From a virus: DNA of 30,366 bases. A program made the position numbers and the translations under genes. Within the stretch, counting starts at the first letter, position 1, and each line of letters starts with the position of its first letter. The notes under the pieces were generated by a model, which saw nothing but the letters and a program-made list of their open reading frames with translations, made no database searches and was not told the DNA's origin. Below are positions 1 to 30,366 of this stretch, piece by piece. The DNA lies in the IMG/VR virus record IMGVR_UViG_3300036761_000426, positions 1 through 30,366 of that record, one strand, 5' to 3'.

Positions 1-182
1 GTCACGTTGCCCGACTTCTTGAGGCCCATGATGGTCTCTTCGTAGTCGGCGGGGCTGTCGTGCGTGGTCGCGTCGATGTCGTCGCGCGACAGTTCCGGCC
101 CCTTGATGTCGCCGACCTCGGCGATGGTGCCGAAGCCGTCGATGGCGAGGATGGTGCCGTGGCTCTTGGTCGCGATGGTCAT
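1..182 (-). CDS. phage tail tube protein, N-terminal part (gene runs off the window)
   Basis: The first 60 residues are visible, starting MTIATKSHGTILAIDGFG. The ATG at 180-182 is preceded by a strong GAGGAGG ribosome site. The pattern of an N-terminal strand, then 'VGDIKGPELSRDDIDATTHDS', then 'Y-E-E-T-I-M-G-L-K-K-SG' is typical of the major tail tube proteins of siphoviruses, which polymerise as hexameric rings around the tape measure. Its place directly after the DUF3168-like terminator and gp10-like genes is the usual order for this gene. The C-terminal part, the tail assembly chaperones and the tape measure would lie to the left of the window. The family call is by eye but the context is strong. 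Confidence 0.8.
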   Translation of the reverse strand, partial: MTIATKSHGTILAIDGFGTIAEVGDIKGPELSRDDIDATTHDSPADYEETIMGLKKSGNV

Positions 183-225
183 GTTGCCTCCTCAGTGTCT
201 CGGTCGAACAGGGCCGCGCTCTTGG

Positions 226-633
226 TCATACCGCCTCCTCATCGAACCACGTATACGCCTCCACGATGACCCGCCACAAGGTCTCGTCGGCCCCCGCGTC
301 TGCATCCATGACCGAAACCTGCTGCGCCGCGAGGGGCGCGGCCACAAGGGCTGCCCGTAGCGTATCAGCGAGCGCCTCGGCGTCGTAGTGGCTGAGCGCC
401 CAGCAGTCGAACTGCCAGCGGCATTTCATCAGCCCGCCCCAGCCGTCGTGCGACTGCGCCACCGGGTCGGTGAAGACCCGCCGGTAGACGACACAGGGCA
501 GGCGGTCGTGGGGTGTGTAGGGCGTGCCCTGCGGTAAGCGCACCGGGAAGATGCGTTCCTGCACGGCCAGCGCCAGCGGGGACGCCCCCCCGTTGTAGAG
601 GCTGTTGAAGAGGTCTTCGCTGGGCGTCCGCAT
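226..633 (-). CDS. tail terminator / tail completion protein, DUF3168-like
   Basis: A 135-residue protein starting MRTPSEDLFNSLY. The ATG at 631-633 follows GGAGGAGTGAG; the open frame continues to 699 but no comparable ribosome site supports a longer form. The 'PCVVYRRV..DPV' strand, the 'CRWQFDCWALSHYDAEALADTLRAAL' stretch (read as two pieces) and the C-terminal acidic end match the layout of DUF3168 proteins, the SPP1 gp17-like tail terminators that cap the tube at the head-proximal end. It lies between the gp10-like gene and the tail tube gene, as in many siphoviruses. The function is inferred from family pattern and gene order. Confidence 0.7.
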   Translation of the reverse strand: MRTPSEDLFNSLYNGGASPLALAVQERIFPVRLPQGTPYTPHDRLPCVVYRRVFTDPVAQSHDGWGGLMKCRWQFDCWALSHYDAEALADTLRAALVAAPLAAQQVSVMDADAGADETLWRVIVEAYTWFDEEAV

Positions 634-634
634 C

Positions 635-1069
635 TCACTCCTCCGGTAGCGGCGCGTTGAAGGCTTCGGTAGTCGTGCCCATCTGCGCCCCGATGACACC
701 CTTGGCGCTGACCACGGCTCCGAGTCGCATCTGCAAGACCTTCTCGGCCTCCTCCTTGCCGCTTTCCCACGCTGGCCGCATGTAGGGATAGGCGGGCATG
801 TTCACGGTGCCGTACTCGACGAAGGCGGCGTAGTCGGTGGCTGGGGCGACCTGTGCTTCGTCGCTGGCCGTCTGGCGCGTCTGGATGCTGTTGTTGAGGT
901 CACCCGTGCGGCGGTGTGGCCCGCCGCCATGACCGGAGGCGTACCACTTGGCGCGGCGCTCGAAGACGTGGCAGGCGGCGATGCAGGCGCTGGCGCGCTG
1001 GTTCCCCATCGCCACGCCAAGCCCGGTCAACTGGCCCTTGAGAATCTCGGCTCCGATGATGCGCGCCAC
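635..1069 (-). CDS. HK97 gp10-like head-tail/tail component
   Basis: A 144-residue protein. I chose the GTG at 1067-1069 because it overlaps the previous stop by one base and has GAGGTGG about ten bases upstream; the frame is open to 1237 but that extension only shadows the upstream gene. The product starts VARIIGAEILKGQ and carries the hallmark 'YAAFVEYGT..MPAYPYMRPA' segment (about residues 90-112) of the HK97 gp10 family, small proteins acting at the head-tail interface or early tail. A central 'RRTGDLNNSI' also fits the family. The next gene, the DUF3168-like terminator, starts just one base on. Confidence 0.75.
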   Translation of the reverse strand: MARIIGAEILKGQLTGLGVAMGNQRASACIAACHVFERRAKWYASGHGGGPHRRTGDLNNSIQTRQTASDEAQVAPATDYAAFVEYGTVNMPAYPYMRPAWESGKEEAEKVLQMRLGAVVSAKGVIGAQMGTTTEAFNAPLPEE

Positions 1070-1455
1070 TACTGCGCCACCTCGCGCACATGCACGGTCA
1101 GGCAGCCAATGTCGGGTTCGGGGTCGCCCCAGACTGCGCCCACGATGGGCTGCGGCAGGGGTGTCCCGAAGCGCGCCGTCAGGCGTACCATGTCGCGGCG
1201 CGTGACGAGAGTGCCCACATCCACCGTGAGCTTCCACTCGTTGATGGAGACCGTGAAGCGGTCACCGGGGGTCTCCATGACCTTGACCTGCTCCCAGATG
1301 CACGGTATCTCGTCGCCCTCACCCCAGACCGTCAGCGGGGAACCGTCCACGTCGAACGATTCGCCGTAGCTGAGGATGACGCACTTATCGGTCCACGGTG
1401 GCGTGACCTCTGCCGCCATCGCCGCCAGCTCACCGGGCTGTGGGAAGACGCTCAT
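1069..1455 (-). CDS. putative head closure / connector protein
   Basis: A 128-residue protein starting MSVFPQPGELAAMA with many beta-type segments: 'VILSYGESFDVDGSPLTVW', 'DRFTVSINEWKLTVDVG', and a C-terminal 'IGCLTVHVREVAQ'. The size, the strand-rich look and the position between the gp6-like connector and the gp10-like gene fit a head-closure (stopper) protein, which seals the portal after packaging. I do not recognise a specific family motif, so the role rests on position. Its ATG overlaps the stop of the upstream gene, so the two are probably translationally coupled. Confidence 0.5.
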   Translation of the reverse strand: MSVFPQPGELAAMAAEVTPPWTDKCVILSYGESFDVDGSPLTVWGEGDEIPCIWEQVKVMETPGDRFTVSINEWKLTVDVGTLVTRRDMVRLTARFGTPLPQPIVGAVWGDPEPDIGCLTVHVREVAQ

Positions 1456-1922
1456 CAGAAGTCACCCTCGTTCTCGACGAACTCGCCCTCGAAGACGCCC
1501 CCGTGTGTGGGGTCAGGGTCGATGAGCAACGAAGGATAGCCACCCCACTTGGACTTCTGGGCCTGCTCGGTAGCGCGGTCGATGACCAGCTCGACGCAGC
1601 GCATGGGCGCGAGCGAGCGGAAATGGCGGGCCTGCCGCAAGGCGTGCGTGTAGAGCTGGCTGCGCTTGTAGGTGGCGTTGCCCGCCGAGCCCATCGAGAA
1701 GTCGTAGCTGTCGACCTCCTTGGCAGCCTTCTCGTCCCAGATGGCGGCAGCGGCGCGGTGCATGTCGTAGGTCGGCGTCCAGTCGGTGGCGGTGGGGGCG
1801 TTGCCTGCGCTGTCGTCCAAGGGGAAGGTCTCGACGATGGCCGCGAGTGTGGCGTCGTCGTAGTTCGCCAACTCCGGTTCCGCGACCATACGACGCAGCT
1901 TGGCAATCTCAACCGTGGTCAT
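1455..1922 (-). CDS. putative head-tail connector (adaptor) protein
   Basis: A 155-residue protein starting MTTVEIAKLRRMVAEPE. The start at 1920-1922 overlaps the upstream stop as ATGA; the frame is open to 2093 without a better start. The N-terminal half is helical: 'LRRMVAEPELANYDDATLAAI' (read in two parts) resembles the opening of gp6-like connector proteins that dock under the portal. 'YDMHRAAAAIWDEKAAKEVDSYDF' and 'KRSQLYTHALRQARHFRSL' supply further helices. The tail end, 'DPDPTHGGVFEGEFVENEGDF', is acidic. The role is inferred from helix pattern and location next to the closure and gp10-like genes. Confidence 0.6.
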   Translation of the reverse strand: MTTVEIAKLRRMVAEPELANYDDATLAAIVETFPLDDSAGNAPTATDWTPTYDMHRAAAAIWDEKAAKEVDSYDFSMGSAGNATYKRSQLYTHALRQARHFRSLAPMRCVELVIDRATEQAQKSKWGGYPSLLIDPDPTHGGVFEGEFVENEGDF

Positions 1923-2230
1923 CAGTACACCTCCAGCGTACCCGAGCAGTCGGCGGGCTTGAGGCTGCCCATCTCCCACTTGACGTACATCAGGTAGAGG
2001 CCGCGCGGCAGCGTGATGGCTCCCTCGGGGCCGACGAAGCAGCGCGCCCAGAAGACCCCGTTGGCATCGGTGTACCACGAGCCCGGCGTCCACACCGTGC
2101 CGGGAGCGTCGCTGAGCAGATGGCTGGTCACGAAGGCGAACGACACCGGCTGCGCCACGGGGTTCTCGCTCGACGTGATTTCGACCTCTACGAAGTCGGT
2201 ACTCGCCGCGCTCATCTTGAGCAGGCTCAT
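1922..2230 (-). CDS. small structural-region protein of unknown function
   Basis: A 102-residue protein starting MSLLKMSAASTDFVEVEI. The ATG at 2228-2230 follows GGGAGG and overlaps the stop of the giant repeat gene by four bases; the longer frame to 2368 is only a shadow of that gene. It reads as a mainly beta protein: 'DFVEVEITSSENPVAQPVSFAFV' (two strands) and 'GLYLMYVKWEMGSLKPAD'. The pattern of a small beta-sandwich with 'PGSWYTDANGVFWARCFVG' is often seen in actinophage-type head/tail modules, but I cannot name a family. It is most likely co-translated with the giant protein and the connector. Confidence 0.55.
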   Translation of the reverse strand: MSLLKMSAASTDFVEVEITSSENPVAQPVSFAFVTSHLLSDAPGTVWTPGSWYTDANGVFWARCFVGPEGAITLPRGLYLMYVKWEMGSLKPADCSGTLEVY

Positions 2231-5200
2231 CTCATCCTCCCGGTGTGGTTCTCGGTGCGCGGCTCTGGCGGTTTGCGCTCTGACGATACTCTGCTGCGCC
2301 CGGCGCGGGAAGCCCGCTGCACATGCTCGCCGCCGACCGCCTCGATATCGCTCTCGATGAACACCCACGCCTGCCCTATCTGGAAAGCCGAGGCGATACC
2401 GGCGGGGTAGACCACCTGTAGGTCGCTGCCCGCCCAGACCACACCGAACAGCTCTGCGCTGGCGATACCGACGGGGATGCGGGTGACACCACCGGGCAGG
2501 CGGTTCGGGCTGCCGAAGGTCTCTTCGCTGACGATGCCAGCAGCCTCAATGAGGTAGCGCAGCAGTTCGGCGGGCGAGCCGAACGCTTCGCTGCTGGTGA
2601 TGCCCACGGGCACGCGCGTGACCGGGCCGGGCAAGCGACTCGGGCTGCCCATCTGTTGCCCCGAAGCGATGCCCGTGGGCTGGATGATGTTGGCCTTGAC
2701 CACCGTCGGCGTGCCCATGAACTCGCCGCTGGCGATACCCGCGATGGCGGGGGTCTTGTTGGCGACCCGCGTCGGGCTTCCGACCTGCTCCGCGCTGGCG
2801 ACGCCCACAGGCGAGCGGGTGACGTTGCCCTGCGCCGTGGTTACGCTGCCCACCGCCTCTGTGCTGGGTATGCCGGTCGGGGCGCGGGTCTGGCCGAGAC
2901 CGCCGACGAGTTCTGCGACGGCGTTACCGACCGCCTCACCGCTCTCGATGCCGTTGGTCTCTCTCGTCACACCGCCGGGCGCGCGTACCGCGCTGCCGAT
3001 GGCTTCCGCGCTGGCAACGCCGCCCGGCTGGCGCGTGACGGTGGAAACGCGATTTGGGTTACCAAACGCCTCGCACGACACCACACCCAAGGGCGACCGT
3101 TCCGTGTCCGTGTGGCTCGCCTGTGCGACCCCTATGACCTCTTCCGATGTGATGCCACCGGGGGCGCGCGCGATGGTCGCCTCGCGCGCCACGACCCCCA
3201 CCATCTCAGCCGAGGCGATGCCGACCACCGGCACTGTGATGTTGACCTTCGGAGCACCGACGCTCTCAGCCGAGGCGATGCCCGCAAGGCTGCGTGTCAT
3301 ACCACTGGCCGTGCTCGGCACGCCCATCTCTTCGGCGCTCGCGATGCCTGTGGGCTGGCGCGTGACCCCGCCCTTGGCGACCGTGACCGTGCCCACGACT
3401 GCGGCGCTGTTGATGCCCGCCGGGGCGCAGGCGTTGCTCGCCTGACGGGCCGCCGTGCCGATGGACTCAGCCGACGCGATGCCTGCCGGGGCACGGTCAA
3501 CGGTCATGGTGCGCGTCGCTACACCCACACTCTCAGCCGACGCGATGCCTGTTGCCAGAACGGGATACGCTGCTGCGCGGCTCGCTGTGCCGACAGCTTC
3601 CGCAGAGGCGATGCCAGTTGCCAGCCTGACGAGGTGCCACTTCACTGTCCCCACGGCTTCGGCGCTGGCGATGCCCCCCGCGTTGCCGACCACGTTCGCC
3701 GTCGTCCACGTGCAGGAGCCCACAGCCTCGGCGCTCGCGATGCCGGTGCAGATGCGCGTCACGTTCCCCTTGAGGGTCGTCGCGCTACCCATCGCCTCCC
3801 CGCTCGCAATGCCTGCGACCCCGAAGGCGTTGGCCGGGACGCGAGTCGCGTTGCCCACCGCCTCCGCGCTGGCTACTCCACTCGGAGTGCAGTTGACGTT
3901 GCCTTTGGCAGTGGTGGCCGTACCCACACTCTCGGCGCTGACGATGCCACTGAGAGCCCGGTTGACGTTGCCGGGGACGCGCGTCGCGGTGCCCACGGAC
4001 TCGGCAGAGGCGATGCCCGTGAGGCTTCTCGACTGGTCGGTATGGCTGGCGGTCGGCGTACCCACGGCCTCGGCAGAGGCGATGCCTGCGGGCTGCGCGG
4101 TCTGGGCGATGGCGGCGACCACGGTGCCCACGGACTCGGCAGAGGCGATACCGCTGGCGTGGACGGTCTGCGCACCCGTGCTCCCACCGACGGTGTCGAC
4201 GGTGCCCATCGACTGCCCGCTGGCGATGCCGGTCGGGATGATGCGCTGGTTGACCTTGCCCAGAAATGCCTTGCCGGTGGTCGCGGAGACGAAGTAGTCG
4301 GCCCAGAGGATGTGGCCTCGCCACTCGACCTTGTTCCAGTAGTACTCGGCGTCAACTTCGGGTCGCTCCTCGCCCCACAACGCCCCGGCGTTCCAAGACA
4401 CGTAGACGCGACCCGGCAGGACGGGCTCGAAGGTCTGCTTGGCAGAGGCGGCGATGATGCTCTGATTGTCGTCGGCGACTCCGACCACGCTGTAGTTCTG
4501 CACCGTCGTCGAGGGCTTGTGCTCGGGGAAGGTCGCGCCGCTGTCGGTTGACACGTAGACGGTCCGGTAGCCGTTGATGACGATGACCGAGCCGTCAGCG
4601 TGGTCAACGTCGAGAGTCTCGACGTTGTTGACCGAGCGTAGATACCAGTTGGTGCCGCCGTTGGTCGTGACGTAGACACCGTTGCCGCTGAAGCAGATAG
4701 CCATGACCGAGCCGTCGTAGTCGATGCCAACCGTGCCCCAGTTCTTGTCGACCACTCCGGCGGGCTGCTCCTCGTGCCAGTTTGAGCCTTGATTCGTCGA
4801 GTGATACAACCGCCCGCCGTAGACCCCGGCGATGAGAGTCTGCCCGTCGCCACTGACAGCGCAGCCCTGCCAGTTGTAGCCGCTGGCGTCGATGGGCGAG
4901 ACGACGTTCCAAGACGACCCGCCGTTCGTCGAGAGATAGAGGTAGGAGTAGCTGGAGGAGGTGCCGCCGATAGCCAGTAGCACCTGCCCGTCGTCAGAGC
5001 AGTCGGCCTCCAGCCAGTAGCGATGCACGCCCGCCCCGGCAGGCTCTTTGAGCGTCCAGCTATCGCCGCTGTTCGTCGAGAGGTAGAGGTGCCCTAGGCT
5101 GTGGTACTGACCAGCGAGGATGACCGAGCCGTCGGCATCGAGGCCGAGGGCACGGTAGTAGGAGCCGCTTGACCCACTCGGTAGCGACTCGGCCCACGCG

Positions 5201-7449
5201 ATGTCGTGGTAGACGAAGTTAGCGAGCAGAGTTGTAGCTGTGCCCATCGCCTCTGCGCTGGCGACCCCGCTCGCCGTTCTTGACTGGTCGGTGTGGGTCG
5301 CCGTCGCGGTGCCCACGGCTTCGGCAGAGGCAATCCCGCTGGCCGTGCGCGTCTGCGTGTAGGCAATGTTCGGGGTGCCAACCTGCTCAGAGGAAGCGAT
5401 GCCGCTGGGCGTGCGCGTGACGTTACCCTTGAGCGTGGTCGGACTGCCGATAGCTTCAGAGGAAGCGATGCCCGTGGGAACGCGCGTCGTGGTGCCGCCG
5501 GTCTGCGAGGCGGCAGCGGAGCCGATGGACTCGGCAGAAGCGATGCCCGTGGGCGTGACCACGTTGGTCTTGAGGACGGTCGGGGTGCCAATAGCCTGCG
5601 CGCTGACGATGCCGACCGCCGTACAGTGACGCCATGCCAGCAGGCCGGTCGTGCTGTAGAAGAAGCGCCCGTCGGCGAGTCCGCTGGCGGCGACGATGTA
5701 GATGCCGTCGTCGCTCAAGGCCAGATAGCGCATGTTCACGCCGCTCTGCACCGGCCCCCACTTCGCCCACGTCGCGCCGTCGCTGGAGCCGTAGAGGCAA
5801 CAGTGGGCAGCGTTGACGGTGGAGTAGGAGCAGATGAGCCACGTCGAGCCGTCGCCGCTGATGGCGAGGCCGTAGGGATTGCCGGTGCTGGTGCCCTCGC
5901 CCGTGAAGTTCCGCAGCGTCCAGTTGGTGCCGCCGTTCGTGGTCGTCCAGACGCGCCCTACGTCAAACGACTGGTCTTGAGTGAGGCCCGCGATAATCTT
6001 CGTCCCGTCCTCGGACATGGCGACGAACCAGATGCCGGTCTCAGCCGAGCCGCTGGGGTCTTCTCGGTGCCACGCGCCCCCCGAGTTGACGGAGTGCCAG
6101 AGGTAGCCCGCTTGGTCGCAGGCCATCATCTTGGTGCCGTCGTCGGACATGGCGATGCTGCCCCAGTACATCTGCCCGCCGCCAGCAGAGGGGTCGATGG
6201 CCGCGCTCCATGACGTGCCGCCGTTGCTGGTGTAGTAGAGCCGCCCCGTGCCGTTCTCGCTGATGGCGACGAGTATGCGGCTGCCGTCGTCGCTGATAAC
6301 GGCGTCGGCCCACGGCTTGTCGACTCCCGAGCCGGTCGGGTATTCCTCGTGGAAACTCGCGCCCGAGTCGATGGAGTGATAGATGCGCTTGTTGCCGTAG
6401 ATGCTGGCCGCGAGGCGCACGCTACCGTCGGAGTCCATGCGCAGGACGTGAGGTTCGTAGCCCGTGGTGCCGAACGGCTGCGGGCTCATCGCCGCCCACG
6501 TCGCGCCGTGGTTGGTCGAGAGGAACTCGTTGACGGCGGTCGAGGACTTGTATCTCCCGGCTAGTACCACGGCTCCGTCGCCTGACACGCCAACCGACGT
6601 GTACTGCCCCGTCCCCGTGCCGTCTGGCTGGGAGGAGAAGCCGTTCCAGTCGTACCAATAGCCGTCGGCGGTGATGGTCGGGGTGCCGACCGATTCTGCC
6701 GAAGCGATACCCGTCGGCGTGCGAATCTGGAGCTGCATCTTGACCGTCGGCGTGCCGATGGCTTGCGCGCTGGCGATGCCGGTCGGAGTCGGGGTCTGGT
6801 TGTACTCTTTCTTGAGGCCGAGGACGGTCGTGTACCACGCCGAGTCGGTGACGGTCGCCATCACCGCCGGGTCTACCGCGCTGCCGGTGCCGCCGTCGAG
6901 GTCGTACTCAAGCGCCGACCAGCCATCCGTCCCCGAGGTCGTCGACCACGCCGCGTTCGCGTTGAGGGTGAAGTTGGCCGAGGCGCTGATGCCGTCGTTC
7001 TGGTCCATGCCCCCGCCAATGGCGATGAGGCAGTCGCCCGACGTGGAGGAGTACGAGGGCGGGTTGGGGTCGCCCGTGCCGGTGGCGGGCGTCGCCGCGC
7101 TGCGCACGCCCCCGGTCTGGTAGAAGACGGCTGTCATCCAGCCCGTGGTGCCGTTGCTGACGCTGTTCAGCGTGGCGTGCCCCACGTACCCGTCGTCAAT
7201 CATCTGCTGCGTGAGGGCCACCGAGCCGACCCAGAGGTGGCCGTAGGTGGCGTTCGAGACGTCCTGCCCGCTGATGAGCGTCGGGCCGGTGATGCCGGTG
7301 AACGTCTTGGTCGAGGCGCGCGAGTAGAGGACGCAGACGGCGGTGTCCCCGACTTGGCAGGACGCGGGCAGAGTCCACGTTGCGGCGTCGGTGCCGTTAG
7401 GGTTGGCTGCGCCCCCGCTGTTCCATGCGCCTCTGAAGGCGACCGCCAT
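2227..7449 (-). CDS. giant virion fibre-like protein: 36 GIASAEAVG-type repeats and two Asp-box beta-propellers
   Basis: A 1740-residue protein with several parts. Residues 1-215 form a beta-rich head domain (MAVAFRGAWNSGGAANPNG...). Two copies of a repeat with core G-I-A-S-A-E-[AS]-[VIM]-G-[TS] follow. Residues about 264-607 form one beta-propeller with six Asp-box motifs (STNHGATW, SIDSGASF, TSNGGTSW, SVNSGGAW, TTNGGTNW, SSDGATW). Six repeats then lead to a second propeller at about 744-1067 (STNSGDSW, STNGGSSW, STNQGSNW, TTNGGTNW, STDSGATF, SWNAGALW). Twenty-eight repeats follow to near residue 1705, then a basic tail. By my count there are 36 units of about 22 residues. Asp-box propellers often bind carbohydrate. 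Its place between the capsid and connector genes suggests a head fibre or decoration, but a tail fibre is possible. The start at 7447-7449 leaves 37 bases after the upstream stop. Confidence 0.85.
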   Translation of the reverse strand: MAVAFRGAWNSGGAANPNGTDAATWTLPASCQVGDTAVCVLYSRASTKTFTGITGPTLISGQDVSNATYGHLWVGSVALTQQMIDDGYVGHATLNSVSNGTTGWMTAVFYQTGGVRSAATPATGTGDPNPPSYSSTSGDCLIAIGGGMDQNDGISASANFTLNANAAWSTTSGTDGWSALEYDLDGGTGSAVDPAVMATVTDSAWYTTVLGLKKEYNQTPTPTGIASAQAIGTPTVKMQLQIRTPTGIASAESVGTPTITADGYWYDWNGFSSQPDGTGTGQYTSVGVSGDGAVVLAGRYKSSTAVNEFLSTNHGATWAAMSPQPFGTTGYEPHVLRMDSDGSVRLAASIYGNKRIYHSIDSGASFHEEYPTGSGVDKPWADAVISDDGSRILVAISENGTGRLYYTSNGGTSWSAAIDPSAGGGQMYWGSIAMSDDGTKMMACDQAGYLWHSVNSGGAWHREDPSGSAETGIWFVAMSEDGTKIIAGLTQDQSFDVGRVWTTTNGGTNWTLRNFTGEGTSTGNPYGLAISGDGSTWLICSYSTVNAAHCCLYGSSDGATWAKWGPVQSGVNMRYLALSDDGIYIVAASGLADGRFFYSTTGLLAWRHCTAVGIVSAQAIGTPTVLKTNVVTPTGIASAESIGSAAASQTGGTTTRVPTGIASSEAIGSPTTLKGNVTRTPSGIASSEQVGTPNIAYTQTRTASGIASAEAVGTATATHTDQSRTASGVASAEAMGTATTLLANFVYHDIAWAESLPSGSSGSYYRALGLDADGSVILAGQYHSLGHLYLSTNSGDSWTLKEPAGAGVHRYWLEADCSDDGQVLLAIGGTSSSYSYLYLSTNGGSSWNVVSPIDASGYNWQGCAVSGDGQTLIAGVYGGRLYHSTNQGSNWHEEQPAGVVDKNWGTVGIDYDGSVMAICFSGNGVYVTTNGGTNWYLRSVNNVETLDVDHADGSVIVINGYRTVYVSTDSGATFPEHKPSTTVQNYSVVGVADDNQSIIAASAKQTFEPVLPGRVYVSWNAGALWGEERPEVDAEYYWNKVEWRGHILWADYFVSATTGKAFLGKVNQRIIPTGIASGQSMGTVDTVGGSTGAQTVHASGIASAESVGTVVAAIAQTAQPAGIASAEAVGTPTASHTDQSRSLTGIASAESVGTATRVPGNVNRALSGIVSAESVGTATTAKGNVNCTPSGVASAEAVGNATRVPANAFGVAGIASGEAMGSATTLKGNVTRICTGIASAEAVGSCTWTTANVVGNAGGIASAEAVGTVKWHLVRLATGIASAEAVGTASRAAAYPVLATGIASAESVGVATRTMTVDRAPAGIASAESIGTAARQASNACAPAGINSAAVVGTVTVAKGGVTRQPTGIASAEEMGVPSTASGMTRSLAGIASAESVGAPKVNITVPVVGIASAEMVGVVAREATIARAPGGITSEEVIGVAQASHTDTERSPLGVVSCEAFGNPNRVSTVTRQPGGVASAEAIGSAVRAPGGVTRETNGIESGEAVGNAVAELVGGLGQTRAPTGIPSTEAVGSVTTAQGNVTRSPVGVASAEQVGSPTRVANKTPAIAGIASGEFMGTPTVVKANIIQPTGIASGQQMGSPSRLPGPVTRVPVGITSSEAFGSPAELLRYLIEAAGIVSEETFGSPNRLPGGVTRIPVGIASAELFGVVWAGSDLQVVYPAGIASAFQIGQAWVFIESDIEAVGGEHVQRASRAGRSRVSSERKPPEPRTENHTGRMR
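2370..4242 (-). repeat. coding tandem repeat block, 28 units of about 66 bp
   Basis: Units 9 to 36 of the giant protein's repeat lie here. On the plus strand the most conserved part reads as 'GGCAGAGGCGATGCC' and close variants, once every 60-78 bases. Units differ at many third positions and in the linker (often 'RVPGNVNR' or 'TLKGNVTR'). The array is therefore old or under recombination rather than freshly expanded. It has no alternating unique spacers, so it is not a CRISPR array. Confidence 0.85.
5222..5625 (-). repeat. coding repeat block between the two propellers, 6 units
   Basis: Units 3 to 8 of the GIASAEAVG-type repeat lie here, for example 'TPTGIASAESIGSAA' and 'TASGVASAEAMGTAT'. 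They form the linker between propeller 1 and propeller 2 of the giant protein. The linker 'THTDQSR' recurs both here and in the main block (units 7 and 11), which points to exchange between blocks. Confidence 0.8.
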
Positions 7450-7486
7450 CGGTCACCCCGTCTGTTCCCTCGCCCTCCTCAGAAGC

Positions 7487-7897
7487 CTAGAGCTTGAAGA
7501 TGAACGGCGTGGTGGCCTGCCACTGGATGGTGATGTTGCCGCCGTTCGGCGTCACGGCAGTGAACTCGACCCAGCAGACGAGGTTGGAGGTGCCCGAGGT
7601 GCCCGACCACTTGTAGATGATGACGCCCTCCACGTGCGTCCCGCTGACGCTGGTGAAGACGATATCCTCGCCGTCTGCGACCCCGGCCACGCCCGTCAGC
7701 GAGCTGCTGGTGAAGCTGACCGGAGTGCCGATGATGGCGCTGGCAAGGTCGTCGTGGAAGTCGTGGGTGGCGAGGTTTGGCATGACGATGCCCGAGTCGA
7801 TGAGCGCGCAGCGGTAGTCTTCTGCCGTGCTGGTGTACCAGTGCAAGTCGCCCTTGAGGAACGACGCCCTGCCGCTGTCGAAGAGTCCTGAAGCCAT
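7487..7897 (-). CDS. small structural protein of unknown function
   Basis: A 136-residue protein starting MASGLFDSGRASFLKGDLHW with AGGAG upstream of the ATG at 7895-7897. The N-terminal part ('GDLHWYTSTAEDYRCALIDS') is followed by a beta-rich half with 'GVAGVADGEDIVFTSVSG' and 'VEGVIIYKWSGTSGTSNLV', ending 'PFIFKL'. Small proteins with this opening are common in phage structural modules, to my recollection without an assigned role. It sits between the capsid-linked paralogs and the giant fibre-like protein, and just downstream of the UUCG hairpin at 7914-7943. It is likely a virion or assembly component; nothing more precise can be read. Confidence 0.65.
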   Translation of the reverse strand: MASGLFDSGRASFLKGDLHWYTSTAEDYRCALIDSGIVMPNLATHDFHDDLASAIIGTPVSFTSSSLTGVAGVADGEDIVFTSVSGTHVEGVIIYKWSGTSGTSNLVCWVEFTAVTPNGGNITIQWQATTPFIFKL

Positions 7898-7913
7898 CTC
7901 GTTCTCCTAGTCT

Positions 7914-7943
7914 CGGGAGCGGGAGCCGAAGCCCCCGCCCCCG
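7914..7943 (-). terminator. 13-bp hairpin with a UUCG tetraloop (terminator, attenuator or mRNA stabiliser)
   Basis: Read on the minus strand, two tandem GGGGGC blocks are followed by TTCG and two tandem GCTCCC blocks. These pair over 12 bp with two G-U wobbles, plus one more C-G pair, closed by the very stable C(UUCG)G tetraloop. It occupies most of the 52-base gap between two structural genes. No run of T follows it, so it is not a classical intrinsic terminator. High-GC hosts often use hairpins without a T-run, or it may only reduce read-through or protect mRNA ends. The fold is read by eye. Confidence 0.5.
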
Positions 7944-7949
7944 CTCTGT

Positions 7950-8735
7950 TCAGATGCTGACGAAGTAGAGCGTGCTCTTCTTCACCCCATCGGGCGTGGC
8001 GCTTGGCGTGTAGAGGCACTTGCTGATGTCGGCGGCGTCGTAGGTGACCGCCCCGGCATCGTCGCTGCCGTCGAACTCGTGGATGACCATGCGTGCCAGC
8101 GAGGCCACCTTGACCGGCAGGCCGTGCGCCTTCGTGACGCCCAGCGAAACGGTGTCGGCGGCGGTGACCGCACAAGGGATGTCCACGCTGCTCGCGGTCT
8201 TGAACGCCTTGACGCCCGCGACGGTGCCGTTGTTCGCCAGCGCGATGGCGTCGCTGATGGCGAGCCCGTTGATGTTCGTGCCGTACACCTTGACGTCACC
8301 TGTGAGCGAGCCCCCGGCCATCGCGCCCTTGATTTCCACCGGCTGCGGACAGGCCAGCAGGGCGCTCGCCAAGAGGGACAGGGCAACGGTCTGGCCGACG
8401 AGGTTCCACGTGGCCCCGGCGAGGTGCGTGTCGCGCGCCGTACCACGGTAGCCGCGTTGCACGGCGTAGGTCGGGGCACCAGTGATGCTCGTCACCTTCA
8501 CGAGTTCGTCGCTGGCCGCGTCTTGCAGGATGTCGCCAACCGCGACACCCCCACCAGCCGTGACGCGGAGATTGTTGTCGGTGGCTAGTGCGCTCGCGAG
8601 GAAGGTCGCGCTGTACGCTGTCTTGGCGTAGGTCACGACCATCGTGATGGCCGCGTGGAGTCCCACGTAAGTCGCGTTCAGTGGTGCGACCTCATACTTC
8701 TGCAAGGCGCACGGCTTGAGGCCAACTATCGCCAT
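7950..8735 (-). CDS. capsid-associated structural protein, paralog B
   Basis: A 261-residue protein starting MAIVGLKPCALQKYEVAPLN. It is clearly related along its full length to the next gene upstream (8746-9588). Both carry 'KYEVAPLN', 'GDIL.D', 'VQR.Y.GTA..TH.AGATW', 'AGG.LTGDVKVYGTNI' and 'TAADTVSLG'. Tandem beta-rich proteins just after the major capsid gene are often decoration or fibre-base proteins, but I do not recognise a named family. It lacks the Gly-rich N-terminal stretch of its neighbour and ends 'KKSTLYFVSI' where the other ends 'KKLVLYIIH'. Ten bases separate its start from the stop of its paralog. Confidence 0.7.
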   Translation of the reverse strand: MAIVGLKPCALQKYEVAPLNATYVGLHAAITMVVTYAKTAYSATFLASALATDNNLRVTAGGGVAVGDILQDAASDELVKVTSITGAPTYAVQRGYRGTARDTHLAGATWNLVGQTVALSLLASALLACPQPVEIKGAMAGGSLTGDVKVYGTNINGLAISDAIALANNGTVAGVKAFKTASSVDIPCAVTAADTVSLGVTKAHGLPVKVASLARMVIHEFDGSDDAGAVTYDAADISKCLYTPSATPDGVKKSTLYFVSI

Positions 8736-8745
8736 GACGCTCCCC

Positions 8746-9588
8746 TCAGTGGATGATGTAGAGCACGAGCTTCTTCGTGCCGTTGGGCGTGCCGCTCGGC
8801 GCGTAGACGCACTTCTCCAGCTCGTTGTCGTCGTAGGTGATGGTGCCCGTGTCGGCAGAGCCGTCGAGCTGGCCGAGCAGCATGTGCGCGGTGTTGACCA
8901 CGTACCACGGCAGGCCGATGGTCTTCACGGTCCCGAGGCTCACCGTGTCGGCGGCGGTGGTACGCAGCGGGAGGTCCATCGCCGTGACCGTCTTGAACGC
9001 CTTCACACCCGGCACCGCCGCGTCGTCGTTGAGGGCGATGGTGTCGTTGATGGCGGCGCGCTTGATGTTGGTGCCGTAGACCTTCACGTCCCCGGTCAGC
9101 GCACCCCCCGCCTTGACGCCCTTGACCTGCACGACCTGCGGGCAGGCCGCGAGTTCGGTGGCGAGCAGGGTGATGGCGACGCGCTTGCCGACCGTCTTCC
9201 ACGTCGCGCCTGCGGCGTGCGTGGCGAGAGCGGTGCCCGAGTAGGCGCGCTGCACCGTGTAGATGGGCGCGTCGGCGATGGCCGTGACGAGGCACTTCTC
9301 GGCCTTGGCGTCGTCCTTGAGGATGTCGCCAATGGCGAGTTCGGTGCCCACCGTGACGGTGAGCAGCACGTCGGTGGCGACCGCCGTTTCGAGCACGACG
9401 CTCGTGCCAGCGGTCTTCGTGATGGCGGCGTCAAGGGTGACCGCCGCGTGCAGGTTGACGGTGCCGGTGTTGAGCGGCGCGACCTCGTACTTGAGCAGGT
9501 CGGCGACCTTGGCCCCCGTGACCTTGCCACCCCCGCCAGAGAAAGCGACCGGCGGTTCGTAGTCGACATTGTGCGGGTAGAAGCTCAT
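8746..9588 (-). CDS. capsid-associated structural protein, paralog A
   Basis: A 280-residue protein starting MSFYPHNVDYEPPVAFSGG with GAGGTGGAGGC just before the ATG. It has a Gly-rich N-terminal stretch (about residues 17-25) absent from its paralog. The remaining 245 or so residues align with the downstream gene, sharing 'GDVKVYGTNI' and 'VKAFKT'. The motif 'YTVQRAYSGTALATHAAGATW' (read in two parts) resembles segments of phage decoration and minor head proteins. It is the first gene after the major capsid protein, so a capsid decoration role is the leading guess. Two near-identical binding sites on the shell, such as pentons and hexons, could explain two paralogs. Confidence 0.7.
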   Translation of the reverse strand: MSFYPHNVDYEPPVAFSGGGGKVTGAKVADLLKYEVAPLNTGTVNLHAAVTLDAAITKTAGTSVVLETAVATDVLLTVTVGTELAIGDILKDDAKAEKCLVTAIADAPIYTVQRAYSGTALATHAAGATWKTVGKRVAITLLATELAACPQVVQVKGVKAGGALTGDVKVYGTNIKRAAINDTIALNDDAAVPGVKAFKTVTAMDLPLRTTAADTVSLGTVKTIGLPWYVVNTAHMLLGQLDGSADTGTITYDDNELEKCVYAPSGTPNGTKKLVLYIIH

Positions 9589-9641
9589 GCCTCCACCTCT
9601 CTGCGGCTCAGGGCCGCGTGCTGAGAATGGGCCTCACGGAC

Positions 9642-10604
9642 TTACGCCGTGAGCAGGGCGAACGGGTAGCGCGAACCCTCGGTGGGCTCGACGTAGTTGA
9701 TGGGGTTCGGCACCTGCCACGCGAGGCGCATGGTGACGCGCATGGCGACCATGTCCTCCTGCGGGAGGTTGTAGATGATGGCCTTGGACGAGTCGGTGAT
9801 GACGGCCTCGGTGAGCATCTTGTAGGTCATGTCCTGCCGGATGCTGTAGACCAACTGGCTGAAGTCACCAGCGATGAGCAGGGCGTGGGTCGGGTCGAAG
9901 ACCCCGGTGCGCGGGAACTCGCAGGGCGCGCCGTCGAACTGGTACGAGGTCTTGTCCTGCGGAGTGTTGGTGAAGATGGGCACGCCGTCCTCACCACGGC
10001 AGCCACGGAACTTACCGCGCATGGAGATGGCAGCGATGGCCCCCGTGCAGAAGAAGCCCTCTTCCTCGATGGTGGTCACAACGCCGTCCTCGCCGAGCAG
10101 GTCGTCGTAGAGGTCGACGCCGGTGCCCAGCGCGACCACGTTGCCTGCGGCGGTGGCCGAGGTCACGATGTCGTCGGGCCACACCGTGGGAGCCGAGTGA
10201 CCGTAGAGCACGGCGCCGTCGAACTTGTTGCCGATGGCCTGCTCGATGAGCGGGCTGACCTCACCCCAGATGTCGTAATCGGCGTCGTCGAGGACGTTCT
10301 CGGGGATGGGCACGATGACCGCGATTTCGGCCACGTCGAGATACTTGTTGGCCCACGCGGCCTCAGTCGTCTTCTTGACCGCTGAGCCGTCGCCCTGCGG
10401 GGCCTCGTTGACGAAGTAGGCCACGGGCAGCGCGGAGAGCACAGGCATCCGCTGCTGGGCGCGGCTCATGTTCGGCAGGCGGCGCGCGAGCTTCATCACC
10501 ATGCTGCCACTGGTCGGCACGTTGGCGATGATTTGCCGCGACACCTCTTCGGGCATGAGGGCGGTGGCGTCGCTGCGCTGGATGAGATTCGAGTAGTCAG
10601 TCAT
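9642..10604 (-). CDS. HK97-fold major capsid protein
   Basis: A 320-residue protein starting MTDYSNLIQRSDATALMPEE. Several features match HK97-type capsid proteins. The N-terminal arm runs into 'PEEVSRQIIANVPTSGSMVMKLARRLPNM'-type sequence (given in part), followed by 'VLSALPVAYFVNEA', 'VAEIAVIVPIPENVLDDAD' (E-loop and spine-helix region) and 'DGAVLYG'. Near the end comes 'NLPQEDMVAMRVTMRLAW', the usual strand before the C-terminus. A GGAGG site lies 11 bases before the ATG. The gene follows the scaffold and precedes the putative decoration proteins. At about 35 kDa it is of normal size for the mature fold without a long delta domain, consistent with a separate scaffold gene. Confidence 0.92.
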   Translation of the reverse strand: MTDYSNLIQRSDATALMPEEVSRQIIANVPTSGSMVMKLARRLPNMSRAQQRMPVLSALPVAYFVNEAPQGDGSAVKKTTEAAWANKYLDVAEIAVIVPIPENVLDDADYDIWGEVSPLIEQAIGNKFDGAVLYGHSAPTVWPDDIVTSATAAGNVVALGTGVDLYDDLLGEDGVVTTIEEEGFFCTGAIAAISMRGKFRGCRGEDGVPIFTNTPQDKTSYQFDGAPCEFPRTGVFDPTHALLIAGDFSQLVYSIRQDMTYKMLTEAVITDSSKAIIYNLPQEDMVAMRVTMRLAWQVPNPINYVEPTEGSRYPFALLTA

Positions 10605-10623
10605 GGGGCGTTGACCTCCAAGG

Positions 10624-11178
10624 TCAGCCGGTACGCCCCGCGCTCCTTCTGATGAAGGCGTTCATGTCCGTACCAGTGGGCGCTTGACCGTTCGCGCCTG
10701 CGCCTGCTTGGGCGGCGGGCTTACGGGCTTGCGGCCAGAGGAGCGGATACTGAGCCTTGAGCAGCGAGAAGTCGGGTGCGCCGTTCTTGTTGAAGGCACC
10801 GATTTCTCTGGCCGCGAGCCATGCTAGGTCCACGTCGGCGATACCCTCTCGGGTCGCCAGCCGGTAGAAGTCGATGCGCGAATCGGCGACGCTCAGCTTC
10901 TCGCTGAGAGCGTCTAGGTCTGCCTTCGTCGGGCCACCCTCTTGGGCAGCGAGGTTCTTCAGGTCGCGCTTCAGCGTCTTGTTCGTCTCACGCTCGCGCT
11001 CGGCGGCCTGTCTGAGATTCAGGGTGTGGGTGTCGTACTGCTGGCGCGCCTCTGGCGGCTGGGCCTTGAGGAACTCGGCGAACTCGGGCGACGTGCCCGG
11101 CGGTGGGGTGTAGTCGTCGGGCGGTGGAGCCTGACCCGCGCCGCCTTGCGGTGGGGTCTGCTCGTTCTCGTCAGACAT
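10624..11178 (-). CDS. capsid scaffolding protein
   Basis: A 184-residue protein starting MSDENEQTPPQGGAGQ. It has a Pro/Gln-rich disordered start (residues 1-35). A charged helical centre follows ('RQAAERERETNKTLKRDLKNL', given here in full as 21 or fewer letters per part, then 'DALSEKLSVADSRIDFYRLA'), predicted to be coiled coil. The C-terminus is basic: 'NAFIRRSAGRTG'. This layout is standard for phage scaffolds, which assemble inside the procapsid and then leave. Position directly before the capsid gene supports it. The ATG at 11176-11178 follows a long GAGGAGGAGG tract. Confidence 0.85.
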   Translation of the reverse strand: MSDENEQTPPQGGAGQAPPPDDYTPPPGTSPEFAEFLKAQPPEARQQYDTHTLNLRQAAERERETNKTLKRDLKNLAAQEGGPTKADLDALSEKLSVADSRIDFYRLATREGIADVDLAWLAAREIGAFNKNGAPDFSLLKAQYPLLWPQARKPAAQAGAGANGQAPTGTDMNAFIRRSAGRTG

Positions 11179-11241
11179 CGCTCCTCCTCCTCAAGCGGTG
11201 GGGCGTCTCGCCCTCACCTCGGGATTCTAGCACTTGCTGTG

Positions 11242-12312
11242 TCAGGGTACAGGTATCGCTGCTTCTGCGTTCGCCAGTTCGGGTATCCCGCCCAGACCGG
11301 CCTTGAGGTCGCGGATAGACGTAGCCCCGATGGAGCCCCCCCACACGGGACTCTCCGTGCGCGTTGCGAACTGTCGCCACTCCACCTCCTTGTTCTTGTA
11401 CATCTCGTAGCGGGTGTTGCCGAGGATGCTGCGCTGCGTTGCCTCGTCCTCGCCGTTGAACCACTCCTCGCCCATCGGGAACTCCCAAGCTCCTTCCCAG
11501 TAGGGAATGCACGAACAGCGGCAGTTGGGATGGTCCTCGAAGTCCTCGTAGGTGGGGAACAGCTCACCCTCGGCGCTGGCGCAGCCCGCGCAGACCACGC
11601 CGTCCTGTGAGGACATGCGCTGATACCACTGCACGCCCGCCTGCCGGTAGCCCTCCAAGGTGGAGGCGCGGAAGGCGCTCAGCATCTCCGTGCGCGCGAT
11701 GCAGTTGCAGCGCGCCAAGGGCATCCCGAAGCGGTCGTACATCTCGCGCGCCACGACGGTCGGGTTGTGGCCCAGCCCGACGCCCTCGACAAGCGCCGCG
11801 CCGATGTCGGCGGTGGTGTCCTCGGTGGCAGCGGCCAGCAACGCCGCCAGCGGCCCGCCCTGCGTCTGCCCCACCAGATGCTCGACGGCTCCCGCAGGCC
11901 AGCCCTCGATGAGCCCCACATAGGACTGCCCGTACCCGGCCCCGGCTGGCATGAGCCCGCTGGTCTCGATGGCGTTCATCTGCTCGCGGGCGTTCTCCAT
12001 GCCAGCCTCAAGGAGGTAGGCTTGCTGGGCGCTGATAAGCCCCTCGGCGTAGGGCATGAACTCAGCCCACTGGGCCTCCATCATCGCGGCCATGCGCTGG
12101 AAGCGTTCGAGCTGGTAGAGCTTACCGACCCCCACGGCGTCGCCCGCCTCGGCCATGCGTGTCACCTGTTCGGCCAAGCTCTCGAAGTCGGCCATCAACC
12201 GCGCCGCCAGTTGCAGATAGCGCGTCGCCATCGCCTCCATCGTGGCGGTCTCACGTTCAAGCAGCAGGGCGCGCCACGCGCGCTCCACCTGTACCACCTC
12301 GGGGAGAGCCAT
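11242..12312 (-). CDS. minor head / head morphogenesis protein, Mu gpF - SPP1 gp7 type
   Basis: A 356-residue protein starting MALPEVVQVERAWRALLLE. The first 150 residues are helical. Residues about 195-285 carry the MuF-type domain: 'ARCNCIARTEMLSAFR', then 'DGVVCAGCASAEGELFP', then 'HPNCRCSCIPYW'. The CxxC pair and HPNCRC motif are the family's metal-binding signature. These proteins sit inside the head near the portal and often enter the host with DNA. The gene lies after the portal and before the scaffold, as expected. A C-terminal extension of about 70 residues after the MuF domain has no motif I recognise. Confidence 0.85.
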   Translation of the reverse strand: MALPEVVQVERAWRALLLERETATMEAMATRYLQLAARLMADFESLAEQVTRMAEAGDAVGVGKLYQLERFQRMAAMMEAQWAEFMPYAEGLISAQQAYLLEAGMENAREQMNAIETSGLMPAGAGYGQSYVGLIEGWPAGAVEHLVGQTQGGPLAALLAAATEDTTADIGAALVEGVGLGHNPTVVAREMYDRFGMPLARCNCIARTEMLSAFRASTLEGYRQAGVQWYQRMSSQDGVVCAGCASAEGELFPTYEDFEDHPNCRCSCIPYWEGAWEFPMGEEWFNGEDEATQRSILGNTRYEMYKNKEVEWRQFATRTESPVWGGSIGATSIRDLKAGLGGIPELANAEAAIPVP

Positions 12313-12399
12313 CTACCGCTTCCTCAGCCACCAGAAGAACAGGGCGTTCCACACGAACAGCGTGATGAGGACGATGGCTATGGCCTCAAGCCAGCCCAT
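12313..12399 (-). CDS. 28-residue membrane microprotein between portal and minor head genes
   Basis: The reading MGWLEAIAIVLITLF + VWNALFFWWLRKR gives one hydrophobic helix of about 20 residues with a basic end. The ATG at 12397-12399 overlaps the portal stop by one base, and its TAG at 12313-12315 ends directly before the ATG of the minor head gene at 12312. This exact fit at both ends, in a genome where almost all junctions look like this, is the main support. The helix and the positive C-terminus suggest a single-pass inner membrane protein with its C-terminus inside. The role is unknown; a small holin-like or ejection-related function is only a guess. Confidence 0.65.
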   Translation of the reverse strand: MGWLEAIAIVLITLFVWNALFFWWLRKR

Positions 12400-13826
12400 C
12401 ACTTCACCTTCTTGCCGGGCGTGCCGGGAGCGCCTGAAGGGGCTGTGGGGACAGCGGGGTATGCCCCCGGCACGCCTTTGTTGAAGCCCGCCAGCGCGCC
12501 CGAGAAGCTCGGAGGTGGCGGCTCGTTAGCCTTGTCGTCGTCAAGCTGGGCCAGCTCGTCTGGACCCCAGCCGATTTCACGCAGCGCCGTGCTCAGGGGC
12601 ATCCCGGCGCGCACGTAGTTGAGGAGCGCCGTGGTGGTGGACACCGGCTGTTGCGTCTGCATCGAATCCCACGCGGCGCTGACCGTGCCCGGCTTCACCG
12701 GCAGGCCCGAGGCGGCCAGCATGAACTCGCCCAGCTCGCGCCACACCTGCCCGAAGAGTTCGCCGTAGTGCTCGCACTTCTTGACCAGCGGCGCTTCCAT
12801 CGCGATGAGAGCTTCACCCGAGGGGTCGCCGCCCTGCCCGAAGAAGTAGTGCTTGGGGGTACGGCTGACGATGGCGATTGACGAGGCCAGCTTGTCCATC
12901 GCGCCGAGGTACTGGCTGATGTCCACGGTGGGGAACGCGCCCACGCCGGTCGGCTGTACGCCCTCGTCGGCGGGGGCCAGCGTCCACAGTTGGCCGGGGG
13001 CAATCTTGAGCTTCGACGTGTCCTGCTCGGTGATGGCGTAGCGTTGTGGGAAGGAGCCGAACTCGCTGGCTACCATCATGTCGGCCAAGAGCTTGTTGAC
13101 GGCGTCCTGCGAGCTGAGCAGTTTGCGCAGCTCCCCGCCCGGCCCGCGCCGCGAGGTGCGCAGATGGAACACGGGGATGCGCTCGTGAGGGTTGTCTTCG
13201 ACGGGCTGCCCGTCGCCGTCCACACCCCCACCATCGAGGGGCTGGAACGCCTTGCCGCTGCGTGGATTCTTGGGGCCGTACCAGTGCTCGATGCGGTCGG
13301 CGTAGTAGAGGTTCATCAGGGTCAGGTCGCCGTGCCGCCACCACTTGGCCGCGAACTCCATCTCCTTCGGGCGCTCGCGGTCGTAGAAGACGTGCACGAG
13401 CCTTGGGTCGTTGGCGTACAGGTCGAAGCCGCCCTCGTCGTCAGGCCACGCGATGAGGAAACCCTCGCCCGTGACCAGTGCGTCCTTGTGTGCATCGAAC
13501 GCCTCTATCTCGATGTCGGTGGCCGCGCCCAGCTCGGTGAGCCGCTTGCTGGCCGGGCCTTCCTTCTTGGGGGCCTTCGGGTCGGCCATGCCTTCGTCGA
13601 CCTCAAAGCCCTTGAACGTCAGGCGCTCCAAGGCGCTGTCCACCACGACCGCGCACCAGTTCTGCACCCAGCGCGCCTCTATCTTGCGGAAGATGTCCGC
13701 GAGGTGCTCGGTGGAGTAGACGAGCGGCTGGTTGCCGTCGTAGTAGGCGTAGAGGAGGTCGTACCGGGGCCTCTTGTCGGCGAGGGCGTCGTAGGCGCGC
13801 TCGATGTCACTCTTCACGGCTGCCAC
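12399..13826 (-). CDS. portal protein, SPP1 gp6 type
   Basis: A 475-residue protein starting VAAVKSDIERAYDALADK. I chose the GTG at 13824-13826, preceded by GAGGAGG with four bases between; a GTG at 13815-13817 and one at 13875-13877 are alternatives. Typical portal segments are 'YDLLYAYYDGNQPL', 'WVQNWCAVVVDSALERL', 'RIPVFHLRTSRRGPGG', 'FPQRYAITEQD' and 'GGDPSGEALIAMEAPLVKKCE'. The last lies in the stem/wing region that contacts DNA. Twelve copies form the ring through which DNA enters. The C-terminal 60 residues are Pro/Gly/Ala-rich and end KKVK. It follows the large terminase after a 130-base gap. Confidence 0.9.
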   Translation of the reverse strand: MAAVKSDIERAYDALADKRPRYDLLYAYYDGNQPLVYSTEHLADIFRKIEARWVQNWCAVVVDSALERLTFKGFEVDEGMADPKAPKKEGPASKRLTELGAATDIEIEAFDAHKDALVTGEGFLIAWPDDEGGFDLYANDPRLVHVFYDRERPKEMEFAAKWWRHGDLTLMNLYYADRIEHWYGPKNPRSGKAFQPLDGGGVDGDGQPVEDNPHERIPVFHLRTSRRGPGGELRKLLSSQDAVNKLLADMMVASEFGSFPQRYAITEQDTSKLKIAPGQLWTLAPADEGVQPTGVGAFPTVDISQYLGAMDKLASSIAIVSRTPKHYFFGQGGDPSGEALIAMEAPLVKKCEHYGELFGQVWRELGEFMLAASGLPVKPGTVSAAWDSMQTQQPVSTTTALLNYVRAGMPLSTALREIGWGPDELAQLDDDKANEPPPPSFSGALAGFNKGVPGAYPAVPTAPSGAPGTPGKKVK

Positions 13827-13857
13827 GTGTCCTCCTCGCGTCGTTGCCAGCAGTCTA

Positions 13858-13946
13858 CGCCAAATCGCGAACGCCACCCACAGACGCCTCCGCGACTACT
13901 TACCCACACACCTTCACACCCTCGCGCCACATCGCGCGCCTGTGCC
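13858..13946 (+). repeat. intergenic element related in inverted orientation to 25034-25097
   Basis: The gap 13827-13956 holds a core CGCCAAATCGCG at 13858-13869. A 64-base stretch at 13883-13946 aligns without gaps to the reverse complement of 25034-25097. By my count 42 of 64 bases agree, and 21 of the last 25. Two TCGCGC(C/G) words repeat here with a 10-base period (13922-13928 and 13932-13938). The gap lies between the end of the large terminase and the start of the portal, where packaging or control sites can occur. No function can be assigned from sequence alone. Confidence 0.5.
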
Positions 13947-13956
13947 CCCTGCGGGG

Positions 13957-15273
13957 TCATCGGGCGGTACGGCTGGAGGCCGGTGGTTTGCCAAAGCCGC
14001 GACGCCCCACCATCAGCGCCCACATCCCCCAGACCAGCGCGTCTACCCGGTCGGGGCTGCCCATGATTTTCCGGTCGAGGTCGGGGGTGAAGTTGCACAT
14101 CTGGTCTTCGAGCACGCCGAACAGCCCGACGTGGTGGACGCGCTTCTTCTCGTAGAGCGTGGACACCGGCTCGGCGCGCACGTACTTGCCCCGGCTGGCG
14201 TGCACCTTGCGGTAGCTCACGGTCGGGTCCACCGTCCTGATGACGCTCTCAATCAAGTCCCCCCCGTTGTTCGCCTCCCCGATGATGCGGTCGGCCTTAA
14301 AGCGTTCGTAGGCTTCGACCGCGATGCGCGCCCACTCCTCGGGCCTGTACCTGCCCGAGAGGTCGTCGAGCACGTAGCCGATGGCGGGGTCTTCGTCGGT
14401 GCAGCCCACGACCACGATGCCGGTCTCGTCGCTACCCGGTTCGCTGGTCACGGCGGGGTCGATGGCGACCACCACACGGGACATGGCGGGAGCCTCGCTG
14501 ACACGCAGGTCTTCAATCATGTCGCGGTGCCAGAGCGCGCCCGCGATGTCCTCGATGATGTCGCCGTAGATTTCCTGTCGGCCAAGGTTCGTGCCCTCGT
14601 AGGCAGACACGATGTCGTCGAAGAAGCCGGGCGCGAGGTTGGCGGCGTTCTCGTAGGTGGAGCCGACCGTCTGTACCGTGGTCGACTTGGCGACCAGCCC
14701 ACGGATGAGGCGTGTGGGGCGTGGTGTGGTGGTGACCACGACCTGCGGGTTCGCGCCGATGCGCAGCCCGAAGAGCAGCATGTCCCACGCCTCGGGATAG
14801 CGCCACGAGGCCAGCTCGTCACACCACGCCGCGTCGTGCTGCGGCCCCCGTAGGCGGTCGGGCTTGTCGGCTGAGAAGGTCGTCGCGATGGCCCCGTTGG
14901 GCCACGTCAGGCGGCGCTTGGAGGTGAGCCACACGGGCATGAAGTCGGGATGGGAACAGGCGAGGATGCCGCTCTCGCCCTCGACCACGGTGTCGCGCAC
15001 GTCCCCGGCGGTGGCGGCGACCAGCGCGATGCGCTTCTTGCCCTCGACCTCCACCTGCCGCCGCACCCACTCAGCACCCGCCCGCGTCTTGCCGTAGCCG
15101 CGCCCCGAGCGCAGTAGCCAGACGCGCCAGTCGCCCTCTGGGGGGAGCTGAGAGGGACGCGCCCACGCCTCCCACGAGTAGAGGTAGCGCACCTTCTCTT
15201 CGGGCGACAGCTTCGAGAGCGCCCGTTCCAGCCCGGCGTCGGGAAGCTCTGCGAGGTCGGTGGTGAAGGGCAT
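13957..15273 (-). CDS. terL: terminase large subunit (packaging ATPase and nuclease)
   Basis: A 438-residue protein starting MPFTTDLAELPDAGLERAL. The ATG at 15271-15273 overlaps the small-subunit stop; the frame is open to 15618 only as a shadow. The Walker A motif is 'RSGRGYGKT' (residues 55-63). 'AAWCDELASW' (near residue 135) carries the Walker B acidic pair, and 'VVVTTTPRPT' is the coupling motif. The C-terminal RNase H-fold nuclease begins at 'VVVAIDPAVTSEPGSDETGI' and ends with 'DRVDALVWGMWAL'. It pumps phage DNA through the portal and makes headful or cohesive-end cuts. All catalytic motifs look intact. Confidence 0.95.
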   Translation of the reverse strand: MPFTTDLAELPDAGLERALSKLSPEEKVRYLYSWEAWARPSQLPPEGDWRVWLLRSGRGYGKTRAGAEWVRRQVEVEGKKRIALVAATAGDVRDTVVEGESGILACSHPDFMPVWLTSKRRLTWPNGAIATTFSADKPDRLRGPQHDAAWCDELASWRYPEAWDMLLFGLRIGANPQVVVTTTPRPTRLIRGLVAKSTTVQTVGSTYENAANLAPGFFDDIVSAYEGTNLGRQEIYGDIIEDIAGALWHRDMIEDLRVSEAPAMSRVVVAIDPAVTSEPGSDETGIVVVGCTDEDPAIGYVLDDLSGRYRPEEWARIAVEAYERFKADRIIGEANNGGDLIESVIRTVDPTVSYRKVHASRGKYVRAEPVSTLYEKKRVHHVGLFGVLEDQMCNFTPDLDRKIMGSPDRVDALVWGMWALMVGRRGFGKPPASSRTAR

Positions 15274-15761
15274 CAGACCCCCCGCGCCTTCTTCTCCTTC
15301 AGGCGGTGGGCTTGGTCGCGTACCAGTTGGTCGAAGCGCGCCGCGAGGTCTTCGGTGGAAACCGGGACCAGCGGTTCGCCGTTGGGGCCGCTGAACTCGC
15401 TGCGCTTCGGCGCTTCGAGCCCGAGCAGGTCGCTCAAGTCCTTCTGGCACATGCGGCAGCCGGTGAGGTCGCCCCGGCCCATGAAGCGGGCGTAGAGGTT
15501 GTTGAGGCGGTTGACGGCCTTGCCCAGCTCCTCGGCGCGTATCGTCTTGCTGGCCTCGGCGAAGCGTTCGTTGGCCGCCGCGATGTAGCTGTCGATGGTG
15601 CGCGGCTTGACGTTCCACGGCTTCTCGTGGGTCACGCCCTCGGGGTCGGGGTTCGCGGCGTAGTGTATGATTCCGCTCCGGCTCATGCCTGAGAGCTTCA
15701 GCTCGTAGACGCGAGTCACGCGCCGTTCGTGCTCCATCTTGGTCGGTTTGATGCCTGCCAT
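15273..15761 (-). CDS. putative terminase small subunit
   Basis: A 162-residue protein starting MAGIKPTKMEHERRVTRVY. 'YELKLSGMSRSGIIHYAA' (residues 19-36) reads as a helix-turn-helix of the type used by small terminases to bind the packaging site. A helical middle ('RTIDSYIAAANERFAEASKT') and a charged C-terminal helix ('RDQAHRLKEKKARGV') follow. GGAGGGC precedes the ATG at 15759-15761. The gene starts 16 bases after the folE stop and overlaps terL. This links the packaging genes to the DNA modification operon in one probable transcript. The call rests mainly on position and size. Confidence 0.7.
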   Translation of the reverse strand: MAGIKPTKMEHERRVTRVYELKLSGMSRSGIIHYAANPDPEGVTHEKPWNVKPRTIDSYIAAANERFAEASKTIRAEELGKAVNRLNNLYARFMGRGDLTGCRMCQKDLSDLLGLEAPKRSEFSGPNGEPLVPVSTEDLAARFDQLVRDQAHRLKEKKARGV

Positions 15762-15777
15762 GCCGCCCTCCTACCGC

Positions 15778-16329
15778 CTAGCGGTCGCGACAGAGGCTCA
15801 GGAACTCCTCACGCATTGAGGCGTTGTGCCTGAACGCGCCGCGCATGGCGCTGCTGGTCATGGTGCCTTCCGTCCTGATGCCACGCATCACCATGCAAGT
15901 ATGCACCCCCCGCGCCACGACCCCCACGTTCTCGCTCTTGGTCATCGCTTGGATGTCGTCGGCCATCTGCTCGACGAGCCGCTCCTGCACCTGTAGTGAG
16001 TGCGCGTGCTTGTGCGCGATGCGGGCGAACTTCGAGAGGCCGATGATGTTCTGGTCAGTGGTGTAGCCACAGGACACGTCGCACCAGAAGGGCAGCAAGT
16101 GGTGTTCGCAGAACGACCACACCCGCATGCCGCTGACGACGACCAGTTGGTCGGCCTTGGTCGTCTCGAAGCAGGTGTCGAGCTTGCCGGGGTCGTAGTC
16201 GATGAACTCGTGCCACATCGCTGCCCAGCGACGCGGTGTGTCGCGTAGCCCTTGCCGGTCGGGGTCTTCCCCGAGTGCTTCCAACACGGCTCGGCAGGCG
16301 TCTTCCAGTCTGTCGCTGTCAACGGCCAC
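15778..16329 (-). CDS. folE: GTP cyclohydrolase I (preQ0 pathway, step 1)
   Basis: A 183-residue protein read from GTG at 16327-16329, which lies inside the end of queE (11-base overlap), with GGGGGAAC upstream. The enzyme turns GTP into 7,8-dihydroneopterin triphosphate. The zinc ligands are C74 and H77 in 'FCEHHLLPF' and C145 in 'GVHTCMVMRGI', with H143 next to the catalytic site. 'QVQERLVEQMADDI' and 'TSSAMRGAFR' are further family blocks. The length is close to bacterial GCYH-IA. Since it sits with queC, queD and queE, it most likely feeds 7-deazaguanine synthesis rather than folate. No folate genes are nearby. Confidence 0.95.
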   Translation of the reverse strand: MAVDSDRLEDACRAVLEALGEDPDRQGLRDTPRRWAAMWHEFIDYDPGKLDTCFETTKADQLVVVSGMRVWSFCEHHLLPFWCDVSCGYTTDQNIIGLSKFARIAHKHAHSLQVQERLVEQMADDIQAMTKSENVGVVARGVHTCMVMRGIRTEGTMTSSAMRGAFRHNASMREEFLSLCRDR

Positions 16330-17002
16330 GTTCGTTCCCCCAGAGTAGCACGTGCAGTTGGGGCAGCACCTTGACGGGGCTCATCCAGCCGATGCTCGTG
16401 GCCTCGCTGACCAGCCACTCCCAGCGCGTCAGGAGGTCGCCCAGCGGTTCCCCCGGTAGGGACACGACCGAGAGGGTGAGGGGGAGCTTGGGCAGCAGCG
16501 TCGAGAGGTGGTAGGCGAACAGCAGGTCGGCGTGGTCGAGCACGGCCACCTTCGTCTCGGCGCTGTAGGCGCGCCACGCCATGTGCTTGAGCCGTTCCCA
16601 GTCGGGGTCGTCACAGCCGCTCGACGGCGGCTTGGGACTCAGGGTCACGAGGTCGAGCGCCGCCAGCCACGGCGGGTCGATGGTGCCCTGCGTCTCGACG
16701 CTGATGAATCGCTTGCGGTCGCTGCGCAGCGCCCCGATGAGCGCGCCGCAGTCCTGTAGGCAGGGGTTGCCGCCGGTGAGCACGATGAGCGGCTCCGTCC
16801 CGGCGGGCTCGTGGACGCGCACCTCGGCCATGATGTCGTCGACCGTGCGTGCCACCCCCTCCCTCTTCTGCGCGTAGGGCGTGTCACACCACGAGCACCG
16901 CTGGTCGCAGCCCGCCAGCCGGATGAAGGCACACGGTCTCCCCGCCAGCGAGCCCTCGCCTTGGATGGTCGGCCCGAAGACTTCACTGACGTAGAGGCTC
17001 AT
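16319..17002 (-). CDS. queE: 7-carboxy-7-deazaguanine synthase, radical SAM (preQ0 pathway, step 3)
   Basis: A 227-residue protein starting MSLYVSEVFGPTIQGEGSLA, the classic QueE opening with the GEGSLAG substrate loop. I chose the ATG at 17000-17002, which overlaps the queD stop as ATGA; a start at 17020 would lie inside queD. The iron-sulfur cluster motif is C32-x3-C36-x2-C39 in 'GCDQRCSWCDT'. 'IVLTGGNPCLQDC' supplies the SAM-binding GG loop, and 'FISVETQGT' and 'LSPKPPSSGCDD' match the family. It converts 6-carboxy-tetrahydropterin to 7-carboxy-7-deazaguanine. The C-terminal third is diverged ('LPKLPLTLSVVSLPGEP'). Confidence 0.95.
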   Translation of the reverse strand: MSLYVSEVFGPTIQGEGSLAGRPCAFIRLAGCDQRCSWCDTPYAQKREGVARTVDDIMAEVRVHEPAGTEPLIVLTGGNPCLQDCGALIGALRSDRKRFISVETQGTIDPPWLAALDLVTLSPKPPSSGCDDPDWERLKHMAWRAYSAETKVAVLDHADLLFAYHLSTLLPKLPLTLSVVSLPGEPLGDLLTRWEWLVSEATSIGWMSPVKVLPQLHVLLWGNERGR

Positions 17003-17355
17003 GCGCGGTACTCGGCCCACGTCTTGCCGGTCTCGCTGACGCGCACCGCGCTGACCAGCGGTTCGGTCTCGTGGAAGATGTCGTAGAGGTCATGGGCGAT
17101 GTTCTCGGCGGTCGGCCAGTTGGGCATCACGTCGTTGAGGCAGCGGTGGTCGAAGGTCGCGTCCAGCCACTCCTTCACGAAGCCCAGCCTGCGGTAGTCG
17201 ACCACGAAGTCGGTAGCCGGTTCCAAGCTCTCGCTCTGGCACTCCACGACGACCACATAGTTGTGCCCGTGCATGTGGGAGCAGGGGTGCGTGTCGGGGA
17301 GGTGTTCAAGCACGTGCGCGGCGGCGAAGTCGAAGGTCTTGGCGATGGTGTACAT
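16999..17355 (-). CDS. queD: 6-carboxy-5,6,7,8-tetrahydropterin synthase (preQ0 pathway, step 2)
   Basis: A 118-residue protein starting MYTIAKTFDFAAAHVLEHLP. The ATG at 17353-17355 overlaps the queC stop; the longer frame to 17499 is a shadow. Zinc is held by H14, H29 and H31 ('FAAAH' and 'HMHGHNY'), and C25 four residues before HGH is the catalytic cysteine. 'FVVDYRRLGFVKEWLDATFDHRCLND' (seen in two parts) carries the usual D-H pair, and 'PTAENIAHDLYD' is the E-rich family motif. The size matches bacterial QueD. It takes the FolE product to 6-carboxy-tetrahydropterin for QueE. Confidence 0.95.
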   Translation of the reverse strand: MYTIAKTFDFAAAHVLEHLPDTHPCSHMHGHNYVVVVECQSESLEPATDFVVDYRRLGFVKEWLDATFDHRCLNDVMPNWPTAENIAHDLYDIFHETEPLVSAVRVSETGKTWAEYRA

Positions 17356-18203
17356 CAGGCTCGTTCCCTTGCCCGCAGCACAGCCCGTGCCGCGTCGTAG
17401 TTGTTCTTCGCGATGGCGGGCCACTCCTGTACCCACGCCGCGCCGTAGCCGTTCAAGAACTCGCGCCAGTTGCTGGCCTTCACGTCCTGCCACTCCCAAG
17501 GGTTCGCGAGCAGGTTTTCATGGATGCCGTTGTTCGACATCGCGACCCAACGCCGGAAGCAGGCCATGCACGCGCCACAGCCCTTGACCTCTACGCCGTC
17601 GACCTCGTTGGAGTAGCAGGAGCGGCTTGCCAAGAGCAGCGCCCGGTCATCGTCGGTGGGGAAGTGTCGCAGGTAGAGCGCGACCAGTTCGCTCTTGGTC
17701 AGAGAGCGGAACGGAGCCGCGAAGCGAATACGACGGCCCTCACTGAAGGAGTAGGTCTTGCTGGCAAGGCGCAGGAAGCGGCCCGCCTTGTCACGCCCCG
17801 ACTCGCCCGAGATGGCGGCGAGGTAGATGACATCGCTGCTCAGTACCGCGACCCCGCCGAGCATCAGGTTGCGCAGGTCGACGTGGGCGTTCTCGGTGTT
17901 CTCGACATCGGCCAAGAGCAAGCGTCCCTGCGGCTCCACATCAACGTGCATGGTAGGTAGCTGGCTGACGAAGCAGAGGTGCTTGAGGTGTTCCAACTGG
18001 CGCAGCTCCGCGCCCTCGTAGGCGTGCCCGATGGGGATGTACTGTAGCCGAGGTTCGCCCAGTAGCCGCCACGCCATGACGCTGTCCATGCCGCCTGAGA
18101 AGAGGAGCGTGCGGCGTAGCCCCGGCGGGAACGGCTTGCCCCCCCCGTGGTAGCGGTAGGGACCGTCACCAGCGTGCTTCAACAGGCGGTTGGCGTACAT
18201 CAT
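17355..18203 (-). CDS. queC: 7-cyano-7-deazaguanine (preQ0) synthase
   Basis: A 282-residue protein starting MMYANRLLKHAGDGPY; GGGAG precedes the ATG pair at 18198-18203. The ATP PP-loop is 'LLFSGGMDSVMAW' (S36-S41). Four zinc cysteines lie at C196, C209, C212 and C215 ('KGCGACMACFRRW'), as in QueC. 'ISGESGRDKAGRF' and 'FAAPFRSLTKSELV' match the family's middle and its 'P...LTK.E' block. It turns 7-carboxy-7-deazaguanine into preQ0 with ATP and ammonia. It is longer than bacterial QueC (about 230 residues), with about 30 extra residues at the N-terminus and a C-terminal tail after the cysteines. No glutaminase (Gat) domain is fused to it. Confidence 0.9.
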   Translation of the reverse strand: MMYANRLLKHAGDGPYRYHGGGKPFPPGLRRTLLFSGGMDSVMAWRLLGEPRLQYIPIGHAYEGAELRQLEHLKHLCFVSQLPTMHVDVEPQGRLLLADVENTENAHVDLRNLMLGGVAVLSSDVIYLAAISGESGRDKAGRFLRLASKTYSFSEGRRIRFAAPFRSLTKSELVALYLRHFPTDDDRALLLASRSCYSNEVDGVEVKGCGACMACFRRWVAMSNNGIHENLLANPWEWQDVKASNWREFLNGYGAAWVQEWPAIAKNNYDAARAVLRARERA

Positions 18204-18424
18204 GGCTGCTCCCGGTGTGTCGAGTGGCGGTCGAGGTAGAGGTGGCTGGCCCATGCCAGCACGATGATGAGCGGTAGGCTGTCGTCGTGCAGCCAACGGT
18301 GAGCGCGCACGAGGGGGTGTGTCGCGGGTAGCCACTTGCCCCGCCACGCGAAAAGCAGGAGCACGAGGTCAGGTAGTACGGCTACGCCCGCTCCGAGCGC
18401 CATATGGCGGCCTACGCTAGCCAT
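18200..18424 (-). CDS. small membrane protein between dpdA and queC, weakly DUF457-like
   Basis: A 74-residue protein starting MASVGRHMALGAGVAVLP. It overlaps dpdA by eight bases and queC by four (ATGA), so it belongs to the same translation-coupled run. Two hydrophobic helices are visible, 'ALGAGVAVLPDLVLLLFAW' and 'LPLIIVLAWASHLYLDRHS'. The 'LPDLVLL', 'RAHRWLHD' and 'HLYLDRHSTH' pieces recall the metal-binding histidines of the DUF457/YdjM membrane hydrolase family, but the protein is much shorter than those. Its function is unknown. Whether it has any part in DNA modification cannot be told from sequence. Confidence 0.65.
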   Translation of the reverse strand: MASVGRHMALGAGVAVLPDLVLLLFAWRGKWLPATHPLVRAHRWLHDDSLPLIIVLAWASHLYLDRHSTHREQP

Positions 18425-19373
18425 GGACGGCTCTGCCTACCGACGCCGTATCGCGCAGGTGTGAGCTGCTCTCCGCGAGGTACAGGCGCATGCCCTGCTG
18501 GGCCTTGGCGAAGTTGCCCCCAGCCCCCAGCCCGGCACCGTCTGCGAGGTAGAGGCTGACGCCTTTGCGTGTCACCGACAGCGGCCTCTTGACGCCCTTG
18601 CGTTTCGGTATCTCCACGATTCCCCAGCGTTTGCGCAGCCACGCCTCGGCCTTCATGTAGGAGAGCGCCGAGAGGGCGCAGTTCACATCGCGAGTGTTCT
18701 TGTCGCGGCGCGCCAGCTCGGCGGGGTCGAAGCCCAAGGCACGGATGCTCACGCGGTGCTTACGTGCCGCCTCGGGGTCACCGAGTTGCACGTTGTTGAA
18801 GCGCCCGCCGCGCTCGTCGAAGACCGGCACCAAGCCGTAGCGAAAGCCCGCCCCCCACGAGGAGGAGTCCACGCTGTACCACGGGAAGCTCTTGAGCACG
18901 TCCCAACTGGTGATGCCGAAGCCGTGCAGGGCGGCCTTGCCCTCGGCCATGCGGAAGCACTTGATGAGGTGGCGATAGACGGCGGGGGTGTTCGTCTGGG
19001 TGTTGCCCGCGATGCCCCCGAGGGCCACGTAGTCGTACTCGTCCAGCATCTGCTGGTAGACCGCCCACGGTTCCCCACCGTGGAACACCGGCAGGGGCTG
19101 GAGGCCGCGCCCTTCGAGGTAGGCTTGGTTCTTCAAGCCCGCCTCCACGTCCCCCTTCACGTCGAGGTTGGCGTAGACCGTGAACAGGCCCTCGTACTTC
19201 TCCAGCCAGTCGGCGTAGCTGGTGACATCAACCTCGCCACCCTGTGACCATGCCGAGTAAGCACCCGAGTCGACGAAGATGTCAGGGTAGTCGGGGGCAA
19301 AGTAGTTCTCCAGCGTGGCGCGCACGCCCTCGTTCTTGTAGTACCAGAACGAGAGCAGGATGCGCAGCCTCAT
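18417..19373 (-). CDS. dpdA: DpdA: DNA guanine transglycosylase inserting a 7-deazaguanine base
   Basis: A 318-residue protein starting MRLRILLSFWYYKNEGV. It reads as the short phage form of DpdA, a TIM-barrel relative of tRNA-guanine transglycosylase. Key points are D35 in 'FVDSGAYSAW' (the base-binding/catalytic Asp of the family), D71 in 'YANLDVKGD', 'YVALGGIAGN' (residues 115-124), 'HGFGITS' (150-156) and D169 in 'YSVDSSSW' (candidate nucleophile). The C-terminal zinc CxCxxC...H module of tRNA TGTs is missing, as expected for DpdA. 'NCALSALSYMKAEAWLRKRWG' lies further on (read in parts). It follows a ParB-like gene with ATGA overlap and heads the queCDE-folE run that makes its substrate. 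Confidence 0.9.
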   Translation of the reverse strand: MRLRILLSFWYYKNEGVRATLENYFAPDYPDIFVDSGAYSAWSQGGEVDVTSYADWLEKYEGLFTVYANLDVKGDVEAGLKNQAYLEGRGLQPLPVFHGGEPWAVYQQMLDEYDYVALGGIAGNTQTNTPAVYRHLIKCFRMAEGKAALHGFGITSWDVLKSFPWYSVDSSSWGAGFRYGLVPVFDERGGRFNNVQLGDPEAARKHRVSIRALGFDPAELARRDKNTRDVNCALSALSYMKAEAWLRKRWGIVEIPKRKGVKRPLSVTRKGVSLYLADGAGLGAGGNFAKAQQGMRLYLAESSSHLRDTASVGRAVHG

Positions 19374-19999
19374 TGGAAGACGCTGCGCGCGGCGGTGAGG
19401 ATGCTCGCCAACCTCTCGTGCTCGCTGTCACCCTCCGCGAGGAAGACCACTTCGTTCCACAGTTGCAAGGTCTCAGGGGGCACCTTCAGGCGCAGCACCG
19501 GCCAGAAGTCGTCGGGTAGTGGTGTGCCGTGTTCGCGCTCAAGGTCGTCCAGTGATGGGGGCGCGCCGTAGAGGCTCACGTCGTCGAGCAGGTGGGCCAT
19601 CTCCTCAGAGGTGAAGCCGGTCAGGGCGATGTCGTAGTCGGCGGCTTCCAGTGAGGTTAGGACGGCGGCCAAGGCGGCTTCGTCCCAGCGGCCCTGCACC
19701 TTGTTGAGGGCCACGTTGAGGGCTTGCTCGCTGGTCTCCGAGACATCGACTTCGATGACCTGTGTCGTCTCGGTGCCCATGTCCATCAGGACGCTGAGGC
19801 GCTGATGACCGCCGACCACATGCCCCGTCTTCTTGTTCACGATGATGGGGTCGACCAGCCCCCATGTCTCGATGCTGGCCTTCAGCGAATCGTACTGCGG
19901 GTCACCCGGTTCGAGCGCGACGCGAGGGTTGTACGGGGCCGGTGTGAGGTCGGCCAGAGCGACCGTTTTCATGGTGAAGTTGTCCGTCGTTTTCGGCAC
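19370..19999 (-). CDS. ParB/sulfiredoxin-fold protein coupled to dpdA
   Basis: A 209-residue protein read from GTG at 19997-19999, seven bases after GAGGAGG. The ParB N-terminal domain covers residues 10-95: 'VALADLTPAPYNPRVA', then 'SIETWGLVDPIIVNKKTGHVVGGHQR' (seen in parts) with the family's G-G-H-x-R box, then 'VDVSETSEQALNVALNK'. The C-terminal half is acidic and has no DNA-binding HTH. Phages often pair ParB-like domains with DNA methylases and other modification genes. These domains can act as nucleases or CTP/ATP-binding switches. Its ATGA overlap with dpdA suggests a role in the modification system, but this is inference. Confidence 0.8.
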   Translation of the reverse strand: MPKTTDNFTMKTVALADLTPAPYNPRVALEPGDPQYDSLKASIETWGLVDPIIVNKKTGHVVGGHQRLSVLMDMGTETTQVIEVDVSETSEQALNVALNKVQGRWDEAALAAVLTSLEAADYDIALTGFTSEEMAHLLDDVSLYGAPPSLDDLEREHGTPLPDDFWPVLRLKVPPETLQLWNEVVFLAEGDSEHERLASILTAARSVFQ

Positions 20000-20122
20000 T
20001 CAACAGCCTCCTCAAGTGACCCGTTTTCAAGCCCGTTCTCGTCGCTTTCCGTCCAAACTACACGATATTCGTAGACCGCGCCCTGTCATCGTAGTGACGT
20101 GTTAGGCGCGACGACCCCCCTT

Positions 20123-20140
20123 GAGTGTGTGTTTACACTC
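20123..20140. repeat. inverted repeat (6-bp arms, 6-base loop)
   Basis: GAGTGT (20123-20128) and ACACTC (20135-20140) pair around GTGTTT. A symmetric site of this size in the gap before the modification operon could be an operator or a small RNA hairpin. Chance occurrence is not excluded. Confidence 0.3.
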
Positions 20141-20226
20141 CCGGCTCCTCAACGAGTGATTCCCTGCTAATGAGGGGTTTCTTGTGACTCCCATTTTCCG
20201 CGTCTTTAGACACCCCTTGACACCCT

Positions 20227-20240
20227 CTACGACCTCGTAG
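20227..20240. repeat. 14-base palindrome next to the replication gene stop
   Basis: CTACGA and TCGTAG pair around CC, five bases beyond the end of the replication-initiator-like gene. It could form a short hairpin in the minus-strand RNA, but no T-run follows. It may mark partial termination between the early and modification units. Confidence 0.3.
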
Positions 20241-20244
20241 TGCC

Positions 20245-21126
20245 TCAACACAGCCGGTGATGCCAGCCTTTTCGGTCGATGAAAACCGCCTCTTCCATGT
20301 CGTCGGCTGTGACCTCTTGGGAGCACTTCCAACAGACGATTCGGTTGTCCTCGGTGGTCTTGTCGTGACGCAGATTTTCGGCTGGGCCGTAGCCCGGCGG
20401 CGGGCCTTCGTCCCACTCTTCCCAGCGCCGTTGATTGAGGAAGGTGGAGCCGTGAGGGCACTTGTCGCGTTCCCGGTAGCCGCGCTCCACAGCCCCCGAC
20501 ATCGAGAACGCCACCACGGCAGCGGCGGCGCGCTCGGTCGGTTTCATGGCCCGCCAGCGGCGCTCGGCCATGACCTTGCCCTGCTTGTTGGGGTACGCCT
20601 TCCAGAAGGCAGCGAAGCCGTTGCTGGTGGTTTCCTTGACCTCCTCGACCACGATTCCCGGCAGGGAATCCGTGAATGGTCTTAACCCATCCCCATCCCC
20701 ATCCCCATCCCCATTACCCATACCCCCTGTTCGGGCAACGCCTAGGTCTTGCCCAGTACACGCCTTGGCGTGGTTTGGGGTACGCCTTGGCGGGGTGTAG
20801 TCAGGCGGTGGGTAGATGCTGGGGGCTTCCCGTGGGTGTGGCTTCTGGTGGCGCTCCCAGCCGGGGATGCAGATGAGCTGGTTCTCACCGTACTCGTAGC
20901 GCACGATGAGGTTGAGGTTGTGTAGCTCGTCCAGCAGGGCGTCCACGTCAAGGTCGGGGTCGTAGGGGAACAGGGTCGCGCGGATGCGTCGTGGGCGGTC
21001 TTCCAAGCGCCCCTCGCGGTCGGCTATCGTCCACAGGCCCGCGAACAGCAGGCGCGCGAAGGGCTGGCAATCGGCGAGGTCTTCGTCTTGGAAGAAGCCG
21101 GGCTTGATGTACCTGATGCGGCTCAT
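20245..21126 (-). CDS. replication initiator-like protein (phage replisome organiser type)
   Basis: A 293-residue protein starting MSRIRYIKPGFFQDEDLADC. The N-terminal 100 residues look like the winged-helix domain of phage replication initiators ('FARLLFAGLWTIADREGRLEDRP' in two parts, 'RATLFPYDPDLDVDALLDEL', 'CIPGWERHQKPHP'). A low-complexity linker follows with five G-D/G-N pairs. A DnaD-type 'FAAFWKAYPNKQGKVMAERRW' region (residues about 183-203) comes next. At the C-terminus 'CWKCSQEV' and 'HRLC' could bind zinc. Such proteins bind the origin and load the host helicase. No phage helicase or polymerase is in the window. GAGGG lies about eight bases before the ATG. Confidence 0.75.
   Translation of the reverse strand: MSRIRYIKPGFFQDEDLADCQPFARLLFAGLWTIADREGRLEDRPRRIRATLFPYDPDLDVDALLDELHNLNLIVRYEYGENQLICIPGWERHQKPHPREAPSIYPPPDYTPPRRTPNHAKACTGQDLGVARTGGMGNGDGDGDGDGLRPFTDSLPGIVVEEVKETTSNGFAAFWKAYPNKQGKVMAERRWRAMKPTERAAAAVVAFSMSGAVERGYRERDKCPHGSTFLNQRRWEEWDEGPPPGYGPAENLRHDKTTEDNRIVCWKCSQEVTADDMEEAVFIDRKGWHHRLC
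20686..20725 (-). repeat. hexanucleotide repeat coding a Gly-Asp linker
   Basis: The plus strand repeats CCCCAT about four times here, followed by the related TACCCAT. The translation is M-G-N-(G-D)4-G in the replication protein's linker. Such a tract can gain or lose six bases by slippage without breaking the frame, so linker length may vary between relatives. Confidence 0.7.
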
Positions 21127-21184
21127 CTGGGTGCCCTCATGTGCTAAGCTCCTCTCGTACTCTGGCGAGGGTACTGGTACATGG

Positions 21185-21209
21185 CGGGTCGGGCCTCGCG
21201 CCCGGCCCG
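21185..21209. other. GC-rich hairpin, 10-bp stem
   Basis: CGGGTCGGGC (21185-21194) and GCCCGGCCCG (21200-21209) pair around CTCGC with a single mismatch in DNA, a T opposite a G. It lies in the 105-base gap after the nuclease gene and before the replication gene. No T-run follows on the minus strand. It may be a terminator-like or attenuating structure that separates the two genes. Confidence 0.4.
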
Positions 21210-21231
21210 TCGTGGCCGTTGTGGCCCCATG

Positions 21232-21609
21232 TTACAGGGAACGCCCGTCACCCTCACGCAAGATTTCCACGGTCGCCATGAAGGCCGCACCACACTCCAC
21301 CTGTGACCCGGTGAAGCGCAGCACCGTCCAGCCCAACGCGGCGGCGGCGTTGTACTTCTCGCAGTCGTCGGCGAAGCCCTTACCCCGCTGGTGACGCCCT
21401 CGTACCCACTGACCACCCTCGACCTCCACGGCCAGCAACAGCGCAGGCCATGCGAAGTCGAAGGCCCACTTGCGTGCGGGATGGAAGTGGTACTCGCGCT
21501 CGGGGGCCGGGCAGCGTAGGGCCGCCACCTGTGCCGCGAAGAGGTCTTCCAGTCGCTTGCGCTTGGCCTTCCGCGAGAGGCGGGCGGCGTCCTCGGGGGT
21601 GTAGCTCAC
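21232..21609 (-). CDS. PD-(D/E)xK-type endonuclease
   Basis: A 125-residue protein read from GTG at 21607-21609, which overlaps the upstream stop as GTGA. The core reads 'REYHFHPARKWAFDFAWP', then 'LLLAVEVEGGQWVRGRHQRG', then 'FADDCEKYNAAAALGWTVLRFTG'. D51 and E62-x-E64 match the metal-binding residues of small VSR/DUF559-like and phage resolvase-like nucleases. The final 'K-Y-N-A-A..GW.V.R' helix-strand is also typical. It may resolve recombination or replication intermediates made by the ERF pathway next door. Which DNA structure it cuts cannot be told from sequence. Confidence 0.75.
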   Translation of the reverse strand: MSYTPEDAARLSRKAKRKRLEDLFAAQVAALRCPAPEREYHFHPARKWAFDFAWPALLLAVEVEGGQWVRGRHQRGKGFADDCEKYNAAAALGWTVLRFTGSQVECGAAFMATVEILREGDGRSL

Positions 21610-21836
21610 AGAGGCTGCTCGGTGAAGTCGCTGGGCGGCGCGATGAGCATGGTCTTCTCCTGCTCAGCCTGCTGCGCCATGGCCTCGTCGAACTCACGGA
21701 CCAGCGCCTCGGCGGTGTCCAACTTCTCACCCGCCGTCTCGATGGCCTTCTTCGCCTTGATGACATCCTCGACCAACCGGGTACGGACCCGCGACAGCTT
21801 CTCGCTCACGGTCTCGGGGAACAGGCGCTCTGTCAT
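21606..21836 (-). CDS. small coiled-coil protein, unknown function
   Basis: A 76-residue protein starting MTERLFPETVSEKLSRVRTR. Nearly all of it is predicted helix with heptad-like spacing ('VIKAKKAIETAGEKLDTAEAL'-type stretch, residues 25-45), ending in a short flexible 'IAPPSDFTEQPL'. It overlaps both neighbours by four bases. I do not recognise the family. It could be an accessory subunit for the nuclease encoded directly after it, but only position suggests this. Confidence 0.6.
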   Translation of the reverse strand: MTERLFPETVSEKLSRVRTRLVEDVIKAKKAIETAGEKLDTAEALVREFDEAMAQQAEQEKTMLIAPPSDFTEQPL

Positions 21837-22066
21837 GGTGCGCCAACCTGCCCCTCAGGAGCGTCGATGCCGTCGGGGGTGACGGTCTGCTCGGGGATAC
21901 CTTCCTGTCGCCGCTCGCGCCAGCGTTGCCAGCTCAAGAAGAACTCACCAACGATGGCCTCGCTGAGTTCCACGAGCCCGCCGGTCTTGTCGTCCTCAAA
22001 GCTGACGACGCGGGTCTCCTCGTCGACCGAGATGCTGTGTGTGCCGTCGCCGTACAGTGTCTTCAT
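21833..22066 (-). CDS. small protein of unknown function
   Basis: A 77-residue protein starting MKTLYGDGTHSISVDEETR with GAGAGGAAC before the ATG at 22064-22066. The first 35 residues read as a beta hairpin followed by an acidic segment. A helix 'SEAIVGEFFLSWQRWRERRQ' (residues 35-54) and a Gly/Pro-rich tail come next. No motif is recognised. Overlaps with the next gene show that it is part of the same operon. Confidence 0.55.
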   Translation of the reverse strand: MKTLYGDGTHSISVDEETRVVSFEDDKTGGLVELSEAIVGEFFLSWQRWRERRQEGIPEQTVTPDGIDAPEGQVGAP

Positions 22067-22076
22067 GGGGTTCCTC

Positions 22077-22319
22077 TCAGTTGTTCTTGACCGCTTTGAT
22101 GGTGGGCACGACCAGCCCGCTCGGGGCCTTGAGCCGGTTCATGCAGGCTTCACACAAGGGCACCCGGCGCGGGCGTACCTCGGGGCCGCTGGAGCCGTGG
22201 GCGAAGACCAGTTGCTCGCCGGTCTCGACCGTGACCTCGACGGGCTGCCCGAGGGGGCTGGGCTTGTAGAGGTCAATCTCGCGATAGCACTGACCACAGT
22301 GAACGTGCGGCTCGGTCAT
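22077..22319 (-). CDS. small zinc-binding-type protein, unknown function
   Basis: An 80-residue protein starting MTEPHVHCGQCYREIDLY. Two CxxC pairs (C8-x2-C11 in 'HCGQCY' and C56-x2-C59 in 'LCEACM') would bind one zinc ion. Between them lies a beta-type segment ('PVEVTVETGEQLVFAHG'). The start overlaps the upstream HNH gene's stop as ATGA. It could be an adaptor or DNA/RNA-binding protein, but no specific family is recognised. Confidence 0.6.
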   Translation of the reverse strand: MTEPHVHCGQCYREIDLYKPSPLGQPVEVTVETGEQLVFAHGSSGPEVRPRRVPLCEACMNRLKAPSGLVVPTIKAVKNN

Positions 22320-22600
22320 AGCGCCTCCCGTTCGGCTTCAATCACAAGAATAGCGGCTAGGCGCTCAGCCTCGATTCTGGCCGAGACACCTAGCCGCTTG
22401 TCGATGAGGTCGTGGTGGTGGACGCATAGGGGTATCCACTCGTCGGGCTCCCAGCCCGCTTTGCCACCACCCATGCCCCGGTGAGTAGGGTAGTGTGCGG
22501 GCACGCATCCGAACGCGCCACACACCTCACAACGTGCCCCCTGCGCGCTCTGGGTAGCAAGGCGGTGGGCGCGCTCGCGTTCGGCTTTGCCGCTGTTCAC
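22316..22600 (-). CDS. HNH-type nuclease-like protein
   Basis: A 94-residue protein read from GTG at 22598-22600 (GTGA overlap with the upstream gene). C24 and C27 ('RCEVCGAFG') and the later 'PLCVHHHDLID' make a zinc-HNH pattern, with 'VPAHYPTHRGMGGG' as the first His strand. This resembles the small HNH/DUF968-like proteins of phage recombination modules, which often act on branched or nicked DNA. The last helix ('IEAERLAAILVIEAEREAL') may help dimerise. It is not next to the terminase, so a packaging HNH is less likely. Confidence 0.65.
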   Translation of the reverse strand: MNSGKAERERAHRLATQSAQGARCEVCGAFGCVPAHYPTHRGMGGGKAGWEPDEWIPLCVHHHDLIDKRLGVSARIEAERLAAILVIEAEREAL

Positions 22601-22713
22601 GGGCGCGGTGCCCGCCGGTCGCGGTCAGCGGCCATGACGCAGAGCGCCATACCCAGAACGCCGAAGAAGCCCCCGGCCATGAAGCCGACAAACACGCCCA
22701 CCCAGAAGGTCAT
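22597..22713 (-). CDS. 38-residue single-pass membrane protein, DUF3789-like
   Basis: The ATG at 22711-22713 overlaps the upstream stop as ATGA; a longer frame to 22782 would overlap that gene fully. The protein is MTFWVGVFVGFMAGG followed by FFGVLGMALCVMAADRDRR. This is one Gly-rich hydrophobic helix with a charged C-terminus, as in DUF3789 proteins seen in many phages and mobile elements. No function is known for that family as far as I recall. Confidence 0.65.
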   Translation of the reverse strand: MTFWVGVFVGFMAGGFFGVLGMALCVMAADRDRRAPRP

Positions 22714-23087
22714 GGCAGATTCACGACGCGCCAGAGCCGCAAGTCGCTTGCGTGGTTGCTGACACGGGTGCTCTTCGTCCATCCGACCTTCTCCAAGACG
22801 CCCCGCTTTGCTAGCCCGGCGATGTACCCACCGACGCCATGATTGTTCGGCCTGCCGTCGGTGTCGGTTGGTTGCCCGATGTCCATCTCGATGTCCTCGG
22901 CGGTGATTTCGTGGCCCAGATGGTGCCGCACCCAGAAGTCGGCTTCGGTCTTCCAGTCCACCAGATGCGACTCAGCTAGGGTCTCCCCGCGAACCTTCTC
23001 GGCCTCGCTCAAGCGCCGGTCGAAGAGGTCGTGGAAGAGGCTCGTCTGGTCGAGTGTACCGCCGCTGCCCTTGTCGTCAACGCTCAT
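22710..23087 (-). CDS. protein of unknown function with winged-helix look
   Basis: A 125-residue protein starting MSVDDKGSGGTLDQTSLFHD. Residues 20-60 are helical and charged. 'FWVRHHLGHEITAEDIEMDIG' is followed by 'HGVGGYIAGLAKRGVLEKVGW' and 'ASDLRLWRVV', which reads like a winged-helix ending with the wing strand. This would fit a small DNA-binding protein. The next gene upstream (23161-23586) ends in a similar way ('NCLKTLMDAGTAKRI..SYWRV'). A 73-base gap separates the two. Confidence 0.55.
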   Translation of the reverse strand: MSVDDKGSGGTLDQTSLFHDLFDRRLSEAEKVRGETLAESHLVDWKTEADFWVRHHLGHEITAEDIEMDIGQPTDTDGRPNNHGVGGYIAGLAKRGVLEKVGWTKSTRVSNHASDLRLWRVVNLP

Positions 23088-23160
23088 CCCGCCACCGAAC
23101 CTTTCAGCACACCCTCACCGGCGGCCAAGGTGACACGGAAGCCTTCGCGGTCGACTGCGA

Positions 23161-23586
23161 CTAGAGGGAGGCCGGGGCGAAAGGGCGCGGCCCCTCGACG
23201 CGCCAGTAGGAGTACGCCTGCCCGGTCTTGATGCGCTTGGCCGTGCCAGCATCCATGAGCGTCTTCAGGCAGTTGGCGACATAGCTGTCACTGACCGCCT
23301 CCGAGGTCGTATCGGCGATGCGCTCCACGAGGTCACCGATGGTCAACGGTGAGCCGGGGTCGGTGGGCAGCACCGTGGGCAGCGCGGCCATGATGGCGGC
23401 GCGCTTGGGTGCTTCGTGCTCGACCTTGCGGGGCGACTTGCGTTTCGGAGCCGCGACCGGGAGGGCCGGGGTGCTCAGTTGCTTGACGAGACACGCGAGG
23501 ACGGCCACCTTGACCGCCTCGGCGGCTTCGGTGGTGAGTCCGACGAGGATGTCGCCGGATGGGGCTTTGAGGTCGATTTCGTACAT
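23161..23586 (-). CDS. putative winged-helix DNA-binding protein
   Basis: A 141-residue protein starting MYEIDLKAPSGDILVGLTTE; the ATG at 23584-23586 follows GAGAGGAG. After a helical first third, a basic linker ('APKRKSPRKVEHEAPKRAA') leads to a C-terminal domain from about residue 78. 'TIGDLVERIADTTSEAVSDSYV' is followed by 'NCLKTLMDAGTAKRIKTGQAYSY' (each seen in part) and 'WRV', a typical winged-helix series. It follows the ERF gene by 13 bases, so it may serve recombination or regulate that operon. The family is not recognised. Confidence 0.6.
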   Translation of the reverse strand: MYEIDLKAPSGDILVGLTTEAAEAVKVAVLACLVKQLSTPALPVAAPKRKSPRKVEHEAPKRAAIMAALPTVLPTDPGSPLTIGDLVERIADTTSEAVSDSYVANCLKTLMDAGTAKRIKTGQAYSYWRVEGPRPFAPASL

Positions 23587-23599
23587 GCTGTGGCTCCTC

Positions 23600-24496
23600 T
23601 CAGAATGGCCGGTCGTCGTCTTCTGCGGCGACCTTCTGGTCGAGAGCGGTGTTGGCCTTGGCCTCGGCCCAGCCAATCAACTGCTCCCACTCGGGCGAGG
23701 TCAGGTGACCGAGCCCCGTGACGCCATCGAACATGCGACCCGCTTCTTCGACCACGGTGCGCGAGTCCATGTTCATGACGGTTGCTGCGTCGTTGAGCCG
23801 CTTGGCGTGGCCCATGAACGACTGTGCCCACTGAGCGGCTTGGGCCAGTTGCTCGTCGCTGGCGTCCTTCGTGGACTCCAGCCCGAGGTTGCGCGAGAAC
23901 CACATGCGGATGACCTCTTCGGGCACCTTCTGCCCCCGGCTCACGGCCCAGAACTTCGCCAGCGCCGGGCGGCCCGGTGTGTGGTGTGCCCCGTTGCTGG
24001 CCCCGGCTGGCGCGGCTTGGTCGAGCCCGTGGGGGTCACGCTCGACCGCTTCGGCTTCCACGTCGTCCCCGGTCTCCAGCATGAGGGCTTTGAGCAGGGC
24101 GTACTTGACGGCGTAGGACATGGCCTTGCCCGGCCCCTTGTCCTGCTTGTCGATGCCGTACCCCACCGAGCGCACGACGCGCTGGTCTTCGGGCTGGTCG
24201 ACGTTGAAGAACGTGGTCTCGACGATGAGCGTCGTCTGGTTGCCGTCACGCTCGTGTTGCACCACGGACGAGCAGGCGTAGATGCCGTGCTTGACCATCA
24301 TCGGGCGCACGGCGGCGGTCACCGCGTCGTGGCTGACGAAGGAGAAGCCGCCGATTTCCTTGGGGGCTTGCCGGTCGCGCTGGATGTAGCTCAGCTCGGC
24401 CATCACGTTGAGCAGCCGCTGCTCGATGTTGAGCGCGGTGTCGTGTTCCCCGGCTACCACCTCGGAAGGGGGTCGGGTCTTGGCTTGCGGTGTCAT
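23600..24496 (-). CDS. erf: ERF-family single-strand annealing protein
   Basis: A 298-residue protein starting MTPQAKTRPPSEVVAGEHDT. The ERF core covers residues 25-160: 'IEQRLLNVMAELSYIQRD', 'FSFVSHDAVTAAVRPMMVKHGI', 'VETTFFNVDQPEDQRVV' and the family signature 'GYGIDKQDKGPGKAMSYAVKYALLKAL', all read in part. These proteins anneal complementary single strands during phage recombination and replication. The C-terminal half is more variable ('KFWAVSRGQKVPEEVIRMWF') and ends with the acidic 'EDDDRPF', which is often a contact site for host SSB-type partners. GGAGGGCATCC precedes the ATG. Confidence 0.85.
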   Translation of the reverse strand: MTPQAKTRPPSEVVAGEHDTALNIEQRLLNVMAELSYIQRDRQAPKEIGGFSFVSHDAVTAAVRPMMVKHGIYACSSVVQHERDGNQTTLIVETTFFNVDQPEDQRVVRSVGYGIDKQDKGPGKAMSYAVKYALLKALMLETGDDVEAEAVERDPHGLDQAAPAGASNGAHHTPGRPALAKFWAVSRGQKVPEEVIRMWFSRNLGLESTKDASDEQLAQAAQWAQSFMGHAKRLNDAATVMNMDSRTVVEEAGRMFDGVTGLGHLTSPEWEQLIGWAEAKANTALDQKVAAEDDDRPF

Positions 24497-24540
24497 GGAT
24501 GCCCTCCTTGACGTTTGACGATTGTCTACAGCATTGTACC
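24497..24540 (-). promoter_or_regulatory. leader of the ERF gene, shared with the leader at 26146-26190
   Basis: On the minus strand the order is ACAATG, TGTAGAC, then GGAGGGCATCC directly before ATG. The gene at 25432-26145 has the same three blocks. A possible -10 is TACAAT at 24532-24537, with TTGTAG 18 bases further upstream as a weak -35. The shared blocks suggest a common control signal, though the promoter assignment is by eye. Confidence 0.35.
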
Positions 24541-24752
24541 TACCGGGTGAACCACGCTACAAGCAGGTGCCCCGTTAGGTAGAGACTCGCGAACAGCACG
24601 GTCAGGAACACGCAGTAGCTGAAGACCCGCTGCTTGCGGTGTGCGCGACGGGCGAGACGTTGCGACCTCTCAGCCTCACGCCTCGCCCGCCATAGCCGTT
24701 CCTCTAGGTCGCTGTCCAACTGCCACTCCTCGTCGCTGTGCATGCGGTACAT
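24540..24752 (-). CDS. small membrane protein with basic N-terminal helix
   Basis: A 70-residue protein starting MYRMHSDEEWQLDSDLEERL. The first 44 residues form a highly charged helix ('RRAHRKQRVF'). A hydrophobic segment 'YCVFLTVLFASLYLTGHLLVAWF' (about residues 46-68, seen in two parts) ends the chain. It would be a single-pass membrane protein with a large inside domain. GAAAGGGCATCC precedes the ATG, the same leader ending as the ERF gene and the gene at 25432-26145. A second ATG at 24743 is an alternative start. Function unknown. Confidence 0.6.
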   Translation of the reverse strand: MYRMHSDEEWQLDSDLEERLWRARREAERSQRLARRAHRKQRVFSYCVFLTVLFASLYLTGHLLVAWFTR

Positions 24753-24768
24753 GGATGCCCTTTCGGTC

Positions 24769-24978
24769 TTAGGACGCGCCGATGCCGTACCGGGTGTCCT
24801 TCCAGTTGAGCGCGTTGAGGACCACCACGCAGGCGGCGGCGATGGCCGCGAACACGACCGGCTTCCAGTCAGCCCAAGCGAATGCGCTGAGGTTGGTGAT
24901 GTCCGCGATGAAGGCCGCGAGGATGGTGCCTACGAAGACGCGCACGACGGTCAGAAGAATCTGTTGTACCTGTGCCAT
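24769..24978 (-). CDS. small two-helix membrane protein, possible holin-like
   Basis: A 69-residue protein starting MAQVQQILLTVVRVFVGTIL. Two hydrophobic helices, 'LLTVVRVFVGTILAAFIA' and 'PVVFAAIAAACVVVLNAL', are joined by 'DITNLSAFAWADWK', and the C-terminus ends 'KDTRYGIGAS'. Length, topology and ending resemble small r1t-type holins, but no endolysin is nearby and the gene lies in the early region. The start at 24976-24978 has two overlapping Shine-Dalgarno sites (GGAGGGGAGG). A hairpin loop about 150 bases upstream is complementary to part of it, so translation may be controlled. Confidence 0.6.
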   Translation of the reverse strand: MAQVQQILLTVVRVFVGTILAAFIADITNLSAFAWADWKPVVFAAIAAACVVVLNALNWKDTRYGIGAS

Positions 24979-25033
24979 GTCACCTCCCCTCCGTACAGGT
25001 GGGCACGCCGATGCTACACCGTGACCCGCCCAA

Positions 25034-25097
25034 GGCACTAGGGCGCGATTTGGCGCGATGTGGGGTGTGTCCCGGTGTACTTACCCTCAGAGGCGTC
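25034..25097 (-). repeat. intergenic element related to 13883-13946 (inverted orientation)
   Basis: On the minus strand this stretch begins GACGCCTC and ends with CGCGCCAAATCGCGCC and GTGCC. It aligns without gaps to the plus strand of 13883-13946, with 42 of 64 matching bases by my count. Both copies are in noncoding gaps more than 11 kb apart and point in opposite directions. Being near a small helix-turn-helix gene, this copy is a candidate operator region. Confidence 0.5.
25042..25059. promoter_or_regulatory. direct repeat GGCGCGAT x2 with 10-base period, candidate operator
   Basis: GGCGCGAT at 25042-25049 and again at 25052-25059, separated by TT. The centres are 10 bases apart, so two protein copies could bind on the same DNA face. 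It lies about 155 bases beyond the stop of the helix-turn-helix gene. The similar word pair at 13922-13938 has the same period. Confidence 0.4.
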
Positions 25098-25125
25098 CAC
25101 AGACGGCAGAAGGGCCGCATGGTCA

Positions 25126-25164
25126 GGGCCGCCGGGAGGTACGGAGGTACACGACCGGCGGCCC
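25126..25164 (-). other. 10-bp hairpin whose loop is complementary to a downstream Shine-Dalgarno region
   Basis: GGGCCGCCGG (25126-25135) and CCGGCGGCCC (25155-25164) pair perfectly around a 19-base loop. In minus-strand RNA the loop holds CCUCC twice. Its CCUCCGUAC (25139-25147) is exactly complementary to GUACGGAGG at 24988-24996, the distal ribosome site of the membrane protein gene at 24978. The structure could stop transcription or pair with that site to hold back translation. Both ideas come from base pairing alone. Confidence 0.45.
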
Positions 25165-25213
25165 CGAGGGCATCCAACCGCACGAGGGCGGCGGTGCCAT
25201 TGTACTGCGTCGC

Positions 25214-25420
25214 TCATCGCTTGCCAGCTTTCGGGAACGCCCATGCCAGCAGGTCGTTCTCTTTCACCAGATAGCGACCGTTCGCGCCGCGTCGTGTGGC
25301 GGGTAGGTCGCCGTTACGCACCGCCCGCCAGACGGTCTCGTAGCAGCACTTCGCGATGGCTGCCGACTGTCGCAAGGTGTAGCGCGGCAACTCGGCTGGC
25401 CTTGTCTTGGTCTCACTCAT
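25214..25420 (-). CDS. small helix-turn-helix DNA-binding protein (excisionase/MerR-like fold)
   Basis: A 68-residue protein starting MSETKTRPAELPRYTLRQSA, with GAGGAGGAGG directly before the ATG. 'YTLRQSAAIAKCCYETVWRAVRNGDLPA' (read in two parts) matches the HTH_17 pattern of excisionases and small regulators, with helix 2 at 'TVWRAVRNG'. It is followed by the wing 'RRGANGRYLVKENDLLAWAF'. With no integrase in the window, a repressor or activator role is as likely as excision. It is followed by the 235-base gap with direct repeats and a hairpin, a natural target for self-regulation. Confidence 0.8.
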   Translation of the reverse strand: MSETKTRPAELPRYTLRQSAAIAKCCYETVWRAVRNGDLPATRRGANGRYLVKENDLLAWAFPKAGKR

Positions 25421-25431
25421 CCTCCTCCTCC

Positions 25432-26145
25432 TCAGTCGGTGGTGACGACGGTGGTCATTTCGACCTCGAACGTGACGCTGGCCCCGAAGATGTCGGCGAC
25501 CGTGCGCGTAGCGGTCTCCACGCCCTCGTCCTTGACGGCGGCTTTGACGAACGCCGTGATGGCCTTCTCGTCGGGCACACACCACGGGCGCGGTACGAGG
25601 TTGGAGTTGCTGATGTGGACCTTGACCACGGGCCGCGCGGTGATGCTGCCCGAGGCGGTGACGACCTCGGTCTCCAGCGGGGCCACCACCACACTCCGCG
25701 TCAGGTCGAGCACGGGGATGTCCTCGGGGGGCACACCGACCGCTTCCGCGAACTTCACCCGGTCGGCCTCGCGCTCACGCTCGCGCTGGGCCAGCACGTC
25801 GAGCGCCCTGCGCTCGCGCTCCCGCCGCTCGCGTTCACGCTGCGTGTTGTACTTCGTGATGGCCGCGCGCAGCCGGTCGCTGAGTTCCTGTACCGGGGCC
25901 ACGCTGTCCTTGAAGATGGTGTCGAGGTACTTCTTGTGGTCGAGCAGGGGCTTGGTCATCGAGACGCGCAGCTTCTCGGCGCTCTTGAGCACCGCCGCGC
26001 AACGGGCCAAAGCCTCTGAGGCGTCGTGCAGGTTGCTCTCGTCAACCTCGGTCAGCCCCCCCGTCTGGGTGACGAGGGCGTAGGCGTCGGCCTTGAGCAC
26101 GTCGATGTGCCGCGCCTCTACGTCACTGTTCTGGATGTCCGTCAT
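25432..26145 (-). CDS. coiled-coil protein of unknown function
   Basis: A 237-residue protein starting MTDIQNSDVEARHIDVLKAD. The first 60 residues are helical ('LHDASEALARCAAVLKSAEKL'-type). 'VSMTKPLLDHKKYLDTIFKD' follows, then a strongly charged Arg/Glu helix (residues about 100-128, with RERER repeats) and a C-terminal beta-rich domain ('GSITARPVVKVHISNSNLVP', 'PDEKAITAFVKAAVKDEG'). Proteins with this order are common beside ERF/RecT genes in phages, though I cannot name the family. It may bind DNA or an annealing partner. GGAGGGCATCC precedes the start. Confidence 0.65.
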   Translation of the reverse strand: MTDIQNSDVEARHIDVLKADAYALVTQTGGLTEVDESNLHDASEALARCAAVLKSAEKLRVSMTKPLLDHKKYLDTIFKDSVAPVQELSDRLRAAITKYNTQRERERRERERRALDVLAQREREREADRVKFAEAVGVPPEDIPVLDLTRSVVVAPLETEVVTASGSITARPVVKVHISNSNLVPRPWCVPDEKAITAFVKAAVKDEGVETATRTVADIFGASVTFEVEMTTVVTTD

Positions 26146-26187
26146 GGATGCCCTCCGTTGTTGATGGTGGTCTACACACTACCATTG
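26146..26187 (-). promoter_or_regulatory. short gap with the shared ACAATG / TGTAGAC leader
   Basis: This 42-base gap precedes the coiled-coil gene and carries ACAATG, TGTAGAC and GGAGGGCATCC in the same order as the ERF leader. It is the only gap between 26.15 and 30.4 kb apart from short spacers. A control element here would set off the recombination genes from the small zinc-ribbon genes. Confidence 0.35.
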
Positions 26188-26442
26188 TCAGCGCGTCTTG
26201 TGGAATCTTGTGTGGTGGCTCATGCAGAGAACTTCACACTTCGCTATCTCGTCAATGAAGGCCTCCAGCGGTAGATAGGCCATCTTGGACACGTTGTACT
26301 TCTTCGTCGCGGGGTCGGTGTGGTGGTGGACCAATCTACCGCCGTGTGGCGCGCTGGCCCCGCAGCCTTGGGCCGCCCTCAGGATGCGCAGGTTCGCTAG
26401 GAACCACGCCAACTGCGGGTTCTGGGGTGAATACTCGTCCAT
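26188..26442 (-). CDS. HNH-like protein, possibly reduced
   Basis: An 84-residue protein starting MDEYSPQNPQLAWFLANLRI. The HNH-like part runs from 'GGRLVHHHTDPATKKYNVSKM' (residues about 35-55) to 'CEVLCMSHHTRFHK' at the end, which has the usual late Cys, Cys and His residues. The first CxxC pair of zinc-HNH nucleases is not visible, so the zinc site may be incomplete or formed differently. It would be a small nuclease or a former one. The start adjoins the stop of the next zinc-ribbon gene. Confidence 0.6.
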   Translation of the reverse strand: MDEYSPQNPQLAWFLANLRILRAAQGCGASAPHGGRLVHHHTDPATKKYNVSKMAYLPLEAFIDEIAKCEVLCMSHHTRFHKTR

Positions 26443-26688
26443 TCAGTCCTCGCGGCGCTCGTCGAAGTCTTGGGGCTCGTCGTCGCGCGGGTCGGGGTGG
26501 CCCTCCTCGTCGGTGTAGACGCGCCCACACGGGCACAGGTAGTGGTCGGGCTCGTCCTTCGTGCTCACGTCCTCGGCGTCCTCCTGTGAAGCTCCGCACG
26601 CGGGGCAGCAGCCCCACGGGCCGAACTGGTCTTCACCGTAGTTGCCTGTTATCCAACGGTCGAGGCTCTCGCTCATGTGCCCGTCCAT
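26443..26688 (-). CDS. zinc-ribbon protein of unknown function
   Basis: An 81-residue protein starting MDGHMSESLDRWITGNYGED with GAGGAGGCGTG before the ATG, overlapping the upstream stop as ATGA. Cysteine pairs 'GCCPACGA' and 'YLCPCGRVY' form a likely zinc ribbon. The C-terminus is rich in Asp/Glu ('DDEPQDFDERRED'). An acidic tail suggests protein contacts. No family is recognised. Confidence 0.6.
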   Translation of the reverse strand: MDGHMSESLDRWITGNYGEDQFGPWGCCPACGASQEDAEDVSTKDEPDHYLCPCGRVYTDEEGHPDPRDDEPQDFDERRED

Positions 26689-26894
26689 CACGCCTCCTCG
26701 TAGTAGCCGAGGAAGGGCATCGTCACGCGCCCGCACTTGGAACAGGTGGCGTTGGCCTCCTCGGAGATTTCGTCCAGCCCGTTGACGAGCACCGTGGGGT
26801 CGGCCTTGACGATGCGCCCACAGGCCGGGCACTTGCGCACGAACAGCCCGCCACCTGCGTACTGCTGGTATGGGCCTTCGGGGTCGTCCATCAT
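26688..26894 (-). CDS. zinc-ribbon protein of unknown function
   Basis: A 68-residue protein starting MMDDPEGPYQQYAGGGLFVR; the ATG pair at 26889-26894 follows GGAGAGG and overlaps the upstream stop. 'KCPACGRIV' and 'TCSKCGRVTMPF' give a CxxC/CxxC zinc site separated by 'LVNGLDEISEEAN'. Such single ribbons are often adaptor or nucleic acid-binding modules, but the role is unknown. Confidence 0.6.
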   Translation of the reverse strand: MMDDPEGPYQQYAGGGLFVRKCPACGRIVKADPTVLVNGLDEISEEANATCSKCGRVTMPFLGYYEEA

Positions 26895-27142
26895 GGCCTC
26901 TCCTTCATGCCGTCCATGACCTTTGCCACGTCGGCTTGAGCGGTCAGGGCGTTCTTGCGACCCGCGTTCAGAGTCACGACCTCTACCCACGCAAGGTCGA
27001 GAGCTTGCAGCGCCCTCACCGAGTCAGCAACGGTAGCGTCAAGGGCTTCGCTCTGGCGGTCCATCGCCTCCTCAAACCACGCGACCTGCTGCTCCAGCCG
27101 CGCCACGTCCTTGCGCAGCCGCTGCTTCTCGGTGAACCTCAT
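26891..27142 (-). CDS. small helical protein, unknown function
   Basis: An 83-residue protein starting MRFTEKQRLRKDVARLEQQV. It is nearly all helix with heptads ('VARLEQQVAWFEEAMDRQSEAL'-type, residues 13-33) and ends 'VAKVMDGMKERP'. It overlaps both neighbours as ATGA. It would form a coiled coil and perhaps dimers. Function unknown. Confidence 0.55.
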   Translation of the reverse strand: MRFTEKQRLRKDVARLEQQVAWFEEAMDRQSEALDATVADSVRALQALDLAWVEVVTLNAGRKNALTAQADVAKVMDGMKERP

Positions 27143-27312
27143 GGCTCCTCTTTGCGTTCGATTTCCACCACGTCCTCGCCGCACGTCAGGCAGTACAGCG
27201 CCACGCTGTCGCGCTCGGTACGCATGATGGTCAAGGTGTGCCCGGCGTGCCACTCCAGCGCCTTGCGTTTGCTGGCCGGTGCCCCGTCGTATGGTGGGTA
27301 CAGCCACTTCAT
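27139..27312 (-). CDS. 57-residue protein with one CxxC motif
   Basis: The protein starts MKWLYPPYDGAPASKRKALE with GAGGAGGAACC before the ATG at 27310-27312. A His-rich middle ('EWHAGHTLTIM') and 'LYCLTCGEDVVEIE' near the end might together hold zinc. The overlap with both neighbours marks it as a real gene in the run. No family is recognised. Confidence 0.55.
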   Translation of the reverse strand: MKWLYPPYDGAPASKRKALEWHAGHTLTIMRTERDSVALYCLTCGEDVVEIERKEEP

Positions 27313-27554
27313 GGTTCCTCCTCGTAGAGTCGGCAGGCGTTCCACTTGAGCCGGTGGTCGGTGCCCTGCCCGTGGCTCATGCCGCGCCACTCGCACTTCC
27401 AGTAGGTGCGGTTCGTGCGGTAGCTGGTCGGCACGATGTGGCGACAGGTCTTGCAGCGCACGCCCTCGGGGCCGCGCCCGTGCTTCTGCACCATCGGGTT
27501 TGGGTCGAAGTTGGCGCTGAAGTCACCGATGGGCAAGAGGGCTTGACCGTCCAT
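27309..27554 (-). CDS. small cysteine-rich zinc-binding-type protein
   Basis: An 81-residue protein starting MDGQALLPIGDFSANFDPNP. 'RCKTCRHIVPTSYRTNRTYWKC' (read in parts) followed by 'GTDHRLKWNACRLYEEE' is a pattern I recall in several small phage proteins: CxxC, then a lone C, then a final C after W. It would bind one zinc. The ATG at 27552-27554 overlaps the upstream stop by one base. Confidence 0.6.
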   Translation of the reverse strand: MDGQALLPIGDFSANFDPNPMVQKHGRGPEGVRCKTCRHIVPTSYRTNRTYWKCEWRGMSHGQGTDHRLKWNACRLYEEEP

Positions 27555-27856
27555 CAGCGGTCCTCGTAGACGTGCAGGCAGAAGTTGTGCAGGTTCGTGT
27601 ACGGGTCTTCGGGCTTGGGGATGGGGAGCGCGAAGCGGCACAGCGGCTTGAGCGCCCAGCACACGTCGCGCAGCTCATCCCACGTCGGGTAGCGGGCTTC
27701 GCACGACACGCTGATGTGCCACTCGCCGTGCTCGCGATTGCAGAGCACGTGCAGCCCGTTCGGCCCCCGGTAGGCGTGGCCCACGAGCAGCGGGTTCTCC
27801 AGCTCCCGCAGCTTCATCGGCTTGGCGAGGCTGAAGTCTTCGTTGGTCGCTCTCAC
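27554..27856 (-). CDS. protein resembling DUF7694, unknown function
   Basis: A 100-residue protein read from GTG at 27854-27856 after AAGGAGGAG. 'HGEWHISVSCEARYPTWDELRDV' (seen in parts) matches the strand-then-helix pattern of DUF7694-type phage proteins, with 'LHNFCLHVYEDR' ending the domain. The first part ('ENPLLVGHAYRGPNGLHVL') is strand-rich. No biochemical role is known to me. Confidence 0.6.
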   Translation of the reverse strand: MRATNEDFSLAKPMKLRELENPLLVGHAYRGPNGLHVLCNREHGEWHISVSCEARYPTWDELRDVCWALKPLCRFALPIPKPEDPYTNLHNFCLHVYEDR

Positions 27857-27857
27857 G

Positions 27858-28082
27858 TCACTCCTCCTTGAACCCTTCGATAATCTCGGGCCAGTTGACC
27901 TCGGGGAGATTCACGCCGTCGCCGCTCACGGCCCGCGTCCAGTGCAGGGCGAGGGCTGTGAGCTTAGGCACGTTGTCTTCAAGGGCGGCTTCGCGGGCGG
28001 CGCGGTACACGGCCTCGTCGTTGGTCAGCCAGACCCAGACGTTCCACGTTGCCCAGTTGGTCCAGCCGTTGTAGTCCGTCAC
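27858..28082 (-). CDS. protein resembling DUF7249, unknown function
   Basis: A 74-residue protein read from GTG at 28080-28082, which overlaps the upstream stop and follows GGGAGG. 'YNGWTNWATWNVWVWLTNDEAVYRAA' (seen in parts) is the signature opening of the DUF7249-type proteins of many phages and mobile elements. A helical rest ends 'WPEIIEGFKEE'. Its function is unknown. Confidence 0.65.
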   Translation of the reverse strand: MTDYNGWTNWATWNVWVWLTNDEAVYRAAREAALEDNVPKLTALALHWTRAVSGDGVNLPEVNWPEIIEGFKEE

Positions 28083-28414
28083 CCCACCTCCCAAGCCTGC
28101 GCGGTGAGGAAGTAGCTGTGCACCCGCTCGGCGTCGCAGTAGCCGTCAACGTCGTCGCCGATGTCCTCGCCAAAGACCGTCTTCGCGACCGCCTTCGTTA
28201 TCCACTCGTCGTCCACACCGATGACCGCGACCTCTACCGTGGTGGGGGAAGCGTAGGTGCCCCAGCCCCAGACGAGGGACAGCGTGACGCCGTTCTCAAA
28301 CTCGACGTGGATGCCCTCGTTGGGACCGTTGTTCTTACCGGGGTCAAGCTCAGCGAAGAGGGCCGCGAGGCCGTTCAGCGAGTCGCCCAGACCGCGCTTC
28401 GTGTAGGTCGTCAC
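28079..28414 (-). CDS. protein of unknown function
   Basis: A 111-residue protein read from GTG at 28412-28414 (GTGA overlap). It starts VTTYTKRGLGDSLNGLAALF and has a beta-rich middle ('GIHVEFENGVTLSLVWGWG', 'TTVEVAVIGVDDEWIT'), then an acidic helix ('FGEDIGDDVDGYCDAERVHS'). No motif is recognised. It sits between a DUF7249-like and a zinc-ribbon gene. Confidence 0.55.
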   Translation of the reverse strand: MTTYTKRGLGDSLNGLAALFAELDPGKNNGPNEGIHVEFENGVTLSLVWGWGTYASPTTVEVAVIGVDDEWITKAVAKTVFGEDIGDDVDGYCDAERVHSYFLTAQAWEVG

Positions 28415-28611
28415 GGCGTCACCTTCCAGTACGCCGGGCCACCATAGGGCGGGGCCATGCCCGCGTCCTCGAACGCTTCCTTGACCCCACACTCGGAGCA
28501 GATGTCGGTCTTGTTGTCACGCCGCGAGAGGGCCGGGTACTGCCCCTCTCCGTCGTGCTTCTTCGACCACGGTGCCCCACAGCGGGGGCACAGGCCAGCG
28601 AGCTTCTTCAT
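28411..28611 (-). CDS. zinc-ribbon protein of unknown function
   Basis: A 66-residue protein starting MKKLAGLCPRCGAPWSKKHD; the ATG at 28609-28611 follows GGAGG eight bases upstream. 'CPRCG', 'ICSECGVKEAF' and 'SRRDNKTD' between them make a typical small phage zinc ribbon. The frame stays open to an ATG at 28785 (124 residues), but that extension reads as low-complexity (see 28612-28785). The short form has by far the better ribosome site. Confidence 0.6.
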   Translation of the reverse strand: MKKLAGLCPRCGAPWSKKHDGEGQYPALSRRDNKTDICSECGVKEAFEDAGMAPPYGGPAYWKVTP

Positions 28612-28785
28612 CGTGGTTCCTCCGTCTCGTTCTTGACGACCGGCTGGGTCAGCACCACCTCCATCTCCGTTGTCGCTTGCTGCAACTTGCCAGTCAATCT
28701 CGGGATGGCGGGCGCGGTGAGAGCGGGCCGCTTGCGCAGCCCGCTCCTGTGCCGTCTGCCCGCGCCAGCGGTACTGGATTGCCAT
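28612..28785 (-). other. possible broken or frameshifted small gene
   Basis: An ATG at 28785 lies one base after the upstream stop and opens MAIQYRWRGQTAQERAAQ. In this frame it continues into odd 'SDNGDGGGADPAGRQERDGG' sequence and on into the zinc-ribbon gene. The next frame over, from about 28720, instead reads 'RLTGKLQQATTEMEVVLTQP' and 'VVKNETEEPR' and stops at TGA exactly overlapping the ATG at 28611, as at most junctions here. A one-base shift near 28690-28720 would join the two into a protein of about 57 residues. I cannot tell mutation, sequencing error or programmed shift. Confidence 0.35.
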
Positions 28786-28786
28786 G

Positions 28787-29074
28787 TCAGTACTCGCGCC
28801 AGTGGTTCTCGGGCCTCGCCAGATGGGCCACCTTCTCGTCCTCGCTCAGCAGGTGACCGTAGCTGGTGAAGTCCTTGATGTAGGTGTCGCCCATGTCGTA
28901 GCCGTCGAAGGTGCCGCTACCCTTGACCGCGCAGAAGCACGAGGCGTAGGGATTCTTGGCCTCACCCTCGGGGCCTTGATTGTGCTTGAGGACGCGCCAC
29001 TCCCAGCCGGGTGCGACATAGACCTCGTAGGGGTCGTTGACCTTGCGCGTCTTGCCTTTGAGGTTCTTGCTCAT
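28787..29074 (-). CDS. protein of unknown function, conserved-looking phage type
   Basis: A 95-residue protein starting MSKNLKGKTRKVNDPYEVYV with GGAGGAACCACG directly before the ATG, the same leader as the gene at 28611. 'WEWRVLKHNQGPEGEAKNPYAS' (in parts), then 'AVKGSGTFDGYDMGDTYIKD' recalls a short protein found in many actinophages, to my memory without a known role. The mixed strand/helix layout gives no active-site clue. Confidence 0.65.
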   Translation of the reverse strand: MSKNLKGKTRKVNDPYEVYVAPGWEWRVLKHNQGPEGEAKNPYASCFCAVKGSGTFDGYDMGDTYIKDFTSYGHLLSEDEKVAHLARPENHWREY

Positions 29075-29472
29075 CGTGGTTCCTCCGTGTCTGGGCAGGC
29101 GTGCGGCATCCAGTCAGCCACGCGCCATGCGATTGAGTCGGGGTTCGCGGAGCGGCCAGCGTTCGCCAGATACCACTTGCCCCGGTCGTTCTTGACCAGC
29201 CCCACGTCCGCGCCGCAGCGCGTGCAGTAGCCGGTCGGCACTGAGCCACCACGGCCCAGCGACTTGCTGTGGATGACCATGCCGCTGTCATCCGTCCTCG
29301 GGAGGAAGCGCCCGTGTTCGCGCACACACGGCTCGCAGAGGGTTTCCCACTTACCCGAGGTCTTGCCCTTCTGGACGAAGCCGGTGTAGGGGGCCACGGC
29401 GGCTCCGCAGAAGGCACAGGTGCCGCCGTAGAGGTTGCCCTTGATGAAGTAGCTCACGGTCAGGTCGGCCAT
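29071..29472 (-). CDS. double zinc-ribbon protein of unknown function
   Basis: A 133-residue protein starting MADLTVSYFIKGNLYGGTCA. Six cysteines in CxxC pairs ('CAFCGAA', 'LCEPCVREHG', 'YCTRCGADVG') plus a late 'HAC' would hold at least one and perhaps two zinc ions. The middle 'GFVQKGKTSGKWETL' is basic. No family is recognised. The gene overlaps the next by four bases. Confidence 0.6.
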   Translation of the reverse strand: MADLTVSYFIKGNLYGGTCAFCGAAVAPYTGFVQKGKTSGKWETLCEPCVREHGRFLPRTDDSGMVIHSKSLGRGGSVPTGYCTRCGADVGLVKNDRGKWYLANAGRSANPDSIAWRVADWMPHACPDTEEPR

Positions 29473-29474
29473 GG

Positions 29475-29732
29475 CTACTCCTCGTCCCACGATTCGCCCG
29501 CGTCCTCGGGGCTCCAAGTCTGCGGGTCGCGGATGGCTTGCCCCGAGGCGTTGTACCACTGGCCGCACGTGTCGCACTTCCAGTCGCCGGGCAGGTAGCC
29601 GATGGCCGCGCTCTGGTTGAACTCGTCGTAGATGGGTGGCAACTTGCTCATCTCGTACCTCTTCACCGCGTCACGGTACTTCAGGTCGTTGGCAGCGGGT
29701 TGGTCTGGGGCCAGTTTCCGTTCGTAACTCAC
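29475..29732 (-). CDS. small protein with CxxC, unknown function
   Basis: An 85-residue protein read from GTG at 29730-29732, which overlaps the upstream stop as GTGA. It starts VVSYERKLAPDQPAANDL in the longer frame; from the chosen GTG it begins VSYERK. 'KCDTCGQWYNASGQAIRDP' is a half zinc ribbon, and the tail 'SPEDAGESWDEE' is acidic. Function unknown. Confidence 0.55.
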   Translation of the reverse strand: MSYERKLAPDQPAANDLKYRDAVKRYEMSKLPPIYDEFNQSAAIGYLPGDWKCDTCGQWYNASGQAIRDPQTWSPEDAGESWDEE

Positions 29733-30199
29733 GACTCGCTTCCTTCCTCGGCGCGGGCGTCCCATGTCCAGAACTGACATCCGAAGTCTCGGCCACCATA
29801 GAGACGCAGCGCGATTTCGCGGATAGAGCACCCACGAGCCTTCCGGCCACACGTATCGCACCGACGCGCCTTCAGCGCCGCCAGCTCGGCCTCGGCCTGC
29901 TCTGCTCTCTCGATACACTTCGTGAAAGCGTCGCGGAACCCGTTGCGGTCCTCGGTCATGTTCGCCAGCGCCTCCTCGGCCTGCTCGGCACGCCGCATCC
30001 AGTCAGCACCGGCAGTGACCGACGCCTGCCCGAAGGCGACGGCCCGCTCGTTGTCGCGCTCCAACTCGGCGATGCGCTTGAGGTCGCGCGCCATGAGCGT
30101 CGCGGCATCCGTTGCGTTGGTCTCCAGCTCGGCGATGCGGGCGCGCAGCTCCGCTTTCGTTGGCGTTTCCGGGCTCATGGGCTCACCTGGTCTGCTCAT
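29729..30199 (-). CDS. coiled-coil protein with C-terminal cysteine motif
   Basis: A 156-residue protein starting MSRPGEPMSPETPTKAELRA. I chose the ATG at 30197-30199 after GGGAG; the ATG at 30178 is an alternative. Residues 15-115 form a long coiled coil ('LRARIAELETNATDAATLM', 'RAEQAEEALANMTEDR', 'ERAEQAEAELAALKARR'). The C-terminus has 'RCDTCGRKARGCSIREIAL' and 'DFGCQFWTW', a possible zinc site. The function is unknown. It overlaps the partial gene upstream by 17 bases. Confidence 0.6.
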   Translation of the reverse strand: MSRPGEPMSPETPTKAELRARIAELETNATDAATLMARDLKRIAELERDNERAVAFGQASVTAGADWMRRAEQAEEALANMTEDRNGFRDAFTKCIERAEQAEAELAALKARRCDTCGRKARGCSIREIALRLYGGRDFGCQFWTWDARAEEGSES

Positions 30200-30366
30200 C
30201 CCCGCTCCCTTCCTCGGCGCGGGCGCGGTAAGAAGCCACTTGCCTGTGGTAACAGGGGTCGGCCAAGGCGTCTTCTTTGGTCCATCCGCCTTCCAGCCAC
30301 CAGTCAAGTACGGCCAGCTCTACCGCCGAATCCCGCTCCGCCAAAGCCGCCTGAAGCTCCTCGATG
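30183..30366 (-). CDS. partial gene, C-terminal end only
   Basis: The last 60 codons are visible, reading IEELQAALAERDSAVELAVL and then DWWLEGGWTKEDALADPCYH, ending ARAEEGSGDEQTR before TGA at 30183-30185. The start lies beyond the right edge. The N-terminal part seen here is a coiled coil like that of the next gene, and both genes end with an 'RARAEEGS'-type or 'DARAEEGS' tail, so the two may be related. Function unknown. Confidence 0.5.
   Translation of the reverse strand, partial: IEELQAALAERDSAVELAVLDWWLEGGWTKEDALADPCYHRQVASYRARAEEGSGDEQTR

Follow-up and report, generated by a model that had tools for sequence, protein, structure and literature searches.

In the DNA of phage Rosebush, dPreQ0 was measured at ~28% of G, and deletion of dpdA in phage CAjan abolishes modification (PMC6884629). 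The cassette of Mycobacterium phage CRB2, of the Rosebush/CRB2 type found in cluster B mycobacteriophages, has the order ParB-DpdA-QueC-QueD-QueE-FolE-TerS-TerL, and the same gene order occurs in Gordonia phage Sour and in phage Opia (filed as Rosebushvirus rosebush). In bacterial Dpd systems, the ParB-like ATPase DpdB acts with DpdA (PMC12839542), and the CRB2 paper already proposes gene 1 as a DpdB-like partner (PMC6392294). The window analyzed here is the whole of IMG/VR record IMGVR_UViG_3300036761_000426 (30,366 bases, 66% GC), a 30-kb fragment that is open at both ends and whose recognized genes all lie on the minus strand. Its cassette has the order and direction seen in CRB2 and, given the gene order in CRB2, Sour and the Rosebush species and the dPreQ0 of Rosebush, it is as first described of an already known kind. 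What goes beyond the known cassette is a clade of non-canonical QueC and a recurrent position close to terL with an adjoining ParB-like gene.

A sequence-only reading of this DNA had described one minus-strand run of overlapping genes ending 16 bases before terS, and coordinates and family searches confirmed it. The run starts with a ParB-like protein (209 aa; 19370..19999; GTG start) that has the ParB/Srx box GGHQR, followed by DpdA, a predicted DNA guanine transglycosylase (318 aa; 18417..19373), a small hydrophobic (membrane) protein (74 aa; 18200..18424), a QueC-family enzyme of a divergent clade, here called C* (282 aa; 17355..18203), QueD, or 6-carboxytetrahydropterin synthase (118 aa; 16999..17355), QueE (16319..17002) and FolE, or GTP cyclohydrolase I (183 aa; 15778..16329; GTG start). 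Every neighboring pair from the ParB-like gene to folE overlaps, by 1-11 bases. The 16-base gap after folE contains a good ribosome-binding site (GGTAGGAGGGCGGC) and leads to a probable terminase small subunit, TerS (162 aa; 15273..15761), which had no family match in PHROG, Pfam or other family-model searches and was assigned by its position directly before terL. The terminase large subunit, TerL (438 aa; 13957..15273; PF03237, 7e-23; PF17289, 4e-13), is at most 56% identical to other phage TerL proteins, and its start overlaps the terS stop (TGATG). The structural module then begins with a portal protein (12399..13877; phrog_104, 5.5e-74). Promoter and terminator scans gave hits at chance level only, no tRNA genes were found, and a DNA-level search of the phage collection returned no match.

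PHROG assigned the cassette proteins to ParB (5.5e-40), queuine tRNA-ribosyltransferase (DpdA; phrog_887, 1.5e-44), QueC (1.2e-14), QueD (6e-16), QueE (5.5e-36) and GTP cyclohydrolase (3.9e-49), and Pfam agreed on these families except for DpdA, which had no Pfam match. FolE (PF01227, 175 bits; 1wm9, 1.4e-42, zinc ligands kept), QueD (PF01242, 91 bits; 4ntm, 5e-17) and QueE (TIGR03365, 184 bits, below its 206-bit cut-off; 5tgs, 6e-35, full length) were aligned to solved enzymes and found to retain the metal and catalytic motifs, namely CEHH..HTCM in FolE, C-x3-HGH and DH in QueD, and CX3CX2C in QueE. The ParB, DpdA, QueE and FolE of CRB2 are only ~30-34% identical to those of the record, and the membrane protein is extra here compared with the Rosebush/CRB2-type cassettes. 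That protein had no relatives in any library searched or in related loci, and the codon pattern of its gene is that of a real gene. A YdjM-type hydrolase, suggested by its HLYLD..TH ending, was considered and dropped, as Pfam gave no match even at an E-value of 5.

The closest DpdA proteins were those of Mycobacterium phages Typha (38% identical) and Bipper, which have the same ParB-to-terminase frame but no QueC, an unrelated 141-aa protein standing in its place. When DpdA or QueC was used as a single protein to scan viral contigs, nothing was found, and alignments were needed as queries. In an alignment of 43 viral DpdA sequences, five positions are invariant, among them Asp35 (in DSGA) and Asp169 (in SVDSS), which by motif are the likely counterparts of the catalytic Asp pair of tRNA-guanine transglycosylases (TGT). 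The predicted structure of the window's DpdA (pLDDT 84.9) matched tRNA-guanine transglycosylases in all listed rows of its top structural matches (Z 15.6, rmsd 2.9, 233 residues), including a preQ0-bound TGT structure. Bacterial Dpd restriction-modification islands likewise pair a TGT-family DpdA with a ParB-superfamily partner, but the NCBIfam DpdA model scored only 15.6 bits on the window's protein against a 200-bit cut-off, and no other Dpd genes were recognized. As in the phage dPreQ0 cassettes of group 2 (PMC6884629), a TGT-fold DpdA stands together with FolE, QueD and QueE that carry their catalytic motifs and with a QueC homolog. The 7-deazaguanine DNA-modification pathway read from the sequence is therefore well supported by the fold of DpdA and by the nearest cassettes, which include a chemically typed member.

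Taken as a whole, the locus is very probably a phage cassette for 7-deazaguanine DNA modification that heads the packaging, or late, operon. In the proposed mechanism, FolE, QueD and QueE would convert GTP to 7-carboxy-7-deazaguanine (CDG). The C* enzyme would use ATP to activate the carboxylate of CDG and amidate it to ADG, perhaps continuing to preQ0, and DpdA would exchange guanines in phage DNA for the product, with the ParB-like protein assisting it as a DNA-tracking NTPase partner. Host restriction enzymes would then fail on the modified DNA, and escape from them is probably the purpose of the altered guanine.

QueC is canonical in Rosebush/CRB2-type cassettes and of the C* type here. 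The PF06508 match of the window's QueC (41.7 bits) lies above the cut-off and is the sole QueC match in the record. The sequence-only reading had stated that all known catalytic residues were present in FolE, QueD, QueE and QueC. This held for the first three enzymes and, in QueC, for the SGGxDS loop (SGGMDS) and the four zinc cysteines, which are arranged as C-x12-CxxCxxC with a spacing of 12 rather than 8; it did not hold for a newer signature, that of cluster 1 of PF06508, which work from 2026 showed to be required for preQ0 synthesis (PMC13329287). In addition to the fold, loop and cysteines, the window's QueC has Arg99, Asn100, Asp133 and Tyr189 in common with canonical QueC, and Lys165 is also retained, whereas the YxQxHxxE and YPDC motifs are missing. 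In place of YxQxHxxE there are Ile, His, Tyr and Glu at positions 35, 37, 39 and 42, so that Tyr35 is absent; VPxRN reads VDLRN, with Arg and Asn kept and Pro replaced; and YPDC reads GRDK, in which Asp is retained, Tyr131 is replaced by Gly or gapped, and Cys134 is replaced by Lys. In E. coli QueC, the substitutions Y35A, R99A, Y131A and Y189A each inactivate the enzyme (PMC13329287).

Such replacements recur in a clade. In an alignment of 54 non-canonical phage QueC sequences, a count that includes near-copies, 51 have no Tyr35 and 45 carry Tyr instead of His39; position 134 holds Lys in 42 and Arg in five rather than Cys, and Tyr does not rank with the six most frequent residues at position 131. 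Glu42 is conserved in 53 of the 54, and Arg99, Asn100, Asp133, Lys165 and Cys188 in all of them. Phylogenetic analysis placed 42 C*-type sequences in one group (support 100/99), separate from canonical and Gat-fused QueC. By tblastn against the phage collection, the window's QueC matched only two human-gut phage records and Bacteroides phage BS162P1, and no relative was detected in mycobacteriophages. Gut Bacteroides-type phages (the group of contigs L008 and L067) have the same gene order and the same C* QueC, but a different terminase family (with a T7-type RNase H domain) and a shorter ParB. In GTDB species genomes, a scan constrained by the shortness of its patterns returned two relatives only, one of which is probably a prophage because the cassette there is followed by terminase and portal genes. 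The C* group was found almost only in viruses, and in most of the 39 viral contigs that carry it the gene lies beside or near dpdA.

The changes fall in what appears from the alignment to be an altered pocket. In the CBASS protein Cap9, the residues equivalent to Tyr131 and Asp133 stack on the base and read it (PMC13279940). This suggests that base reading persists in the C* clade, which retains the zinc cysteines, the ATP loop and the Asp by which the deazaguanine edge is read, and that the stacking Tyr has been lost. Structural searches with the window's QueC gave QatC, QueC and Cap9 as tied best matches. Two explanations were considered for this enzyme. In the first, C* is a fast-evolving yet fully functional QueC in a plain preQ0 cassette, and the DNA base is dPreQ0. 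C* occupies the QueC slot of Rosebush-type cassettes as the only such match in the record, the retained Arg99, Asn100, Asp133, Lys165, Tyr189 and four Cys agree with this explanation, and no QueF was found in the record, itself a fragment. Against it, nearly the whole clade has other residues in place of the essential Tyr35 and Tyr131, together with the correlated changes of His39 to Tyr and Cys134 to Lys, a pattern that looks like a remodeled pocket rather than drift. Moreover, the typed phages examined have other forms of the enzyme: QueC is canonical in CAjan, Dp-1 and the Rosebush species and near-canonical in CP220, and the C* type was absent from them. On balance, we consider this explanation neither favored nor disfavored.

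In the second explanation, which we rate somewhat below an even chance, C* is a different deazaguanine ligase, either an ADG-only synthase or a Cap9/QatC-like conjugase, and the DNA contains dADG or some other base, or else the phage uses preQ0 from its host. C* lies beside another QueC type in four lineages, suggesting distinct jobs, and both the altered pocket residues and the tie among QatC, QueC and Cap9 structures are in keeping with a distinct ligase. Weighing against it, the QatC model scored 20.5 bits on the window's QueC, far below its cut-off of 280, and neither QatB nor CD-NTase partners were recognized among the window genes scanned. Furthermore, dADG replaces all dG in CP220, whose QueC is near-canonical, so ADG does not need C*, and the idea that C* is the ADG-making type was set aside as unsupported.

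The reading of preQ0 as the probable DNA base was accordingly found to be weaker than stated: the record has no QueF, but its QueC belongs to a clade without residues on which E. coli QueC depends, a type not seen in any typed phage examined. Phage dPreQ0 cassettes of group 2 go with a genome free of amidotransferase, QueF and QueF-L; here no QueF was found in the record and its QueC has no GAT domain, but the record being a fragment, a tailoring gene may lie elsewhere. Weak QueF matches in viral contigs were not counted as QueF, since one that was checked (L017) falls on FolE, a T-fold relative. Because QueC is non-canonical, preQ0 becomes one among several candidates. We give it about an even chance, regard ADG as a tentative second candidate, and consider another C7 derivative, or a base supplied by the host, quite unlikely. 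Prediction of a phage DNA base from genes rests on calling QueC, and with a viral clade that lacks the residues for preQ0 synthesis, such predictions may err for many gut and environmental phages.

The ParB-like protein showed closer kinship to phage methyltransferases than to its counterparts in other cassettes. It matched the N-terminal domain of the phage DNA methyltransferase family phrog_498 (5.8e-41) and PADLOC MTase_II (2.2e-36), and was, among its better hits, 40-48% identical to the N-terminal ParB domains of phage methyltransferases, as compared with 24-35% for the ParB proteins of other named cassettes. A model built from cassette ParB proteins also recovered those methyltransferases (E-values of 1e-38 and 2e-44). 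DpdB models gave no match to the ParB-like protein in family-model and PADLOC searches. The kinship with methyltransferases points to a modification accessory shared by the two systems more than to a partition protein, and the protein is likely a DNA-modification accessory of DpdA. A broader combination would make C* a viral enzyme type of its own, with a remodeled CDG pocket and a DNA base other than preQ0 as its product, and the ParB-like protein a general clamp for DNA modification, common to phage methyltransferases, through which modification is tied to the terminase; this combination appears rather unlikely.

The placement of the modification genes directly before the packaging genes proved to be real and recurrent. 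Lineages were defined from viral contigs fetched by DpdA or QueC, at DpdA identities under 50%, and the contigs counted were those of 25 kb or more with a located terL. In 10 of 20 DpdA lineages, terL lay downstream on the same strand at a distance of no more than 3 kb, against 0.62 expected (P ~7e-11). This figure is to be read with the facts that the search seeds have this arrangement, that the lineages are not independent, that contigs in which no terL was detected had been excluded and that the 3-kb limit was set after the contigs had been viewed. Four internal orders were observed among the terL-adjacent cassettes (B-A-C-D-E-F, D-E-F-A-B-C, E-D-F-C-A-B and D-E-F-C-A-B-B), and since these orders and the terminase families differ, the link is not merely one inherited block. 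A ParB-like gene was found beside dpdA in all 11 terL-adjacent lineages, as compared with two of 11 others (Fisher p 2e-4).

It is possible, judging by gene position, that modification is timed to packaging. The neighborhood could equally well be functionless, the start of the late operon being a common insertion site for accessory genes. ParB-domain methyltransferase genes occupy the same slot in FP_Epona, 7 bases before terS, and in Javan51, a few genes before terS, as such a site would predict. In CAjan, ~32% of the G is modified (PMC6884629) and the 3 kb around queC contain no annotated terminase, so a place next to the terminase is seemingly not required. The excess of terL-adjacent lineages, their four different internal orders and the link to a parB next to dpdA argue against a functionless neighborhood, all drawn from sampling biased to the seeds. 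The recurrent ParB-DpdA-terminase linkage, with the same ParB on methyltransferases that can be found in the same slot, provides a concrete hypothesis of a possible coordination between modification and packaging. Elsewhere in the record, a replication-initiation protein, an Erf-like annealing protein and HNH endonucleases are encoded upstream of the cassette, and head and tail genes lie downstream.

The QueC encoded in the window (17355-18203) possesses a C-terminal extension, residues 229-280, that canonical QueC proteins lack. When its predicted model was compared with known structures, QatC, a protein-deazaguanylating enzyme, tied with QueC and Cap9 at a Z score of 15.0 and was the only one of the five best matches to align through the extension. 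Also within the operon is a 74-aa hydrophobic protein (18200-18424), for which a search of all libraries and the related loci found no relatives.

In the cassettes of mycobacteriophages Typha and Bipper, the slot held by queC in other cassettes is occupied by an unrelated 141-aa protein (L002:2043-2468 and L003:2047-2472, respectively), and the modified base of these phages may be made without QueC. The cassette of Mycobacterium phage StAugustine (L094) consists of ParB, a DnaQ-like exonuclease, DpdA, a Gat-type QueC, QueD, QueE, FolE and terminase; its frame is that of the other cassettes, with an amidotransferase fused to QueC.

Two QueC-family genes per viral contig were observed in L013, L033/L034, L036 and L065, one being divergent (Lys or Arg type) and the other canonical, PDN or unclassed. 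In contigs L011 and L014, small T-fold frames with weak matches to QueF lie between dpdA and terL, and no QueD, QueE or FolE was detected in the locus. Finally, the DpdA frame at L009:8677-10875 (~732 aa) appears, from its sequence, to contain a long intein-like insert immediately past the catalytic SSDS loop; a DpdA frame of equal length occurs at L057:8686-10884 and, judging by L009, would carry a similar insert.
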